Below are positions 1 to 64,000 of a stretch of 64,000 nucleotides of DNA, one piece after another. Every line of letters starts with the position of its first letter. Position 1 is the stretch's first letter. A program made the position numbers and the translations under genes. Source of the stretch: Oscillospiraceae bacterium (GTDB lineage: Bacteria; Bacillota; Clostridia; Oscillospirales; Ruminococcaceae); NCBI GenBank assembly GCA_018110925.1, contig JAGAZJ010000020.1:1-64000 (forward strand), written 5' to 3'. The notes under the pieces were generated by a model that was not told the origin of the DNA, did not search any database, and saw only the letters and a program-made list of their open reading frames with translations.

Positions 1-665
1 GTCACGATATCGCTGCCGCCGGAGGTCGTCTGTGCAAATGTGTTTATCAGTGAGTGTGCCAGCACGCAGAGCCACAGGTTACGCTTATAGTTGTATACCG
101 CAGAGAACATAAAGCAGTTCATCAGAAGCCCCAGCAGGAAGGGGAGCACCTGCACCGAGCCGATACTGCCGTCAACGCAGAAAAACAGGAAGTGCCATAT
201 GCCCCAGAAGACAAAGGTCACAAGGCAGGCCGCAGGGTAGGACAGTTTCTTCTCGACACAGGGCTGAAAGGTGTATCTCCAGCCTATCTCCTCGATGCCG
301 CCGAAGGCTATGGACTTCAAAAAGATAAACACCAGTGACACAAGCGATGCATTGAGGGAGCCACCGAAGGGCACTCCGGCAAATGACAGCGCCACAAACA
401 GCAACACAAGCAGATACCCCCCGATATCCTCTTTGATATGAAAGAAATCCTTTACGATATCCTTCATGCTCCTGCCGCCGTATCTTATCTGATACACACA
501 GCCCCAGAGCGCAGAGGAGATGCCGCCTGCTATCACAAGCGCTATGCCCGTCACCGAGCCGTAGCCGCACTCGATGCCGTTTTTCTCAAGCAGGCACACG
601 ATTGCCGCCGCAGTGATCATCTGTATAAATACGGGACAGAGATAATGCAGTATCCTTTTGTCCAT
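1..665 (-). CDS. CPBP-family intramembrane protease, cut by the window edge
   Basis: The reading frame opens at ATG 665 behind a GGAGG site and runs off the left end, so the C-terminus is missing. About 221 residues are visible, very hydrophobic, with several membrane segments. An EEIGWR motif near residue 123 matches the EExxxR signature of the CPBP (Abi/CAAX-protease-like) family, and a later WGIWHF segment supplies the family histidine. CPBP proteins are membrane metalloprotease-like enzymes; many bacterial members are of unknown substrate, some are tied to bacteriocin immunity. No bacteriocin gene is seen nearby. The family call is fairly firm; the function is open. Confidence 0.8.
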   Translation of the reverse strand, partial: MDKRILHYLCPVFIQMITAAAIVCLLEKNGIECGYGSVTGIALVIAGGISSALWGCVYQIRYGGRSMKDIVKDFFHIKEDIGGYLLVLLFVALSFAGVPFGGSLNASLVSLVFIFLKSIAFGGIEEIGWRYTFQPCVEKKLSYPAACLVTFVFWGIWHFLFFCVDGSIGSVQVLPFLLGLLMNCFMFSAVYNYKRNLWLCVLAHSLINTFAQTTSGGSDIV

Positions 666-684
666 ACGACCTCCAAAGCCCCGA

Positions 685-716
685 AAATAAAAAATGCCGA
701 GACTATTGCCTCGACA
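685..716 (-). terminator. Terminator of the tRNA operon
   Basis: A nine-pair stem (708-716 with 695-703, two G-U pairs) is followed on the minus strand by a T-rich run. It lies just after tRNA-Gly and before the CPBP start, so it closes the tRNA transcript. Confidence 0.75.
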
Positions 717-721
717 AATCG

Positions 722-797
722 TGGAGCGGATTACGAGGCTCGAACTCGCTACCTCCACCTTGGCAAGGTGGCGCTCTACCAGATGAGCTAAATCCGC
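722..797 (-). tRNA. tRNA-Gly (GCC)
   Basis: The minus strand folds into a full cloverleaf with acceptor GCGGATT/AATCCGC, anticodon GCC in a CTTGCCAAG loop, a GTTCGAGCC T-arm and an encoded CCA. It is the last of four tRNAs in one operon. Confidence 0.97.
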
Positions 798-801
798 ATA
801 T

Positions 802-877
802 TGGTGCTTCCGGACGGAATCGAACCATCGACACGGGGATTTTCAGTCCCCTGCTCTACCGACTGAGCTACAGAAGC
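802..877 (-). tRNA. tRNA-Phe (GAA)
   Basis: A minus-strand cloverleaf with acceptor GCTTCTG/CGGAAGC, anticodon GAA in a CTGAAAA loop, GGTTCGATTCC T-arm and an encoded CCA. It lies 4 bases from tRNA-Gly and 3 from tRNA-Asp, so the three are clearly co-transcribed. Confidence 0.97.
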
Positions 878-880
878 GTG

Positions 881-957
881 TGGCGACCTGGATGGGACTC
901 GAACCCACGACCTCCGCCGTGACAGGGCGGCGTTCTAACCAGCTGAACTACCAGGCC
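881..957 (-). tRNA. tRNA-Asp (GTC)
   Basis: A minus-strand cloverleaf with acceptor GGCCTGG/CCAGGTC, anticodon GTC, GGGTTCGAGTCCC T-arm and encoded CCA. Confidence 0.97.
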
Positions 958-992
958 GTATTTTTGCGGAGCCGTTATCCGACTCCGCATCA

Positions 993-1068
993 TGGTGGAA
1001 ACTATAGGGCTCGAACCTATGACCCTCTGCTTGTAAGGCAGATGCTCTCCCAGCTGAGCTAAGCTTCC
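993..1068 (-). tRNA. tRNA-Val (TAC)
   Basis: A minus-strand cloverleaf with acceptor GGAAGCT/AGTTTCC, anticodon TAC, GGTTCGAGCCC T-arm and encoded CCA. It is the promoter-proximal member of the operon. Confidence 0.97.
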
Positions 1069-1124
1069 TTGACCGACCCTGTTTCAAGAGGGTTATCATC
1101 GTGTCGTGTTCAACCGACTTGATT

Positions 1125-1153
1125 AGTTTACTACAAATCGGGTCAAATGTCAA
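1125..1153 (-). promoter_or_regulatory. Sigma-A type promoter of the tRNA operon
   Basis: On the minus strand TTGACA (1148-1153) is separated by 17 bases from TAAACT (1125-1130), about 57 bases before tRNA-Val. The -35 is a perfect consensus and the -10 is a near match. Confidence 0.8.
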
Positions 1154-1351
1154 GACCTTTTTTCAAAAATTATCTCATTTGTATGATTGCACAATCTGAG
1201 AATATATTGCGCCGAGCTTCACAAGCAAATTACACAAATGCCGCCCTATACTGTTTCGTTTCTGTGTATACACAGAGCGGAAAAGTATAAAGGCGGCACT
1301 GTGAGGGGGAACGAATATGGTTCGTTGATGGCTTATCTGATCACTGTATCA

Positions 1352-2704
1352 TCAGTTTGCGGCGGTTTCCATCTCGGGAGCAACGTCCGAGCCTGTGAGC
1401 GTTATCTCGACATCCGTATTGCCTGCCGCTCTTGCAAGAGTGAGGATCATTGTATCTCCTATCTTCTTCTTGCTCTTTATCTCGGTCAGCTCTTCCATGT
1501 TGGATATCTCCTTGCCGTCAGCGGCAACTATGACATCGCCTGCCGCTATGCCTGCGGCTTCTGCTCCGCCGGCGGGCGTTACGGACACTACCATTACTCC
1601 CTTCTCAACGGGGAGACCGTAGTATCTTGCGATCTTGTTGTTGATGTTGGAGCCTGTTATGCCGATCTGGGGCGTGGTGTTGGTGACATAGCCCTTGTTC
1701 ATCAGATCGCTTATTATAGGCATCGCATCGGTTATGGGTATAGCGAACGCCATACCCTCTATGGAGCTCTGTACGAGCTTGGAGGAAGTTATGCCCACTA
1801 CCTGACCCTGTGCATTGACCAGCGGGCCGCCGGAGTTGCCTGCGTTTATGGGGGTATCGGTCTGGATAAGGGTCATTGAAGCCGCTCCGCCTGTTGAGAG
1901 CTCAACGTCCAGCGTTCTGTTGAGACCCGATATAACGCCCTGGGATACCGAGAGGCCCATTCCGAGAGGATAGCCGATGGCAATGGCGGTGTCGCCCATT
2001 TCAAGTGCGTTTGAGTCACCAAACTCTGCCGCCTGAAGTGACAGACCCTCTGCGTTTATCTTCAGCACCGCTATGTCTGAATTCTTGTCTGCACCGACGA
2101 TCTCGGCTTCATACTCATTGCCGTCATCCTCGGAAAGAACGACCGTTACCTTTTCGGCATTCTTTGTGACGTTTCTGTAAGAACCGCCGCCGCCGAAGAA
2201 ATAGCTGAATATATCGTCATATCCGCCGCCAATCCCGTTGCCGAAGCCGTTGTTGCCCGAAACGAGCTCGGGTGTCTCTGTCTGTACGACGTGAGCATTG
2301 GTTATGATATAGCCGTCATTTGTGAGCACTATGCCCGTACCGGTACCGCCGCCCGTGCCAAACGAGGAATGTACACTTACTACCGAGGGGGACACTTTCT
2401 TGACCACCTGCTGAGTGGTGAGCGCACCCGTTGAGGGGGCTGTCGTTGAGATCAGGCTCTTGGCTGTCGTATCGGTTATATCCTGTGCGGCTGTGTTCAC
2501 TGCGGGCACCGTCTGTGAGGATTGTGTCGTCTGGACCGCCTGTGCAGGCATAAGGGTATCATGCAGGTACGCTCCGCCGAAGCCCGACGCACCGCCTACC
2601 ACTGCGACTGCAAGGAGCATGGCAACTGTTTTGCCGACCGTCTTTCCTGCGCCGCTTTTTTTCTGTTCGGGCACGTCTATGTAATTATAGTTATTCTCAT
2701 ACAT
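1352..2704 (-). CDS. htrA: HtrA/DegP-like membrane-anchored serine protease
   Basis: A 450-residue envelope quality-control protease. A short cytoplasmic N-terminus precedes one membrane anchor (about residues 24-47), a Thr/Gln-rich linker, a trypsin-like domain and a C-terminal PDZ domain (about 345-435). The catalytic triad is visible: His138 in TNAHVV, Asp210 in SDIAVLKI and Ser291 in GNSGGPL. A glycine-rich insert with aromatic residues sits around 150-175 between His and Asp. The start at 2704 follows a GGAAAGGAAAG site. It is monocistronic. HtrA family members degrade misfolded exported proteins; which paralogue of the B. subtilis set it matches cannot be told. Confidence 0.95.
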   Translation of the reverse strand: MYENNYNYIDVPEQKKSGAGKTVGKTVAMLLAVAVVGGASGFGGAYLHDTLMPAQAVQTTQSSQTVPAVNTAAQDITDTTAKSLISTTAPSTGALTTQQVVKKVSPSVVSVHSSFGTGGGTGTGIVLTNDGYIITNAHVVQTETPELVSGNNGFGNGIGGGYDDIFSYFFGGGGSYRNVTKNAEKVTVVLSEDDGNEYEAEIVGADKNSDIAVLKINAEGLSLQAAEFGDSNALEMGDTAIAIGYPLGMGLSVSQGVISGLNRTLDVELSTGGAASMTLIQTDTPINAGNSGGPLVNAQGQVVGITSSKLVQSSIEGMAFAIPITDAMPIISDLMNKGYVTNTTPQIGITGSNINNKIARYYGLPVEKGVMVVSVTPAGGAEAAGIAAGDVIVAADGKEISNMEELTEIKSKKKIGDTMILTLARAAGNTDVEITLTGSDVAPEMETAAN

Positions 2705-2907
2705 ACTGATCTTTCCTTTCCTTGCTGTCGGTTCACGGCTCCTGCCGCACGACCTCTGTTCTTTTGTTCATGCTCATATGATATACCCCCAATGTGAAAA
2801 TAACGTGATATGATACTGAAAACAATGATAAAATTGCTTGTCGGTACGCCGACAGTTCTGCGACAGGATAAGCAGGGAAGCGGCATATCCGTATATGGTC
2901 TTATAAA

Positions 2908-2925
2908 ATATACAATCCGTATAAT
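2908..2925. repeat. Dispersed palindrome, copy 1 (ATATAC-N5-GTATAAT)
   Basis: The arms ATATAC and GTATAAT flank a five-base spacer AATCC. The same layout recurs at 15728, 29349, 29410 and 46390. Confidence 0.55.
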
Positions 2926-2991
2926 CATTGCCCATCCATTTTTACAATGATTAAAATGAGATTAGAATATGATTATATTATGCTAAAGCCC

Positions 2992-3020
2992 TTGATTTCA
3001 CGGGACTTTTATTATATTAT
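2992..3020 (+). promoter_or_regulatory. Promoter of the three-paralogue cassette
   Basis: TTGATT (2992-2997), a 17-base spacer and TATTAT (3015-3020), ending 45 bases before the first gene. It fits a sigma-A promoter. Confidence 0.65.
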
Positions 3021-3065
3021 CATAATATCAACAAAAAACGATTTGCGCAAGCAGAGGTAAAACAA

Positions 3066-3689
3066 ATGAAAAGTGACCCGAAAGTTCTGATACCCGCCAT
3101 TCCTTTCATGATAGCGCTGTTTATGCTGTACAGACAGATGAACGCCAAGGCGGCGGATGATTTCAACAGAAAGATATCAACGGAAGAGCCTGCACCCCCT
3201 GCCGCCAATATGCATATCCATGCCGGGGACAAGGGCAATATAACAAAGACCTACCACAACAAAGGCACTGTGACCTATTCTGTAGATATCGATTCATCAG
3301 AGGGATATATTTATCTGTATGACAAACACGGCAGGGTAAAGGATTCCGTGCATTACACCGCAAAGGATATGCCCGTGAACCGCTCTGCGGAAGTCCCGAA
3401 AGGGGAGACCTCCCTCGAAGTCACAAGAACGCCCGCATCCACAGGCACCGGCGAGGGATATGCCGAAATGACATTCAGACCCGACAGCGGCGCTGTTTCC
3501 GGAAAGCTTGCGGCACTGGGCTTTATAGTCTGCATTCTGGGCGCAGTCGCCGTGCTGTTCATACCGAAAAAAGGCAGAGGCTTCGGCAGAGCTTCGGGGC
3601 GCATCTTTATGAAAGACGGTCTGGTGAATGAGGAATTCACCTCTCCGGCAGAGGATATCGCAAATTTCAACGACAGATTTGGTCACTGA
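3066..3689 (+). CDS. Membrane-anchored protein, first of three tandem paralogues
   Basis: 207 residues of unknown function. One membrane segment lies near the N-terminus (about residues 8-22) and a second at about 147-165, with an extracellular-type domain between and a basic stretch followed by a polar tail. The middle domain (about 60-140) shares with the next two proteins a pattern of DSS[ED]GYIY, a D..HYT step, MP...R and a final V.[KG]G...V.[VI]TR segment, suggesting a small beta-sandwich. No known family was recognised with confidence. It has its own promoter and is followed after 13 bases by the second paralogue. Confidence 0.8.
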   Translation: MKSDPKVLIPAIPFMIALFMLYRQMNAKAADDFNRKISTEEPAPPAANMHIHAGDKGNITKTYHNKGTVTYSVDIDSSEGYIYLYDKHGRVKDSVHYTAKDMPVNRSAEVPKGETSLEVTRTPASTGTGEGYAEMTFRPDSGAVSGKLAALGFIVCILGAVAVLFIPKKGRGFGRASGRIFMKDGLVNEEFTSPAEDIANFNDRFGH

Positions 3690-3702
3690 CCGGGAGAAGA
3701 AC

Positions 3703-4272
3703 ATGAAAACACGCATCATATTCGCATTTATCGCAGCATTCGCACTGTCCGTCATATTCTCCGCAGGATGCCTTGCAAGCACCATAAAAAAGGAACTGAA
3801 CGTTCCCAAGGGAGGCTGGCAGAGCATTTCCGTGGAGATATCAGAGCAGGGCGATCTTACCTATGACATAACGATAGATTCATCCGACGGCTATATCTAT
3901 GTATACAACGCAAAGGGCGACACCATAGACACCCTGCATTACACAGGCGCATCAATGCCCGCTCACAGATACATCCCCGTCAGCAAGGGGCGCTATACCG
4001 TTGAGATAACACGCTCGGCGGACTCAACGGGCAGCGGCGACATGACCGCATCGCTCAAATGCAGCGCTTCAAAGAGCTCGTCGGACGACAGCGGTATGCT
4101 GGGTCTTATGTTTCTTTTTGTACTGCTTGCGGTGCTGACAGGCGGTTACAGATACAGACGCCGGAGTGGTATACTCGGTCTGCTGTTCGGCAGACGCCGA
4201 TACGGCGGCGGCCGTGTAAACAACGTGATGCTGTTCCGTGATGACTTTGACGATGACAACCGTTGGTTCTGA
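3703..4272 (+). CDS. Signal-peptide, single-domain membrane protein, second tandem paralogue
   Basis: 189 residues from ATG 3703, chosen because GGGAGAAG stands just upstream and a clear signal peptide follows (cleavage near residues 23-25). The shared domain spans about residues 30-120. A second membrane segment (about 135-152) is followed by an Arg/Gly-rich tail ending in acidic and aromatic residues. The layout signal peptide, domain, anchor, basic tail suggests a cell-surface protein held in the membrane. It is closest to the first paralogue in the GYIY and MP.HRY motifs. Function unknown. Confidence 0.8.
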   Translation: MKTRIIFAFIAAFALSVIFSAGCLASTIKKELNVPKGGWQSISVEISEQGDLTYDITIDSSDGYIYVYNAKGDTIDTLHYTGASMPAHRYIPVSKGRYTVEITRSADSTGSGDMTASLKCSASKSSSDDSGMLGLMFLFVLLAVLTGGYRYRRRSGILGLLFGRRRYGGGRVNNVMLFRDDFDDDNRWF

Positions 4273-4282
4273 GAGGAAAAAA

Positions 4283-4825
4283 ATGAAAACAATTATCATT
4301 TCACTTATTATCGCATTTGTGACAATTATTTCGATATCCGTTCCGTGTTTTGCAAAGACGGTACGGTCGGAACAGGCCTTGGACGTATCCGACGGCAGCG
4401 CTGAATTCACAATGGAAATATCTGACACGGGTGCGCTGAAATACGATTTCACGACCGACATTCCCGAGGGAGATATCATTGTTCTCAACCCCGAGGGCAG
4501 GCCTGCCGATCAGGTGCATTTCACATCGGCGGATATGCCCGTACACAGATATGTACCCGTGAGCGGCGGCACATACACCATCAAAGTGACAAGGTCGGAC
4601 ACACCCGAAAGGAACTCTGCGATAACAGGGTACTCTTCATTTTCACTTGAATATGAACCCGATACCGAAAGGCTGTTCATATTTGACCTTGTGGACTCAG
4701 TAAAGGCGATCATCATCACCATAACAGGTGCGATATTCTCGGTGATCATATTCCTTGCACGTCTGCGTATTTTCCCCCGCCGCTTTCACAGCACTCCCAT
4801 GAGATATTACAGCAGGCGTGACTGA
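4283..4825 (+). CDS. Signal-peptide, single-domain membrane protein, third tandem paralogue
   Basis: 180 residues from ATG 4283 behind GAGAGGAAAA, only 10 bases after the previous stop. It carries a signal peptide, the shared domain (about residues 30-125, with GDIIVLN, VHFT and DMPVHRYVPV), a membrane anchor (about 140-162) and a short basic tail. The glycine-tyrosine motif is less conserved than in the first two copies. The three genes clearly arose by tandem duplication and are co-transcribed up to a strong terminator. Function unknown. Confidence 0.8.
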   Translation: MKTIIISLIIAFVTIISISVPCFAKTVRSEQALDVSDGSAEFTMEISDTGALKYDFTTDIPEGDIIVLNPEGRPADQVHFTSADMPVHRYVPVSGGTYTIKVTRSDTPERNSAITGYSSFSLEYEPDTERLFIFDLVDSVKAIIITITGAIFSVIIFLARLRIFPRRFHSTPMRYYSRRD

Positions 4826-4863
4826 CGACGGGCTGTCGATAAGACAGATGCCCATAAAAAGTC

Positions 4864-4907
4864 ATGCTCCGAAGTGCTTTTAAAATGCTTCGGAGCATTG
4901 TGTTTCT
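4864..4907 (+). terminator. Terminator of the paralogue cassette
   Basis: A perfect 11-pair stem (4864-4874 with 4888-4898) with a T/G-rich tail ends the three-gene transcript. Confidence 0.8.
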
Positions 4908-4924
4908 GACAGTTGTATATGTCA

Positions 4925-5285
4925 TCATCCCGATACAGAAAGTTTAAATCAGACTTATGCTTTTTTAAATCAACTATCATTCTCTTTTCGTGATCTGTAA
5001 GAGAATGTAAATGGCCTCTGCCTTTAAGAAGATATACCGGACAATGGTCAATGATATGTTAGCTCTCGGTATCACTATTTTTGCCGGATGACCGATAGTG
5101 TCCACAGCGCAGACACAAAAATCCTTCATCAGAAAGTCACATGAAAGAAGAGTATATGCCGTTGTCGGGTTACAGCCGTGAAACAGCAGAATCGGTATAC
5201 CATCGGGTTTTCCCGTCTTGACAAGATGCGTCCTGTCAAAGCGTGTATCTATCTGCGACCGTACCGCACCCTCTGTAACCGACCT
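4925..5285 (-). pseudogene. Decayed alpha/beta-hydrolase remnant
   Basis: Read on the minus strand, a stretch from about 5270 to 5055 encodes a hydrolase-like N-terminal half, including an IPILLFHG oxyanion-hole strand and an AVDTIGHP segment. After a gap and a frame change, about 5036-4930 reads LLKGRGHLHSLTDHEKRMIV, typical of the catalytic-His end of the same fold. The nucleophile elbow (GxSxG) between them is missing and there is no start codon. This is a gene lost by internal deletion and frameshift. It explains most of the 668-base gap between the cassette and mreB. The family call rests on motif recognition by eye. Confidence 0.7.
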
Positions 5286-5432
5286 TCATATAAAGATAAT
5301 ATCCTTGATTTTCCTTCCAAAGATCTGTAAAAAGACACATAACACCTCCGCCGACTTACGGTTTGTTGCGGTATATATCACAGTATTTAAGCGCCGCCAA
5401 TAAATTTCACACAAATTTCCCACAGCGGTGTA

Positions 5433-5461
5433 TTGACAACAGGGGGTATTCAGTTTATAAT
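5433..5461 (+). promoter_or_regulatory. Consensus promoter of mreB
   Basis: TTGACA (5433-5438), exactly 17 bases, TATAAT (5456-5461): both hexamers perfect. It lies 32 bases before the mreB start. Confidence 0.9.
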
Positions 5462-5493
5462 TAAATGGAATTATGTAAAAAAGCGGAGACGTT

Positions 5494-6516
5494 ATGGATA
5501 TAGGTATAGACCTCGGCACTGCCAATATAATGATAACAATGGGCGACAGGGGCATAGTATTCTATGAGCCCTCGGTGGTCGCCTTCAATAAGCGCACGGA
5601 TGAGATAGCCGCAGTAGGTATGGAGGCTTACCGCATGATCGGCAAGACCCCCGATTATATCGCTGTGATACGCCCCCTGAGCGACGGTGTTATCTCTGAC
5701 TATGATATGGCGGATACTCTTATCAAGGAGTGTCTGCGCCGTGTCACCGGCAGACAGATGATAATGCCGAGGATAATAATATGCGTTCCCTCTCTCGCCA
5801 CCGATGTGGAGAGCCGTGCGGTCATAGACGCCGCAAGAGAGACAGGCGCACAAAAGGTATATCTGATAGAAGAGCCCGTTGCCGCGCTTCTTGGCGCAGG
5901 TGTGGACATATCAAAGCCCCGCGGCAGCATGGTCGTGGATATAGGCGGCGGCACCACCGACATCGCTGTTCTGTCAATGAACGGCATAGTCGTAAAGAAC
6001 TCCATAAAGCTGGGCGGCAACAAGATAGACCAGGCGATAATGCGCTATGTGTCAAACCGCTACCGCATACTCATAGGGGAGCGTATGGCGGAGAACGCAA
6101 AGATAACGCTGTCCGAAGTGTGCAGTCCCAACGGCAGCAGAAAAATGGTGGTAAAGGGACGTGACATGGTATCGGGTCTGCCCGCAAAGGTGGAGCTCAC
6201 GGATTACGATGTCTACAAGGCCGTGATAGACCTTATAAACGAGCTTCTCGAGGCTGTGCGCGCCTTGCTTGAAATCACTCCTCCAGAACTCGCGGGAGAT
6301 ATATACACAGACGGGATATTCCTCACGGGCGGCGGTGCGCTCATAGGCGGCCTTGACAGGCTCATGGAAAAGGAGCTGAGGGTCAGGACCATAGTGGCAG
6401 AAGACCCCATAAGATGCGTCGCAAGGGGCACAGGCCTTGCATTCAAGCATATCGACACCCTGCGCAACGGATTTGAGAGGATAGCCAACTACGGCTATGC
6501 CGACAAAAAAGGATGA
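5494..6516 (+). CDS. mreB: MreB/Mbl-like rod-shape actin homologue
   Basis: 340 residues with the actin-fold phosphate loops DIGIDLGTAN at the N-terminus and VVDIGGGTTDIAVLS near residue 150, an IEEPVAALLGAG motif near 127 and a TGGGALIGGLDRL adenosine loop near residue 271. MreB-type filaments under the membrane direct elongation of the cell wall. It lacks mreC and mreD neighbours, so it is more likely a second MreB/Mbl-type paralogue than the main morphogenetic operon. It is followed after 4 bases by a CBS-domain gene. Confidence 0.92.
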   Translation: MDIGIDLGTANIMITMGDRGIVFYEPSVVAFNKRTDEIAAVGMEAYRMIGKTPDYIAVIRPLSDGVISDYDMADTLIKECLRRVTGRQMIMPRIIICVPSLATDVESRAVIDAARETGAQKVYLIEEPVAALLGAGVDISKPRGSMVVDIGGGTTDIAVLSMNGIVVKNSIKLGGNKIDQAIMRYVSNRYRILIGERMAENAKITLSEVCSPNGSRKMVVKGRDMVSGLPAKVELTDYDVYKAVIDLINELLEAVRALLEITPPELAGDIYTDGIFLTGGGALIGGLDRLMEKELRVRTIVAEDPIRCVARGTGLAFKHIDTLRNGFERIANYGYADKKG

Positions 6517-6520
6517 TCAT

Positions 6521-6946
6521 ATGAACACTGCAATGCTTTTGAAGCCCAAGTCGCAGGTCTCATATCTCTACGGTGATATGTCTGCGGGCGAAGGGCTTAG
6601 GAGCTTTATAAAGACGGGATTTACCGCAGTCCCCGTGATAGACCGTGAGGGGCTTTATCTCGGCGTTGTCAGCGAGAGAGACTTTCTCTACCGCATACTC
6701 GACGACGGCAGTATACTCTCGCTTGAAAGCGATCAGCTCAATGTAGCGGATCTTGCCTCGGTCACAAGGTTCGTATCGGCACAGATAGATGCAGACCCCC
6801 GTGCTCTGCTCGAAAAGATAATATCCCAGAACTTTATCCCCATAGTTGACAGCAGAGGAATGTTCTCGGGCATAGTCACAAGACAGGATATCATAATCGC
6901 CATGAAAAAGGAATACGGCGTTGATGACGGGAGCGTGACGCCTTGA
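6521..6946 (+). CDS. Tandem CBS-domain protein
   Basis: 141 residues from ATG 6521, chosen for the AAAGGATG site and because it clears the mreB stop. Two CBS modules are visible: residues about 8-60, with FTAVPVIDREGLYLGVVSERD, and about 80-135, with FIPIVDSRGMFSGIVTRQD. Paired CBS domains bind adenine nucleotides and act as energy or ligand sensors. It overlaps the downstream exonuclease gene, so both are in the mreB operon. Its partner is not known. Confidence 0.85.
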   Translation: MNTAMLLKPKSQVSYLYGDMSAGEGLRSFIKTGFTAVPVIDREGLYLGVVSERDFLYRILDDGSILSLESDQLNVADLASVTRFVSAQIDADPRALLEKIISQNFIPIVDSRGMFSGIVTRQDIIIAMKKEYGVDDGSVTP

Positions 6947-7854
6947 ATCCTGTGATACTTGACCTGGAATGGAACCAGCCCATGAGCCGTGACAAGACCG
7001 TGACCGAGCCCGTTGTGCTGAACGGCGAGATAATCAGGATCGGTGCGGTGAGATTCAGCGAGGATATGGAGATACTTGACACATTCTCCATATGTGTAAG
7101 ACCTAAGTTCTACAAGAAGATACACTTTGCCGTGGGCAGAGTAACGGGGCTTGAGAGCTCGTCGCTCACCTACGGTCAGCCATTCCCGGCGGCGTTTGAC
7201 AAGTTCATGAAATTCTGCGGCGATGACCCCTGCATACTGGTATGGGGCACCGAGGACGAAAGGGTACTGCGTACCAATCTTGCGGTCCACGGCATAGATG
7301 ACACGGTTCTGAAGCGCTTCATCGACATACAGGTGATATTCGCGCGCCGTGTTACAAAGGATAACCGACAGTACGGCGTGAGTGCGGCGATAGAGCATTA
7401 CGGTCTGCCCCTGGATCTGAAAGCGCACGATGCGCTCAATGATGCGATATACACCTATCGCATCGCAAAGCAGATGCAGGTGATGCAGTATATCCCCGAT
7501 GAGTACGAAAAGATACTGACGGAGATTGAGGAAGAAAAGCGTTTGCAGAGAGAACTGCGCTTTTACCGCACATTCCCCGGTATCGAGAGCATACAGGCAG
7601 GCATGAAGGACAGAAAGATAACCCTCTGCCGCTGCCCCGAATGCAAGGGGCGCATGACCCGCACCAAATTCACGTTCATAAGCGAGAAAAAAGCCATCGC
7701 CTACGCAAAGTGCGATGACGACGGAGAATATCTTGTGACGCTGAAATTCTCGCTCTGCCCCGACGGAAAATACGATGTGACGAGAAGCTTCACCATACCC
7801 TCGGCACAGCAGCGTGACGAATACGACAGACAGATAGCTGTCAGCGGACAATAA
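6943..7854 (+). CDS. DEDDh-family 3'-5' exonuclease (KapD/ERI1-like)
   Basis: 303 residues starting at TTG 6943, which overlaps the previous stop and follows GGGAG at nine bases. This start is needed to keep the first exonuclease motif, ILDLEWNQ, which supplies the catalytic Asp and Glu near residue 7. A VWGTEDERVL segment and a HDALNDAIYTYRI motif provide the later His and Asp residues of a DEDDh nuclease. The C-terminal third has a CRCPECKGRM/AKC cysteine pattern that may bind zinc. The family acts on RNA or DNA 3' ends; the substrate here is unknown. Confidence 0.85.
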   Translation: MNPVILDLEWNQPMSRDKTVTEPVVLNGEIIRIGAVRFSEDMEILDTFSICVRPKFYKKIHFAVGRVTGLESSSLTYGQPFPAAFDKFMKFCGDDPCILVWGTEDERVLRTNLAVHGIDDTVLKRFIDIQVIFARRVTKDNRQYGVSAAIEHYGLPLDLKAHDALNDAIYTYRIAKQMQVMQYIPDEYEKILTEIEEEKRLQRELRFYRTFPGIESIQAGMKDRKITLCRCPECKGRMTRTKFTFISEKKAIAYAKCDDDGEYLVTLKFSLCPDGKYDVTRSFTIPSAQQRDEYDRQIAVSGQ

Positions 7855-7868
7855 ACGATAACACAGAA

Positions 7869-7911
7869 AAACACCTGAAACGCCGACAAAACGTTTCAGG
7901 TGTTTCTTATT
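7869..7911. terminator. Bidirectional terminator
   Basis: A perfect 14-pair stem (7869-7882 with 7892-7905) with T-rich sequence after it sits between two convergent operons. Confidence 0.9.
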
Positions 7912-8473
7912 TTTCAACAGGCTCGGCGAACACGGGAGCTTCCTCGGCACGGGGCTTGACAGGCGGTTCTTCTTCCTTTTCCTGTTCCTGCGGCTGTCCC
8001 TTGTCCGATGTGCCTATGAACATACCGATAAGAAACAGTATCAGACATCCCGTGGAGAATATCACCGCCGCCGCAACGGGTGACAGCTTGCCCAGAGGCG
8101 TTGCGAACAGCGCATCTATGCCCAGCAGTTTGGAATATTCGCCCGCCATATAGACAATGACATTGAACTTTCTGGGGTCGGTGACGCTGTCGGAATAATC
8201 CGCTATCAGAAGCGGCACCACCCAGTATGCGGCTGTGAACACCGCAAAGCTGACTCTTTTGAGCAGGCCGTTTGCAAATGATGCATACGCCCACAGAAGT
8301 ATCATAACTATAACGGCAAGGTGTATCAGAAAATCCATTACCTTCATCGGCATATAGAATTCAAACTGCCAGAAGCTGCACGTCAGTGCCGACATTGCAC
8401 AGACCGCCGCTGTGCCCGCAACGGAGAACTTTTTCTCACGCCCGGCAATTTTATCCAGAAATTTACGGATCAC
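7907..8473 (-). CDS. Small multi-pass membrane protein of unknown function
   Basis: 188 residues from GTG 8473, which overlaps the queH stop as GTGA and has AGAGGTG upstream. Upstream in-frame codons fall inside queH and are less likely. Four to five hydrophobic segments span about residues 15-150, followed by a cytoplasmic Glu/Pro/Lys-rich tail. No family was recognised. Overlap with queH indicates co-translation, though that says little about function. Confidence 0.75.
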   Translation of the reverse strand: MIRKFLDKIAGREKKFSVAGTAAVCAMSALTCSFWQFEFYMPMKVMDFLIHLAVIVMILLWAYASFANGLLKRVSFAVFTAAYWVVPLLIADYSDSVTDPRKFNVIVYMAGEYSKLLGIDALFATPLGKLSPVAAAVIFSTGCLILFLIGMFIGTSDKGQPQEQEKEEEPPVKPRAEEAPVFAEPVEK

Positions 8474-9114
8474 GCCAACACCTCTTGTTCTTTCATTTTC
8501 TGCCGCTCCTCGCTCTCCCTCAGTGAGAAGATACAGCCGCAGTAATTCTGTCTGTATATGCAGTATTTCCTGCAAAGCTCCGTAGAGCGCTTGTAACCGT
8601 TCCTTTTCTTGAAGTCGGAAAACAGATAGTCAACGCCGTATTCCTCCGCAAGCCGGCCACCGATGGTGTTGAGCCATTCGGCGTTTTTCATGGGGCTTAT
8701 GGAAAGCGTTGTGGTAAAGTAGTCAAAGCCCTTTTCCCTTGCCGTCCTTGCGGTCTCTTCAAGACGCAGGCGATAGCACTTATAGCACCGCTCGCCTCTC
8801 TCGCCCGTGTGCTCAACGCCTTTCACCGCTTCATAGAAGCGCTCGCTCTGATATTCCGTACCGATAAAATGTATCGGTATATCCGCAGGCATCTCGTTTA
8901 TGATGCGCTCTTGTTCACTGCGGCGTTTGTAAAATTCCTCGGGCGGGTATATATTCGGGTTGAAGCAGAACACGGTTATCTCAAAATACTTTGAGAGATA
9001 TTCCAGCACATATGTGGAGCAGGGCGCACAGCACGCATGGAGAAGCAGTTTCGGCTGTCTGTCTCCGAGGCTTTCGATGGTGCTGTCGAGCCACTGCTGA
9101 TAATTATTCTTCAT
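8470..9114 (-). CDS. queH: Epoxyqueuosine reductase QueH
   Basis: 214 residues. QueH performs the last step of queuosine synthesis, reducing epoxyqueuosine in the wobble position of GUN-anticodon tRNAs. The family marks are present: LLLHACCAPCS near the N-terminus, a FNPNIYP segment, YKCYRLRLE, TTTLSISPMKN, and a final cysteine group CRKYCIYRQNYCGC. These cysteines bind an iron-sulphur cluster and iron. It overlaps the SGNH gene by 11 bases upstream and the membrane-protein gene by 4 bases downstream. The tRNA-Asp in this window (GTC anticodon) is a plausible substrate. Confidence 0.93.
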   Translation of the reverse strand: MKNNYQQWLDSTIESLGDRQPKLLLHACCAPCSTYVLEYLSKYFEITVFCFNPNIYPPEEFYKRRSEQERIINEMPADIPIHFIGTEYQSERFYEAVKGVEHTGERGERCYKCYRLRLEETARTAREKGFDYFTTTLSISPMKNAEWLNTIGGRLAEEYGVDYLFSDFKKRNGYKRSTELCRKYCIYRQNYCGCIFSLRESEERQKMKEQEVLA

Positions 9115-10546
9115 TCTTTTTTACCGAAGTCTCAGCCGTGGTCTTTGCTGATGAAGCTGTCTTTTTAGCAGTCTTGCCCGTACTTTTGACGGTCTTCTTT
9201 GTCGTTTCGGCAGTCTTTACGACCTTCTTCTTCCTGACCACAACGGTCGTTTCAGCAGGTTCCGAAGCCGCTGTCTCCGCAACGACCGTTTCGCTCACAG
9301 GTGCTGTTGTTTCAGCGGTGACAGATGTGACCTCTGTTTCGGCAGGCTGTGTTTCAACGGAGGGTACGGTTTCTTCCGTCATCTCCGTGACGGTGGTCTC
9401 GTCCGCAGGCTCGCTTTCTGAAACCGTCTCTGTATCCTCGGGCAATATCTCTGTGAGTTCCGTTTCTGCCGCCTCGGCTTCTCTTTCTGCGATGACGGTC
9501 TCAACGTCAGACTGTATCTTGCCCAGCACTATCTTATATGCCGCAGGCTTGAAATGCATACCGTCCTTTTCGGAATAGCCGGCATCGAAATATCCCGAGC
9601 TGTCCTTCAGCTCATCAGCTATATTGCAGAAGATAAGGCCGTTGTCATCGCAATAGCCCGAAAGAGTATTGTTGTACTCATTTATTTTTGCCATAACGTT
9701 GACGTCTGCAACGGTGCTGTCATAGGCAGGAGTAACAGGCGGAACGCTGACGATGACTATCTCGGTATCGGGGGATATGGCTTTTATACGCTCAACGAGC
9801 TTATCTGTGCTCTCTGTCATATTCTTGACGGAGAGCCACTGTATGCCGTTTGAGCCGAGCATGATATAGGCACGCCTGGGCTTGGTATATGCTATCATCT
9901 CTGATATGCCGATATCGCCGTACACGGTATTTACATTCTTGGTGAGCACCGTGGACGGATTGAGCCCCACCTTTGCATAGACATTTGCAGGGTCCAGATA
10001 TCCGTAGAGAGAATATCCCGTGGAAATGGAGTCGCCTATGAACAGATCGGATTCGTAAAAGCTCTTGTTATAGCCAAGAGAGCTGTCATTTGCAGGCACT
10101 GTCGTGACTATGGGCAGTGCCTTCGTCACAGCCTGAGCAGTCTGTGGCTGTGTCGGCATCTCCGTAACAGATGTAAACGGCACAGTGGTCGTGGTCTCTG
10201 CCGTTTCCGGCTCAGACGTCGGCACGGTCGTGACAGGCTCTGTCGTGGTCGGTGTTGTGGTCTCGGGTGCAGACTCTGACCCGGTCAAAGATATTTCCGT
10301 GACCTCAGTTGATCCCGCATCGGTATATGATGTGACCGCAGGAGGCTCTGTGTCCTCCTCCGCATCCGTGCGGACATCGTTCATCACTATCTGTGACGGT
10401 CTGTCCGCAGCGTCCGTATCATCTGTATCCGAAACAGACGGCATGGGCTGGGCATATACACCGCTCCCCTTATCCGCCGCACAGGAAGAAAGACCTGCGC
10501 ACAGCACACAAACGCAGATCAGAACACCGACTTTTATATCATTCAT
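9104..10546 (-). CDS. SGNH-hydrolase lipoprotein with Thr/Glu-rich flanks
   Basis: 480 residues from ATG 10546, chosen because it gives a signal peptide ending in the lipobox LSSC and follows a GGAG site. After the lipidated Cys come about 120 residues rich in Thr, Glu and Val, then an SGNH/GDSL domain with IGDSIS (nucleophile Ser), GSNGIQ and a KDGMHF block bearing the catalytic His. The last 110 residues are again low-complexity, ending in Lys/Thr-rich sequence. SGNH enzymes cleave esters such as acetyl groups on wall polymers or carbohydrates; the substrate here is not known. Confidence 0.88.
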   Translation of the reverse strand: MNDIKVGVLICVCVLCAGLSSCAADKGSGVYAQPMPSVSDTDDTDAADRPSQIVMNDVRTDAEEDTEPPAVTSYTDAGSTEVTEISLTGSESAPETTTPTTTEPVTTVPTSEPETAETTTTVPFTSVTEMPTQPQTAQAVTKALPIVTTVPANDSSLGYNKSFYESDLFIGDSISTGYSLYGYLDPANVYAKVGLNPSTVLTKNVNTVYGDIGISEMIAYTKPRRAYIMLGSNGIQWLSVKNMTESTDKLVERIKAISPDTEIVIVSVPPVTPAYDSTVADVNVMAKINEYNNTLSGYCDDNGLIFCNIADELKDSSGYFDAGYSEKDGMHFKPAAYKIVLGKIQSDVETVIAEREAEAAETELTEILPEDTETVSESEPADETTVTEMTEETVPSVETQPAETEVTSVTAETTAPVSETVVAETAASEPAETTVVVRKKKVVKTAETTKKTVKSTGKTAKKTASSAKTTAETSVKKNEE

Positions 10547-10889
10547 CTCAAAAGATCTCCAAACTACCATTGACCCGTCGGTCTGCACCGAGAGAGCCTA
10601 TTTGTATTATAGCACAAATATCTCAGAAATCAAATAGTACACATATAAAAAATATAAACATATATTACCGGTTTTATAGGCAATTTTTGTCAAGTATCAT
10701 TCATACCGGCACAACACAGTACGGACAGTCACGGTCGATATACCATTTGTATATTCTGCGTGGTAATATACAAAAAATATTTTTCGGGATCTTTGTCCTT
10801 TTTTTCCGTTTCTTCGGTCAAATAAGCAAAGGGAACAACAACCCCGAAAATAAAAAAGCTGAACATAAAGTTCACAGGAGGAAAACAAA
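10547..10889. other. Divergent intergenic region with a conserved leader element
   Basis: A 343-base AT-rich gap between the SGNH lipoprotein and the first DUF4367-like gene. It holds the repeated leader at 10795-10842. No other gene or strong promoter was recognised. Confidence 0.6.
10795..10842 (+). promoter_or_regulatory. Leader element shared by the two DUF4367-like genes, copy 1
   Basis: About 47 bases, starting with GT-C and a T-run and continuing through TTCGGTCAAATAAGCAAAGG, align to 12066-12112 with roughly three-quarters identity. It lies 48 bases before the ATG here and about 20 before it in the second gene. It may be a shared promoter or a mRNA leader. Confidence 0.5.
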
Positions 10890-11375
10890 ATGAAAAACAC
10901 AGTTCTTACAAAGGTATCCGCTCTCGTACTTTCCGCAGCAGCTTCTCTCTCGTTCATCGCTCCCTCTGTCGGTGCGAGAACAGTTATACCCCCGATGCAT
11001 AACGCAAACGGAACACCCGTTATCATTCAGCGCACGGTAGTGAACACTGTTCCGTTCCGTGTACCCTATGTGCTGGGCAGCTTCAACCTCGGCAACGCAG
11101 GTTCTGTAAACGCAAATATTTCACAGGCGACCTACTACTCCGGCAGCAGACAGGTAGTTTTCCGCAAGGCAAGAGGAAACACCGGTCTCGTTGCAAACTT
11201 CCCCGGCACATATCATGTAAACATCTCCGGCAGATCCGTTGTGCTCAAGGGCACAAATCAAGGCTACTTCACCGCTCAGTGGTCAAGCGGCGGATATAAT
11301 TACAGCATCAGCTGCAACACCCCGATGAACTACGCACAGATGGAATTCCTTGTAAGTCACCTCACAAATTCCTGA
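10890..11375 (+). CDS. Secreted DUF4367-like protein, paralogue 1
   Basis: 161 residues with a signal peptide (about 1-28), an AGGAGG site, and one compact domain. The domain has a YYSGSRQVVFRKARGNTG strand pair followed by SGRSVVLKGTNQGYFTAQW and YNYSISC. This resembles DUF4367, a domain often found in anti-sigma factors and secreted proteins of Clostridia. Here it stands alone with no sigma factor nearby. The second paralogue lies 0.75 kb downstream on the same strand. Function unknown; the domain link is by eye. Confidence 0.75.
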   Translation: MKNTVLTKVSALVLSAAASLSFIAPSVGARTVIPPMHNANGTPVIIQRTVVNTVPFRVPYVLGSFNLGNAGSVNANISQATYYSGSRQVVFRKARGNTGLVANFPGTYHVNISGRSVVLKGTNQGYFTAQWSSGGYNYSISCNTPMNYAQMEFLVSHLTNS

Positions 11376-11400
11376 TGTAACGACAGAAGGTTTATATACA

Positions 11401-11431
11401 ACAGAGCCGCAGATGCGGCTCTGTTTTGTTT
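11401..11431 (+). terminator. Terminator of DUF4367-like gene 1
   Basis: A perfect 10-pair stem (11401-11410 with 11415-11424), loop AGAT, then a T-rich tail. Confidence 0.85.
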
Positions 11432-11447
11432 ACCGACAGGTGCTTTA

Positions 11448-12008
11448 TCAGAACATTTCCACCTTATACACAGCCGCACCGCTCGCCCTTGCGGCGGCAA
11501 GCCCGACATCGGCATCCTCAAATATGATGCATTCCGAGGGGTCTGCACCGAAATGCCCCATTGCCGCAAGATAGCAGTCGGGGGCAGGCTTCTGCCTTTC
11601 GCAGTCCGCCTGTGTCATCACAAGGTCAAACATATCCTCGCACCCGAATACCCTGAGTATCTCCAGAGTATTGCTCCTTGATGCGGTGGTGACAAGCGCC
11701 GTCTTCACATTATCTCTGCGCAGACAGCGTATCAGTGAGAAAAGCCGTTCGTTGACCTTTATCTCATCAAGATGATCGTTGTAGTACACCACTTTGATAT
11801 CGTGTATATCCTCTATGAGCTCCTCGGGCACACCCAGGTCGGGCAGAAAGTCACGGTAATTCCTGCCGTAGCACTCCGACAGAAAAAATCCCCTGTCTAT
11901 CTTTATCCCGTGCTCCGCACAGGCCTTTTCATAGGAAAGAAAATTCGCCTCTCCGGTATTAAAGAGCGTGCCGTCCATATCAAACAGCGCAAGCGTTATA
12001 TCATTCAT
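11448..12008 (-). CDS. HAD-superfamily hydrolase (beta-phosphoglucomutase/phosphatase-like)
   Basis: 186 residues. The start is taken at 12008 (an adjacent ATG at 12011 is possible) after AAGGGTGAT. Motif I is LFDMDGTLF with both Asp residues, motif II is VTTAS, motif III is the KPAPDCYLAA lysine and motif IV is FEDADVG. A small helical cap follows motif I, as in phosphoglucomutase-like subfamily I members. These act on small phosphorylated metabolites; the exact substrate cannot be read. It lies alone on the minus strand between the two DUF4367-like genes. Confidence 0.85.
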   Translation of the reverse strand: MNDITLALFDMDGTLFNTGEANFLSYEKACAEHGIKIDRGFFLSECYGRNYRDFLPDLGVPEELIEDIHDIKVVYYNDHLDEIKVNERLFSLIRCLRRDNVKTALVTTASRSNTLEILRVFGCEDMFDLVMTQADCERQKPAPDCYLAAMGHFGADPSECIIFEDADVGLAAARASGAAVYKVEMF

Positions 12009-12065
12009 CATATCACCCTTTAACATGATACAACAGAAAGCATTCTGTGTCAACAGATTTATTTT

Positions 12066-12112
12066 GTACTTTTTTCTGTCCTCATCGGTTAAACAGACAA
12101 AGAAACAAAACC
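12066..12112 (+). promoter_or_regulatory. Leader element shared by the two DUF4367-like genes, copy 2
   Basis: Aligns to 10795-10842: a T-run, then TCATCGGTTAAACAGACAAAG. It ends about 20 bases before the second paralogue. Confidence 0.5.
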
Positions 12113-12131
12113 ATCACACGGAGGTATAGTT

Positions 12132-12596
12132 ATGAAAAAGTCAGTAATAGGCAAGGCAATGGCAGTAGTTATCGCAGGCACAGCGGCTCTCTCGTGCCTG
12201 ACGCTCCCCGCAAGTGCGGCAACGGTAGTCAGAAGGACTGTTGTCAGACGCACCGTTGTACAGCAATCCATGCCTTTCTCTCCCGTCAACAACATCGGCA
12301 CATACCGCCGCACAAGCTCGGGATATATAAATCAGAACATCGGTCAGGCGGTCTACACCAGCGGCTCAAAACAGCTCATCCTGCGCAAGGCAAGGGGCGC
12401 TACGGGCATGAGATCCACATACCCCATCGTATACCGTACATACTCCGCAGGCTGCTCTGTGGTATTAAAAGGCAACAATCAGGGCTATTACTCCGCAGAG
12501 TGGACGAAAAACGGCTTCTTATACAGTGTCAGCAGTAATGTTCCCCTGACACAGACCATGTTCTGCAACTACATCACCTCCGCAACACTCGCTTGA
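12132..12596 (+). CDS. Secreted DUF4367-like protein, paralogue 2
   Basis: 154 residues with a signal peptide (cleavage near ASA-A at about 29) after a GGAGG site. The mature protein begins with a TVVRRTVVRRTVV repeat, then carries the same domain as the first paralogue: YTSGSKQLILRKARGATG, SVVLKGNNQGYYSAEW and FLYSVSSN. The two proteins share the KARG.TG and VVLKG.NQGY motifs at the same spacing. Both are probably exported. Function unknown. Confidence 0.75.
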   Translation: MKKSVIGKAMAVVIAGTAALSCLTLPASAATVVRRTVVRRTVVQQSMPFSPVNNIGTYRRTSSGYINQNIGQAVYTSGSKQLILRKARGATGMRSTYPIVYRTYSAGCSVVLKGNNQGYYSAEWTKNGFLYSVSSNVPLTQTMFCNYITSATLA

Positions 12597-12601
12597 CAGA
12601 C

Positions 12602-12637
12602 AGAGGCGTTCCGCAAGGGGCGGGACGTCTCTCTTTA
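12602..12637 (+). terminator. Terminator of DUF4367-like gene 2
   Basis: A 13-pair stem with G-U pairs (12602-12614 with 12620-12632) followed by TCTTT. A second short hairpin (GCCCGCT/AGCGGGC, 12653-12675) follows. Confidence 0.7.
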
Positions 12638-12728
12638 TAAACTTTATCAGCGCCCGCTCAAAAACAGCGGGCAATTTGTATCTATCTACAAAAATACGGG
12701 CGGTAACGTTTACAGCATATCCGTCGGA

Positions 12729-12757
12729 TTGACTTTATCCGCCGCATATGCTATTAT
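12729..12757 (+). promoter_or_regulatory. Promoter of the PPi-type phosphofructokinase
   Basis: TTGACT (12729-12734), 17 bases, TATTAT (12752-12757), 35 bases before the start. Confidence 0.75.
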
Positions 12758-12791
12758 TTTATTGATGAGAAGTCATCGAAAGGATGATAGT

Positions 12792-14024
12792 ATGAAGATG
12801 AACATTGCTGTCGCTCAGTCGGGCGGACCGACTGCGGCGATAAACGCATCGCTTGCAGGTGTTTTCAGACAGGCAAGCGAAAACGACTCTATCGGCAGGA
12901 TATACGGTTCTGTCAACGGCATCGAGGGTATGATAAACGATGACCTTGTGCCCCTTGACAGCATACTGACCTCCGACCACGACATTGAGCTGCTGAAAAA
13001 AACGCCCTCTACCGTTTTAGGCTCGTGCCGCTACAAACTCGCCGCCTATGACCCCGATGACAGCGTGACAGAGACAGAGTACATGAACATAGTGAACACT
13101 CTTGAAAAGCACGATATAGGCGCATTCTTCTATATCGGCGGTAATGACTCAATGGACACAGTGATGAAGCTGGACAGATACTTGAAGGCTGTCGGCAAGG
13201 ATATCAAGGTGATAGGCATACCCAAGACCATAGACAATGATCTGCCGGGCACAGACCACACTCCGGGCTTCGGCTCGGCCGCAAAATATGTTGCCACCAC
13301 CTTGCAGGAGATAATCCGTGACAGCCGTGTGTACAGCATCCAGTCCATCACGATAGTCGAGATAATGGGCAGGAACGCCGGCTGGCTGACCGCATCATCA
13401 TGCGTGCTGAGAGCAAACGGAGAGCCTGCGCCGCATCTTATCTATGTGCCCGAGGCATATCCCGACGGTTTCCCGATAGAGAAGTTCCTCTCGGATGTGG
13501 AGGGGATGATGAAGCGCTATCGTGCCGTGATAGTAGCTGTCAGCGAGGGCATCGTGCCTGACGCAAGGGAATATAAAAAGACGGGCGCTGATGCTTTCGG
13601 CCACACGGACAATTCGGGTGTGGCAAAATTCCTTGAAAAATGCTGTGCAGACCGTTTCGGATGCAAGGTGCGCTCGATAGAGCTGAACGTCATGCAGAGA
13701 TGCTCATCTCACATCGCATCGGCTACCGATATAGAGGAGTCAGAGCGTGTGGGCAGGGCGGCTGTGGATGCCGCACTTGCAGGGGACAGCGGCAGGATGA
13801 TGGGTTTCAGACGCATAAGCAACGAGCCGTACCGTGTTGAGATCATATCCAACGATGTGGCGACCACTGCAAACAGAGAGCGCTTTCTGCCCGAAAACTG
13901 GATTTGCAATGAAAAGAGCGACATCACAATGGATGCGCTGGGATATTTCCTGCCGCTGATACAGGGCGAGGTCAATCCCGAATACCGTAACGGCATACCC
14001 ATACATTTCAGGCTCAATCAGTAA
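12792..14024 (+). CDS. pfp: Pyrophosphate-type 6-phosphofructokinase
   Basis: 410 residues from ATG 12792 behind AAAGGATG. The glycolytic step is fructose 6-phosphate to fructose 1,6-bisphosphate. The family motifs are present: GGPTAAINASL, YIGGNDSMDT, PKTIDNDLPGTDHTPG and EIMGRNAGWL. In this family a bulky Asp in GG.DS and Lys in PKTIDND mark pyrophosphate rather than ATP as donor, and both are here. It stands alone with its own promoter. A second phosphofructokinase of a different subtype lies at 29480-30562. Confidence 0.9.
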   Translation: MKMNIAVAQSGGPTAAINASLAGVFRQASENDSIGRIYGSVNGIEGMINDDLVPLDSILTSDHDIELLKKTPSTVLGSCRYKLAAYDPDDSVTETEYMNIVNTLEKHDIGAFFYIGGNDSMDTVMKLDRYLKAVGKDIKVIGIPKTIDNDLPGTDHTPGFGSAAKYVATTLQEIIRDSRVYSIQSITIVEIMGRNAGWLTASSCVLRANGEPAPHLIYVPEAYPDGFPIEKFLSDVEGMMKRYRAVIVAVSEGIVPDAREYKKTGADAFGHTDNSGVAKFLEKCCADRFGCKVRSIELNVMQRCSSHIASATDIEESERVGRAAVDAALAGDSGRMMGFRRISNEPYRVEIISNDVATTANRERFLPENWICNEKSDITMDALGYFLPLIQGEVNPEYRNGIPIHFRLNQ

Positions 14025-14030
14025 AAGACA

Positions 14031-14213
14031 GACGTATGGAACCGGAAAAAATATCCACAGGAAGTTCTATCTCAGGAACAGCTTCAGGGAAACGGGCTTT
14101 TTCACCTTTTACGATGACACCGAATTTGACATCGGTGCGTTTGAGGAATTAACGGTCTGTCTGAGTGAACCCGTATCCGATCATATCCCGAAGCCGTACA
14201 GAAAAGCGGAATG
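14031..14213 (+). pseudogene. Unrecognised gene fragment
   Basis: An open frame of about 60 codons without a start codon, just after the phosphofructokinase stop. It reads like the end of a real protein (segments such as FYLRNSFRETGFFTFYD and GAFEELTVCLSEPV). No family was recognised. It is probably the 3' remnant of a deleted gene. Confidence 0.4.
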
Positions 14214-14252
14214 AACCTGATAAGGCACAAACAGTTTTAAGGATATATTAGC

Positions 14253-14291
14253 AGGACGGTACATACACAAGATGTATCTGTCCTGTTTTTT
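14253..14291 (+). terminator. Terminator
   Basis: A GCAGGAC/GTCCTG-based stem with one bulge is followed by seven Ts. It probably ends the phosphofructokinase transcript. Confidence 0.7.
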
Positions 14292-14301
14292 TCTGCCGGA
14301 T

Positions 14302-14460
14302 GAAGAAAAGAGCGAACAGGAACTTCGTCCTTTCGCTCTTACTGGTAATTCATTTCCTAAGATCATAGTCCGCAGGGATATCCGTAAAAAGCGGTATGAC
14401 GACAGCGGCGTGCTTAACGTCAGTCTTACGGAATTTCTGCTGAATGATGATATAATTTGA
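14302..14460 (+). pseudogene. C-terminal remnant of an AAA/DUF4143-type ATPase
   Basis: The frame reads LRPFALTGNSFPKIIVRRDI and then a YDDSGVLNV...EFLLNDD ending, which resembles the C-terminus of the common Clostridia ATP-binding (AAA plus DUF4143) proteins. The frame continues upstream only through a terminator hairpin, and no ribosome site or ATPase domain is present, so this is a remnant. The family call is by memory and tentative. Confidence 0.45.
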
Positions 14461-14491
14461 ATTATGTAAATTGGTTCTCTGTTTTTATCCT

Positions 14492-15676
14492 TTATAAACG
14501 GGTAAGTATCTCCATACACATCCTGCCGTTGTGATAGGGGCATTTCCACTCATTGACCATAGTGAAGTCAAGCAGGGGAGTGCCGTCGGGGGCTACCTCA
14601 GCCCACCATTCACTGTTTTCGCGCTTGTCGCACTGAACGTTCTCTATCCACTGCATTACCCTGTCAGCCGCTTCAAGGAACTTTCTGTCGCCGCCGTGCT
14701 GATATGCGTTCACAAAGCCGACCACTGTCTCAGCCTGCACCCACCATATGCGCTTGCGGTTTATCTCTGTCTTGTCACGCTCGTTAAGAAGAGAGCCTGT
14801 CTCGCCGTCATATGCGATCTTATAGATGTTCTCCGCAATGCGCAGGTCATACGCCGCCCATTTGTCGGTGAGCGCCTTGTCGCCCAACACCTCGCAGGCA
14901 CGGTCTATGAGCCACGATGCCTCTATATCATGGCCGTAAGAATGTATATCGCCTATGACGTTCAGCTCTCTGTCAAAGAACACAAGGAGCTTGTCGTTTT
15001 CGGAGTCGAATATCTTCTTTTCGGTTATGTCAAGAAGGAAGCGGAGACGCTCCGCAACCCTCTCATCCCTGCCTGCCTTGTAGAGAACGGTATAGCCCTC
15101 TATAAGATGCAGGACAGTGTTCATGGTCTTGTCTGCCATAAGGCCGTTTTCGCTGAGAGCGTCATTCTCGATGAGCTGCCAGCTGATGTCGAATGCCTCC
15201 ATATAGGCGATGTCATCGGTGCATTTTTTCTCAACGGTGTCAAAGAGCTCGTATGCCAGGTCGAGTGCCTGCTCATCCCGGGCCGCGAGATAATACGTTG
15301 AGAGGGCATAGATGGCAAATGCCTGATTATAGGTGTGCTTCATCGTGTCCAGAGGCTCGCCGTCATAGCGCATCATCCAGTAAACACCGCCGTTTGCTCT
15401 GTCAACGCACTTATCCCGCAGGAACAGGAATGCGTGACGGGCGTTGTCAAGGGCGCTCTTTGCGGTGTCGGGGTCGCTTTCCTTCAATGTGAGATAGACC
15501 GAGGAATAGAACCACAGTATGCGGGAATTGAGTATTACGCCCTTTCCGCCTTTTTTGTCGAGGACAAGGTCATTGTCCATCTGACCGTAAAATCCGCCGT
15601 ACTCATCGTCACGGAGTTTGTTCCAGAACGGGAGTATGCGTCCGGTCAGTTCCTTTTTGCATTCTTCTTTCAGCAT
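14492..15676 (-). CDS. Cellobiose 2-epimerase
   Basis: 394 residues of the N-acylglucosamine 2-epimerase fold, an (alpha/alpha)6 barrel. It converts the reducing glucose of cellobiose and related beta-1,4 disaccharides to mannose, feeding mannosylglucose phosphorolysis. Segments FWNKLRDDEYGGFYG, KHTYNQAFAIYALS, LHLIEGYTVLYKA, SYGHDIEASWLIDRACEVLG, WWVQAETVVGF and EWKCPYHNGRMC agree closely with the remembered Ruminococcus albus enzyme, including the catalytic His residues. It has its own promoter with a hairpin in the leader. No mannosylglucose phosphorylase gene is adjacent. Confidence 0.92.
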   Translation of the reverse strand: MLKEECKKELTGRILPFWNKLRDDEYGGFYGQMDNDLVLDKKGGKGVILNSRILWFYSSVYLTLKESDPDTAKSALDNARHAFLFLRDKCVDRANGGVYWMMRYDGEPLDTMKHTYNQAFAIYALSTYYLAARDEQALDLAYELFDTVEKKCTDDIAYMEAFDISWQLIENDALSENGLMADKTMNTVLHLIEGYTVLYKAGRDERVAERLRFLLDITEKKIFDSENDKLLVFFDRELNVIGDIHSYGHDIEASWLIDRACEVLGDKALTDKWAAYDLRIAENIYKIAYDGETGSLLNERDKTEINRKRIWWVQAETVVGFVNAYQHGGDRKFLEAADRVMQWIENVQCDKRENSEWWAEVAPDGTPLLDFTMVNEWKCPYHNGRMCMEILTRL

Positions 15677-15696
15677 ATACTTTCTCCTTTTATGAT

Positions 15697-15720
15697 AAAC
15701 GGACGGTTTCCCGTCCGTTT
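15697..15720. promoter_or_regulatory. Hairpin in the epimerase leader, possible secA terminator
   Basis: A perfect 10-pair stem AAACGGACGG/CCGTCCGTTT with a TTTC loop, 21 bases before the epimerase start. It could terminate secA read-through or shape the epimerase leader. Confidence 0.55.
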
Positions 15721-15727
15721 GATACAG

Positions 15728-15746
15728 ATTATACTATCCGTATAAT
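15728..15746. repeat. Dispersed palindrome, copy 2 (ATTATAC-N5-GTATAAT)
   Basis: A perfect 7-5-7 palindrome with spacer TATCC. Its left arm read on the minus strand is a TATAAT that fits as the epimerase -10, with a weak TTCATA -35 17 bases upstream. Confidence 0.6.
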
Positions 15747-15765
15747 TTAATATGAATATTACGTC

Positions 15766-15811
15766 TTACTTTACGTCACGTCCGTGGCAATTCTTATACT
15801 TTTTACCGCCG
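15766..15811 (-). repeat. Duplicated 3' tail of secA
   Basis: The minus strand encodes [14 protein letters not shown] and a stop, repeating the last 14 codons of SecA that end at 15889. About 40 of 44 bases match, with an offset of 123 bases. The differences are mostly synonymous. The similarity stops just past the stop codon. It is a leftover of a partial tandem duplication and is unlikely to be expressed. Confidence 0.85.
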
Positions 15812-15888
15812 TCCGTAGGACGGGTATTTCCGCAAGGAAGCGTCTGTCCGAAGGACAGACCAAAGCAATATGTGCTTTTATCTATGCC

Positions 15889-18627
15889 TTACTTTACATC
15901 TCGTCCGTGGCAATTCTTATATTTTTTACCGCTTCCGCAGGGGCAGGGATCATTTCTGCCTATCTTGTTCGCACGTCTGGGTGCGGCAGTGAAAGAACCG
16001 TCGCCTGCTGTCTGCTCGGGCTCTGCCACACGCTCACGCTTGGGCTCTTCATCCTTGTTCACCTGAATGGTAAACAGCAGACGGACAGTATCTTCTCTGA
16101 TAGACTCTATCATGGCATCGAACATCTCGAAGCCCTCATAACGGTATTCAACAACAGGGTTCTTGTTGGCAAAACCGCGCAGGCCGATGCCCTTTCTCAG
16201 CTCGTCCATATCGTCGATGTGAGCCATCCACTTCATATCAACGACCTTGAGGAGTATAACTCTTTCAAGCTCACGGAGTATGTCGGAGCCGAGCTCTTTC
16301 TCACGCTTCTCATAGAAGTTGAGGGCACGCTCTTCAAGCTCTGCCTGTATCTTTTCCTTGGATACGTTCGCAAGCTCATCCGCTGTATAACGGAAGTCAT
16401 CCTCGGTGGTGATAAGACCGGCAAAATGCTCACGCAGACCTGTGAGGTTCCAGTCGTCGGGGAGCGCACCGTCTATGATATACATATTCAGACCGTCTGC
16501 GATCCAGTCCTTTATCATCTTCACGATATAGTCGTGGATATCCTCGCCGTCGAGAACCTTTGCTCTCTGCTCGTAGATGATGGCTCTCTGGGTGCTCATA
16601 ACGTCGTCGTAGTTGAGGACGTTCTTTCTGATGCCGAAGTTTCTGCCCTCGACCTTCTTCTGTGAGGACTCTATGACCTTTGAGAGCATCTTGGACTCTA
16701 TGGGCATATCCTCCTCGACATTCATCGAGTTCATGAGCATCTGCATACGGTCGCCGCCGAACAGACGCATGAGGTCATCCTCCAGAGAGAGGAAGAAGCG
16801 GCTCTCGCCCTCGTCGCCCTGACGGCCCGCACGGCCTCGGAGCTGGTTGTCTATACGTCTGGACTCATGTCTCTCGGTACCGAGTATGAACAGACCGCCG
16901 GCAGCCTTTACCTTTTCTGCCTGTCCCTGTATCTCTTCATTGCGCTTTTTAAGAAGGTCTCTGTAATGCTCTCTTGCCGCAAGTATCTCTTCATTGTCGG
17001 TATCAACATAGCTGATAGCCTCGTTGATGACCTCCTCGTCGATGCCTTCCTTTTTCATATCCGCAACTGCGAGCACCTCTGCGTTACCGCCGAGGAGAAT
17101 ATCGGTACCACGGCCTGCCATGTTGGTGGCGATGGTAACTGCGCCGAAACGACCTGCCTGTGCGACGATCTCGGCTTCCTTAGCGTGCTGCTTGGCATTG
17201 AGGACATTGTGCTTTATACCCTCACGGGAGAGCATTTTGGAGAGTATCTCAGACTTTTCGATGGATATAGTACCCACAAGTACGGGCTGACCCTTTGCGT
17301 GGCATTCCTTTATCTGCTCGATAGCCGCCTTGAACTTGCCGTTCTCGGTCTTGTAGACCACATCGGGGTGGTCGATACGGATAACGGGTTTGTTTGTGGG
17401 TATCTCGATAACGTCGAGCTTGTAGATCTCTCTGAACTCATCTTCCTCGGTCATGGCAGTACCTGTCATACCGGACAGCTTGTGATAAAGACGGAAGAAG
17501 TTCTGGAACGTGATGGATGCGAGCGTCTTGGACTCGTGCGCTACCTTTACGCCTTCCTTTGCCTCTATCGCCTGATGAAGTCCGTCGTTGTAGCGTCTGC
17601 CCTGCATGAGACGACCCGTGAATTCATCGACTATGACGATCTCGCCCTCGTTTATAACATAGTCGATATCCTTTTTCATAACGCCGTTTGCTTTGAGCGC
17701 CTGATTTATGTGATGCAGAAGGGTGGTGTTCTCGGCATCATAGAGATTTACAAGGTTGAATGCCTTCTCAGCCTTCTTAACGCCTCGTCTGGTGATAGTT
17801 GCGGTCTTTGCCTTTTCGTCTATGATGTAGTCGCAGTCCTCTGCGATCTCTTCCTGATCGGTCTTGGTATCCATCTCGGCTACTACAAAGGGCTTCAAAG
17901 TCTTCGCAAAGCGGTCCGCAAGAGTATAGAGCTCTGTGGACTTGTCGCCCCTGCCGGATATGATAAGAGGAGTTCTCGCTTCATCTATGAGTATGGAGTC
18001 CACCTCATCGACAATGGCGAAGTTGAATTCTCTCTGCACCTTTTCGCTCTTGTATATGACCATGTTGTCACGGAGATAGTCAAATCCGAATTCATTGTTT
18101 GTGCCGTAGGTTATGTCGCAGTTGTATGCTTCACGGCGCTGATCGTTGTTGAGGTCGTGGAGAATACAGCCGATAGTGAGTCCGAGATAACGGAATACCT
18201 TACCCATTTCCTCAGACTGTGTCTTTGCAAGATAGTCATTGACTGTTACGACATGGACGCCGTGACCGTCAAGTGCGTTTACATAGGATGCACAGCAGGC
18301 AACGAGAGTTTTTCCTTCACCTGTTCTCATCTCTGCGATACGTCCCTGATGAAGCACCGTTGCACCGATTATCTGCACGGGATAGGGCTTTTTGCCCAGA
18401 ACTCTCCATGCCGCTTCTCTTACCGTGGCAAGTGCCTCGGGGAGTATATCATCAAGGGTTTCTCCCTCTTCAAGTCTTCTCTTGAACTCAGGGGTCTTGG
18501 CTTTCAGCTCCCTTTCGGAAAGAGCCTGGTATTCCTCGTCAAGAGAAAGAACCTTTTTGAGTATAGGGTCTATCTTTTTCAGCTCTCTTTTGCTGTAATT
18601 ACCGAATAATCCGTCGAAAAGTCCCAT
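15889..18627 (-). CDS. secA: Preprotein translocase ATPase SecA
   Basis: 912 residues, full length. SecA drives unfolded preproteins through SecYEG. The order is NBD1 with Walker A MRTGEGKT and [13 protein letters not shown], the preprotein cross-linking domain, NBD2 with GRGTDI and GRAGRQGD, helical wing and scaffold, and a zinc-binding tail [13 protein letters not shown] that contacts SecB or lipids. It is monocistronic with a perfect promoter and an AAAGGTGG site. A duplicated copy of its last codons lies just downstream. Confidence 0.98.
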
Positions 18628-18673
18628 TCTTTATATTCCACCTTTTGTGTTTTATTCAACATAAAGCTATTTT

Positions 18674-18702
18674 ATTATACTGTAAAATCGCAGTGTTGTC
18701 AA
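18674..18702 (-). promoter_or_regulatory. Consensus promoter of secA
   Basis: On the minus strand TTGACA (18697-18702), 17 bases, TATAAT (18674-18679). Both hexamers are perfect. Confidence 0.9.
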
Positions 18703-18710
18703 GTTTTTTA

Positions 18711-19379
18711 TCACTCTATCCGCCAGTCTATCTCCGTCATGCCGTGATCTTTCAGAAATGCATTGCATTTTGAGAAATGCCTGCACCCGAAAAATCCGTT
18801 ATACGCCGACAGAGGAGAGGGATGTGCGGCTTCGAGTATAAGATGCGCCCTGTTTGTGATCAGAGCCTTCTTTGCCCTTGCATTTGCGCCCCAGAGCAGG
18901 AACACCAGCGGCTTTTCACGGGCGTTCAGCTTCTCTATCACATGGTCGGTGAAGGTCTCCCACCCGTGACCTTTATGGGAATTGGCGCTTCCTCTGCGCA
19001 CGGTGAGAACGCTGTTCAACATAAGCACGCCCTCATCAGCCCATTTGTACAGCTCGCCGTGAGGTGCGGGCGGTATACCGAGATCGCTTTGCAGCTCCTT
19101 ATATATATTCTGGAGCGACGGTGGTATCTGGCAGCCCTTCTGCACCGAAAAGCACAGCCCGTGAGCCTGACCCGGTTCATGATACGGATCCTGCCCGATA
19201 ATGACCGCTTTTGCGTCATTATACGCAGTGTGCTTCATGGCGTTGAATATATTGTGCATATCGGGATATATCTCTCTTGAAAAGTATTCCTTTTTCAGAA
19301 ATTCCCTCAGTTCAAGATAATAGGGCATATCAAATTCGCCCTGCATGATGCCGTCCCAGTCGTTGCCGAAATTCACCAT
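18711..19379 (-). CDS. ung: Uracil-DNA glycosylase, family 1
   Basis: 222 residues. It removes uracil from DNA to start base-excision repair. Motif A is IGQDPYHEPGQAHG with the catalytic Asp64, and the HPSPLSA minor-groove loop with its catalytic His lies near residue 186. LLWGANARAKK is the usual central motif. It begins a few bases after parB and is the last gene of the parA-parB-ung operon. Confidence 0.97.
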   Translation of the reverse strand: MVNFGNDWDGIMQGEFDMPYYLELREFLKKEYFSREIYPDMHNIFNAMKHTAYNDAKAVIIGQDPYHEPGQAHGLCFSVQKGCQIPPSLQNIYKELQSDLGIPPAPHGELYKWADEGVLMLNSVLTVRRGSANSHKGHGWETFTDHVIEKLNAREKPLVFLLWGANARAKKALITNRAHLILEAAHPSPLSAYNGFFGCRHFSKCNAFLKDHGMTEIDWRIE

Positions 19380-19382
19380 AGT

Positions 19383-20228
19383 CTACTCCGAAAGAGAGGC
19401 AAGCAGGTCGGTTATCCTTGCAAGGTCGTCATCACTATAAAACTCCAGTGTGATATTGCCCTTGCCGTTGCTTCCCTTTATCTTTACATTTCTGCCAAGG
19501 CGCTCTTTCAGGCTGAGAGCTGTTTCAACATAATACTTGTTTTTCTCGGGCACTCTGATGCTGTCCTTATCCGTCTCTGCGGAATTGACCTCGCCCACCA
19601 GCTTCTCGGTCTGTCTTACGTTGAGGTGCTTTGAAAGCACTATGTCAAGCACTTCCTCGCAGGCATCCTTATCCGTGAGTGAGAGGAGCGCCTTTGCATG
19701 GCCTATCGTTATCTCACCGGATGAGAGCTTTCCAAGGACACGATCCGGCATAGTGAGGATCCTGAGCATATTCGTGATGTATGACCTTGACTTGCCCACG
19801 GATCTCGACAGCTCGTCATGGGTCATTCCAAAGGCTTCGCTGAGCCGTTTGTAGCCCATAGCCTCCTCAACGGGATCCAGATCCTCTCTTTGGATATTCT
19901 CTATCATAGCAAGCTTGTTCATCTCCGCATCGTCCACATCACGGACGATAACGGGCACTTCAAGCAGTCCTGCTATCTTGCTTGCACGCCAGCGGCGCTC
20001 GCCGGCTATTATCTGATAGGTGAGCCCGTTTTTGAGCGGACGCACAACTATCGGCTGTATGATGCCGTTTTCTCTTATAGACTCCGCCAGCTCGTTTAGG
20101 GCGTCGTTATCCATATTGTTTCTCGGCTGATCCTTGTTCGGCTCTATCTGAGAGACCCTGAGCGACAATACATTCTCATTGGATGTATTGTCGGCAAAGA
20201 GGTCGTCATATCCCTTTCCCAGTGCCAT
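19383..20228 (-). CDS. parB: Chromosome-partitioning protein ParB/Spo0J
   Basis: 281 residues. ParB is a CTP-dependent clamp that loads at parS and organises the origin. The N-terminal domain carries the CTP-binding boxes, seen as IIAGERRWRA near residue 77 and ENIQREDLDPVEEA; the central helix-turn-helix (DELSRSVGKSRSYITNMLRIL) reads parS; the C-terminal dimer domain includes a basic stretch near 247-255. Its start overlaps the parA stop as TAATG. Two matching parS sites lie nearby. Confidence 0.97.
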   Translation of the reverse strand: MALGKGYDDLFADNTSNENVLSLRVSQIEPNKDQPRNNMDNDALNELAESIRENGIIQPIVVRPLKNGLTYQIIAGERRWRASKIAGLLEVPVIVRDVDDAEMNKLAMIENIQREDLDPVEEAMGYKRLSEAFGMTHDELSRSVGKSRSYITNMLRILTMPDRVLGKLSSGEITIGHAKALLSLTDKDACEEVLDIVLSKHLNVRQTEKLVGEVNSAETDKDSIRVPEKNKYYVETALSLKERLGRNVKIKGSNGKGNITLEFYSDDDLARITDLLASLSE

Positions 20229-21037
20229 TATCTGTTCCCCCTTCTGAGAAGTTTCCTGTCGGGTCTTACCTTTTTCTCCCCGTCGCGCCTGAGCAGTTCC
20301 TCGGCGAGTCTTTCATATGCATCCGCGCCCTTTGAAAGTCTGTCATAATAGATTATGGGCATACCAAAGCTGGGCGACTCGGATATCTTGACATTTCTCG
20401 GTATGCTTGTCTTGTATACTTGGTCTGGGAAGTGCTTTCTGACCTCGCTCACCACCTGATTGGTGAGATTGAGTCTTGTATCCGCCATTGTAAAGACGAT
20501 ACCGCCAATCTCCAGGGACGGATTGTAATGCTGCTTTATCCTGCGTATGGACTCAACGAGCTGAGAGAGCCCCTCCAGCGAATAGAACTCGCACTGGAGC
20601 GGTATCAGCACTTCATCTGCGGCGCACAGCGCATTTATGGTAAGGAGCGACAGCGACGGGGGGCAATCTATCAGTATATAGTCATAGTTATCCTTTATGG
20701 TAAGGAGACGGCTTTTGAGCTTTGATGCCCTGTCCTCCTCGGAGGTCAGCTCCACCTCTGCCCCTGCAAGGTTAAGTGTACTGCATATGACCGAAATATT
20801 GGCAAACTCTGTCTCTATGACAGCTTCCTCTATCCTGCATCTGCCCATGACCACATCATAGCTTGTAAGAGGCACGGTCTTTTTCTTTATGCCGAAACCG
20901 CTTGTGGAGTTGCCCTGTGGGTCAAGATCCACGCAAAGCACTTTTTTGTTCCTGATACCGAGCGATGCGGCAAGATTGACTACTGTGGTGGATTTGCCGA
21001 CTCCGCCCTTCTGATTTGCGACAGCTATGATCTTCAT
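20228..21037 (-). CDS. parA: Chromosome-partitioning ATPase ParA/Soj
   Basis: 269 residues of the deviant Walker ATPase family. KGGVGKSTT at residue 10 carries the signature Lys, DLDPQGNSTSGFG is A', and ILIDCPPSLSLL is the Walker B region. ParA works with ParB to move origins. The leader contains a perfect parS site about 31 bases upstream of the start, so ParB could autoregulate the operon. Confidence 0.97.
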   Translation of the reverse strand: MKIIAVANQKGGVGKSTTVVNLAASLGIRNKKVLCVDLDPQGNSTSGFGIKKKTVPLTSYDVVMGRCRIEEAVIETEFANISVICSTLNLAGAEVELTSEEDRASKLKSRLLTIKDNYDYILIDCPPSLSLLTINALCAADEVLIPLQCEFYSLEGLSQLVESIRRIKQHYNPSLEIGGIVFTMADTRLNLTNQVVSEVRKHFPDQVYKTSIPRNVKISESPSFGMPIIYYDRLSKGADAYERLAEELLRRDGEKKVRPDRKLLRRGNR

Positions 21038-21067
21038 TTGACTCTCCTTTTTGTTCTTTTGGCGGAA

Positions 21068-21083
21068 TGTTCCACGTGGAACA
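21068..21083. promoter_or_regulatory. parS site 1
   Basis: TGTTCCACGTGGAACA is a perfect 16-base palindrome that matches the parS consensus apart from the symmetric CC/GG pair. It lies in the parA leader. Confidence 0.92.
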
Positions 21084-21093
21084 TCTCCGACAC

Positions 21094-21120
21094 AAAAAAA
21101 GAGCGCAGAGTGTGCGCTCT
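21094..21120 (-). terminator. Terminator of the mnmE-mnmG-rsmG transcript
   Basis: An AGAGCGCA/TGCGCTCT stem followed on the minus strand by seven Ts, between rsmG and parA. Confidence 0.88.
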
Positions 21121-21207
21121 AAAGAACAGATGTTACACTTCTATATGTATTATAACAGCATTTTCTGATTTATGCAATAGTAAAACAGAAGAAATCTGAA
21201 ATTTTCA

Positions 21208-21885
21208 TCAAATTTTCCTTCTGGGGTATTTTTTCGGTGTTTCGCACACCTTTTCAACTGTGATGATGCGTCTTTCATCGCCGCAGGGGAGAGTATAGTT
21301 CTCATCGGTTATGACCTTTCCTCCGAATATCTCTGCCTGTGACGGGTCAATATCCTCATTCGGCCCTTTCATGGATATAAACCTGCCGCCGACCCTGACA
21401 AGGGGAAGACAATACTCGCACAGCACAGGAAAAGCCGCCACCGCTCTTGCACAGGCGATGTCAAAGGTCTCACGCATATCCCCTCTGCCCGCATCCTCTG
21501 CCCTTGAATGGATGCAGGTCATGGGACAGGTGCTTTCGGACACGCTTTTCAGAAAATCTATCCGCTTTCTCAGGCTGTCAAGGAGCGTCACATCAAGGGA
21601 TGTGTCGTGCAGTTTCATCACTACTCCCGGAAAGCCTGCCCCCGTGCCCACATCTATGACCTTTTCGCCGCCCTTAACCTGAGAATGGACAAATATGAGA
21701 AGGCTGTCAAGAATATGCTTTTCCGACACTTCAACGGGTTCTGTTATTCGTGTAAGGTTCATGACCTTGTTTTTTTCAAGGAGCATACCGATATATCTGT
21801 CATACATCTCATACTCCGTGTCGCCTATGGTAAGACCGTAGGGCGCACAGAGCGCCGAAAGCTCCGCCTTTGTAATTATATTCAT
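21208..21885 (-). CDS. rsmG: 16S rRNA (guanine-527 N7) methyltransferase
   Basis: 225 residues. RsmG methylates G527 of 16S rRNA. The Rossmann SAM site is [17 protein letters not shown] near residue 75, with MNLTRITE before it and [10 protein letters not shown] after. Its start overlaps the mnmG stop as ATGA. The order mnmG-rsmG is typical of Firmicutes origins. Confidence 0.96.
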
Positions 21886-23771
21886 TGTTCACCGCCGTTT
21901 TCTTTCAGTGATGCCAACCATATGACAAGCACCGTTACATCGGCAGGGGACACACCCGATATCCTGCTTGCCTCACCGATATTCCGGGGGCGTATCTTGT
22001 TCAGCTTTTCCGCCGCTTCCAGAGAAAGCCCCCTGAGCGCCTTATAGTCGGTATCCGGGGGAAGCTTTTTCTCCTCCAGTTTTCTGAGTTTCTCAATGTC
22101 TTCAAGCTGACGCCTGATATAACCCTCATACTCTATTTGCAGTGCCGCCTGCTCTTTTACCTCATAGCAAAGCTCCGGGGCGGTCTCATCAAATACTATC
22201 ACATCGTCATATGTGAGCTGTGGTCTTTTGATAAGCTCACATATCCTCACGGAATTTTCTATGGGGGTCGTTCCCTTTCGGGTGAGCATTTCATTCAACT
22301 CCGCCGTCGGCTTGACAGATGTTTTTTTGAGCCTTGTGACCTCATTTCTTATACATTCCCATTTGTCAAGAAATGCCCTGTATCTCTCCTCGGAGATCAG
22401 CCCCACCCTGTATCCGATGGGCGTGAGCCTTTCGTCGGCATTGTCCTGACGAAGTATAAGACGGTATTCGCTCCTGCTGGTCATCATACGGTAGGGGTCG
22501 GTAACGCCCTTTATCACAAGGTCATCTATAAGTGTGCCGATATATGAGGATGAGCGGGACAGCGTTATCTGCTCTCTGCCCAGCACTGAGAGCGCTGCAT
22601 TTATCCCTGCAATGAGCCCCTGCGCCGCCGCTTCCTCATAGCCCGATGTACCGTTGAACTGCCCTGCGCCGTAAAGCCCTTTCACATTTTTAAATTCAAG
22701 GGTGTGGTACATTTCCGTCGGGTCACAGCAATCGTACTCTATCGCATAGGCATTGCGCATGATCTCAACGTGTTCAAGCCCCTTTATGGTGTGCAGGAAA
22801 GCAATCTGCACATCCTCGGGCAACGAAGACGACATACCCTGAAGATAATATTCATCCGTTCCAAGACCCATCGGCTCGATAAAAAGCTGATGCCTCGGTC
22901 TTTCAGAGAAACGCATTATCTTATCTTCTATGGATGGGCAGTATCTGGGTCCGACCGCATGGATACGCCCCGAATACAGGGGAGACCTGCCGATATTGTC
23001 ACGGATGACCTTGTGAGTTTCTTCATTGGTGTAGGCGATATAGCAGGACACACGGTTTTTCATGGAATATCTGTCTGTCTCAAATGAGAATGGCTGTATA
23101 TCATCATCGCCGTCCTGCCGTTCCAACCTGTCAAAGTCTATGCTTCTTTTATGCACCCTTGAGGGAGTACCTGTCTTGAAGCGCCTTATGGTAAGTCCCG
23201 CTTCCTCAAGGCTCTTTGTCAGATGTTTCGCAGGAAGGGTCGCATCGGGGCCGCTTTCATAGGAAACATCACCGATGTGTATAACACCGCCGAGATAAGT
23301 GCCCGTCGCTATAATGACCTTTTTCACATTATAGTATGCGCCCAGTGCAGTGGTGATACCCTTTATCTCACCGCTCTCAACGGTTATACCTGACACCTCC
23401 GCCTGTTTCACAAACAGGTTCTCCTGCTCCTCACAGACCTTTTTCATATAGTTGTGATACGCAACTCTGTCAGCCTGCACTCTGAGGGAATGGACGGCAG
23501 GGCCCTTGCCTCTGTTGAGCATACGGCTCTGTATAAAGCATTTGTCGGCGGACTTTCCCATCTGACCGCCGAGAGCGTCTATCTCTCTCACAAGATGCCC
23601 CTTCGCCGTGCCGCCGATTGACGGGTTGCAGGGCATATTTGCAATGGAGTCCAGCGAAATGGTGAACAGCGCCGTCCTGACACCAAGCCTTGCACTTGCA
23701 AGGGCGGCTTCAACTCCTGCATGGCCGGCGCCGACAACAGCCACATCAAATTCATCTACATAATAACTCAT
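21882..23771 (-). CDS. mnmG: tRNA uridine 5-carboxymethylaminomethyl modification enzyme MnmG
   Basis: 629 residues, full length. With MnmE it modifies U34 of tRNAs reading two-codon boxes. The N-terminal FAD site [19 protein letters not shown] is clear, followed by [24 protein letters not shown] and [11 protein letters not shown]. The C-terminal helical domain ends in [22 protein letters not shown]. It sits 66 bases after mnmE with a parS site in the gap. Confidence 0.98.
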
Positions 23772-23807
23772 ATTCTATCCTTGAATGTTCCCTGCGATAC
23801 CACTGAA

Positions 23808-23823
23808 TGTTCCACGTGGAACA
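23808..23823. promoter_or_regulatory. parS site 2
   Basis: A second TGTTCCACGTGGAACA, identical to the one at 21068, between mnmE and mnmG. Confidence 0.92.
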
Positions 23824-23837
23824 TTCTAAACGGATCA

Positions 23838-25181
23838 TTATTTTCCCACACAAAAATGCGAAAAGACCTCGCTGACAACTTTATCCGAAACCCTTTCACC
23901 GTCAAGCTCCAGCAAGGCATCAAGTGCTTCGTCAAGCACTATATTCACCGCATCGAGAGTGACACTGCCAACAGCCGTTTCAGCTTCACCCACAAGAGAA
24001 AGCGCCTTGTCAAGACACTGCTTCTGTCGTTCGTTCACAAGCACCTCATCCGCAGTATCTTCGCCGATGAACATATCGCAAAGAAGCGATTCGAGAGAGG
24101 AGATGTCGTGATTTGCCGCTGATATGTTTACAATGCCGTCAAAGCCCGTGAGCTGACCTGTATCAAGAACATTTTCCTCATCGCTCTTGTTCACACAGGC
24201 TATCTTTTTTCCCTGAGCATCGGCGCAGAGTTCTATTATGCGCCTGTCCTCATCATCAAGCTCGGAGGAATTGTCAAAGACGGCGATTATAAGATCGGCA
24301 TTGCCCATCTTCTTTACCGCCCTGTCGATGCCGGCCTGCTCCACTATATCCTCGGAAGAACGTATGCCCGCCGTGTCGGACAGTCTCAGGACTATGTCGC
24401 CCACACGCACACTTTCCTCGATGATATCCCTTGTTGTGCCTGCCTGTGATGTTACGATGCTTCTCTCACAGCCGCTCATGGCATTCATAAGGGTGCTCTT
24501 GCCCACATTGGGCTTGCCTGCGATGACGGTGTCTATACCGTTCTTGATTATCCGCGAGTTCTCATAGCTGTCAGACAGCTTTTTAAGCCCTCTGCGGATA
24601 TCCTCCAGCTCTGACCGTATCTCATCATCGGACAGACCCTCTATATCCTCCTCGGGATAATCTATCCATGCGCTGATATTCCCCAGCAGCTTTACAAGCC
24701 TTTCGGAATATCCCGATATGAGCCTGTGCATGGAGCCGTTCTTAACGTTCCCGGCTCTTCTCAGATGCGCCCTGCCCTGTGCGGATATGACATCCATCAC
24801 AGCCTCCGCCTCGGTCAGACCTATCTTTCCGTTTAAAAAAGCCCTCTCTGTGAATTCTCCTGCCCTTGCAGGGACAGCACCGTTTGAAAACACAAGAGAG
24901 AGTATCCTTTCACTGACATATATCCCCCCGTGGCAGGATATCTCAACAACATCCTCACCCGTATAAGAGTGAGGCGCCCTGAACACTGTCAGTATAACAT
25001 CATCAATTTTATCGCCGTCCACGGCGATATACCCGTATGCACAGGTATAACCGTCCATTGCGGACGGCTTTCTGCCTGTAAATATCTTATCAGCCACTGC
25101 GAGTGCGCCTTCGCCCGATATCCTTATGACGGATATGCCGCCCTGCGCTCTGGGAGTGGAGATCGCTGCGATAGTTCCCAT
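23838..25181 (-). CDS. mnmE: tRNA modification GTPase MnmE
   Basis: 447 residues from ATG 25181, preferred over a TTG 15 bases upstream because family members begin with M.TIAAI.TPR. The N-terminal tetrahydrofolate domain is followed by helical segments and an inserted G domain with GKPNVGKST (P-loop), TTRDI (G2), DTAG (G3) and NKSD (G4). The C-terminus is CVGK, the family C[IL]GK motif whose Cys is functional. The start lies one base after the stop of the upstream lipoprotein gene. Confidence 0.96.
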   Translation of the reverse strand: MGTIAAISTPRAQGGISVIRISGEGALAVADKIFTGRKPSAMDGYTCAYGYIAVDGDKIDDVILTVFRAPHSYTGEDVVEISCHGGIYVSERILSLVFSNGAVPARAGEFTERAFLNGKIGLTEAEAVMDVISAQGRAHLRRAGNVKNGSMHRLISGYSERLVKLLGNISAWIDYPEEDIEGLSDDEIRSELEDIRRGLKKLSDSYENSRIIKNGIDTVIAGKPNVGKSTLMNAMSGCERSIVTSQAGTTRDIIEESVRVGDIVLRLSDTAGIRSSEDIVEQAGIDRAVKKMGNADLIIAVFDNSSELDDEDRRIIELCADAQGKKIACVNKSDEENVLDTGQLTGFDGIVNISAANHDISSLESLLCDMFIGEDTADEVLVNERQKQCLDKALSLVGEAETAVGSVTLDAVNIVLDEALDALLELDGERVSDKVVSEVFSHFCVGK

Positions 25182-25182
25182 A

Positions 25183-25845
25183 TCAATTACCTGCAATGCC
25201 GGTTTCGGACAATGCCGTTTCTGACTCTTCGCTCGTTTCAGACACCGGCACTATCTCATAGATGCCGTCGTCAGCGATAAGCTCATCTTCGGTTTCCGAA
25301 ACAGCATTTGTCTCCGCCGCCTCTGTTTCGGTGACGGAATCTGTGGTGACCTCTGTGATCTCGGTTTCCGACGGGCACTCACAAAGACAAGCGCAGTCGG
25401 GCGTCAGCTTCACTATCATACTGCCCTTGCCGTCGGTGTATACAGACGAACCGACAGGGGCAAAATTTGAGGAATAGTTCCCGTCGGGGGATGCCTCACA
25501 CTTTGTTATTATGCCCGCAAAGGTGAGCTTCATCGAATCATCGGGGTCTACGGTCTTTACATATATATATGTCTTTCCGCCGTAATTGACCACCATATCC
25601 ACATCGCCGCTGTAACCGAGAGATATATCTATCGGCACATATTCTGTCTGCCTGGTCGTCTCAGTGAGGAATATGGGGTCATACTTCAATGATGTGACGG
25701 TCGTTTCTGCCGTGACCTCAGCCGCCGCATACACCGTCGTCACTTCTGTAACATCAGTCTGTTCGTTTACGTCCGGTTCGGGCCGCTTGTCTATACAGCC
25801 CGTAAACAACAGTAAACTTACTACAAATGGTATTACTTTCTTCAT
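25183..25845 (-). CDS. Thr/Glu-rich lipoprotein of unknown function
   Basis: 220 residues with a signal peptide and lipobox LFTGC. A Thr/Val/Glu-rich linker (about 30-70) leads to a small beta-rich domain (about 75-160) that ends in a CACLCEC cysteine cluster, then another acidic Thr/Glu tail. It matches the low-complexity style of the SGNH lipoprotein at 9104. It runs straight into mnmE, so both are probably co-transcribed, though the functions look unrelated. Confidence 0.75.
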   Translation of the reverse strand: MKKVIPFVVSLLLFTGCIDKRPEPDVNEQTDVTEVTTVYAAAEVTAETTVTSLKYDPIFLTETTRQTEYVPIDISLGYSGDVDMVVNYGGKTYIYVKTVDPDDSMKLTFAGIITKCEASPDGNYSSNFAPVGSSVYTDGKGSMIVKLTPDCACLCECPSETEITEVTTDSVTETEAAETNAVSETEDELIADDGIYEIVPVSETSEESETALSETGIAGN

Positions 25846-25861
25846 TTCTTCACCATATCAA

Positions 25862-25907
25862 AATGAGGACAGAGGATCTCATAAAATAAGCCCCTCTATC
25901 CTCATTC
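25862..25907 (-). terminator. Terminator of the rpmG-rplA operon
   Basis: A 14-pair stem with one mismatch (25862-25875 with 25893-25906), followed on the minus strand by a T-rich tail. Confidence 0.75.
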
Positions 25908-25926
25908 AAAACAATATTACGTCTTA

Positions 25927-26622
25927 TCAGACACCGTACTTAGCGGTAGCTACAGGAACGCCGACACCCATTGTGGAAGCTACTGTGCAGGACTTGAGAT
26001 AAGTACCCTTTGCAGCAGCGGGCTTAGCCTTAACGATAGCTTCGAGAAGTGTCTCAAAGTTCTCAGCCAGCTTGTCCTGACCAAAGGAGACCTTGCCGAT
26101 GGGGCAGTGGATGATATTGGTCTTGTCGAGACGATACTCGATCTTACCGGCCTTAGCCTCTGTTACAGCCTTTGCAACATCGGGAGCAACTGTACCTGCC
26201 TTGGGGTTAGGCATGAGTCCGCGGGGACCGAGGACTTTACCGAGACGGCCAACGATGCCCATCATGTCGGGAGATGCTATAACAACATCAAAGTCCATCC
26301 AGTTTTCCTTGGTGATCCTGTCAACGAGGTCCATACCGCCAACATAGTCAGCGCCTGCTTCCTTAGCAGCGTCGTACTTGTCCTCCTTGCAGAATACGAG
26401 AACCCTTACGTTCTTACCTGTGCCGTTGGGGAGAACAACTGCGCCTCTAACCTGCTGGTCTGCGTGACGGGAGTCAACGCCGAGACGAACGTGTACTTCA
26501 ACGGTCTCATCAAACTTAGCTGTGGCAGCCTTGCAAACGAGTGCAAGAGCGTCGCCTGTTTCATAGAACTTGCCTGCCTCTACGAGCTTGGCACTGTCCT
26601 GATACTTCTTGCCGTGTTTCAT
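25927..26622 (-). CDS. rplA: 50S ribosomal protein L1
   Basis: 231 residues, standard length. L1 forms the stalk that moves E-site tRNA and in many bacteria represses its own operon. The core motifs [11 protein letters not shown] and [14 protein letters not shown] are clear. It is the last gene of rpmG-secE-nusG-rplK-rplA; the usual rplJ-rplL-rpoBC continuation is absent here. Confidence 0.98.
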
Positions 26623-26639
26623 TGTATATTCCTCCTTCC

Positions 26640-27065
26640 TCAGTCTTCAACTTCGACGCCCATGGAACGAGCTGTTCCGGCGATCATGCTCATTGCGGAT
26701 TCGATGTTGGCCGCATTGAGATCGGGCATCTTGGTCTCTGCTATCTTTCTTACCTGATCCTTGGTGAGCTTGCCGACCTTGGTCTTGTTGGGCACACCCG
26801 AACCGCTCTCTATGTTAAGAGCCTTCTTGATAAGAACAGCAGCGGGAGGAGTCTTTGTGATGAACGAGAAGGAACGGTCTGCATAAACAGTGATAACAAC
26901 AGGGATTATAAGACCTGCGTCATTCTTTGTTCTCTCGTTGAATTCCTTTGTGAACGCCATTATGTTTACACCGTGCTGACCGAGCGCAGGGCCAACCGGG
27001 GGAGCAGGTGTTGCCTTACCTGCTGCGATCTGAAGCTTGATCAAGCCAACTACTTTCTGTGCCAT
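26640..27065 (-). CDS. rplK: 50S ribosomal protein L11
   Basis: 141 residues from ATG 27065, the standard length; an in-frame codon 15 bases upstream is ignored because the GGAGG site fits 27065. The family pattern [33 protein letters not shown] is seen in pieces at the N-terminus. L11 forms part of the GTPase centre and the stringent-response sensor site. Confidence 0.98.
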
Positions 27066-27113
27066 TTCGCACACCTCCAAATTTAGTAAGCATCTTTAAG
27101 ATGCATCAGAACA

Positions 27114-27647
27114 TCAATCTGCGACCTTTGTGACCTGTCCGATCTCGATAGTGGCAGGAGTCTCTCTGCCGAACATCGAAACAACGACATCCACTGTGCC
27201 GCTCTCCGCATCAACAGCCTTGACTGTACCGACAAAGCCCTCCATAGCACCGGAGGTGATCCTGACGTCGTCGCCCTCTTTGATATTGACAACAACCCTT
27301 GCTTCACCGGTATCAACGCCGAACCTTGCGACCTCTTCATCACTGAGGGGGTCCGCCTTGCCGCCCGGGCCAACAAAGCCCGTAACGCCTCTGGTATTTC
27401 TTACGACATACCAGCTGTCGTCGTTGAGTATCATTTTTACAAGTACATAACCGGGGAACATCTTGGTCTCGACTTCTTTTTCCTGACCGTTCTCTGTACG
27501 GACGATCTCCTTTTCAGTGGGGATGCGCACATCCTGAACGAGGTCTGTGAGCTTACGGTTCTCCGCAACTCTCATGATAGTCTGAGCGACCTTGTTCTCA
27601 TAACCGGAATAGGTATGAACCACATACCACTTTGCAGCCTCTGACAT
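27114..27647 (-). CDS. nusG: Transcription elongation/termination factor NusG
   Basis: 177 residues from ATG 27647, chosen because GGAG stands seven bases before it and only one or two before an earlier ATG. The NGN domain carries WYVVHTYSGYE and FPGYVLV, followed by WYVVRNTRGVTGFVG, and the KOW domain has EGDDVRITSGAMEGFVGTV. NusG couples RNA polymerase to pausing and termination. Confidence 0.97.
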   Translation of the reverse strand: MSEAAKWYVVHTYSGYENKVAQTIMRVAENRKLTDLVQDVRIPTEKEIVRTENGQEKEVETKMFPGYVLVKMILNDDSWYVVRNTRGVTGFVGPGGKADPLSDEEVARFGVDTGEARVVVNIKEGDDVRITSGAMEGFVGTVKAVDAESGTVDVVVSMFGRETPATIEIGQVTKVAD

Positions 27648-27676
27648 AGCCATTCTCCAATCTCAAACCGAAAGCA

Positions 27677-27958
27677 TCACTTCATAAGACCCATGAGCTT
27701 TTCAAACATCAGAGCGAATACATAGTCCATAGCGAATACGCCGATGCCCGTTATTATCATTGAACCGATAACAACGCCGGTGTTCGCAACGACCGTGTTT
27801 CTTGAGGGCCATACGACCTTCTTGAACTCGCTCCTCAGATCCTTGAAATACTTTACGACCTTATTGGGTTGATTCTTAGCAGTCTTGTCGGCCTTGTCCG
27901 CCTTGGACTTCTTGGGCTTAGTCTCTGCCGCAGACTTCTTTTCAGCCTTATCTGCCAT
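27677..27958 (-). CDS. secE: Preprotein translocase subunit SecE
   Basis: 93 residues. A Lys/Ala-rich N-terminal extension (about 30 residues) precedes the conserved amphipathic helix FKDLRSEFKKVVWPSRNTV and a single membrane helix. SecE stabilises SecY. Its place before nusG is universal in bacteria. Confidence 0.95.
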   Translation of the reverse strand: MADKAEKKSAAETKPKKSKADKADKTAKNQPNKVVKYFKDLRSEFKKVVWPSRNTVVANTGVVIGSMIITGIGVFAMDYVFALMFEKLMGLMK

Positions 27959-27973
27959 TTAAGCTACCTCCGC

Positions 27974-28123
27974 TCACTTAGTCTCTCTGTGAAGAGTATG
28001 CTTCTTGCAGAACTTGCAGTACTTGTTCATTTCAAGTCTGTCCGGATCGTTTTTCTTGTTCTTTTTGGTGTTGTAGTTGCGCTGTTTGCACTCTGTGCAC
28101 GCCAAAATGATCTTAACTCTCAT
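27974..28123 (-). CDS. rpmG: 50S ribosomal protein L33, zinc-binding form
   Basis: 49 residues from ATG 28123 behind AGGAGGTG. Two CxxC pairs (CTEC and CKFC) show the zinc-containing C+ form, with [15 protein letters not shown] between. First gene of the operon with secE and nusG, as is common in Firmicutes. Confidence 0.95.
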
Positions 28124-28486
28124 ATCGGCACCTCCTGTGATTATTAACGCATATGCGCCAAAAGTATTGCCTCCCTCAAACGAGGCCCGCACCCAAAAAG
28201 GGCGCAAAAAAATAGACCTCAAAAGAGGTATTATCATAATATCACACCCGTGTCAATTTGTCAAGCGTTTTGACAAATTCGGCAAAGCCCACAAACAAAG
28301 CATATCCGCGGGGCTTTTGTTGTGTATTTTTCGGTGTTTTCGAGACAAGTTTTTCAACTGTTTGTATAATTTGTCATATCTATACCGAAAGACCATTTAT
28401 GCCCTTCGGATACACAATGACAGACCTGCTTACACAGGTCTGTCTCAAAATTACTATTTGTATAATGCCGCCAATATTATACGGCT
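28124..28486. other. Intergenic region upstream of rpmG
   Basis: This 363-base gap holds the rpmG promoter (28236-28264), an inverted repeat overlapping its -35, a 10-pair hairpin GACAGACCTG/CAGGTCTGTC (28421-28446) and a half copy of the dispersed palindrome (28450-28466). No gene was seen. Confidence 0.6.
28236..28264 (-). promoter_or_regulatory. Promoter of rpmG-secE-nusG-rplK-rplA
   Basis: On the minus strand TTGACA (28259-28264), 17 bases, TATTAT (28236-28241). An inverted repeat AATTTGTCAA/TTGACAAATT at 28256-28280 overlaps the -35 and could be an operator. Confidence 0.85.
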
Positions 28487-29131
28487 TTAGCGCCAGCCGA
28501 AATGCTCCGCTGTACGCTCTGCGCACTGCTCACGGTCAAGGCCTTCACTGCGGTCGATGAAGAAATATCCCGACTGCCTTACCTCTTTGTAGAACGGCAT
28601 ATTCAGCCGCATCAGCGTTTCGCTACACAGAGCCTTTGCCCCCTCAACGTCGGAGGCGCTGTAAAGCCAGTCACGATAGTCCCTGTGATCCTCTCTGCCG
28701 CAGTATTCGTCCGCAAGCATCACAGGCTCCTTTATCATGAACGCCACCCTTGACGGGTCAGAGAGAACCCTCAGTTCCTCTATCTTCAGCACACAGTCGC
28801 ATATCACGGGCTTATCCGCCGATATTCGGATAAGGTCAAGGAGCATAAAGTCAAGCTGTTCCCTTGCGCCGGCTGTCAGCCATTCAAGGTATTCGTCCGC
28901 GCTTCTCGCAAAGAACTCGTCCGCATCCGCAAAGGATGTGTTCATGGCGGGCTGATGTTTGCTGTCAGACATACCCCTGTGCGCATCGAAATGCTCATCT
29001 GCATCATATACAGAAATGCCGTGCCTCTCGCCCAAAATGTGTGAGACCGTGGTCTTGCCGCCGCAGGGCGTGCCTGCGATGAAATATACATTGCTAAGGT
29101 ACTCTTTGAGTACGTTGTCTTCAAATATCAT
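28487..29131 (-). CDS. P-loop kinase-like protein of unknown substrate
   Basis: 214 residues from ATG 29131 after AAAAAGGAG. The Walker A motif GTPCGGKTTVSHILGER near residue 20 resembles small-molecule or nucleotide kinases, and VYDADEHFD follows as in gluconate- or shikimate-kinase-like folds. The rest is alpha-rich without a recognised lid signature. It stands alone. A phosphotransferase role is likely but the substrate is unknown. Confidence 0.7.
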   Translation of the reverse strand: MIFEDNVLKEYLSNVYFIAGTPCGGKTTVSHILGERHGISVYDADEHFDAHRGMSDSKHQPAMNTSFADADEFFARSADEYLEWLTAGAREQLDFMLLDLIRISADKPVICDCVLKIEELRVLSDPSRVAFMIKEPVMLADEYCGREDHRDYRDWLYSASDVEGAKALCSETLMRLNMPFYKEVRQSGYFFIDRSEGLDREQCAERTAEHFGWR

Positions 29132-29348
29132 AGGTATTCTCCTTTTTAAGTTTATGCTTACATCATTGTAACAGCATGAAACTATCCGAGGAGCTTCATG
29201 CCGTCAGATATTTCTCAGCTTTAAAAACATTATCATATGTCCTCCGTCATCGGTCATTGTCGTTTGTTGTCTGCCGTATCGGCATTACAGACAGTTTATC
29301 ACAGCGATATATATTTGTCAATAGCGAATTATGTATATTTTACAGCAT

Positions 29349-29369
29349 ATTATACAGTTTGTATATAAT
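29349..29369. repeat. Dispersed palindrome, copy 3
   Basis: ATTATAC-AGTTT-GTATATAAT, with a two-base insertion in the right arm. Confidence 0.5.
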
Positions 29370-29409
29370 AATCATTTTTGCGTTTTAGTATCTGTATATT
29401 ATTTAAAAT

Positions 29410-29428
29410 AATATACCGTTTGTATAAT
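29410..29428. repeat. Dispersed palindrome, copy 4
   Basis: AATATAC-CGTTT-GTATAAT, 61 bases from copy 3, same orientation. Confidence 0.5.
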
Positions 29429-29442
29429 AACAGCATATACCA

Positions 29443-29471
29443 AAGCGGATACAGCCATGCCGTATCCGCTT
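29443..29471 (-). terminator. Terminator of the second phosphofructokinase
   Basis: A perfect 10-pair stem AAGCGGATAC/GTATCCGCTT immediately after the stop. The T-tract is weak. Confidence 0.6.
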
Positions 29472-29479
29472 CCTCTTTA

Positions 29480-30562
29480 TCAGTCTCCGAAGGAGATGCC
29501 CAGCGCCTTTGCGCTCTTTACATATCCGCCGTCGGGATCGACGAACTTCGTCTTGCCTGCGACCTCGGAAAGGGGATTTTCACCTATCTCCGACTTTATC
29601 ATAGCTACCGAATAGCCATACTTCTTGTCCGAAATGAGCTGCGCCGCCCTCACTCCGAAGCGTGTTGCAAGTATCCTGTCATATGCCGACGGACTGCCGC
29701 CCCTGAGCATATGTCCGGGCACGCATACCCTTGTTTCTATGCCCGTAGCCTTCTGTATCTGAGCGGCTATGGTGGATGTTGCAGTGGTTATGCCTGCATC
29801 GAGCCTTGCCTTTGCACGTTCCTTCTTCTTCATTTTTGCCTCTTCCTTGCTGAATGCGCCCTCCGCAACAGCAACTATGGAGAAGCGGTGGCCGTTGTCC
29901 GCACGCTTTTGCAGGCACTCGCACACCTTGTCGATGTCATAGGGTATCTCGGGTATGATTATGGCGTCAGCGCCGCCTGCCAGACCCGAATACAGCGTGA
30001 GCCATCCTGCCTTGTTGCCCATGATCTCGACCATGAGTATGCGGCTGTGCGAAGCGGCTGTGGTGTGGAGCCTGTCGATAACGTCCGTAGCGGTGTCAAC
30101 TGCCGTGTGGAAGCCGAACGTGACATCCGTGCCGAAGATATCGTTGTCTATCGTCTTTGGCAGACCTATCACATTTAGCCCCTCTTCACTGAGGAGGTTT
30201 GCGGTCTTGTGAGTGCCGTTGCCGCCGAGGGTGAGCAGACAGTCGAGCTTCAGCGCCTTGTATGTGTCCTTCATCTGCTTTACCTTGTCGATGTTGTCCT
30301 CACCGATAGAGGATATCATCTTGAAAGGCTGACGCTTAGTGCCGAGTATGGTGCCGCCCATAGTGAGTATGCCCGAGAACTCCGAGGGCTCCATCTCTCT
30401 TGCGATGTTGTTGATAAGACCGTAATAGCCGTTCTGTATGCCGACGATCCTCACATCGTCGCCAAATTCGTCAAAACACGCCCTTGCCACGCCCCTGATC
30501 GTCGCATTGAGCCCCGGGCAGTCACCGCCCGATGTGAGTATGCCTATTCTTTTCTTGCCCAT
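29480..30562 (-). CDS. pfkA: 6-phosphofructokinase, ATP/mixed-substrate group
   Basis: 360 residues from ATG 30562 behind AAAGGACGG. Motifs are ILTSGGDCPGLNATIRG, TLGGNGTHKTA, PKTIDNDIFGTDVTFGF, EIMGNKAGWL and a PGHMLRGGSPSAYDR substrate loop. The Gly in GG.GT points to ATP while the Lys in PKTIDND is typical of pyrophosphate enzymes; this mix marks the group III subfamily, where the donor cannot be predicted safely. It complements the pyrophosphate-type enzyme at 12792. Confidence 0.92.
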   Translation of the reverse strand: MGKKRIGILTSGGDCPGLNATIRGVARACFDEFGDDVRIVGIQNGYYGLINNIAREMEPSEFSGILTMGGTILGTKRQPFKMISSIGEDNIDKVKQMKDTYKALKLDCLLTLGGNGTHKTANLLSEEGLNVIGLPKTIDNDIFGTDVTFGFHTAVDTATDVIDRLHTTAASHSRILMVEIMGNKAGWLTLYSGLAGGADAIIIPEIPYDIDKVCECLQKRADNGHRFSIVAVAEGAFSKEEAKMKKKERAKARLDAGITTATSTIAAQIQKATGIETRVCVPGHMLRGGSPSAYDRILATRFGVRAAQLISDKKYGYSVAMIKSEIGENPLSEVAGKTKFVDPDGGYVKSAKALGISFGD

Positions 30563-30644
30563 AGTACACCGTCCTTTTATATTTTTTATATTCATTTCGT
30601 TATCACAGCCGCAGCACAGGGCATGAAACCGTCGCAAAGAACTG

Positions 30645-32948
30645 TCACGACCTCATACTCCTTTCCGTATGCTGCTCCATGAACTGCTCGAACTTGTCCG
30701 CAGGCATAGGCTTGCCGTAAAAGTACCCCTGCGCATAATCACAGCCCGAATCACGGAGTATCTCGGACTGGGCGGAATACTCCACGCCCTCTGCGATAGT
30801 CTCTATCTTCTTTGACTTTGCTATCCTGATTATGGCGGATACTATCTCACGGGATACCTCGTCATCCTCAAGATACATGATAAAGCTGCGGTCCAGCTTC
30901 AGAAGCGTTATGGGGAGCTGCTGTATATAGCTGAGAGAGGAATACCCCGTGCCGAAATCGTCCATGGATATCTTTATCCCCAGCTTTCTCAGATCGTTCA
31001 TCTGGATTATGGCGTGCTGTATGTCCTTCAGCGCAAGGCTCTCTGTCAGCTCTATGTCAAGGTATTCGGGGTCAAGCCCTGTTTCTTTGAGCACGTCGGA
31101 GATTATCCTTGTGACATCGGTCTTGTAGAAATCTATCGCCGTCAGATTTATGGATACCGTTATGGGCGGATAACCCATATCCTGCAAGCGCTTGTTCTGT
31201 CTGCACGCCTCATGCAGTACAAAGTCGCTTATCCTCGTTATCATCATGGAACGCTCAGCCACGGGTATAAAGTCCAGGGGCGGTATCACCGTGCCGTCGG
31301 GCTTTATCCAGCGGATAAGCGCCTCCATACCGATAACAGAGCCGTCCGTCAGGCTTATCTTGGGCTGGTAGTAAAGCTCGAACTCGTGATTTTCCAGAGC
31401 CTCACTTATCTCCTTTTCCATATTCGAGCGGTCGATAACGCCGTCGCGGATATGGGCATCATACCTCATGGAAGAACTCTTCATGCCCTTTGTGAGGTTA
31501 AGTGCGAACTCGCTGTGTTCCAGTATCTCTGAAAAGCTCTCACCGACAAATTCGCTGTCCGACATGAGGCAATATCCGAATGAACAGTCTATATTGTGCT
31601 TTTCAAGACCGCCGCCGCTTATCGTGCCCAGGTCATGCCTTACGCTGGCAAAGAAGTTTGTCACATCGGCCTCGTCCTTCGACCTGAAAAGCACCGAGAA
31701 GTTATCTCCGCCTATCCTTGCCGCTGTACTGCCGTCGGTGATATTCTTCATCAGTATCATGGCAAAGCGCTTGAGAAGGTCATTGCCCGTCTCATAGCCG
31801 CAGGTGTCGTTGATTATATGAAAGTCATCAATATCCGCAGTTATGACCCAGTATGTATCGGGGGAACCATTTATGAACCTCATGGATGATAGCATCTCAT
31901 CCCCAAGCATTATAAAGCGGTAACGGTTGTATATCTGTGTCACATCGTCGATATACGCCATTTTTTCTATTATGAGGTCCTTTTCCTTTTCCAGCGTGAT
32001 GTCTATTATCGCACCGCCGGTGATATATCCCGTGCCGTCCTTTATCGTCTTGTAACGCACGTTGAACCAGTGCAGATCACCGTCAGCCGCCTTCGCCCGA
32101 ACATTGACTGATATGGTCTCATCACCGGGAACTCCCTGTGTAAAGGGTTTGAGCAGTATATGATCCTCGCTCCTTATGATCTCCCTGAGCGTCTCTATGC
32201 CCACAAAACAGCCCTTGTCGGGTCCCGTTGCAGGCAGACCCAGCATATGGCAGAGCTGTTCGGAGACATAATAATCGCCCCTGTCCTCATAGCGGAGTAT
32301 CAGCCCCACCCCCGACAGCTCTGTTGCGAGAAAATATCTCTTATCCGACTCGGACAGCGCCTCTGATGTTTTGAGGAGCGCCTTTTTGAGCCTTATCTCA
32401 TCGTTTCGGTTTGTACCAACGGACATCAGCACCTGATCGCCGTTCTCAAGCTCGAACATCACCGATGTTGACCACGATGTAGTCACCGAGCCGCCCGTCT
32501 TGCACTGCACGGTGAACTCATCCCTGCCCTCGAGGAATTTTTCAAGATCCTCGACTCTGCCCGACAGCGCCTCCGGAGGGAATATCTTAGCCAGCTTCTC
32601 GGGGTCGGCAAGGTCTGCGGAGGTATAGCCCGTGTCACAGGTAAAAGCCGCATTCGCATAGAACATCTTTTTGCCCGTATCCCACAGCACGGCAAAGACC
32701 GTCATCCTGTCGGCAACGTCCATAAGCGCCTTGTACTGCCTCTGATTGCCTATGAGTTTAAGATAGAATGACACTATCAGCCCTATGAGCACAAAACCCG
32801 ATGCTATCACCGCAAACAGCATGATATACCGCTCCGCATCCGAATCGATAATATCGTACAACTCACAGGAAAGCCTGACGGATGCCAGTATGATGAGCAA
32901 TATGCCGACAGCCACAGCAAATCTGTAACGCTTTCTGTCCTGCTTCAT
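30645..32948 (-). CDS. Membrane PAS-GGDEF-EAL c-di-GMP phosphodiesterase
   Basis: 767 residues from ATG 32948, chosen for the GGGGGTG site. Two membrane helices (about 8-65) precede two PAS-like domains (about 70-190 and 205-325), a GGDEF-type domain (about 335-500) and an EAL domain (about 510-765). The GGDEF active loop reads IGGDNF, so cyclase activity is probably lost. The EAL domain keeps MEALIRW, SMDDFGTGYSSLSY, LKLDRSF and EGVE, so c-di-GMP hydrolysis is likely, perhaps tuned by GTP binding to the degenerate domain. A standalone signalling gene. Confidence 0.93.
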   Translation of the reverse strand: MKQDRKRYRFAVAVGILLIILASVRLSCELYDIIDSDAERYIMLFAVIASGFVLIGLIVSFYLKLIGNQRQYKALMDVADRMTVFAVLWDTGKKMFYANAAFTCDTGYTSADLADPEKLAKIFPPEALSGRVEDLEKFLEGRDEFTVQCKTGGSVTTSWSTSVMFELENGDQVLMSVGTNRNDEIRLKKALLKTSEALSESDKRYFLATELSGVGLILRYEDRGDYYVSEQLCHMLGLPATGPDKGCFVGIETLREIIRSEDHILLKPFTQGVPGDETISVNVRAKAADGDLHWFNVRYKTIKDGTGYITGGAIIDITLEKEKDLIIEKMAYIDDVTQIYNRYRFIMLGDEMLSSMRFINGSPDTYWVITADIDDFHIINDTCGYETGNDLLKRFAMILMKNITDGSTAARIGGDNFSVLFRSKDEADVTNFFASVRHDLGTISGGGLEKHNIDCSFGYCLMSDSEFVGESFSEILEHSEFALNLTKGMKSSSMRYDAHIRDGVIDRSNMEKEISEALENHEFELYYQPKISLTDGSVIGMEALIRWIKPDGTVIPPLDFIPVAERSMMITRISDFVLHEACRQNKRLQDMGYPPITVSINLTAIDFYKTDVTRIISDVLKETGLDPEYLDIELTESLALKDIQHAIIQMNDLRKLGIKISMDDFGTGYSSLSYIQQLPITLLKLDRSFIMYLEDDEVSREIVSAIIRIAKSKKIETIAEGVEYSAQSEILRDSGCDYAQGYFYGKPMPADKFEQFMEQHTERSMRS

Positions 32949-33044
32949 ACCGACACCCCCATTCATAGACACAATTGTCGTATTATAATTATATTATACA
33001 TCAAACCGTCATACAAGTCAATAGTTTTTGTAAATTCTGCACAT

Positions 33045-33089
33045 TAAAATGTCCGAAAGCGCCCCGTATATACGGGCACTTCCGGACAT
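33045..33089 (-). terminator. Terminator of the DUF1232 gene
   Basis: A long stem (ATGTCCG/CGGACAT outside, CCCGTATATACGGG inside) followed on the minus strand by TTTTAAT. Confidence 0.8.
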
Positions 33090-33102
33090 ATCCCAACAGG
33101 CA

Positions 33103-33891
33103 TCAGCTTCGTATCGCTACGCCTATTATTACCATAAGTATAATTATCCATATTATTACAACAGGTATTGCGTAGAACCACTTTGATTCCCCTGTTTTGC
33201 GCATATTCACAGCCTTTTCACGGCATTCATCCATTATCTCGGGCGGTATGATGCGCATTGCCAGCGATATGAGCCCGGGAAGGACTATCACATCATCAAG
33301 ATATCCGAGCACGGGGATAAAATCCGGTATAAGGTCTATGGGCGACAGCGCATATGCCACTGCCAGACCCGTAAGCAGCTTTGCCACAGCAGGTGTATCC
33401 TTGTGGCCGAGTGCCAGCGCCAGCACGGGCAGCTGCTCTGTCAGCGCCGCCGCACGTTCTTTCAGCGTTATCTTTATGCTCTCCGCCTCGTCGGGCATCA
33501 CCTGCATATCCCCCGACCTGAACTCTATGTCAAATATCTCCTGTGCGCTTTCTGAATGGATATACACATGGTATTTGTCATTCTTTTTTATGTCAAAGAG
33601 CTCTGCGTCGCAAAGCTCTTCCCAGAAGCTGTCATACTCGCTCTTGTACAGTATACGGGGCTTTCTTGTATGGGGAGAGCCGCCCAGCTCGCAGAACGTC
33701 CTTGCGGCGGTGGTTATCCTGACCTCTGACACCGACTCAAAAACTATCCTGCCGCTTTTTATCCTGAGAGCCGTCTTTCCTTTGTTGTAAAGCCCTTTCG
33801 GCAGTACCACACCCGAAACGTTCAGCACTATATCCTTTCCGAATACGGCGCTCTGTACTATGGCATATGTAAGGTCGATATCATTTGACAC
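33103..33891 (-). CDS. YkvA-like DUF1232 membrane protein
   Basis: About 262 residues from GTG 33891, preferred because GGGGGTG stands just upstream; GTG 33915 or ATG 33912 are alternatives overlapping the previous stop. The first 150 residues look like a soluble PH/GRAM-type beta domain. The DUF1232 core AVAYALSPIDLIPDFIPVLGYLDD lies near residues 185-210 and a hydrophobic C-terminal segment (about 240-258) anchors the protein. DUF1232 proteins are small envelope proteins of unknown role. It is co-transcribed with the CmpB-like gene. Confidence 0.8.
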   Translation of the reverse strand: MSNDIDLTYAIVQSAVFGKDIVLNVSGVVLPKGLYNKGKTALRIKSGRIVFESVSEVRITTAARTFCELGGSPHTRKPRILYKSEYDSFWEELCDAELFDIKKNDKYHVYIHSESAQEIFDIEFRSGDMQVMPDEAESIKITLKERAAALTEQLPVLALALGHKDTPAVAKLLTGLAVAYALSPIDLIPDFIPVLGYLDDVIVLPGLISLAMRIIPPEIMDECREKAVNMRKTGESKWFYAIPVVIIWIIILMVIIGVAIRS

Positions 33892-33911
33892 TGGATCACC
33901 CCCTGTCCTCA

Positions 33912-34838
33912 TCACAGCCTGATAATATCCTCTATCTTCTTCTCGCCCTTTATCACGCTCTTTATGAGCTTGAATACATCTTCGTTGTCATCGGGGTGCA
34001 TAGTTGGGAATGCTTTCAGCATACGCACCTCACGCTTGTCGGCGGTGAATGCCACGATAGCATCGTAGCGCATCCTGAGCCGCCTTGACGCATCGCTCAG
34101 ATTCTCGGCTATATCCGTACCGATATTGTCGGCAAGACCTGCCGCCACATCCGCCGCTTCGCCTGCACTCGTCTGCACGGCAGTGACGAGTTGTGTGCCC
34201 TTTTCTGCCGTATCCAGAGCCGCTCCCGCCAGCGCACCGCCCAGATCCTGCGAATGTTCGTACATCTGTGCGCTTATCTCGGCTATCTCTTTAAGCCTGA
34301 GAGTTATCCTGTTGGCGGCGGCGACGGAGTTCACGGTGTCTATGGCTATAAGCACCGCACTGATGATTATTATGACAACACCCACGGTCTGCGGTATGAG
34401 CGCTATGATCGCCTGTGTGACAGGCATCACAAAGGTCATCGCTATGAGACACGCAACACCCCATTCTATGCTGACTTTCAGGCAAATGTAACCGTGAAAA
34501 TTGAAATGCTCATCGGAATAATCCCACCACATACTGTGGAACAGCTTTTTCATCGCCACTCCCACCGCCAGCTCAAAGGATGTGCATATAAGGGACGACA
34601 GGAAGAAAAGCGCTACGGGAACATCCAGCACGGGGCGCAGTACCGTCATTATGATGAGCACGCCAAAGCCGTATATCGGGCATATCGGCATACTCAGAAA
34701 GCCTCTGTTTGAATATTCGCCCATTTTCAGCGCATGGACGCATACCTCCATCCCCCATCCGAGGAACGCCCATATCAGAAACAGCATACACATCTGATAC
34801 GGGCTCAGCCCGATAAGATCTATGTTCTCAAAAAACAA
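33912..34838 (-). CDS. CmpB-type membrane protein (putative ABC transporter type IV)
   Basis: 308 residues from TTG 34838, placed eight bases after GGAG; a GTG at 34847 lies too close to the site. The N-terminal half has about five membrane helices and the family pattern FLGWGMEVCVH, NRGFL.MPICPIYGFG and WWDYSDEHFNFHGYICL of the CmpB (PF06541) family. The C-terminal third is Ala-rich and coiled-coil-like, then charged. Despite the family name, no ATPase partner is present and transport is unproven. Confidence 0.82.
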   Translation of the reverse strand: MFFENIDLIGLSPYQMCMLFLIWAFLGWGMEVCVHALKMGEYSNRGFLSMPICPIYGFGVLIIMTVLRPVLDVPVALFFLSSLICTSFELAVGVAMKKLFHSMWWDYSDEHFNFHGYICLKVSIEWGVACLIAMTFVMPVTQAIIALIPQTVGVVIIIISAVLIAIDTVNSVAAANRITLRLKEIAEISAQMYEHSQDLGGALAGAALDTAEKGTQLVTAVQTSAGEAADVAAGLADNIGTDIAENLSDASRRLRMRYDAIVAFTADKREVRMLKAFPTMHPDDNEDVFKLIKSVIKGEKKIEDIIRL

Positions 34839-34983
34839 TATCCCCACTCCGTTATAATACTGATCCTTTCTCTATGTATAAAATATCTCTGCCCTCAAAA
34901 CCGCATATATTCAAGTTTTGTGAGCTCTATGCATCGGTCGGAAATCAGTATAAAAAGATGATCACGGCTGTCCGCCAAATCAA

Positions 34984-35027
34984 AAATGCCCAGAGAAACC
35001 AAACGGTCACCTGAGCATTTTTTCATT
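34984..35027 (-). terminator. Terminator of the fatty-acid operon
   Basis: An imperfect stem from AAATGCTCAG.. to ..CTGGGCATTT, followed on the minus strand by TTTGATTT, just after acpP. Confidence 0.75.
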
Positions 35028-35042
35028 ATCCTGTTTACGGGA

Positions 35043-35273
35043 TCAGTTCTGATGCTCCTCGATATAAGTAACTATATCGCCTATGGTCTTGATGTTCTGA
35101 GCATCAGCATCGGGGATATCGATGCCGAATTCATCCTCGATAGCCTGAATAAGATCAACTACGTCGAGAGAATCAGCGCCGAGATCAGCCTGAATATCAG
35201 TTGAGCTTTCGATAGAATCCTCATCAGCGCTGAGAACGTCTACAACGAGCTCCTTAACCTTATCAAAAATCAT
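35043..35273 (-). CDS. acpP: Acyl carrier protein
   Basis: 76 residues from ATG 35273 behind AAAGGAGG. The phosphopantetheine Ser lies in DLGADSLDVVDL near residue 36, and the rest is acidic helix typical of ACP. It is the last gene of the fab/acc operon; in many Clostridia acpP instead follows fabH. Confidence 0.97.
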   Translation of the reverse strand: MIFDKVKELVVDVLSADEDSIESSTDIQADLGADSLDVVDLIQAIEDEFGIDIPDADAQNIKTIGDIVTYIEEHQN

Positions 35274-35351
35274 TTGGTCTTCCTCCTTTGTCCCAAGCAT
35301 CACCGTGACGATGCCGGCGGCACAAGCACGGCGTAAATACGGCTCATTCGG

Positions 35352-36167
35352 TCATTCCGAAAATTCGCCGATTTTTCTGAACTTATTATATCGTGACTTC
35401 AGTAATTCGTCAATACTTTTTGTCATTTTGTCTTTCAGCGATTTAGACAAAAATTCCGATATATTTTCGGCTGTTGTCTCGGGATCATTGTGAGCGCCTC
35501 CCTCGGGCTCGGGAATGATCTGCTCGGCAACACCGAGAGACACCGCATCCTCTGCGGTTATCTTCATTATATTGCACGCCTCCTCCTCACGGTTGGCGTC
35601 CTTCCAGAGTATAGACGCAAAGCCTCGCGGGGATATGACGGAATATACCGCATTTTCAAGCATCGCAAGCTCATCGCACACGCCGAGCGCCAGTGCGCCG
35701 CCGCTGCCGCCCTCACCGAGAACGACGGATATGACGGGTGTGCGCAGGGTCATGAATTCATACAGGCTCCTTGCGATGGCCTCGCCCTGTCCTCTCTTTT
35801 CGGCACCCACGCCGCAGTATGCACCGGGGGTGTCTATAAAGCATATCACGGGACGGTGAAACTTCTCCGCCTGATGTGCGAGCCTCAGAGCCTTGCGGTA
35901 GCCCTCGGGGTGAGGCATTGCGAAGTTTACTTCCTTGTTCTCGTATACATCTCTGCCCTTGACCTCTGCTATTATGGTGACGGGTATCCCCTCAAGCCTG
36001 CCTATGCCGCCGAGTATGGCTTTGTCGTCGCCGTGGAAGCGGTCGCCGTGGAGCTCATAGAAATCGGTGAATATGAGCGGCAGATAATCCCTTATGGTGG
36101 GTCTGTCCTTGTTTCTTATGATTTTCAGCCTGTCGTAGGGAGCAATGATCGTTTTCTCGTCCATCAT
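35352..36167 (-). CDS. accA: Acetyl-CoA carboxylase carboxyltransferase subunit alpha
   Basis: 271 residues. With AccD it forms the carboxyltransferase that makes malonyl-CoA. Landmarks are [34 protein letters not shown]-like sequence (here [15 protein letters not shown]), [23 protein letters not shown] and [14 protein letters not shown]. The start overlaps the accD stop as ATGA; ATG 36164, three bases on, is also possible. Confidence 0.96.
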
Positions 36168-37009
36168 CTTACCTCCCCCGACCTGTGAAGACGTATCAGA
36201 TGCGCTATGGTGCGCCTCATATTCTTTCTCTCCACTATCATATCAACAAATCCGTTTTCCAGCAGAAATTCAGCCGACTGGAAATCCTCGGGGAGCCTCT
36301 GCTTTATCGTGCCCTCGATGACACGCCTGCCCGCAAAGCCCACAAGCACCTTTGGCTCGGCTATTATTATATCGCCCAGCGATGCAAAGGATGCGGTGAC
36401 ACCGCCCGTCGTGGGGTCTGTCAGCACAGTTATGTACAGGCCGCCGCTCTGCGAGAACCTCGCCGCCGCTCCGCTGGTCTTTGCCATCTGCATAAGGGAC
36501 ACCAGCCCCTCCTGCATACGGGCGCCGCCCGATGCCGTGAACAGTACTATGGGGAGCTTGTTTTCCTCCGCAAATTCAAAGGCACGGGTTATCTTTTCTC
36601 CGACCACACTGCCCATGGATGCCATCATGAAATGTGAATCCATTACGCCTATGACGCATTTCTCGCCGTGTATCGTGCATTCTCCGGTTATTACAGCCTC
36701 GGTGAGACCTGTCTTTTCCTGAAGATCCTTTATCTTGTCCTCATAATCGGGGAAATCTATGGGGTTGAGCGTGCTCATGCCCGCATCATGCTCGGTAAAG
36801 CTGTCATGGTCGCAGGTGAGCTCTATTCTGTCCCTTGCGGTCATCCTTGAATGATAGCCGCAGTGGGAACACACCCACAGCCCCTCTCTCAGTTCCTTGG
36901 CAGGGGTCGTCTCGCCGCATCTGGGGCATTTGAAATCGGGTTCCTTCGGCTGGTCGTCATCGGTATAGAACCGCTTCGTGACCTGCTTGAACCACTCCTC
37001 CATCGTCAT
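36164..37009 (-). CDS. accD: Acetyl-CoA carboxylase carboxyltransferase subunit beta
   Basis: 281 residues. A four-cysteine zinc ribbon (CPRCGETT.. and CSHCGYH, about residues 24-46) precedes the crotonase-like carboxyltransferase core with [21 protein letters not shown] and [17 protein letters not shown]. It works with AccA. The start follows GGAGTGG, 29 bases after accC. Confidence 0.97.
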
Positions 37010-37038
37010 GTGAGATCCACTCCGTTATATATTCTTTA

Positions 37039-38385
37039 TCAGTTCTTTTCCAGTTTTCTCGTCAGATAGTTGTTGTCATATGTACCCTCACAGAACACAC
37101 TGTCCTTTATCAGGGACAGGTCAAAATCTATGTTGGTGTCAACGCCCTCAACGATAAATTCGGAAAGCGCCCATTTCATCTTGGCGATAGCCTCTTCCCT
37201 TGTGGGGGCGTGGGCTATAAGCTTTGCTATCATGCTGTCATAATAGGGGGGTATGGTGTACCCCTGATATATGGCGCTGTCTATGCGTATGCCGGGACCG
37301 CCGGGAAAATGCAGGGCATTTATCCTGCCGGGGCTCGGGCGGAAGTTCAGTTCGGGGTTCTCGGCATTTATCCTGCACTCTATGGAATGTCCCCTCATCA
37401 CTATGTCGGTCTGCTTCAGACCCAGCGCCTGACCAAAGGCTATGCGTATCTGAGCCTTGATAAGGTCTATCTCCGTGACAGCCTCCGTTATGGGATGCTC
37501 CACCTGTATCCTGGTGTTCATTTCCATAAAATAGAAGTTCTTGTCCTTGTCCACGAGAAACTCTATCGTGCCTGCATTGGTATATCCGCAGGTTATTGCC
37601 GCCGCAACTGCCGCACGCCCCATGCGCTCACGCAGAACGGGGGTCATTATCGGCGAAGGAGTCTCCTCCAGTACCTTCTGATTGCGCCTTTGCAGTGAGC
37701 AGTCACGCTCGCCCAGATGAACCACATTGCCGAGATTGTCAGCCAGTATCTGGAATTCTATATGCTTGGGGTTCTGTATCAGCTTCTCCATATATATACT
37801 GCTGTCGCCGAAAAAGCTGAGAGCCTCCTGCGAAGCCGCCGTCATTGCCGCTTCAAGCTCATCCTCACTGTCAACACGGCGTATGCCCCTGCCGCCGCCG
37901 CCTGCCGATGCCTTTATCATCACGGGATAGCCTATGCTCTTTGCAAGAGCCTTTGCAGAGGCAACATCCCCCAGCACACCGTCAGAACCCGGTATCACGG
38001 GCACGCCCGCATTCTTCATCGTCATCTTTGCCGCAGCCTTGTCTCCCAGAGCCCTTATCGCCCTCGGTGACGGGCCTATGAACTTTATGCCGTTCTTTTC
38101 ACAGGCTTCGGCAAAATCGGCATTCTCCGACAGAAAACCGAATCCGGGATGAACGGCATCCGCCCCTGTCAGCTTACACGCCTCTATTATCGCATCTGCA
38201 TTGAGATAGCTGTCCTTTGTGGAAGGAGGACCTATGCAGATGGATTCATCGGATATCTGTGCATGAAGGGAATGCTTGTCCGCAGTGGAATACACCGTGA
38301 CAGTGTGTATGCCCATCTCACGGCAGCTCCTTATTATACGCACAGCTATCTCGCCCCTGTTGGCGATAAGTATCTTCTTGAACAT
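37039..38385 (-). CDS. accC: Biotin carboxylase subunit of acetyl-CoA carboxylase
   Basis: 448 residues, standard length. It carboxylates biotin on AccB using ATP and bicarbonate. The N-terminus is FKKILIANRGEIAVRIIR, the ATP-grasp loop is KASAGGGGRGIRRV near residue 160, and the catalytic region MEMNTRIQVEHPITE lies near 285. Part of the fab/acc operon. Confidence 0.98.
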   Translation of the reverse strand: MFKKILIANRGEIAVRIIRSCREMGIHTVTVYSTADKHSLHAQISDESICIGPPSTKDSYLNADAIIEACKLTGADAVHPGFGFLSENADFAEACEKNGIKFIGPSPRAIRALGDKAAAKMTMKNAGVPVIPGSDGVLGDVASAKALAKSIGYPVMIKASAGGGGRGIRRVDSEDELEAAMTAASQEALSFFGDSSIYMEKLIQNPKHIEFQILADNLGNVVHLGERDCSLQRRNQKVLEETPSPIMTPVLRERMGRAAVAAAITCGYTNAGTIEFLVDKDKNFYFMEMNTRIQVEHPITEAVTEIDLIKAQIRIAFGQALGLKQTDIVMRGHSIECRINAENPELNFRPSPGRINALHFPGGPGIRIDSAIYQGYTIPPYYDSMIAKLIAHAPTREEAIAKMKWALSEFIVEGVDTNIDFDLSLIKDSVFCEGTYDNNYLTRKLEKN

Positions 38386-38440
38386 ATATAAACATCCTTA
38401 GTCAAGTGAGAAGCGACTTGCATCACCGCTCACCGTTCAC

Positions 38441-38565
38441 TTTATTGCAGACCTCATCTCAGTCTGCTGACGTGCAAGATAAATCTATTTAATTGCAAAC
38501 TGTATCTCAGCCTGCTGACGTGCATCATTTATATTACTTGATAGCAAACTGTATCTCAGCAGATA
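38441..38565 (-). repeat. Threefold 48-base repeat built from the fabZ 3' end
   Basis: The fabZ terminal codons (ending AEIQFAIK and stop) recur twice in the downstream gap. One copy (38485-38523) still reads ARQQAEIQFAIK and a stop. An older one (38441-38476) has lost frame. Units are 48 to 49 bases apart and share TGCTGACGTGCA. Confidence 0.8.
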
Positions 38566-38959
38566 CGGCCTTTTCCCCGTTCACGGTGCAGAGCCCCTTG
38601 CCGTAGCCGACAGATCCCCTGACCTTGGTGATCTCCACCTCGATGCGCAGTCTGTCGCCGGGCACTACCTGACGGCGGAACTTAGCTTCCTTTATGCCGC
38701 CGAAAAATCCTATCTTCCCCTTGTTCTCGGGGAGGGCGAGCATAGCCGCACAACCTGCCTGAGCCATCATCTCCACCATGAGCACGCCGGGGACAACGGG
38801 ATAATCGGGGAAATGCCCCTTGAACCAGAATTCATCGGGGGTCATATTCTTGTATGCCACAACTCTCACTCCCGGCTCCATTTCCTCTATCTCGTCGATG
38901 AGAAGGAACGGGTCTCTGTGAGGGATAAGCTCCATTATCTGTTCTTTGTTAAGCTGCAT
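38534..38959 (-). CDS. fabZ: 3-hydroxyacyl-ACP dehydratase FabZ
   Basis: 141 residues of the hotdog fold. The family motif HRDPFLLIDEI carries the catalytic His near residue 14, followed by FKGHFPDYPVVPGVLMVEMMAQ with the partner Glu. It dehydrates beta-hydroxyacyl-ACP during elongation. The 3' end is repeated in the gap before accC. Confidence 0.97.
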   Translation of the reverse strand: MQLNKEQIMELIPHRDPFLLIDEIEEMEPGVRVVAYKNMTPDEFWFKGHFPDYPVVPGVLMVEMMAQAGCAAMLALPENKGKIGFFGGIKEAKFRRQVVPGDRLRIEVEITKVRGSVGYGKGLCTVNGEKAVSAEIQFAIK

Positions 38960-38975
38960 AATATCTTCTCCTGTA

Positions 38976-39416
38976 TCAGTTGGTCCACTTGCCGATCACG
39001 ACATCGTCGCCGGGCTCTTTTGAAAAATCCATTGAGGATATATCGCTCTCGCTCCAGTAAGCGGCAACGGGCGTGCCGTTATTTATCATCACCACATAGT
39101 AGCCTTTCGTCATGCCGTTGGTGTATGTATCCATAGCGGTGTCAAAGTCGCTCTGAGAGCCGTCATAGACTATACTTCCCGCTTTGTCGAGCTTGCCCGC
39201 ATATCTGCCGCTTTTAAGCTCAACGCCCTTTGCTCCGCAGTCGGCACAGTAATTCTGTGCATTCTGCATCATGAGCTGTGCGTTCTGTGTCGCCGCAAGA
39301 TTTTTGCTCTCGTCTACCTGATTTTGTGCATTTTCGACCGTCGTGCCGCCGCTGCCTATACAGCCCGTGAGCATCACCGCCATTGCGGCGCACAGTGCGG
39401 CATATGCCCGCTTCAT
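38976..39416 (-). CDS. Lipoprotein embedded in the fatty-acid operon
   Basis: 146 residues with signal peptide and lipobox LTGC. A Gln/Asn-rich helix (about 30-55) precedes a small domain with a CADCG pair and a GYYVVMINNGTPVAAYWS strand that recalls pseudopilin-like C-terminal regions. No function is recognised. It overlaps the accB stop and sits 16 bases before fabZ, so it is translated with the acc/fab enzymes although it is exported. Confidence 0.78.
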   Translation of the reverse strand: MKRAYAALCAAMAVMLTGCIGSGGTTVENAQNQVDESKNLAATQNAQLMMQNAQNYCADCGAKGVELKSGRYAGKLDKAGSIVYDGSQSDFDTAMDTYTNGMTKGYYVVMINNGTPVAAYWSESDISSMDFSKEPGDDVVIGKWTN

Positions 39417-39910
39417 CAGGATCTCCTCTGTTCGATGACCATAATAGGCTGATCGAACTCGACAGGGTCGCCCGACTTCACAAGGATCTCCTTTACAACG
39501 CCCGAAAACTGGCTCTGTATCTCATTCATGAGCTTCATTGATTCGATTATCATGAGCACATCGCCCTTCTTGACGCTCTGGCCGACCTTGACAAAGGGCG
39601 GCTTGTCGGGCGCAGGGGATGAATAGAACGTTCCCACGATAGGCGACTTGACAACATTGCCGTCATATACCTTATCCGCCTTCTGAGGGACAGCAGGCTG
39701 AGAAACGGGGTCAGACAGTGCGCTGTCCGCCATGGGCGGCATACCGGCAGGCGCTCCGAAAGGAGGGGGAGGAGGGCACTTCCGTCCCTTGACGGTTATG
39801 GTCTTCTCGCCGTCCGAAAGGGTTATCTCGGACAGTTTCTTCTCGCTGACGATGTCTGCGAGCCTTTCGATAGTTTCTATATCATACAGACCTAAGATCT
39901 TCTTTTCCAT
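39416..39910 (-). CDS. accB: Biotin carboxyl carrier protein
   Basis: 164 residues. The C-terminal biotinyl domain has the ESMKLMNEI motif with the biotinylated Lys near residue 127, after VVKSPIVGTFYSSPAPD. The N-terminal domain is helical and is joined by a Pro-rich linker. It carries carboxybiotin between AccC and the AccAD transferase. Confidence 0.96.
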   Translation of the reverse strand: MEKKILGLYDIETIERLADIVSEKKLSEITLSDGEKTITVKGRKCPPPPPFGAPAGMPPMADSALSDPVSQPAVPQKADKVYDGNVVKSPIVGTFYSSPAPDKPPFVKVGQSVKKGDVLMIIESMKLMNEIQSQFSGVVKEILVKSGDPVEFDQPIMVIEQRRS

Positions 39911-39925
39911 ACTTCTCAGACCTCA

Positions 39926-41167
39926 TCACTTAACAAATTTCTTTATGCATATCGTGCCGTTGTGTCCGCCGAAGCCGAGGGAGTTTGAAAGAGCCGCATT
40001 CACGGTCATTTCCCTGTTGCCATCGACACAGTAATCAAGATCGCACTCGGGATCAGGGGTCTTGTAGCCTACGGTGCGGTGAACTAGATCATTCTGCACG
40101 GAGAGCGCCGTGACTATCGCCTCGACTGCACCTGCCGCACCGAGAAGATGACCCGTCATGGACTTGGTGGAGTTGATGACCACCTTTCTTGCGTTCTCCT
40201 CGCCCAGTGCCAGCTTTATTGCGATGGTCTCATACTTGTCGTTGAGACCCGTGGATGTACCGTGTGCGTTTATGTAGCTTATATCGGCAGCGGTAAGACC
40301 TGCCTCCTCATATGCCATTCTCATAGCGGCGGCAGCGGCTTCACCCGTAGGTGAGGGGCTCGTCATATGGTATGCATCGCCCGTTGCGCCATAGCCTGCT
40401 ATCTCTGCGTATATCCTCGCACCTCTCTTTACGGCGTGCTCGTATTCCTCAAGTATGAGCATACCGCTTCCCTCACCGAGAACGAAGCCGTTTCTCTCAC
40501 CGTCAAAGGGTATGGAGCAGCGTTCAAGGTCTGTGGAGCGTGAGAGTGCGTGCATATTGTTGAAACCTGCCAGCCCGAATTCACCGACAACAGCTTCCGA
40601 GCCGCCTGTGATGCACACATCGAGATAGCCGTCCTTTATCTTTCTGAAAGCCTCACCGATTGCATTGGTAGAGGATGCGCAGGCTGTGGTGGTGCAGTAG
40701 TTCGCACCCTTGAAATTCTTCGCCTTCATAGCGATAGTGCCTGCCGCCATATTTGCGATAGTCATGGGGATATAGAATACCGACACCCTGCCGGGGCCTT
40801 TTTCAAAATATCTGCCCGACTCCGAAACAGTGAGATTGAGGTCACCCATGCCCACGCCGCAGATGACACCTGCACGATAGGGGTCAATGTCCGAAAAATC
40901 ACTACCCGAATCCTCAAGCGCATCGAGCGCCGCCGTCACCGCAAACTGGGTGAAGCGTGACATACGCTTTGCTTCCTTTTTGTCGAGCCTGCGCTCGGGG
41001 TCAAAGTCATTGACGCTTGCGGCGATCTTTACCTCAAAGTCCTCGCTCACACGGTCACCGAGAAACGAAAATCCCAGCTTATTAGCCTTTATCGCATTCC
41101 AGAATTCTCCGACCGTATTGCCGATAGGAGATACAACGCCCATTCCGGTTATGACTACTCTTTTCAT
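39926..41167 (-). CDS. fabF: 3-oxoacyl-ACP synthase II (FabF)
   Basis: 413 residues from ATG 41167 behind GCAGGAG. The thiolase-fold active site is Cys in TTACASSTNAIGEA near residue 163, and His in NAHGTST near 301 and in MTGHLLGAAGAVEA near 337. It elongates acyl-ACP by two carbons. In the operon between fabG and accB. Confidence 0.97.
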   Translation of the reverse strand: MKRVVITGMGVVSPIGNTVGEFWNAIKANKLGFSFLGDRVSEDFEVKIAASVNDFDPERRLDKKEAKRMSRFTQFAVTAALDALEDSGSDFSDIDPYRAGVICGVGMGDLNLTVSESGRYFEKGPGRVSVFYIPMTIANMAAGTIAMKAKNFKGANYCTTTACASSTNAIGEAFRKIKDGYLDVCITGGSEAVVGEFGLAGFNNMHALSRSTDLERCSIPFDGERNGFVLGEGSGMLILEEYEHAVKRGARIYAEIAGYGATGDAYHMTSPSPTGEAAAAAMRMAYEEAGLTAADISYINAHGTSTGLNDKYETIAIKLALGEENARKVVINSTKSMTGHLLGAAGAVEAIVTALSVQNDLVHRTVGYKTPDPECDLDYCVDGNREMTVNAALSNSLGFGGHNGTICIKKFVK

Positions 41168-41198
41168 AGAAAAACTCCTGCTCTGATATTTTATTATC

Positions 41199-41930
41199 TT
41201 ACATGGCAAGTCCGCCGGAAATCTCGATGACCTGTCCCGTTACATAGGAGGAATCCTCCGATGCAAGGAAGGATACAACGCCTGCGATCTCTTCGGGCTC
41301 ACCGTAGCGCTTCATTGCGATAAGGTCGAGCATCTTCTGCTTCTGCTCATCCGTGAGCGCATCGGTCATGGGTGTGTGTATAAATCCGGGTGCGACCGCA
41401 TTGCAGGTGATGCCCCTCTTGCCGTATTCCTTGGCAACGGTCTTGGTCATACCGATGATAGCCGCCTTTGATGCGGCATAATTCACCTGACCCGCATTGC
41501 CGTAAAGACCCGTTACGGACGCAAGATTTATTATATGACCGTGCTTCTGTCTGCTCATAACGCCGCAGACGAGCTTCATCATGTTGAATACGCTCTTCTG
41601 GTTCACAGCGATGACAAGGTCATACATAGCCTCGTCCATCTTTGCCATAAGGTTGTCACGGGTTATGCCTGCGTTGTTCACAAGCACATCTATCGTGCCG
41701 AAGCGCTCCTTGACAGCCTTTACCATATTCTCGCATTGGTCGTATTTTGACACATCCGCAAGGAACACCTCCGCCTGAACGCCGAGAGCACGCACCTTGT
41801 CGAGTATGTCGTTGTTTTCAAACATTTTTTCGCTTATATCGTTGAAGGCTATATCAAAGCCGTCCTTTGCAAGTCTGAGAGCGATAGCCGCTCCTATGCC
41901 TCTCGCTGAACCCGTGATAAGTGCAGTCAT
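41199..41930 (-). CDS. fabG: 3-oxoacyl-ACP reductase FabG
   Basis: 243 residues of the short-chain dehydrogenase family. The cofactor loop is TGSARGIGAAIALRL, the NNAG motif is near residue 89, and the catalytic Ser and YAASKAA are in the middle. It reduces beta-ketoacyl-ACP with NADPH. Part of the fab operon. Confidence 0.96.
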   Translation of the reverse strand: MTALITGSARGIGAAIALRLAKDGFDIAFNDISEKMFENNDILDKVRALGVQAEVFLADVSKYDQCENMVKAVKERFGTIDVLVNNAGITRDNLMAKMDEAMYDLVIAVNQKSVFNMMKLVCGVMSRQKHGHIINLASVTGLYGNAGQVNYAASKAAIIGMTKTVAKEYGKRGITCNAVAPGFIHTPMTDALTDEQKQKMLDLIAMKRYGEPEEIAGVVSFLASEDSSYVTGQVIEISGGLAM

Positions 41931-41949
41931 GATGTTATCTCCTTTTTAT

Positions 41950-42885
41950 TCATATCTTATGACCCAGGAGCTTTTCGGCACCTGTCATCATTTCCTCCAC
42001 GATGTCCTTGCAGGGCTTCACATCGGTTATCATGCCTGCGATAAGACCGCAGAGCATAGAACCTTCCTCAACGTTGCCGTCAACGACAGCCTTGCGCAGA
42101 GAACCGACGGTGAGCGCCTCGAAATCCTCGGGAGGTGCGGCATTCTTCTCCATTTCCTGGAGCTTCTTTGTGTATTTTGATCTGATGCAGCGGCAGGGAG
42201 AGCCCGAATAGAAGCCTGTTATGGCATTGTCGGTATCCTTCGCCTTGACTACCGCATTCTTGTAGTTGTCGTGTATCTGACACTCTTCCGATGCAAGGAA
42301 ACGTGTGCCTATCTGCACTCCGTCCGCACCGAGCATGAACGAAGCCGCAACGCCTCTTCCGTCGGCTATGCCGCCTGCGGCGATAACGGGCACATCCGCT
42401 CCCACCGCATCGACTATCTGGGGCACAAGGCACATAGTGGTGTTCTGACCGATATGTCCGCCGGACTCCGTACCCTCTGCGATGACCGCATCAGCGCCTG
42501 CCTTGACAAGTCTTTTTGCAAGGGCTACCGTGGGCACTACGGGTATGACCTTTATGCCTGCTTCCTTCCATGAAGGCACATACACGCCCGGATTGCCCGC
42601 ACCCGTGGTGACGAAAGCCACACCCTCGTCTATGACGAGCTGTGCAAGATCCTCCGCATTGGGGGACATGAGCATAATATTCACACCGAAGGGCTTGTCC
42701 GTAAGCTCCTTGCAGCGGCGTATCTGATCTCTCAGATAATCTATGGGAGCAGAGCCGCCGGCTATTATGCCCGCACCGCCCGCATTGGATACAGCCGAGG
42801 CAAGTGTGCTCTCAGCCACCCATGCCATACCGCCCTGTAAAAGAGGGTATCTTATTCCCAGAAGTTTGGTAACTCTTGTTGACAT
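41950..42885 (-). CDS. fabK: Enoyl-ACP reductase II FabK
   Basis: 311 residues of the FMN-dependent nitronate monooxygenase-like TIM barrel. The N-terminus RYPLLQGGMAWVAE, the GGAGIIAGG loop and AEGTESGGHIG are typical of FabK, as is IAAGGIADGRG. It performs the last step of elongation, replacing FabI. The window contains no fabI. Confidence 0.95.
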   Translation of the reverse strand: MSTRVTKLLGIRYPLLQGGMAWVAESTLASAVSNAGGAGIIAGGSAPIDYLRDQIRRCKELTDKPFGVNIMLMSPNAEDLAQLVIDEGVAFVTTGAGNPGVYVPSWKEAGIKVIPVVPTVALAKRLVKAGADAVIAEGTESGGHIGQNTTMCLVPQIVDAVGADVPVIAAGGIADGRGVAASFMLGADGVQIGTRFLASEECQIHDNYKNAVVKAKDTDNAITGFYSGSPCRCIRSKYTKKLQEMEKNAAPPEDFEALTVGSLRKAVVDGNVEEGSMLCGLIAGMITDVKPCKDIVEEMMTGAEKLLGHKI

Positions 42886-42913
42886 ATCATCACCCTATCC
42901 TAAATTTATATTA

Positions 42914-44152
42914 TCACTTTTTAAGATCGAGAACTGCCTTTTTGGTGCCCTCCTCGTTCACATCATCTGCGAACCAGCCGTAGAGGATACCGTTCCTGAC
43001 CGTCAGCCCGACCAGCATATCATCGCTCTTTTTATTCTTGTATACCGCAGTGATCTTGCCCGTCTTAGGGTCATATCTGTTCACCGCATGATCGGTGTTG
43101 TAGTAGATATAAGTGTCATACTGCACCATCTGGGGCGAATACCCCGTCCAGTAAGTTGTATTGACACCCTGCTTTATCTCCCACCTGTCCGTGACCTTAA
43201 ACAGCCTTACCACCTGATTTTTGTCGGTGTCATATCTGTAAACGCCGTCAGCGCCCACATATATTATCCCCTTGCCGTAAAAGGCAAAGGAGCTGCTGTG
43301 ATCCCAGTCCATTTTGTCAAACCGCTTTGATACAGCGGTACTGTCGGGCACATCGTAGTATTCCTTCATAGCATCGGCGCTTCTGAGGAAATACTTGTGC
43401 ATCGTTATCCTCTCGACCTGTTCACTGTTTATGAACGAATCGTCAAAGGTGGTGTCCACATGGTACCAGTGACCGTCTATCTTCACCATGTTCCACATAT
43501 GTGAATCATTTGAGATCATCTTGCTCTCTATGCCGACTTCACCGAGAAGGATGGTATAAGCCCTTGCATATCCCGTGCAGAGCGCCTTGTGCCTTACCAG
43601 AGCGGCATAGGGCGTTGAAGTATAGCGGTTTCCCGACTGTATGTACTCCGTGTTCTCAACGAGCCTGTCGTGGATATATGCCGCCTTCTGAAGATCCGTC
43701 CAGTTCTTGCCGACACCGGAAATGATATCAGCCACCGCCTTGTCAAAGGCCTTTTTGTCCTTTGCAAGAGAGTCCTTTGACGATGTGTACTTTACATACA
43801 GATTGACCTCACAGCGGTACTTCTTGCCCTGCTTTGCGATAGAGCCGTCAAAGCTCAGCTCGTCGCACACGTTGAACAGTTCCTTTTCACAGAACAGCTC
43901 CTCCACCGTGTCGTTGAGCAGTCTGTTTATATACTCCTCATCGCTGTTGTCAACATAGATGGTGGTCTTTATCGCAGGGGAAAGAGCTATCATCCCTTTG
44001 CGCACATCCTCCTTCAGCACAGCCTTCGCCGTAGCCTCTGTGCCCGATTCGGATATCTCGGTCAGCAAAGGGCTCACCGCATATATCTGCGGTGACGGGA
44101 GCGATGCCGAAAGCATTATCAGCGCCGATAACAAAGCTACTTTTCTTTTCAT
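42914..44152 (-). CDS. Exported transglutaminase-like protein
   Basis: 412 residues with a signal peptide (about 1-26). A papain-like transglutaminase core shows Cys192 in ALCTGYARAY, His218 in SHMWNMV and Asp233 in HVDTTFDDS. The C-terminal 150 residues contain repeated IYVG.DG/YYNTDHA-type strands like a small beta-propeller (DUF5050-like). Such proteins act on the cell surface, as peptidases or cross-linkers. It lies in the fab operon between fabK and fabH with short gaps, although its substrate is unknown. Confidence 0.88.
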   Translation of the reverse strand: MKRKVALLSALIMLSASLPSPQIYAVSPLLTEISESGTEATAKAVLKEDVRKGMIALSPAIKTTIYVDNSDEEYINRLLNDTVEELFCEKELFNVCDELSFDGSIAKQGKKYRCEVNLYVKYTSSKDSLAKDKKAFDKAVADIISGVGKNWTDLQKAAYIHDRLVENTEYIQSGNRYTSTPYAALVRHKALCTGYARAYTILLGEVGIESKMISNDSHMWNMVKIDGHWYHVDTTFDDSFINSEQVERITMHKYFLRSADAMKEYYDVPDSTAVSKRFDKMDWDHSSSFAFYGKGIIYVGADGVYRYDTDKNQVVRLFKVTDRWEIKQGVNTTYWTGYSPQMVQYDTYIYYNTDHAVNRYDPKTGKITAVYKNKKSDDMLVGLTVRNGILYGWFADDVNEEGTKKAVLDLKK

Positions 44153-44164
44153 GTCATATCCTCA

Positions 44165-45157
44165 TCAATAGTCGAATACCATCGCCGCAAGGGTCAGACC
44201 TGCGCCGAAGCCCACGAAACAGACCTTCTGTCCTCTCTTCACTGCCCCCGTATGCACAGCCTCATCAAAGGCCAAGGGTATGGAGGCACTGGATGTATTG
44301 CCCGTGTGCCCGATGTTGGTATAGAATTTTTCAAGACCCACACCGAGATTTTTGGCTGCAGTCTCTATTATCCTTATATTTGCCTGATGCGGCACAAATA
44401 TGTCTATATCCTCAACGCCTGTCCCTGTGCCCTCAAGAGCCATTTTCACCGCATGGGGCAGAGCCTTCGTGGCGAATTTGTATACTTCCTTGCCGTCCTG
44501 CACGAGCACCCCGACAGGTGCATCATCAGCTGTCCCGTCATCTGTGTGGACAGGGTCTTTCACAAAGGGATGCGGATCGTGAGCCACCTTTGCATACAGA
44601 TGATTCATGCCGCTGCCGTCGCAGCCCAGCCAGCTCGTACAGAAGGCGTCAGACCTCTCAACGATGAATGCCGCCGCACCGTCGCCGAAAAGTATGCAGG
44701 ATGAGCGGTCGGTGAAATCGGTTATGTATGAAAGCTGCTCCGCCGCCACCACAAGAACGTATTTCAGCCTGTCATCCGTCATAAGAAATCTCCGTGCGGT
44801 GTCAAGTGAATACACAAAACCGGAGCAGGCCGCTCCCAGATCGAATGCCGCCGCATTCGCCGCACCGGTCTCACGCTGTATCACAGCGGCACAGGACGGG
44901 GTGAAATAATCGTTCGTTATCGTCGAACAAATTATCATGCCGATGTCAAGAGGGTCGATCCCTGCCTCATCTATCGCTCTCTCAGCTGCCCGGGCGCCCA
45001 TATACCATGTCGGCTCGCCGTTTGTCATATGTCTCTCTGATATGCCGGTCCTTGTGCGTATCCATTCATCATTGGTCTCAACACATGATGCCAGATCATC
45101 GTTTGTGACAGTGAGAAGCGGTTTGTAAGAACCCGTTGAGAGGATCTTTATTCCCAT
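44165..45157 (-). CDS. fabH: 3-oxoacyl-ACP synthase III (FabH)
   Basis: 330 residues from ATG 45157, selected by its GGAGG site. FabH starts fatty-acid synthesis by condensing acyl-CoA with malonyl-ACP. The active site is Cys in DLGAACSGFVY near residue 115, with His in PHQANIRIIE and Asn in NIGHTGNTSSASIP. It is the first gene of the operon that ends with acpP. Confidence 0.97.
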   Translation of the reverse strand: MGIKILSTGSYKPLLTVTNDDLASCVETNDEWIRTRTGISERHMTNGEPTWYMGARAAERAIDEAGIDPLDIGMIICSTITNDYFTPSCAAVIQRETGAANAAAFDLGAACSGFVYSLDTARRFLMTDDRLKYVLVVAAEQLSYITDFTDRSSCILFGDGAAAFIVERSDAFCTSWLGCDGSGMNHLYAKVAHDPHPFVKDPVHTDDGTADDAPVGVLVQDGKEVYKFATKALPHAVKMALEGTGTGVEDIDIFVPHQANIRIIETAAKNLGVGLEKFYTNIGHTGNTSSASIPLAFDEAVHTGAVKRGQKVCFVGFGAGLTLAAMVFDY

Positions 45158-45444
45158 TTCATGACCTCCGTTAGCCCGTGACCTGCGTGCGCAGTATGTC
45201 TGCCACAGGCTCATATCCTTTATTCCGATAATTTTAATTTAATTATTGTAATTGCGATCAATTTGTGTTATACTATCATACAGGCATATCTGCCGCATGG
45301 CGACCCATACTCATAACTATATTATTTTAATACATTTGCGCTGTACTTGTCAACACCAAAACGGGTTTTTTGCCAAATTTTTTCAATATTATCATCTTAC
45401 TGTATATTTTTTAATAAATATTACAAATAGGAAAGGATAACAAT
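45158..45444. other. Divergent control region between fabH and fabD
   Basis: 287 AT-rich bases between two divergent fatty-acid transcripts. No canonical FapR or FabT operator was recognised, and no clean promoter pair could be fixed. Confidence 0.55.
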
Positions 45445-46380
45445 ATGAAGAATGTGTTTCTTTTTTCAGGTCAGGGTTCTCAGTGTGAAGGAATGGGTAG
45501 ATCTCTTGTAGAGAACTTCCCGGAGCTTTCCGCCATATTTGACGAGGCATCATCCGTGCTCGGATTTGACCTGTACGACAAATGTGTCAATGCCCCTGCG
45601 GAGGAGCTTGCAAAGACTGTTATCTCTCAGCCTGCGATAATGGCTGTATCCCTCTGTGCGGCTGAGGCTCTCAGGATAAAGGGCATTGCCGCCGACGCCG
45701 TGGCAGGCCATTCCCTCGGTGAATACGCCGCTATGGTGTATGCGGGCATAGTCACCCGTGAGGACGGTTTCAGGCTCATAAAGGCAAGGAGCGAAGCAAT
45801 GCAGAAAGCGGCGGATGCCTCCGACGGTGTTATGTACGCCATTGTGGGCAGGACCGCAGACGAAGTGGAAAAGATCTGTGCCGAAACAAACGGCTATGTT
45901 GTGCCCGTGAACTACAACGCCACACTCCAGACTGTCATTGCAGGCGATTCGGAGCCCTGCGCAAGGGCGGCAGAGGTCTTCACCGAAATGGGCGCAAAGG
46001 CAGTAAAGCTGAATGTGGCTTCCGCATTCCATTCAAAGATAATGCAGCCTGCGGCTGACGAGTTCCTGCCCTTTGCAAAGACCGTAAAGTATTCAAGACC
46101 GCAGATAACATTCATGTCAAACATCACAGGCAGGGCATATGACCCCGATGAGAACGTCGGTATAGGCGACGTGCCCACAGATATGGCGGACCGCCTTGCC
46201 ATGCACATAGTTTCTCCCGTGCGCTTCACAGACGAGCTTAACGCTCTTGCCGCCGATGGTTATGACAATTTCATAGAGTGCGGTCCCGGCAAGGTGCTGA
46301 CAGGTCTTGTAAGAAAGACCCTGAAAGGCGTCACATTCGCAAATGTGCAGGATGCTGACGGTCTTGCAAAGATAGTATAA
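45445..46380 (+). CDS. fabD: Malonyl-CoA:ACP transacylase FabD
   Basis: 311 residues. FabD charges ACP with malonate. The N-terminus VFLFSGQGSQ, the nucleophile in GHSLGEYAA near residue 90, the SAFHSKIM His motif near 193 and the ECGPGKVLTGL end are standard. Elsewhere fabD usually lies inside the fab operon; here it heads a separate plus-strand unit, divergent from fabH. Confidence 0.97.
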   Translation: MKNVFLFSGQGSQCEGMGRSLVENFPELSAIFDEASSVLGFDLYDKCVNAPAEELAKTVISQPAIMAVSLCAAEALRIKGIAADAVAGHSLGEYAAMVYAGIVTREDGFRLIKARSEAMQKAADASDGVMYAIVGRTADEVEKICAETNGYVVPVNYNATLQTVIAGDSEPCARAAEVFTEMGAKAVKLNVASAFHSKIMQPAADEFLPFAKTVKYSRPQITFMSNITGRAYDPDENVGIGDVPTDMADRLAMHIVSPVRFTDELNALAADGYDNFIECGPGKVLTGLVRKTLKGVTFANVQDADGLAKIV

Positions 46381-46389
46381 TTTATCAAG

Positions 46390-46408
46390 ATTATACTATA
46401 TGTATAAT
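46390..46408. repeat. Dispersed palindrome, copy 5 (ATTATAC-N5-GTATAAT)
   Basis: A perfect 7-5-7 palindrome with spacer TATAT, between fabD and aroE. The bases AG before it match copy 2. Confidence 0.6.
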
Positions 46409-46439
46409 AATTATCACATTAACACAAGGAGCAATGACA

Positions 46440-47276
46440 ATGAATAACTACGGACTTCTCGGATTTCCTCTCGGACATACAATGTCGCCCCCCATACACA
46501 AAAGGCTCTTTGAGCTTGAGGGCGTGAATGACTTTGACTATACCCTCTTTGAGATACCCGAGGAGGAGCTTGACGCAAGAAAGAACGAGCTCCTTTCGCT
46601 GAAAGGCTTCAATATAACCATACCCCACAAAGGCAATATAATGAGATATCTTGATGAGCTGGACGACTCTGCAAAGAGATATTCCTCCGTCAACTGCGTC
46701 GTTGAAAGAGACGGCAGGCACATCGGCTACAACACCGACTGCGACGGATTTCTGCGCTCGGTCTCTGCGGCAGGGGGCAGTCTGTCGGGTGATGTCCTGC
46801 TCTGCGGGTGCGGCGGTGTGGGCAGGATGATAGCCATAGAGTGCGTTCGCCACGGCGCAAAGCTCACCGTGTCAGTGATGAAAGGCTTTGAGGACACCGT
46901 TGAGCCTGTTCGTGAATACGCACGGGCAAACGGCATCGACACTGTCATAAACACCGTTTATCCCAACACCATAGAGAGAAAGCACTATGATACCCTTATA
47001 AACGCCACTCCCGTGGGTATGTTCCCCAAGGTCGATGCCTGCCCCGTTTCTGCCGATATAATAAAGGACACGGGCTTTGTCTTTGACGTTATCTACAACC
47101 CCGAGGAAACACTTCTCATGAAGACCGCAAGAGAAAACGGCATAACCGCTGTGGGCGGCATGGCGATGCTCGTGTATCAGGCGGTGGTAGCCCATGAGAT
47201 ATGGAGCGGTGCGTCATACCGCACAGAGGATATAGACAGGCTCATATCCGATATGCACGCACTTATGCGCTCATGA
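46440..47276 (+). CDS. aroE: Shikimate dehydrogenase
   Basis: 278 residues from ATG 46440, preferred because AAGGAG stands eight bases before it and only two before ATG 46434. AroE reduces 3-dehydroshikimate. Substrate motifs are GFPLGHTMSPPIHK, NITIPHKG and YNTDCDGF, with a NADP-binding CGCGGVGRMIAIE loop near residue 120. It shares a transcript with the next four genes by overlaps. Confidence 0.95.
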   Translation: MNNYGLLGFPLGHTMSPPIHKRLFELEGVNDFDYTLFEIPEEELDARKNELLSLKGFNITIPHKGNIMRYLDELDDSAKRYSSVNCVVERDGRHIGYNTDCDGFLRSVSAAGGSLSGDVLLCGCGGVGRMIAIECVRHGAKLTVSVMKGFEDTVEPVREYARANGIDTVINTVYPNTIERKHYDTLINATPVGMFPKVDACPVSADIIKDTGFVFDVIYNPEETLLMKTARENGITAVGGMAMLVYQAVVAHEIWSGASYRTEDIDRLISDMHALMRS

Positions 47277-47860
47277 GACGGCAGTTCGACGGAGCGGCGC
47301 TGGAAGCGCCCGTACCTGCGGCACTCATAACCTGTGCTGACGGCGATATACGGAACGTGTTCACCGCCGCATGGACAAGCATCGTGAACACCCGCCCGCC
47401 CATGACCTATGTATCCATACGCCCGTCACGCTATTCATATGAGATAATAGACAAGACGGGAGAATTCGTTATAAACCTGACCACATCGGCTATGGTGCGT
47501 GCCGTGGACTACTGCGGCGCAAGGAGCGGCAGAGATATCGACAAGTTTGAAAAATGCCGCCTTGACACCGAGATGTCCGAGCGTGTATCATGCCCCCTGC
47601 TCACCGCCTCCCCCGTGTGCCTTGAATGCAAGGTGCGCTCAAAGACGGAGCTGGGCAGTCACACCATGTTCCTTGCGGATATAGTCGGCATAAGCGTCGA
47701 TGAACGCTATATCGACAGCAAGGGCAAGATAAACCTTGAACAGGCAGGGCTCATGGCATATGCCCACGGCGGATACTACGCCCTTGGCAGGGCGCTCGGC
47801 ACATTCGGCTTTGCGGTCAGAAAAAAGAAAAAGCCCGACAGGGACAGGAGGAGAAAATGA
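47273..47860 (+). CDS. Flavin reductase-like FMN-binding split-barrel protein
   Basis: 195 residues from ATG 47273, overlapping the aroE stop as ATGA. The fold pattern ALITC.D.....FTAAW...VNTRPPMTYVSIRPSRYSYE is that of flavin reductase-like proteins that bind FMN. A basic tail ends the protein. Members reduce flavins or act as flavoprotein partners; the role here is unknown. It overlaps the next gene by 4 bases. Confidence 0.85.
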   Translation: MRRQFDGAALEAPVPAALITCADGDIRNVFTAAWTSIVNTRPPMTYVSIRPSRYSYEIIDKTGEFVINLTTSAMVRAVDYCGARSGRDIDKFEKCRLDTEMSERVSCPLLTASPVCLECKVRSKTELGSHTMFLADIVGISVDERYIDSKGKINLEQAGLMAYAHGGYYALGRALGTFGFAVRKKKKPDRDRRRK

Positions 47861-48204
47861 AAAAACTGATCTGCACGGCCCTTTCTCTTATCCTGCTCAC
47901 ATCATGCAGCCACAGCAAGAGTTTTGATGAAAAGGACCTCATCGGTACATGGACACGAAGCGCCGACGGCGCAGAGGCGACATGGATATTCGATGAAGAC
48001 GGCAAATGCAGTCAGGATACCAGAGCAGATGACGGGGACAAGACCGTGACCGTCTCCACTCGGGCAAAGTATGAGCTTGACGGCAAAAAGCTGAAGCTGG
48101 AATTCACCGAATACGGCACAAAAGCCGAATATACCGTCACAATATCCGACGGTGTGATGACCTGGTCCGACGGTCAGACCACATACAGATTTGAAAAGAA
48201 ATGA
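47857..48204 (+). CDS. Small lipocalin-like lipoprotein
   Basis: 115 residues with signal peptide and lipobox LTSC. The mature part has a LIGTWTRS.DGAEATWIFDEDGKCS opening followed by KYELDGKKLKLEF and TVTISDGVMTWSDG, the pattern of small eight-stranded lipocalin-like lipoproteins (DUF5640-like) common in Clostridia. Function unknown. It overlaps both neighbours by 4 bases. Confidence 0.8.
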   Translation: MKKLICTALSLILLTSCSHSKSFDEKDLIGTWTRSADGAEATWIFDEDGKCSQDTRADDGDKTVTVSTRAKYELDGKKLKLEFTEYGTKAEYTVTISDGVMTWSDGQTTYRFEKK

Positions 48205-48941
48205 CGGACACTCACGCACACTACGACGACCCTGCATTTGATGCGGACAGAAACGATGCGATAACATCCGCCCTTAAAGTATCCGATATCATCATAAACG
48301 CAGGCATATCCGACATACGCTCCGAAAGCACCGTTGCCCTCGCCGAAAAGTATGACCGCATATATGCCGCCGTGGGGATACATCCTCAGCATAGCGGCGA
48401 TCTGTCGGTGATAGAAAGGCTATGCGCCCATGAAAAGGTCATTGCCGTGGGAGAAACGGGGCTTGATTACCGCAATGCGGACAATGCGGAAAAACAACGT
48501 CAGAGAGAGCTTTTCACAGCTCAGATAGAAATTGCCAAAAAGTATAATCTACCGCTTATTATACATTGTGTAGATGCATGGGGCGATATGCTGTCAATAC
48601 TGTGCGGTTCTCACGCAAGGGGAGTGCTCCACGGCTTCACAGGCTCGGCGGAAACTGCCCTGACACTTGTGAGACAAGGGTTCTGTATAGGCTTCGGCGG
48701 CAGGATCACATATCCCGGTGCAAAAAGAGCCAATGCCGCTCTCAGAGCCATTCCAACAGACCGTATACTGACAGAGACAGACGCACCCTATGCACCCCCT
48801 GCACCGTATTTCGGCAGACGTTGTGAGGGATATATGATGAGAGACACCGTGTCATATATATCACGGTCACTTGACTGTGACGAGAGCATATTTGAAGAAA
48901 ATGCCGTAAAACTGTTTTTTGAGAAAGAAGGATCATTTTGA
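48201..48941 (+). CDS. tatD: TatD-family metal-dependent deoxyribonuclease
   Basis: 246 residues. The metal site begins at the very N-terminus (DTHAHYDD), with GETGLDY near residue 92, a HCVDAWGD site near 128, HGFTGS near 151 and TETDAPY near 200. TatD proteins are 3'-5' exonucleases linked to repair or quality control. It overlaps both neighbours. Confidence 0.95.
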   Translation: MTDTHAHYDDPAFDADRNDAITSALKVSDIIINAGISDIRSESTVALAEKYDRIYAAVGIHPQHSGDLSVIERLCAHEKVIAVGETGLDYRNADNAEKQRQRELFTAQIEIAKKYNLPLIIHCVDAWGDMLSILCGSHARGVLHGFTGSAETALTLVRQGFCIGFGGRITYPGAKRANAALRAIPTDRILTETDAPYAPPAPYFGRRCEGYMMRDTVSYISRSLDCDESIFEENAVKLFFEKEGSF

Positions 48942-49873
48942 TAAAATTTCACCTTCCCGAATGCAGCACCCATGCCAGCCTTAACCTGACCATAGCCAGA
49001 CTTGTAAAGGAGAGAAAGGATCTCATCGGCGACGGTGTTGAGATAGCATCGTTTTTCGGCAGCCCCAATCTCATATGGAACGGCGGCAGGATGATGCTCA
49101 CACAATATCAGCCCGCACGCTACAAGGAGCTTATAAGGGCATACAACGAGCAGGGCATACCCTATCGCTTCACATTCACAAATCCTCTTATCACCGAGGA
49201 ATATCTCGATGACTATGACTGCAACGATATGCTCGACTTTGCAGACAACGGCATGAATGAGGTCATAGTGTATTCTCCCGTGCTGGAGGAATATATCAGA
49301 AAGACACACCCGAATATGAAGGTGACCTCATCCACCTGCAAATGCATAAGAGATATAAACGAGGTCAAGGCAGAGCTTGCAAAACCCTATTCCCTTGTAG
49401 TGCTCGATTTCAACTTCAATAATGACTTTGTGAAGCTCGAACAGCTCACCCCCGAGGAAAGAAAGCGCTGTGAGATACTCTCCAACCCCGTATGCCGCCC
49501 GGGATGTACACGCAGGGCAGAGCATTACGAGTACATAGGCAATATCCAGCTCCACTACAAGGAGATCATGGAAAAGCTCAGACGTATGCCCCCGGAGGAG
49601 AGAGAAAAACACTCAATAAAGGAATGGGAATGTAAGGACAGGGAGCTTGATATTTTCAGCAAGAAATATCCTCTCAGGGTGACACCCGAGCTTATACGGG
49701 AAAAGTATGTGCCCATGGGCTTTGAGAATTTCAAAATAGAGGGCAGAGCGGCAAATATGATGATGCTGGGCGAGCAGATAGCAAGATATTTTGCGGCAGA
49801 GGGCAAGGTGGATGAGCTTCGCCTTGAACTGATGATGGTGGCTCTCAACAATTACGGCATAAATTTCAAATAA
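48938..49873 (+). CDS. U32-peptidase-like TIM-barrel protein with conserved cysteines
   Basis: 311 residues from TTG 48938, which overlaps the tatD stop and follows GAAGGAT. It has an EVIVYSPVLEEYI strand, an STCKC pair near residue 131, a VCRPGCTRRAEHY group near 187 and an ENFKIEGR segment near 267. The cysteines and FKIEGR recall the U32/UbiU-UbiV family, some of which bind iron-sulphur clusters in hydroxylation of RNA or quinones. The family link is by motif only. It is followed by a deaminase gene. Confidence 0.6.
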   Translation: MIKFHLPECSTHASLNLTIARLVKERKDLIGDGVEIASFFGSPNLIWNGGRMMLTQYQPARYKELIRAYNEQGIPYRFTFTNPLITEEYLDDYDCNDMLDFADNGMNEVIVYSPVLEEYIRKTHPNMKVTSSTCKCIRDINEVKAELAKPYSLVVLDFNFNNDFVKLEQLTPEERKRCEILSNPVCRPGCTRRAEHYEYIGNIQLHYKEIMEKLRRMPPEEREKHSIKEWECKDRELDIFSKKYPLRVTPELIREKYVPMGFENFKIEGRAANMMMLGEQIARYFAAEGKVDELRLELMMVALNNYGINFK

Positions 49874-49899
49874 ACCCTTACTCTGAAATGGAGGTAATT

Positions 49900-50517
49900 A
49901 TGTGGAACGATATATCCGTACAGTGGCAGACGGCGTTTGAAGAAGCGTGGAAAGCCTTCTGCGAGGGAAGCATACCGATAGGTGCCGCCTTATTTGATGA
50001 AAACGGCGGACTCATCCTTAAAGATCATAACCGTGCAAATCTGCCCGACACCGTCAACCGCCTCATCGCTCATGCGGAAGCGAATATATTAAGACGGCTG
50101 GACACAGACAGATATGATCCTAAAAAGCTGACATTGTATACGACTATGGAACCGTGCCCCATGTGTATGGGTACAGCATCCATGTCGAATATCAGGCATC
50201 TCCGCTCCGCTTCTCACGACCCTCATTGCGGTATGGTACATCTGAGCGAGACAGAGCCCTATTATATCGGCAAGGCAACTGACTACACCTTTGAATGCGG
50301 TGACATGGAGCTTGTACAGCTTACGGTACAGAGCTATTATGAGCTCAGATGCATAGATAACGGGTCAAGCAGAAATGTGTTTGACTCATTCGGTGAACAG
50401 TGTCCCGATGCTTCCGGTATCTCCAAACGTCTTTATGAAGACAAGGCACTTGACAGGTTCGCAGAAAAGGGAACAGCCTTCGGGACAGTCTTTGACCATA
50501 TCCTTTCAATGAAATAA
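49900..50517 (+). CDS. Zinc-dependent nucleoside/tRNA deaminase-like protein
   Basis: 205 residues from ATG 49900, which has the GGAGG site in front; the earlier in-frame ATG contains that site. The zinc motif AHAEANIL with the catalytic Glu is near residue 60 and EPCPMCMG near 85. This matches the TadA/guanine-deaminase class. It is longer than TadA by about 50 residues at the C-terminus, so it is more likely a guanine- or cytosine-type deaminase than tRNA TadA. Confidence 0.85.
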   Translation: MWNDISVQWQTAFEEAWKAFCEGSIPIGAALFDENGGLILKDHNRANLPDTVNRLIAHAEANILRRLDTDRYDPKKLTLYTTMEPCPMCMGTASMSNIRHLRSASHDPHCGMVHLSETEPYYIGKATDYTFECGDMELVQLTVQSYYELRCIDNGSSRNVFDSFGEQCPDASGISKRLYEDKALDRFAEKGTAFGTVFDHILSMK

Positions 50518-50527
50518 CGAATGAAAA

Positions 50528-50578
50528 ATGCCCTTTAGTTTTAATACCGATCGGTACTAAAACTAAAGGGCATCTTTA
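50528..50578. terminator. Strong bidirectional terminator
   Basis: A stem of about 18 pairs (ATGCCCTTTAGTTTTA and its complement, 50528-50573) between convergent genes, with T-rich flanks on both sides. Confidence 0.9.
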
Positions 50579-50589
50579 ATTTACTCAGA

Positions 50590-51123
50590 TCATTCCGTTA
50601 CTGCTTTTCTTACTTTCTTTGCGCCCTTGCCGGCGATCTCTCCCCAGTGCTCCACAACTTCCCATGCACCACAGAACTTGTCCACAAGAGTTATGCAGAC
50701 GGTCTCTTTATACTTCGGCAGCTTGGTGGTCAGGGGGAACATATGCTTTACGATTATGTCCTCCTCCACTTCATTGAGCTTGAAATACTTCTTTGCGTTG
50801 TTGAGTGCTGTATAGGGATGAGTCCAGCCGTGCATCTGCTGACCCGGCTCTCTTACATAATCATGCCAGTCATAGAGAAAAAAGTCATGGAGAAGACCTG
50901 CTCTTGCAGCGCTCCTTGCATCAAGACCCAGGAGCTTGCAGAGCCTGAAATTATAGTATGACACGTTCACACAGTGCTGGAATACCGATGTATGCCCATG
51001 CTGTGTGAAATTCTTCATGGACTGTACCTTCTCATGTCCGAGTATATCGGATACATAGCTGTAATATTCGCATTTCTTTGACGGCACCGAAAGATCTATC
51101 TTTGATCCTATGGCATTGAGCAT
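50590..51123 (-). CDS. HD-domain hydrolase
   Basis: 177 residues. The metal site is built from His in GHTSVFQHC near residue 49, LLHDFFLYDWHDY with the HD pair near 79, a later HMFP His and LVDKF Asp. HD proteins cleave phosphomonoesters or phosphodiesters of nucleotides. The partner substrate is unknown. It has its own promoter and lies just before jag in reverse order. Confidence 0.85.
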   Translation of the reverse strand: MLNAIGSKIDLSVPSKKCEYYSYVSDILGHEKVQSMKNFTQHGHTSVFQHCVNVSYYNFRLCKLLGLDARSAARAGLLHDFFLYDWHDYVREPGQQMHGWTHPYTALNNAKKYFKLNEVEEDIIVKHMFPLTTKLPKYKETVCITLVDKFCGAWEVVEHWGEIAGKGAKKVRKAVTE

Positions 51124-51207
51124 TCTTTACTCTCCTTCATTTGTCACTAATTGATTATCCTTATATACGGACCCTTATCCAAAACGATGAAACAGATCCT
51201 TGTGTTT

Positions 51208-51236
51208 ATTATATCAGCAAGGGAACTCTTTTGCAA
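51208..51236 (-). promoter_or_regulatory. Promoter of the HD gene
   Basis: On the minus strand TTGCAA (51231-51236), 17 bases, TATAAT (51208-51213). Confidence 0.7.
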
Positions 51237-51307
51237 TAGTTATTATGCACAGCAAAGAATGTTGACAGTCTGTTTTTTTTAACAAAAATCCGCCGTCAGG
51301 TAAACAA

Positions 51308-51335
51308 ACGGGAGCCGCTGTGAAGTGGCTCCCGT
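51308..51335 (-). terminator. Terminator after jag
   Basis: A nine-pair ACGGGAGCC/GGCTCCCGT stem followed on the minus strand by TTGTTT. It ends the rpmH-rnpA-yidD-yidC-jag transcript. Confidence 0.8.
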
Positions 51336-51340
51336 TATAA

Positions 51341-52141
51341 TCATATATCTATCTTGCCGTAGAGGTCTCCGCTTATCATGCTGTCCTCGGGCTTGGGCTT
51401 CTTATAGTCCTTCTCGAAGGATGTCTTGAAAAGATCCATTGATCTGGGCTCTCTGCGTCTTTCTCTTCTGTCGTCCCTGCCTCTGTCCTTGAACCTGTCA
51501 CGCTTGTCAAAGCGTCTTTCGCCCTTGCCGCTGACGGATGAGATAACTACCTTTCTGTAAGGCTCATCGCCGACGCTCTTGGATGTAACGCCCTCTATCT
51601 CGCTTACGGTCGCATGGATTATGCGTCTTTCATAGGGGTTCATGGGTTCAAGAGTGATGCTTCTGCCGGAACGCAGAACATTCTTGGATATCTTTGCCGC
51701 AAGGTCTTCAAGTATCTTCTTTCTCTTCTCCCTGTATCCGCAGGAGTCGAGGTTTACCCTGTAATAGTCCTTGTCACTGCGGTTTGCAGCCATACTGGTG
51801 AGATACTGGAGAGCATCGAGGGTCTCGCCCCTTCTGCCGATGACAGCGCCCGTAGTATCGCCGGATATATCTATCACAACGCCGTCTTCGTTCTCGATCA
51901 CTTCATACTGTGCAGTGATGTCCATAGCCTTGAGCACGCTGTCAAGATATGCAACTGCGGTCTCTGACTTTGAGGGCTCATACTCAGCCTCAACGACTGC
52001 ATTTGTCTTGCCTATGCCGAGAAAGCCCTTGCTTCCCTCGTCGATAACATTGAATGTGATCTTGTCGATGCTAACACCGAATTCCTTTGCCGCAAGCTCC
52101 TTAGCTTCCTGTGCGGTCTCTGCCGTGAACTGCTTTTTCAT
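51341..52141 (-). CDS. khpB: SpoIIIJ-associated RNA-binding protein Jag/KhpB
   Basis: 266 residues. A Jag-N domain (1-50) is followed by a KH domain with GAVIGRRGETLDAL near residue 100 and an R3H domain with MNPYERRIIH near 167. The last 60 residues are Arg/Asp-rich and probably bind RNA. Jag/KhpB affects translation and cell elongation in Firmicutes. Directly after yidC, as usual, but mnmE does not follow it here. Confidence 0.95.
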   Translation of the reverse strand: MKKQFTAETAQEAKELAAKEFGVSIDKITFNVIDEGSKGFLGIGKTNAVVEAEYEPSKSETAVAYLDSVLKAMDITAQYEVIENEDGVVIDISGDTTGAVIGRRGETLDALQYLTSMAANRSDKDYYRVNLDSCGYREKRKKILEDLAAKISKNVLRSGRSITLEPMNPYERRIIHATVSEIEGVTSKSVGDEPYRKVVISSVSGKGERRFDKRDRFKDRGRDDRRERRREPRSMDLFKTSFEKDYKKPKPEDSMISGDLYGKIDI

Positions 52142-52147
52142 CGCCCA

Positions 52148-53302
52148 TCAACCTTTCTTATCCATATCGTCACTTTCATTCTCATCGTAGACATCGCCGT
52201 ATTTCTCAGCCTGTCTGCGTCTTGCCTCTGCTATGATCTTTCTTTCATATTCCTTCATCTGCGAGTTTGACATCTTGATCTCTTTGCCGTCGTCATCCTT
52301 TACCGTTGCAGATGTCCTTATCATGTCTGAGCGTCCGCCCTCGGACTGTGCGTTCTGAGCCATCTGCTGCTGCATCAGCTCATTGTATTTCTGCATAAGA
52401 CCGGATCTTTTTCTGTTCTTGTTCTTCTCTCTGTCCTTCTCAACGAGCTTCTGAACATATTCGGGGGTATATATCTTGTTGAGTACTACCATCTGTATGA
52501 TACCCACCAGTGACGAGCATATCCAGTAGTAACCGAGACCAGCCGCCGCCGTGAATGATATCCATATGGACATAACGGGGAATGCATACATCATAAGGTT
52601 CATCGAACCCATAGAAGCCGCCGCTTCGGGATTGAGCTTCTTCTGCTTGACATTTGAATATATTGTCGTTACAAGCTGTAAAAGACCTGCTATGACAGGT
52701 ATCATTACAAGACCGAGATTTTCTGCGGTGAAATCAAAACTGCCCGCACCGCCGCTGAATACCGACTGAGGTACAGCGCCGAGATCTATGAAGCCGAAGA
52801 GCTTGTTGTTGAATCCGCTCACCGCATCTATGACATCCTGTGAGATACCGTGTTCAAGATAGTATGAGGGATTTTCCTGAATGGATTTTACCAGGTAAAG
52901 CTCAGGTCTTGAGCTGAATGCCTTTACGCCCTCAAAAAGAGGAGCAGCGACCTCGGTGATATTGGTTATTACATCCTTGCCGAGCCTTACTATGTGAGTA
53001 AGGGGGCGATAGATAACATCGAACACACCGTAGAGGAATACCAGCTGCAGCACCAGCGGAAGGCACGATGCCATCGGGTTTATGTTTTCCTCGGAATAGA
53101 GCTTCATCTGCTCTTCCTGAAGCCTGTTCGGATTGTTCGCATACTGTTTCTTGAGCTTGTCGAGCTTCGGCTGTATAGCGGATGTTGCCGCCATCGACTT
53201 CTGCTGATTTACCGACAGGGGGAACAGCACGATCCTTACGAGCAGTGTGAATAAAAGTATCGCTATGCCGTAGTTATTGACTATCTTATAGACAAGCCAC
53301 AT
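52148..53302 (-). CDS. yidC: Membrane protein insertase YidC/Oxa1
   Basis: 384 residues if read from the first ATG at 53302. The five-helix core is present, with the substrate-contact Arg in TLLVRIVLFPLS, the coiled cytoplasmic loop QPKLDKLKKQYANNPNRLQEEQ and GYYWICSSLVGIIQ near the end; a long charged tail follows. In-frame sequence upstream of ATG 53302 reads ISQIIGYPLGWI, which is conserved in the family, so the true start is probably ATT 53338 behind GGGAG. It lies between yidD and jag as usual. Confidence 0.93.
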   Translation of the reverse strand: MWLVYKIVNNYGIAILLFTLLVRIVLFPLSVNQQKSMAATSAIQPKLDKLKKQYANNPNRLQEEQMKLYSEENINPMASCLPLVLQLVFLYGVFDVIYRPLTHIVRLGKDVITNITEVAAPLFEGVKAFSSRPELYLVKSIQENPSYYLEHGISQDVIDAVSGFNNKLFGFIDLGAVPQSVFSGGAGSFDFTAENLGLVMIPVIAGLLQLVTTIYSNVKQKKLNPEAAASMGSMNLMMYAFPVMSIWISFTAAAGLGYYWICSSLVGIIQMVVLNKIYTPEYVQKLVEKDREKNKNRKRSGLMQKYNELMQQQMAQNAQSEGGRSDMIRTSATVKDDDGKEIKMSNSQMKEYERKIIAEARRRQAEKYGDVYDENESDDMDKKG

Positions 53303-53351
53303 TATCCACCCGAGGGGATAACCTATGATCTGTGAAATATTAACACTCCCT

Positions 53352-53603
53352 TTATTTTTTTCTGAAAAAAATCACCTCATCGGGCACCTTGTCAACGCCG
53401 CCCCTTGAAAAGGGATTGCACCTCAAAATCCGCCATGCGGCAAGGAGCGAGCCTTTTATTATCCCGTGCCGCCTTACTGCTTCAAGTGCATACGAACTGC
53501 ACGAGGGATAATATCTGCACACGGGCCCGAATGCGGGCGATATGAATTTTCTGTAGAACTTTACGGGAAGAAGAAACCCCTCCCTGAGAATATATCTCTT
53601 CAT
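53352..53603 (-). CDS. yidD: Membrane insertion efficiency factor YidD
   Basis: 83 residues from ATG 53603, which overlaps the rnpA stop as ATGA. The family block FYRKFISPAFGPVCRYYPSCSSYALEA and RILRCNPFSRGGVDKVP is complete, with the three Cys. YidD helps YidC insertion. Longer upstream in-frame starts would overlap rnpA and are rejected. Confidence 0.96.
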   Translation of the reverse strand: MKRYILREGFLLPVKFYRKFISPAFGPVCRYYPSCSSYALEAVRRHGIIKGSLLAAWRILRCNPFSRGGVDKVPDEVIFFRKK

Positions 53604-53959
53604 CTCTTTGCAGTCTCTGTCTGACCGCTCATCGCAGGTATCAGCTTTTTTCTGAAAAATGAAGCACATTCATATGACTTGCACTCTGTTGCTCCCTGTC
53701 TTGCGGCTATGACTATATCATATCCCACCGGAAGCTCACACCCTCTGAGTGCCGCCCTTATGACACGCCTTGCCCTGCTCCTTCTGACGGCATTGCCTAT
53801 CTTCTTTCCCGTCGATATGCCTATCCTGTTGAATTTCATGCCGTCGGTCATGTTTCTCGGATTTTTCCTGAAATACACGGCACATATGCGCCCGGATACA
53901 TATTTTCCTTTCTGATAAAGGCGCACGAAATCCTTGTTCTTATTGAGTTTGTATTTCAT
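53600..53959 (-). CDS. rnpA: Ribonuclease P protein component
   Basis: 119 residues from ATG 53959. It assists the RNase P RNA in 5' maturation of tRNA. The family motif RNRVRR appears as GNAVRRSRARRVIRAAL near residue 59, and LNKNKDFVRLYQKGK opens the protein. An in-frame start 51 bases earlier falls inside a long hairpin and is rejected. The order rpmH-rnpA-yidD is universal. Confidence 0.95.
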   Translation of the reverse strand: MKYKLNKNKDFVRLYQKGKYVSGRICAVYFRKNPRNMTDGMKFNRIGISTGKKIGNAVRRSRARRVIRAALRGCELPVGYDIVIAARQGATECKSYECASFFRKKLIPAMSGQTETAKR

Positions 53960-53972
53960 ACTGATCTCTGAC

Positions 53973-54047
53973 CGATGTGTAGACAAGAAACAAGTCACAA
54001 ATACTTTCATTTAAGGGATTTGAGACTTGAAGATTGTCTACACATCG
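53973..54047. repeat. Long hairpin between rpmH and rnpA
   Basis: CGATGTGTAGACAA (53973-53986) and its exact complement (54034-54047) enclose a second, weaker inverted pair CAAGTC.CAAAT/ATTTG.GACTTG. The transcript could form a stem of about 25 pairs ending 14 bases before the rnpA start. It may be an RNase III processing site or an attenuator. Confidence 0.75.
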
Positions 54048-54194
54048 AGGAAGGATTGTTATCATCATGCCTCATCCCTTTTAAAACAAAATGACCTCAC
54101 ACCGCATACCCGATATGCGGATATATCCGCAGATGATACAATAACACGGGTGTGTGAGCGGTATGTGGTCATTGCCTTAAACATTGTAAAAAGA

Positions 54195-54329
54195 TCAATA
54201 TGTGAGCATCTTTCTGCCTTTTGCTCTTCTGCGAGCGAGTACCTTACGGCCGTTCTTGGTAGCCATTCTCTTTCTGAAACCGTGCTCTTTCTTTCTCTGG
54301 AGCTTCTTGGGCTGATAAGTTCTTTTCAT
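54195..54329 (-). CDS. rpmH: 50S ribosomal protein L34
   Basis: 44 residues, with the fixed family sequence [20 protein letters not shown] at the start and [15 protein letters not shown] near the end. AAGGAGG precedes the start. It heads the rpmH-rnpA-yidD-yidC-jag operon. Confidence 0.99.
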
Positions 54330-54422
54330 TATCTCTCCTCCTTGCTTGCTTTATTTCTTATCAAACGGGAAATTCATACAGACACAAAGAGGGTCACGTC
54401 CGACTTTTCCCACTAATGATAT

Positions 54423-54452
54423 AGTATAACTCAAATCACTATGTTCTGTCAA
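54423..54452 (-). promoter_or_regulatory. Promoter of the rpmH operon
   Basis: On the minus strand TTGACA (54447-54452), 18 bases, TATACT (54423-54428), with a leader of about 90 bases before rpmH. Confidence 0.82.
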
Positions 54453-54503
54453 GGGGTTTTCAAAAAAAATTTCTGATTTTAAAAAAATTTAAGTATCCCT
54501 CTG

Positions 54504-55421
54504 TCACAGAGTCTGTACAAGACTGTCGGGATATATACCCCTTGCCGTCATGTCTGCGAATGCTGCCTTTACCTCATCGGTATCCTCTTTGAGCGTCATG
54601 CCGTACCACCTGTCGTGTGTGGGCAGTACCTTTATGTTTATCCTGCCCCTCTTTATAAGCTCATCCGCTGCCATTGGCAGGGCATATTCCGCAGTAAGCT
54701 CGTTCTCTGTGCCCGCATTGTCTGAAAGAAATCCCGCAAAGAGCCTTTCAAACTCTTTTATGATGCTCTCGTCAAATCCCCACATATTCATGGACACAAG
54801 GCTCTTTGGGTCGAGTATGACCCTGCTACCGTCAACATATCCGTCAATAATGCCGTCATGGCTTGATACCTTGTATGTTTCCGTAACTCCGGTGAGTATA
54901 CCGCTGTCATTGCTCCGGCACACTCCCCTTGTCACAGTACCGTTGGCGCTGAGAGTATTTTCAAGCACAAATCCGCACATACACTGGTCGTATGGCATAC
55001 GCACCCCCGTAAGGAAGCTGTATGCGCTTTCATATGCGCTTCTGCCGTAATAGTCATCGGCATTGACGATGAGAAACGGCTCGTCTATCAGTTCCTTTGC
55101 GGCGAGCACCGCATGGACGGTCCCCCAGGGCTTCGTTCTGCCATAGGGCACTTCAAAGCCCTCCGGCAAATATTCCATATCCTGAAAACAGTATTCTGTG
55201 GGCATTATCTTTGATATGCGCCTGTCCACAAGCTCCGCAAACTGCTCCTCCATATCCCTTCTTATGATATATACCGCCTTGTCAAAACCTGCCTTCGCCG
55301 CATCATATGCGGAATACTCCATAAGGAGCTCACCGTTTGCGCCCACGGGCGTGAGCTGCTTTATGCCGCCCGAGAAGCGTGAACCCAGCCCTGCGGCAAG
55401 CACAAGAAGTGTAGCTGACAT
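54504..55421 (-). CDS. Sugar-phosphate nucleotidyltransferase-like protein
   Basis: 305 residues from ATG 55421 behind GGGGGATATT. The N-terminal LVLAAGLGSRFSGGIKQL is the nucleotide-binding motif of the NTP_transferase family, with PWGTVHAVLAAKELI and VNADDYYG as the base-binding and metal-binding parts. The C-terminal section is longer than in simple thymidylyltransferases and lacks a left-handed helix. It probably makes or uses an NDP-sugar; the sugar is unknown. It lies between rpmH and the hydrogenase, outside the standard origin set. Confidence 0.82.
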   Translation of the reverse strand: MSATLLVLAAGLGSRFSGGIKQLTPVGANGELLMEYSAYDAAKAGFDKAVYIIRRDMEEQFAELVDRRISKIMPTEYCFQDMEYLPEGFEVPYGRTKPWGTVHAVLAAKELIDEPFLIVNADDYYGRSAYESAYSFLTGVRMPYDQCMCGFVLENTLSANGTVTRGVCRSNDSGILTGVTETYKVSSHDGIIDGYVDGSRVILDPKSLVSMNMWGFDESIIKEFERLFAGFLSDNAGTENELTAEYALPMAADELIKRGRINIKVLPTHDRWYGMTLKEDTDEVKAAFADMTARGIYPDSLVQTL

Positions 55422-55532
55422 AATATCCCCCATTTATCAAAGATATTGTTATTATTATACCCTATCACTGCAATAAATGATAACCGTTAATTGTTTTTAT
55501 CTTATTTTTCTTTACAATTTTTGCCTTAACTG

Positions 55533-57056
55533 TCAAAGTTCAAAATCTTCAAGCAGATAAAGCTCGGAAGCATGATCCGTCTCGGAAGCAAGCTTTTTCT
55601 CCGCCTGCTTCTTGTATTTATCTATGCCTGCGGTCGCCTTGTTCACGGCGCATAGAGTACCCGCACCCGCAACACATCCGCCGGGGCATCCCATGCCCTC
55701 CAGCAGATAGCCGTCATACTTGTGTGCCTTTGCCATCTGCAGCATCTTGCGGCACTCTGACAGACCCTGAGCCGATGTGGTCTTTACCTCTCTGTCGGGA
55801 GCTATCCTGTGTATCTCTTCCGCCACAGCACCTGCAACTCCTCCGCTGACCGCAAAGCCGCGCCCTGCGCCCGTGGCACTGTTGAGAGGCACCTCCTCCG
55901 AAGCGGGGATATTGTCAAGGTCTACTTCCTTTGCGGCAAACATTCCCATGAGCTCCTCAAAGGTCAGAACGAAATCCACATAGCTCCTCACGCTCCTGCG
56001 GCTCGCCTCCAGCTTCTTTGCGGAACAGGGCCCTATAAATGCTATCATGCAGTCGGGGTCGTTTTTCTTTTCAAGCCTTGCCGTAAGTACCATAGGTGTG
56101 AGTGCCATGGATATATTCTTTGCAAGCTCGGGGAACAGCTTCTTTGCCATCACCGACCATGCGGGACAGCAGGATGTTCCCATGAAATCGAGCTTTTCGG
56201 GAACATTCTCTATGAAGTCCTTTGCTTCCTCGACCGTGCAGAGGTCTGCGCCCACCGCCACCTCTGAAACGCTGTCAAAGCCCAGCTGCTTCATGGCATA
56301 TGTGAGCTTTTCGGGGGTGACCTTTGGTCCGAACTGACCGTAGAATGCGGGCGCTACTATCGCAACGACCCTTCTTCCCGTCTTTATGGCGTGGATGAGC
56401 TGGAATATCTGCCCCTTGTCAGCGATAGCACCGAAGGGACAGTTCACAAGGCACATACCGCAGGATACACAGCGGTCATAGTTTATCTTTGCCCTGCCGT
56501 GTTCATCGCTGCCTATGGCATCCATGCCGCAGGCACGGGCACAAGGGCGCTCTACCTTCAGTATCGCTCCGTAGGGGCACACGTCCTTGCATCTGCCGCA
56601 CTTGATGCACTTTTCCTCGTCGATGATGGATTTGCCGTGCCTGATGCTTATAGCGCCCTTTGGACATACCTCCTTGCAGGGATTTTCAAAGCATCCCTGA
56701 CAAACCTCTGTCACATGATAGTGCATAGTGGGGCAGGCGTTGCAGGCAAAGCTGATTATGTTTATGAGGGGAGGATCATAGTATTTCTCTGCGATGGCGC
56801 TCTCATTCACACCTCTCGATACGGGGGCGTGCTCGCTCACATCACGGAGCGGCAGACCCATTGCAAGGCGCAGTCTTTCCTCGACTATCGCCCTTTCAAG
56901 GAATATCGACTCTCTGTGCGCCGCAACATCTCCGGGGCATATCTTGTAGGGCAGATCCTCCATTCTTGAATAATCACCGCCCTCATACGCAAGCCTTGCG
57001 ACCTCGGTGAATACCTTTCTCCTCATATCCGTAACGGATGAATAAATACCTCTCAT
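55533..57056 (-). CDS. Monomeric [FeFe]-hydrogenase, group B type
   Basis: 507 residues. The N-terminal third carries iron-sulphur motifs, including CQGCFENPCKEVCPKGA, CIKCGRCKDVCPYGA and CVSCGMCLVNCPFGA. The H-cluster domain has L1 TSCCPAW near residue 300, L2 GPCSAKK near 352 and L3 EGMGCPGGCVAGAG near 460, complete in all cysteines. [FeFe]-hydrogenases make or oxidise H2; group B is widespread in fermenting Clostridia, and its direction is not settled. No maturation genes (hydE, hydF, hydG) are in the window. Confidence 0.93.
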   Translation of the reverse strand: MRGIYSSVTDMRRKVFTEVARLAYEGGDYSRMEDLPYKICPGDVAAHRESIFLERAIVEERLRLAMGLPLRDVSEHAPVSRGVNESAIAEKYYDPPLINIISFACNACPTMHYHVTEVCQGCFENPCKEVCPKGAISIRHGKSIIDEEKCIKCGRCKDVCPYGAILKVERPCARACGMDAIGSDEHGRAKINYDRCVSCGMCLVNCPFGAIADKGQIFQLIHAIKTGRRVVAIVAPAFYGQFGPKVTPEKLTYAMKQLGFDSVSEVAVGADLCTVEEAKDFIENVPEKLDFMGTSCCPAWSVMAKKLFPELAKNISMALTPMVLTARLEKKNDPDCMIAFIGPCSAKKLEASRRSVRSYVDFVLTFEELMGMFAAKEVDLDNIPASEEVPLNSATGAGRGFAVSGGVAGAVAEEIHRIAPDREVKTTSAQGLSECRKMLQMAKAHKYDGYLLEGMGCPGGCVAGAGTLCAVNKATAGIDKYKKQAEKKLASETDHASELYLLEDFEL

Positions 57057-57095
57057 AAACTGACCTTCTTATCGGGGGAACGGGTGTTGTACCAT

Positions 57096-57122
57096 AAAAA
57101 AAGGGGCTGAGCGTGCCCCTTT
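57096..57122 (-). terminator. Terminator of the 54-residue gene
   Basis: AAGGGGC/GCCCCTT with loop, then seven Ts on the minus strand. Confidence 0.88.
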
Positions 57123-57153
57123 GCATCTTATCCTGTGCTCACAAGCGGGCACA

Positions 57154-57318
57154 TCATGACCAAGGAAGTTCTTCCTTTGAGCTGAATGACATTATGCCGC
57201 TTCTCTCTCTCAGACCGAGCGCAAACTGGATTATCATGATGATAAGGCTTGCAGTGGTAGCGGTAAACGCCACGAGAAGAAGTATCGAACGGGCTATCGT
57301 AAGTCCCTTATGTGCCAT
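57154..57318 (-). CDS. 54-residue single-pass membrane protein
   Basis: A small gene with AAGGAGG six bases before ATG 57318 and a TGA stop, ending at a strong terminator. It begins MAHKGLTIARS, has one membrane helix of about 23 residues (SILLLVAF...IIMIIQFAL), then a charged GLRERSG turn and an SSKEELPWS tail. No known family was recognised. It is divergent from dnaA and 337 bases from it, so it could be regulated with replication only by position. Confidence 0.75.
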   Translation of the reverse strand: MAHKGLTIARSILLLVAFTATTASLIIMIIQFALGLRERSGIMSFSSKEELPWS

Positions 57319-57654
57319 ATGTATACCTCCTTGCTTTTTGTCGGGATTTTCTCTTTATGTGATTATAACACAAAAACAGTTTCACGTCAATATTTTTTTG
57401 TCAGTTTGTATGATATGCTCACATCTTCATTTCTGCCTGTGAGTATATACATACCTAAAAAATATATATTATATATAGTATATAATTATATTGTTTTTTT
57501 ACAATTTATCCAATAATACATCAAAACAGCTATACACTGCGTATTGCTGTGGTTTTTACATCAATAAAATACTTGATTTTTTTTTTAATGTTATGTTATA
57601 ATACATTAGTATAGCTTCGCAAGCTGTACGCTTAATTTTTTAACGGAGAAAAGG
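57319..57654. other. Region upstream of dnaA
   Basis: 336 bases, very AT-rich, with runs of alternating A and T around 57460-57490, one TTATCCAAT near-box at about 57507, and the dnaA promoter. No gene was seen. It may be part of a bipartite origin. Confidence 0.55.
57573..57602 (+). promoter_or_regulatory. Promoter of dnaA
   Basis: TTGATT (57573-57578), 18 bases including a T-run, TATAAT (57597-57602), 53 bases before the start. Confidence 0.75.
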
Positions 57655-59019
57655 ATGCAGCAAATGAATTCGTTTGACGAAGTTTATGAGCTTGTTCTCG
57701 GGTATATAGAGAAAAAGGCTGACGAGGAGCAGATTTCCAAGGTAGCTTACGATACATGGATAAAAAAGATAAAGCCCGTCAGGATGGAGGGCAACAAGGT
57801 CTACCTGAAAGTAGACAACACCTGGGTGCAGAGTGTCATAAAAGCACAGTATGAGGATCTTCTGAAAGAGGCATTCCTCGGCATAATAGGCTTTGAACCC
57901 GAGATAATATTCATACCGCAGACACAGGAAGCCGAGACCGGTGACGACATATCTGCGGACAATGATGCTGCTCTCAAAAAGGCATACAACGATGCCGAAT
58001 ACAAATATACGTTCGATACGTTCATAGTGGGCAAATCCAATGAATTTACCTACCGTGCGGCTCTTGCTGTGTCCGAAAATCCCGGCTCGGCATATAATCC
58101 GCTGTTCATACACGGCCCATCGGGTCTGGGCAAAACACATCTGATGCAGGCCATAGGCAACAAGGTAAAAAGCGAGAGACCCGATATGAACGTGCTTTAT
58201 GTCACGGGTGAGATATTCACCACCGAGCTTATCGAGGCGATACAGCTCAAGGACCCGATGACATTCAAGAAGAAATACCGCAGTGTGGATATGCTCCTTA
58301 TGGATGATGTACAATTCATAGCAGGCAAGGAATCCACGCAGGAGGAATTTTTCCACACATTCAACGAGCTTAAATCCCTCGGCAAGCAGATAGTCCTCAC
58401 CTCAGACCGCCCCACAAGGGATCTGAGCATACTTGACGAAAGGATAAGAACACGCTTTGAAGAGGGTCTGATAACCGACATAAGCACTCCCGACTTTGAA
58501 ACAAGAGTGGCTATCGTCAAGAGAAAGGCATCTCTTCTCGACCTTGACCTCACGGACGACGTGGTGAACTATGTTGCAACAAGACTCAAATCCAACGTGA
58601 GACAGCTTGAGGGATGCGTGAAAAAGCTGAAAGCATATCAGCACCTCATGAACACATCGCCCACGCTGACACAGGCACAGAGCGCCATAAGCGAGATACT
58701 CAACGAAAACGACAATGCCCCAATAACCGCAGAGAAGATAGTGAATGAAGTCGCAGCGGTGTACGGCGTAAAGGCTGATGATATACGCTCAGAAAAGAGA
58801 TCGAAGCAGATATCCCTTGCCCGCAAGGTATGTGCATATGCCATCAAGGATATCACACCCCTTTCGCTCAAGATGATCGGTGCGGAGCTGGGCAACAAGG
58901 ATCACTCCTCCGTATCCGGATATATAAACGACGTGAAGAAGCTTATGTCTGAAAATTCGGTCACAAAGGACAATGTCGAGGATATTATAAGAAACCTCAA
59001 ATCCCAGGGAAACAAATGA
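57655..59019 (+). CDS. dnaA: Chromosomal replication initiator DnaA
   Basis: 454 residues. Domain I (1-85) recruits helicase; domain III carries Walker A GPSGLGKTHL near residue 160, Walker B LLMDDVQF and sensor II; domain IV ends in LKMIGAELGNKDHSSV, the DnaA signature helix-turn-helix. The usual RDHTTV segment reads KDHSSV here, a small change in the DNA-reading loop worth comparing with the unusual boxes downstream. The start follows GGAGAAAAGG. It heads the plus-strand replication genes. Confidence 0.98.
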   Translation: MQQMNSFDEVYELVLGYIEKKADEEQISKVAYDTWIKKIKPVRMEGNKVYLKVDNTWVQSVIKAQYEDLLKEAFLGIIGFEPEIIFIPQTQEAETGDDISADNDAALKKAYNDAEYKYTFDTFIVGKSNEFTYRAALAVSENPGSAYNPLFIHGPSGLGKTHLMQAIGNKVKSERPDMNVLYVTGEIFTTELIEAIQLKDPMTFKKKYRSVDMLLMDDVQFIAGKESTQEEFFHTFNELKSLGKQIVLTSDRPTRDLSILDERIRTRFEEGLITDISTPDFETRVAIVKRKASLLDLDLTDDVVNYVATRLKSNVRQLEGCVKKLKAYQHLMNTSPTLTQAQSAISEILNENDNAPITAEKIVNEVAAVYGVKADDIRSEKRSKQISLARKVCAYAIKDITPLSLKMIGAELGNKDHSSVSGYINDVKKLMSENSVTKDNVEDIIRNLKSQGNK

Positions 59020-59508
59020 CAGCATAACAAGTATACAAATTGTATTTAAATTTCAATTTTATACTAATAATCATATAATACTTAAAGTTTAAAACATTTT
59101 TTTCAACACGATGTTGAAAAATGTGTTAGAAAGTTTTGCAGATAGAAATTATAGTTACAAAACAATTACAAGCGGTAAAAATTTGAAAAATACAGAGTGT
59201 ATATTATTACAAATCAACACACTTCAAACATTTATGTGTTGAAAGTGGGATTTTCACAACATTTTTCTAACTTTCAACCCACATTATTCCAACATATCAA
59301 CATACCGGCAGACATTCCGGACATATATCAAAAACCGCAACATTTTTTCATCATGCTGTTGTTTGAAATTTTTTTCAGTCGTTAAGGGGTCTGCGGCACT
59401 TTTCAAAACTTTCAACACTACAACTACAATAACAAATAACTACGTTAAGTTATGTTTTTTAAAACACAGCCTTGTGTGGAATATCAAACTGAAAGATCGG
59501 TGAGAAAA
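59020..59508. other. Probable oriC with TTTTCAACA boxes
   Basis: 489 AT-rich bases between dnaA and dnaN with no gene. A head-to-head pair of TTTTCAACA boxes (59100-59108 and 59112-59120) is followed by near copies at 59237-59245, 59251-59259, 59271-59279 and 59409-59417. Long A/T tracts nearby could be the unwinding element. The canonical TTATCCACA box was not found here. Position and gene context make an origin likely. Confidence 0.72.
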
Positions 59509-60618
59509 ATGATATTTAAATGCAAACAGAAAGAACTGAATGAAACACTCAATAATGTGACAAGGGCAGTGCCCCAGAAATCACCAATGCAGGCACTTGA
59601 AGGTGTCAAGATGTATATCAACAACAACGACCTGGAGCTGACAGGCTATGATCTTGAGATAGGCATCAAGACCACCATAAACGTAAAGTCTGAGGATCAC
59701 GGAGAATTCGTGGTCAATGCAAGGATATTCTCGGATATAATAAGAAAGATGCCCGACGATGAGATATCGGTAGAGGTGGATGAAAAGCTGAAAGTCACCA
59801 TCAAGGGACAGAAGGCGGAGTATAACATACTCGCCCTCACGGCTGACGACTACCCATCCATACCCGATATAGACAAGTCGGATTTCTTTGAGTTCCCCCA
59901 GCCTGTGATAAAGAATATGATAAATCAGACCATATTCGCTGTTTCACAGAATGACTCAAAGCCCATACTCAAGGGCGAGCTTTTCGATATAGAGAACGGG
60001 CTTTTCACGCTTGTTGCCATAGACGGTTTCCGCCTTGCGATAAGACGTGAGAAGATAGACACTGACGACAGGTTCAACTTCGTTGTCAAGGCGAAGGCCC
60101 TCTCTGAGCTCACAAAGCTGCTCAGCGACAATGAGGACTCAAAGGTGAACGTGTATGTCACCAGAAAGCACGTTGTATTCGACCTCAACGGCTATATGCT
60201 CATAACAAGGCTCTTAGAGGGCGAATTCCACAACTACCGCGGCTCTGTGCCCGCAAATCACAATACCGAGGTAATCATCAACACCCGTGATGTCACAGAT
60301 ATGCTGGAAAGATGTATGCTCATCATAGTCGAGCATACAAAGGCGGCTGTAAGATGCGTTATCGGCAACGGTGAGATCAAGGTGTCATGTTCCACATCCC
60401 TCGGTAATTTCTCGGATTCCTGCTCTGCCGACATAACAGGCGACATGACTGAGATAGGATTTAACTGCAAGTACTTCATCGAGGCTCTCAAAGCAACAGA
60501 GTCCGACAAGGTGAAGCTGCAGCTGGGCGGCAATCTTGCCCCGATGAAGATAGTTCCTCTCGACGGCGATGACTACACCTTCCTGCTCCTTCCCGTAAGG
60601 CTCAAAAATGCAGGCTGA
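59509..60618 (+). CDS. dnaN: DNA polymerase III beta sliding clamp
   Basis: 369 residues from ATG 59509, chosen because GGTGAGAAAA precedes it and the protein then starts MIFKCKQKEL as in the family. Three repeated clamp domains give the ring. LLPVRL near the C-terminus is the usual end. It tethers the polymerase to DNA. An in-frame ATG 57 bases upstream is rejected. Confidence 0.97.
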   Translation: MIFKCKQKELNETLNNVTRAVPQKSPMQALEGVKMYINNNDLELTGYDLEIGIKTTINVKSEDHGEFVVNARIFSDIIRKMPDDEISVEVDEKLKVTIKGQKAEYNILALTADDYPSIPDIDKSDFFEFPQPVIKNMINQTIFAVSQNDSKPILKGELFDIENGLFTLVAIDGFRLAIRREKIDTDDRFNFVVKAKALSELTKLLSDNEDSKVNVYVTRKHVVFDLNGYMLITRLLEGEFHNYRGSVPANHNTEVIINTRDVTDMLERCMLIIVEHTKAAVRCVIGNGEIKVSCSTSLGNFSDSCSADITGDMTEIGFNCKYFIEALKATESDKVKLQLGGNLAPMKIVPLDGDDYTFLLLPVRLKNAG

Positions 60619-60639
60619 TGACGGCCGAAAGGACAGACC

Positions 60640-60885
60640 ATGAAGATACAGATAAGAACTGAATACATAAAGCTGGGCGACCTGCTCAAATTCTCGGGTC
60701 TTGCCGAAACAGGCGGAGAGGCAAAGGAAATGGTGCAGGCGGGCATATGCGATGTGGACGGAGAAAGGTGTACCATGAGGGGCAGAAAAATTCGCCCCGG
60801 CATGAGCGTGCTCGTCCACTTTGAGGATGCGGACGAACCCATAGAAGTGAGTTATGCCGATGGTGTGAGCTTCGGTGAGAACTGA
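60640..60885 (+). CDS. yaaA: S4-domain RNA-binding protein YaaA
   Basis: 81 residues. The S4 motif [26 protein letters not shown] with RGRKIRPG is complete. It is a small RNA-binding protein that always lies between dnaN and recF in Firmicutes. It overlaps recF by one base. Confidence 0.93.
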
Positions 60886-62012
60886 TGGTCATAGACAGCA
60901 TATATGCCGACGGGTATAAAAATCTCTGCGGCATAGATATAAAGGCTCACCCCGGTATGAATATCTTTGTGGGCGACAACGCACAGGGCAAGACCAACCT
61001 GATAGAAGCCATATGGCTGATGACGGGGTGCAGATCTTTCAGAGGCACAAGGGACAGGGATTTCATCGGCTTTGACAAGGAGAGAGCCGATATACGCCTG
61101 GGATATACTGACAGGGAGCGTTCACAGAGCATAGGATTTGCTGTTAAAAGACAGAATATGCGTGACAAGGAGATCACTCTCAACGGTGTGAAGATACCAT
61201 TGCTGTCAAGGCTTTTCGGCAATCTCAAATGCGTGGTCTTTACACCGGAGGATCTTGCAATAGCAAAGGGGTCTCCCGACAACAGGAGGAGCTTTATAGA
61301 CCTGTCGGCTTCACAGCTGAAAATATCCTTTGTCTATGCTCTCAACAAGTATGACAACATACTCAGCCAGAGAAATGCTGCCATAAAGGATATACAGATG
61401 GGGCTCGCAAACAGGGATGCACTTGATATATGGGATGTGCAGCTTGCAAAGACAGGGGCGTATATATCTGTTATAAGAGATACATACTGTAATACTCTGA
61501 ATAATTATACAAAGAGTTTATATAATCTTATTACAGAGGGTAATGAAGAATTTCAAATATACTATCAGTCAACTATTTACAGATCGCTCGAAGGACGTAC
61601 AGACCATGAGGGCGAGCTGTATGAAATATATTACGACAAACTCAAACAAAGCATGGATGACGATATCAGGGCCGGATACACTCTCTGCGGCATACACAGG
61701 GATGATGCGGTCGCAGTTATAAACGGTCTTTCGGTGCGTGAGTTCGGGTCGCAGGGACAGCAGAGGAGCGCCGCCCTTGCGATGAAGATAGCACAGGCAC
61801 GGATAATCAGCGAGCAGACAGGGGATGCGCCCGTAATGCTGCTTGATGATGTGCTGAGCGAGCTTGATGTGAAAAGACAGCGCTTCGTGCTTGAAAATAT
61901 TGAGGGTATGCAGGTGTTCATAACCTGCTGTGACGAAAGGACAGCCGCCCCGTCGGGAGTTCCCGCAAACGGCGAGATGTTCAGGATAAAAAACGGTATG
62001 ATCGACAGGTGA
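60885..62012 (+). CDS. recF: Recombination and repair protein RecF
   Basis: 375 residues. An SMC-like ATPase with Walker A GDNAQGKTNLIEAIW near residue 30, the ABC signature SQGQQRSAALAMK near 286 and Walker B MLLDDVLSELD near 313. It loads RecA at gaps behind forks. Its start overlaps the yaaA stop. Confidence 0.97.
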   Translation: MVIDSIYADGYKNLCGIDIKAHPGMNIFVGDNAQGKTNLIEAIWLMTGCRSFRGTRDRDFIGFDKERADIRLGYTDRERSQSIGFAVKRQNMRDKEITLNGVKIPLLSRLFGNLKCVVFTPEDLAIAKGSPDNRRSFIDLSASQLKISFVYALNKYDNILSQRNAAIKDIQMGLANRDALDIWDVQLAKTGAYISVIRDTYCNTLNNYTKSLYNLITEGNEEFQIYYQSTIYRSLEGRTDHEGELYEIYYDKLKQSMDDDIRAGYTLCGIHRDDAVAVINGLSVREFGSQGQQRSAALAMKIAQARIISEQTGDAPVMLLDDVLSELDVKRQRFVLENIEGMQVFITCCDERTAAPSGVPANGEMFRIKNGMIDR

Positions 62013-62016
62013 TGTC

Positions 62017-62280
62017 ATGTATATCCATCTCGGTTCCGACACGGTGATAAGAGACAGTGACCTTATAGGTATTTTTGATATTGAAACATCGGTGAATGCG
62101 GACACAAGAGAATATCTCGCCGCATCGGGAAGAAGAAAAACTGCGGTATATGTATCCTATGATATGCCAAAGGCATATGTGACTGCTATCACGGACGGCA
62201 GGGAGAGGGTATATATCACGAATGTATCCCCTGCCACGCTGAAAAAGAGAACGGCAGATATCAACACATTCAACACATGA
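62017..62280 (+). CDS. remB: DUF370 protein RemB/YaaB
   Basis: 87 residues starting MYIHLGSDTVI, with the family elements IGIFDIETSV and RKTAVYVSYDMPKAYVTAI. In B. subtilis it is remB, linked to matrix regulation, and lies between recF and gyrB as here. DNA binding is inferred from the related RemA. Confidence 0.9.
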   Translation: MYIHLGSDTVIRDSDLIGIFDIETSVNADTREYLAASGRRKTAVYVSYDMPKAYVTAITDGRERVYITNVSPATLKKRTADINTFNT

Positions 62281-62287
62281 TGTTGAA
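62269..62287. promoter_or_regulatory. Inverted TTCAACA pair before gyrB
   Basis: TTCAACA-CATGA-TGTTGAA, spanning the remB stop and the gap before gyrB. It repeats the palindromic box pair of the putative oriC with a longer spacer. Confidence 0.5.
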
Positions 62288-62314
62288 ATGATATGAAAGT
62301 AAGATACGGAGTAA

Positions 62315-64000
<1,686 letters not shown>

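What the first reader, a model, noticed from the sequence alone, without database searches (positions are those of the whole stretch)
59020..59508. Putative oriC uses TTTTCAACA rather than TTATCCACA boxes
The dnaA-dnaN gap is AT-rich and holds at least two exact and four near copies of TTTTCAACA, including a head-to-head pair three bases apart, while the canonical box is absent by eye. A related inverted pair TTCAACA-N5-TGTTGAA occurs before gyrB. DnaA here reads KDHSSV where the common signature is RDHTTV. Together these suggest a shifted DnaA-box preference. The box reading is seen directly; the protein link is inference.
Basis: partly seen in the sequence, partly recalled or inferred. Interest (0 to 1): 0.72.

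Follow-up and report, generated by a model that had tools for sequence, protein, structure and literature searches.

The report
Replication origin with shifted DnaA boxes
This is the chromosome's replication start site in a Ruminococcus-like gut bacterium; its initiator protein appears to read a slightly altered DNA word, and beside the main pair of these words lies a conserved repeat that resembles a landing site for a cell-wall regulator, hinting that envelope state may help decide when the chromosome is copied.

Summary
The 489-bp dnaA-dnaN gap (59020-59508) holds 2 exact and 4 one-mismatch TTTTCAACA (expected 0.07 exact, 1.07 for all six), with a head-to-head pair 3 bp apart and no TTATCCACA. 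The contig's cumulative GC-skew minimum is at 59443. In 15 same-genus gaps, window excluded, the top 9-mer is TTTTCAACA (51 against 1.03 expected).

The shift is not peculiar to this strain: most of the order read here uses TTTTC(A/C)ACA, and this genus is the A extreme. D433N does go with A at box position 6, but tree-based support is only suggestive. The gyrB pair is not conserved (1 of 13 relatives).

New: a direct repeat RTTACAA-N4-RTTACAA (window 59154-59171) is in 12 of 16 genus gaps and 2 of 220 others, with a pair starting 53-57 bp after a DnaA box in all 12. On the other strand it reads TGTAAY-N5-TGTAAY, the published WalR consensus, and it also lies before murA, mraZ and IseA-like genes in the genus. 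No binding was tested.

The parts
59020..59508 (.). oriC: AT-rich dnaA-dnaN gap
   Evidence: gene order, cumulative GC-skew minimum 59443, densest box cluster of contig C16
59100..59108 (+). DnaA box TTTTCAACA, left member of the head-to-head pair
   Evidence: TTTTCAACA-N3-TGTTGAAA is identical in the three closest species
59112..59120 (-). DnaA box TTTTCAACA, right member of the head-to-head pair (3-bp spacer)
   Evidence: its outermost base differs between the three species
59237..59245 (-). DnaA box CTTTCAACA
   Evidence: matrix built from relatives only, score 14.4
59409..59417 (+). DnaA box CTTTCAACA
   Evidence: score 14.4
59271..59279 (+). weak DnaA-box match CTTTCAACC
   Evidence: score 10.2
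59345..59353 (+). weak DnaA-box match TTTTCATCA
   Evidence: score 10.4
59400..59408 (+). weak DnaA-box match TTTTCAAAA
   Evidence: score 12.9
59154..59171 (.). direct repeat GTTACAA-N4-ATTACAA; on the minus strand TGTAAY-N5-TGTAAY (59154-59170), WalR/MtrA-like operator candidate
   Evidence: TTACAA starts 55 bp after the start of box 59100
57655..59019 (+). dnaA
   Evidence: NCBIfam TIGR00362, 460.7 bits, cut-off 343.9
58897..58920 (+). KDHSSVSG, start of DnaA helix 5 (E. coli 432-439)
59509..60618 (+). dnaN
   Evidence: NCBIfam TIGR00663, 280.4 bits, cut-off 137.65
62269..62287 (.). TTCAACA-N5-TGTTGAA before gyrB (gyrB starts 62321): present, not conserved

Best explanation
The gap is oriC. 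Its DnaA boxes follow YTTTCAACA, an A6 variant of TTWTNCACA. The core is a head-to-head pair 3 bp apart that most likely binds two DnaA molecules; further single boxes lie to the right; DnaA assembled there opens AT-rich DNA of the gap (shown: sequence, enrichment, conservation, skew; inferred: binding and opening). The box is a lineage variant: in most of this order position 3 is T and position 6 is A or C; in the window's genus position 6 is almost always A. A second conserved part belongs to the same module: a direct repeat RTTACAA-N4-RTTACAA starting 53-57 bp after a box start. It is most likely (about 0.5) a double-stranded operator for an OmpR-family response regulator of the WalR/MtrA kind, which would tie initiation, or dnaN expression, to envelope state. 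The confidence below is for the origin and box part.
For: Enrichment; relatives' top 9-mer 51 against 1.03 in 14 of 15 gaps; skew minimum 59443; densest cluster of C16, 7 sites against a mean of 0.27 per 500 bp; head-to-head pairs with a 3-bp spacer in 30 of 238 gaps, other spacers 0-8 in at most 4; E. coli DnaA favours box pairs 2-3 bp apart (PMC11317965, passages); exact TTWTNAACA 72 against TTWTNCACA 5 in the 16 genus gaps. Repeat: TTACAA pairs at 11 bp 18 and at 10 bp 8 in 16 genus gaps against 0.02 and 0.04 expected; 12 of 12 at 53-57 bp from a box.
Against: No binding data. The genome is 69% complete and in contigs. A denser TTCAACA array (9 matrix hits per 500 bp) lies on C21, away from any skew switch, so the word is not confined to oriC. 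L089 of the genus has one TTATCCACA. In the PMC11317965 search the double box was built in tandem, not head-to-head. The repeat is not a 10/11-bp TTACAA pair in 4 of 16 genus gaps (L088, cut at 118 bp, L094, L097, L099).
Confidence: 0.87

Rival explanations
1. The words are binding sites of another protein (for instance a dnaN or dnaA repressor), not DnaA boxes.
For: TTCAACA arrays also occur away from oriC.
Against: One base from TTWTNCACA, at the place where relatives carry canonical boxes; fixed pair spacing in 30 of 238 gaps; enrichment follows the lineage.
Confidence: 0.05
2. AT-rich DNA gives such words by chance.
For: Gap GC 0.29; A6 share rises with falling GC (r -0.55 over 142 gaps lacking P423 and H439).
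Against: Resampling, AT-matched windows of C16/C21, conservation.
Confidence: 0.02
3. D433N rewrote the code: D433 favours C6, N433 favours A6, and this genus has A6 because its ancestor carried N433.
For: Exact TTWTNxACA sites: D433 (196 DnaAs) 360 A6, 333 C6; N433 (32) 100 and 9; H433 (8) 2 and 10. Odds ratio 9.8 across GC bins, 7.1 over 10 clade/sister strata (which mends one wrong cell). All 12 all-N clades have more A6 than C6.
Against: The window has D433 and the same box. On the tree only 7 supported pairs exist: same way 2.4, other way 0.0, no difference 4.6, not significant. Two of 12 N clades (L111; the L001 group) have a slightly lower A6 share than their sisters. Sites in one gap are not independent, and one sister (L124) serves two strata. 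PMC8235120 (passage) assigns D433 and L438 to position 7, not 6.
Confidence: 0.3
4. The RTTACAA repeat is part of the unwinding element or a site for DnaA, DnaD or another replication protein rather than an operator of an envelope regulator.
For: Locked to the box pair, not to dnaN. The C23 locus has a TTCAACA array in a DnaD-like gene followed by 10-bp GTTACAA repeats.
Against: The same 10/11-bp repeat occurs 146 times against 32 backward controls in 20 genus genomes, mostly by gene starts, several for envelope genes.
Confidence: 0.25
5. The repeat is an operator, but only of the dnaN promoter, with no role in initiation.
For: It lies upstream of dnaN; MtrA at oriC lowers dnaN expression (PMC6265350, passage).
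Against: Distance to dnaN varies (309-584 bp, SD 88), distance to the box hardly (SD 4).
Confidence: 0.2

Closest known systems
Firmicute dnaA-dnaN origins with TTWTNCACA boxes (C. difficile, PMC7561715, passage)
   Same: Place, gene order, AT-richness, clustered 9-mers
   Different: Position 6 is A; P423 and H439 of DnaA are replaced (K and G here)
Proposed mollicute DnaA-box motif TT(T/A)TCAACA (PMC3322544, passage)
   Same: Same word, A at position 6
   Different: Mollicutes; that paper itself doubts that the motif covers the box
Epsilonproteobacterial DnaA boxes (PMC5043019, section read)
   Same: Lineage-specific box with changed helix-5 residues (K432, S435, S438)
   Different: Position 5 is T there; C6 kept
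WalR (YycF) box TGTWAH-N5-TGTWAH (PMC9210968, passage) and WalR sites at the S. aureus dnaA promoter (PMC10746227, passages)
   Same: Sequence and spacing; regulon with envelope genes
   Different: Here inside the dnaA-dnaN gap at fixed distance from a DnaA-box pair; the regulator is not identified
MtrA sites in mycobacterial oriC (PMC6265350, passages)
   Same: Direct repeat separated by 4 bases, envelope-related response regulator, within the origin
   Different: Another phylum and a more degenerate motif

Membership tests
Bacterial oriC (dnaA-dnaN type) | dnaA-dnaN-recF-gyrB order with divergent rnpA/yidC side | tested here: met
Bacterial oriC (dnaA-dnaN type) | GC-skew switch | tested here: met
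   minimum at 59443 on the 84,000 bases read of one contig; no closed chromosome was examined
Bacterial oriC (dnaA-dnaN type) | replication starts here | not testable with these tools
   needs read depth or an experiment
Canonical DnaA box TTWTNCACA | C at position 6 | tested here: not met
   0 of the exact sites in the gap; genus 72 A6 to 5 C6
Canonical DnaA box TTWTNCACA | TTWT at 1-4 and ACA at 7-9 | tested here: met
   both exact boxes
Canonical DnaA box TTWTNCACA | bound by DnaA | not testable with these tools
   -
WalR (YycF) operator | TGTWAH-N5-TGTWAH | tested here: met
   39 against 0.25 expected in 16 genus gaps; at least one in 15 of 16
WalR (YycF) operator | cell-envelope regulon | tested here: inconclusive
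   29 genes scanned, no random-gene control; IseA matches all under Pfam's cut-off
WalR (YycF) operator | a WalR protein in the genome | tested here: inconclusive
   best of 8 regulators scanned (of 11) is L358, 253 bits on NF040534, cut-off 340; MtrA model 249.8, cut-off 300
WalR (YycF) operator | binding by the regulator | not testable with these tools
BUS / DnaA-trio unwinding system (PMC8287927, passages) | three or more NAN trios within 16 bp of a box | not tested
   looked at by eye only; chance matches are common in AT-rich DNA

The most novel reading that the evidence does not exclude
In this genus an envelope-sensing response regulator of the WalR/MtrA kind sits inside the initiation complex: its operator (RTTACAA-N4-RTTACAA) is held about five helical turns from a head-to-head DnaA-box pair, so that cell-wall status gates replication start directly at oriC. 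At the same time the DnaA box has drifted to TTTTCAACA together with DnaA helix-5 residues (N433, or polar residues at 438), a natural record of an initiator and its site changing together.
Probability: 0.38. Interest if true: 0.78.

Novelty: new variant of a known kind. Interest (0 to 1): 0.6.

Why it matters
DnaA boxes are used to predict origins; a search for TTATCCACA would miss this one, and only 12 of 149 gaps whose DnaA lacks P423 and H439 hold an exact TTATCCACA, against 31 of 48 with both residues. The order shows a graded shift with many DnaA variants, so the DnaA-box code could be tested by single-residue swaps. If the repeat is a WalR/MtrA-type operator, envelope state would be wired straight into the origin of a gut commensal, a link seen in the papers read here only at the S. 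aureus dnaA promoter and at mycobacterial oriC.

Tried and rejected
Rejected: composition artefact; K432/KDHSSV as the cause; the gyrB inverted pair as a conserved part; the C21 array as the true origin (no skew switch there in the 100 kb read; in the 6.5 kb around it no replication gene seen by eye in the translations).

Tried without a clear result: whether tandem TTYCMACA arrays mark mobile replicons whose repeats copy the host's box. The pattern is in 3 of 394 genomes and 28 viral loci; none of the 28 held a relative of the C23 DnaD-like protein by tblastn, and the hosts are unknown. The tree tests of N433, K432, A435, P423 and H439 had too few supported pairs for significance (part of the output was cut). 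The crystal structure paper of the DnaA-box complex (Fujikawa 2003) is not held, so residue-base contacts rest on secondary passages.

Mended: the gyrB query was translated in the wrong frame and one stratum cell (30 in place of 28) was mistyped; one search repeats both. The gyrB result is unchanged (1 of 13) and the odds ratio moved from 7.0 to 7.1.

Rows dropped before counts: one search dropped 5 duplicate DnaAs, and its printed table keeps gaps with at least 3 sites; one search dropped 7 duplicates and 9 loci without dnaA and left out gaps under 100 bp (2 of 238); in 11 of its 236 gaps dnaN was not found and up to 600 bp after dnaA was used.

Literature searches: TTTTCAACA with DnaA, 1 paper; TTTTCCACA with DnaA, 11, listing only apart from passages of PMC5835720; DnaA box with Ruminococcus/Faecalibacterium/oriC, 8 papers, none of the 7 listed mentions a DnaA box; DnaA box with Oscillospir/Ruminococcaceae, 3,846 by a loose rule, none of the 20 listed holds both subjects; WalR with DNA replication, dnaA and oriC, 5. 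No paper describing this box or this repeat in this group was seen in those listings.

Full report
What is there. The finding lies in the 489-bp gap between dnaA (57655-59019) and dnaN (59509-60618) on contig C16 of a 1.67-Mb draft genome. The nearest named relatives are Oscillospiraceae and Ruminococcus MAGs. First-order Markov resamplings of the gap give 0.07 exact and 1.07 within one mismatch; 2 and 0 of 500 reach the observed numbers. TTATCCACA does not occur in the window.

It is the origin. rnpA, yidC and jag point left, dnaA, dnaN, recF and gyrB right. The cumulative GC skew of the 84,000 bases read of C16 is lowest at 59443. A weight matrix built only from the gaps of 15 same-genus genomes scores seven sites in the window's gap, the densest 500 bp of that contig (mean 0.27). 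Without the window, the most over-represented 9-mer of those 15 gaps is TTTTCAACA: 51 copies against 1.03 expected, in 14 of 15 (the other is cut at 118 bp). In the draft genome TTTTCAACA occurs 44 times against 9 for the backward pattern; TTTTCCACA and TTATCCACA occur 25 and 19 times against 13 each. TTTTCAACA-N3-TGTTGAAA is identical in the three closest species, while the spacer and the outermost base vary. Head-to-head cores with exactly 3 bp between them occur in 30 of 238 gaps (12 of the 16 genus gaps), other spacers from 0 to 8 in at most 4. E. coli DnaA favours pairs 2 or 3 bp apart (PMC11317965, abstract and passages), although that search built the pair in tandem.

How far the shift reaches. 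T at position 3 is within the TTWTNCACA consensus quoted for Firmicutes (PMC7561715), and TTTTCCACA is a bound E. coli box (PMC5835720, passage); A at position 6 is outside. Over 236 gaps, DnaAs with P423 and H439 (48) sit with TTAT 99 to TTTT 40, DnaAs lacking both (149) with 60 to 494. Exact TTATCCACA is in 31 of those 48 gaps and 12 of those 149. So T at position 3 marks most of the order read here, and position 6 is A or C there, A more often in AT-rich gaps (r -0.55 over 142 gaps). The window's genus is the A6 extreme: 72 A6 to 5 C6 in 16 gaps. A6 is not without precedent: TT(T/A)TCAACA was proposed for mollicutes, with doubts, in PMC3322544.

The protein link. On a tree of domain III columns K432 shows no link with the box. 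Residue 433 does: with D, 360 A6 and 333 C6 sites; with N, 100 and 9; with H, 2 and 10. The N/D contrast holds in GC bins (odds ratio 9.8) and over ten clade/sister strata (7.1), and all 12 all-N clades are A6-rich. I do not call this shown. Sites in a gap are not independent; the supported independent pairs are too few for significance; two N clades have a slightly lower A6 share than their sisters; one sister serves two strata; and PMC8235120 assigns D433 to position 7 (passage). The window itself has D433, and its genus moves between N and D with the box unchanged. For this genome residues 438-439 (S, G), or history, may matter more; that is inference.

A second origin element. The word list of the genus gaps also brought up TTGTAAC. 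Positions showed a direct repeat RTTACAA-N4-RTTACAA, sometimes with a third copy one turn on. In the window it is GTTACAA-AACA-ATTACAA at 59154-59171. Same-strand TTACAA pairs at 11 bp occur 18 times and at 10 bp 8 times in 16 genus gaps, against 0.02 and 0.04 expected. A 10/11-bp pair is in 12 of 16 genus gaps and 2 of 220 others. In 10 of the 12 a pair starts 53-57 bp after a box start when each repeat cluster is taken at its first copy (random placement: 0.51); in the other two (L096, L101) the first pair starts at 46 bp and the second at 57 bp, one turn on. For the pairs taken, the distance to the box has an SD of 4 bp, the distance to dnaN 88 bp. So the repeat goes with the box pair rather than with dnaN.

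What the repeat may be. On the other strand it reads TGTAAY-N5-TGTAAY. The B. subtilis WalR consensus is TGTWAH-N5-TGTWAH (quoted in PMC9210968, passage). That published pattern occurs 39 times in the genus gaps against 0.25 expected, at least once in 15 of 16, and 9 times against 2.33 in the 220 others. TTACAA-N4/5-TTACAA occurs 146 times in 20 genus genomes against 32 for the backward control (sums are mine), 4 against 0 in the window's own genome. I read 50 of these places (30 loci, 20; 4 are origins and some overlap) and scanned 29 neighbouring genes; 25 start within 350 bp of a site. Found: murA (L338, NCBIfam above cut-off; L372, same Pfam family), mraZ, four lipoproteins in four genomes with weak IseA endopeptidase-inhibitor matches (E 6.5e-5 to 1.2e-3, all under Pfam's cut-off), SecD, PrsW, G5 and Ig-like secreted proteins, but also an RsmD-like methyltransferase, RNA polymerase beta and HPr kinase. 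There was no random-gene control. iseA is a WalR target in B. subtilis (PMC7299342, passages). WalR acts on the dnaA promoter in S. aureus (PMC10746227, passages), and MtrA binds oriC in mycobacteria through a direct repeat separated by four bases (PMC6265350, passages). The genome has 11 OmpR-family regulators; of the 8 scanned the one at C3:90355 (L358) scores best on the YycF model, 253 bits under a cut-off of 340, with MtrA next at 249.8. The identity is therefore a hypothesis; a dnaN-only operator or an unwinding element remain open.

Mechanism proposed. DnaA binds the head-to-head pair and the single boxes and opens AT-rich DNA of the gap (inferred from known origins). A WalR/MtrA-like regulator bound about five turns to the right would touch or exclude DnaA and so make initiation follow envelope state (inferred).

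Limits. Sequence only; a partial genome; a quick tree with many weak branches; relatives mostly unnamed; gap ends set by tblastn, and in 11 of 236 gaps dnaN was not found.

Noticed in passing
L081:3140-3320 (own genome C21:47139-47319): A dense TTYCAACA array (12 units in 630 bp, none with C6) beside a TetR-type gene; the densest cluster of the word in the 184 kb read of this genome, possibly a DnaA-titrating site.
   Followed up: partly
L082:2500-3325 (own genome C23): A DnaD-like helicase-loader gene (PHROG 8489, E 5.8e-53) whose tail codes TTTCAACAC repeats, followed by GTTACAA repeats at 10 bp: both oriC words at what may be another replicon's origin.
   Followed up: partly
L286:1500-1900 (G426:C2:34780-35176): Fourteen TTYCMACA units (4 A6, 10 C6) in 630 bp with no dnaA or dnaN in the 3 kb read: perhaps an origin away from dnaA in that family.
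   Followed up: no
window 54504-57056: A nucleotidyltransferase-like gene and an [FeFe] hydrogenase (TIGR04105, 616.8 bits) lie between the rnpA side and dnaA.
   Followed up: no
L352:922-1476 and the like places in L339, L341, L376: A TTACAA-N5-TTACAA site stands right before the rsmD-coaD genes in four genus genomes.
   Followed up: no
dnaN side of the gaps of L001, L089, L090, L091, L094, L101: TTGTAAT copies 31-32 bp apart (three helical turns), opposite in orientation to the repeat near the box pair.
   Followed up: no
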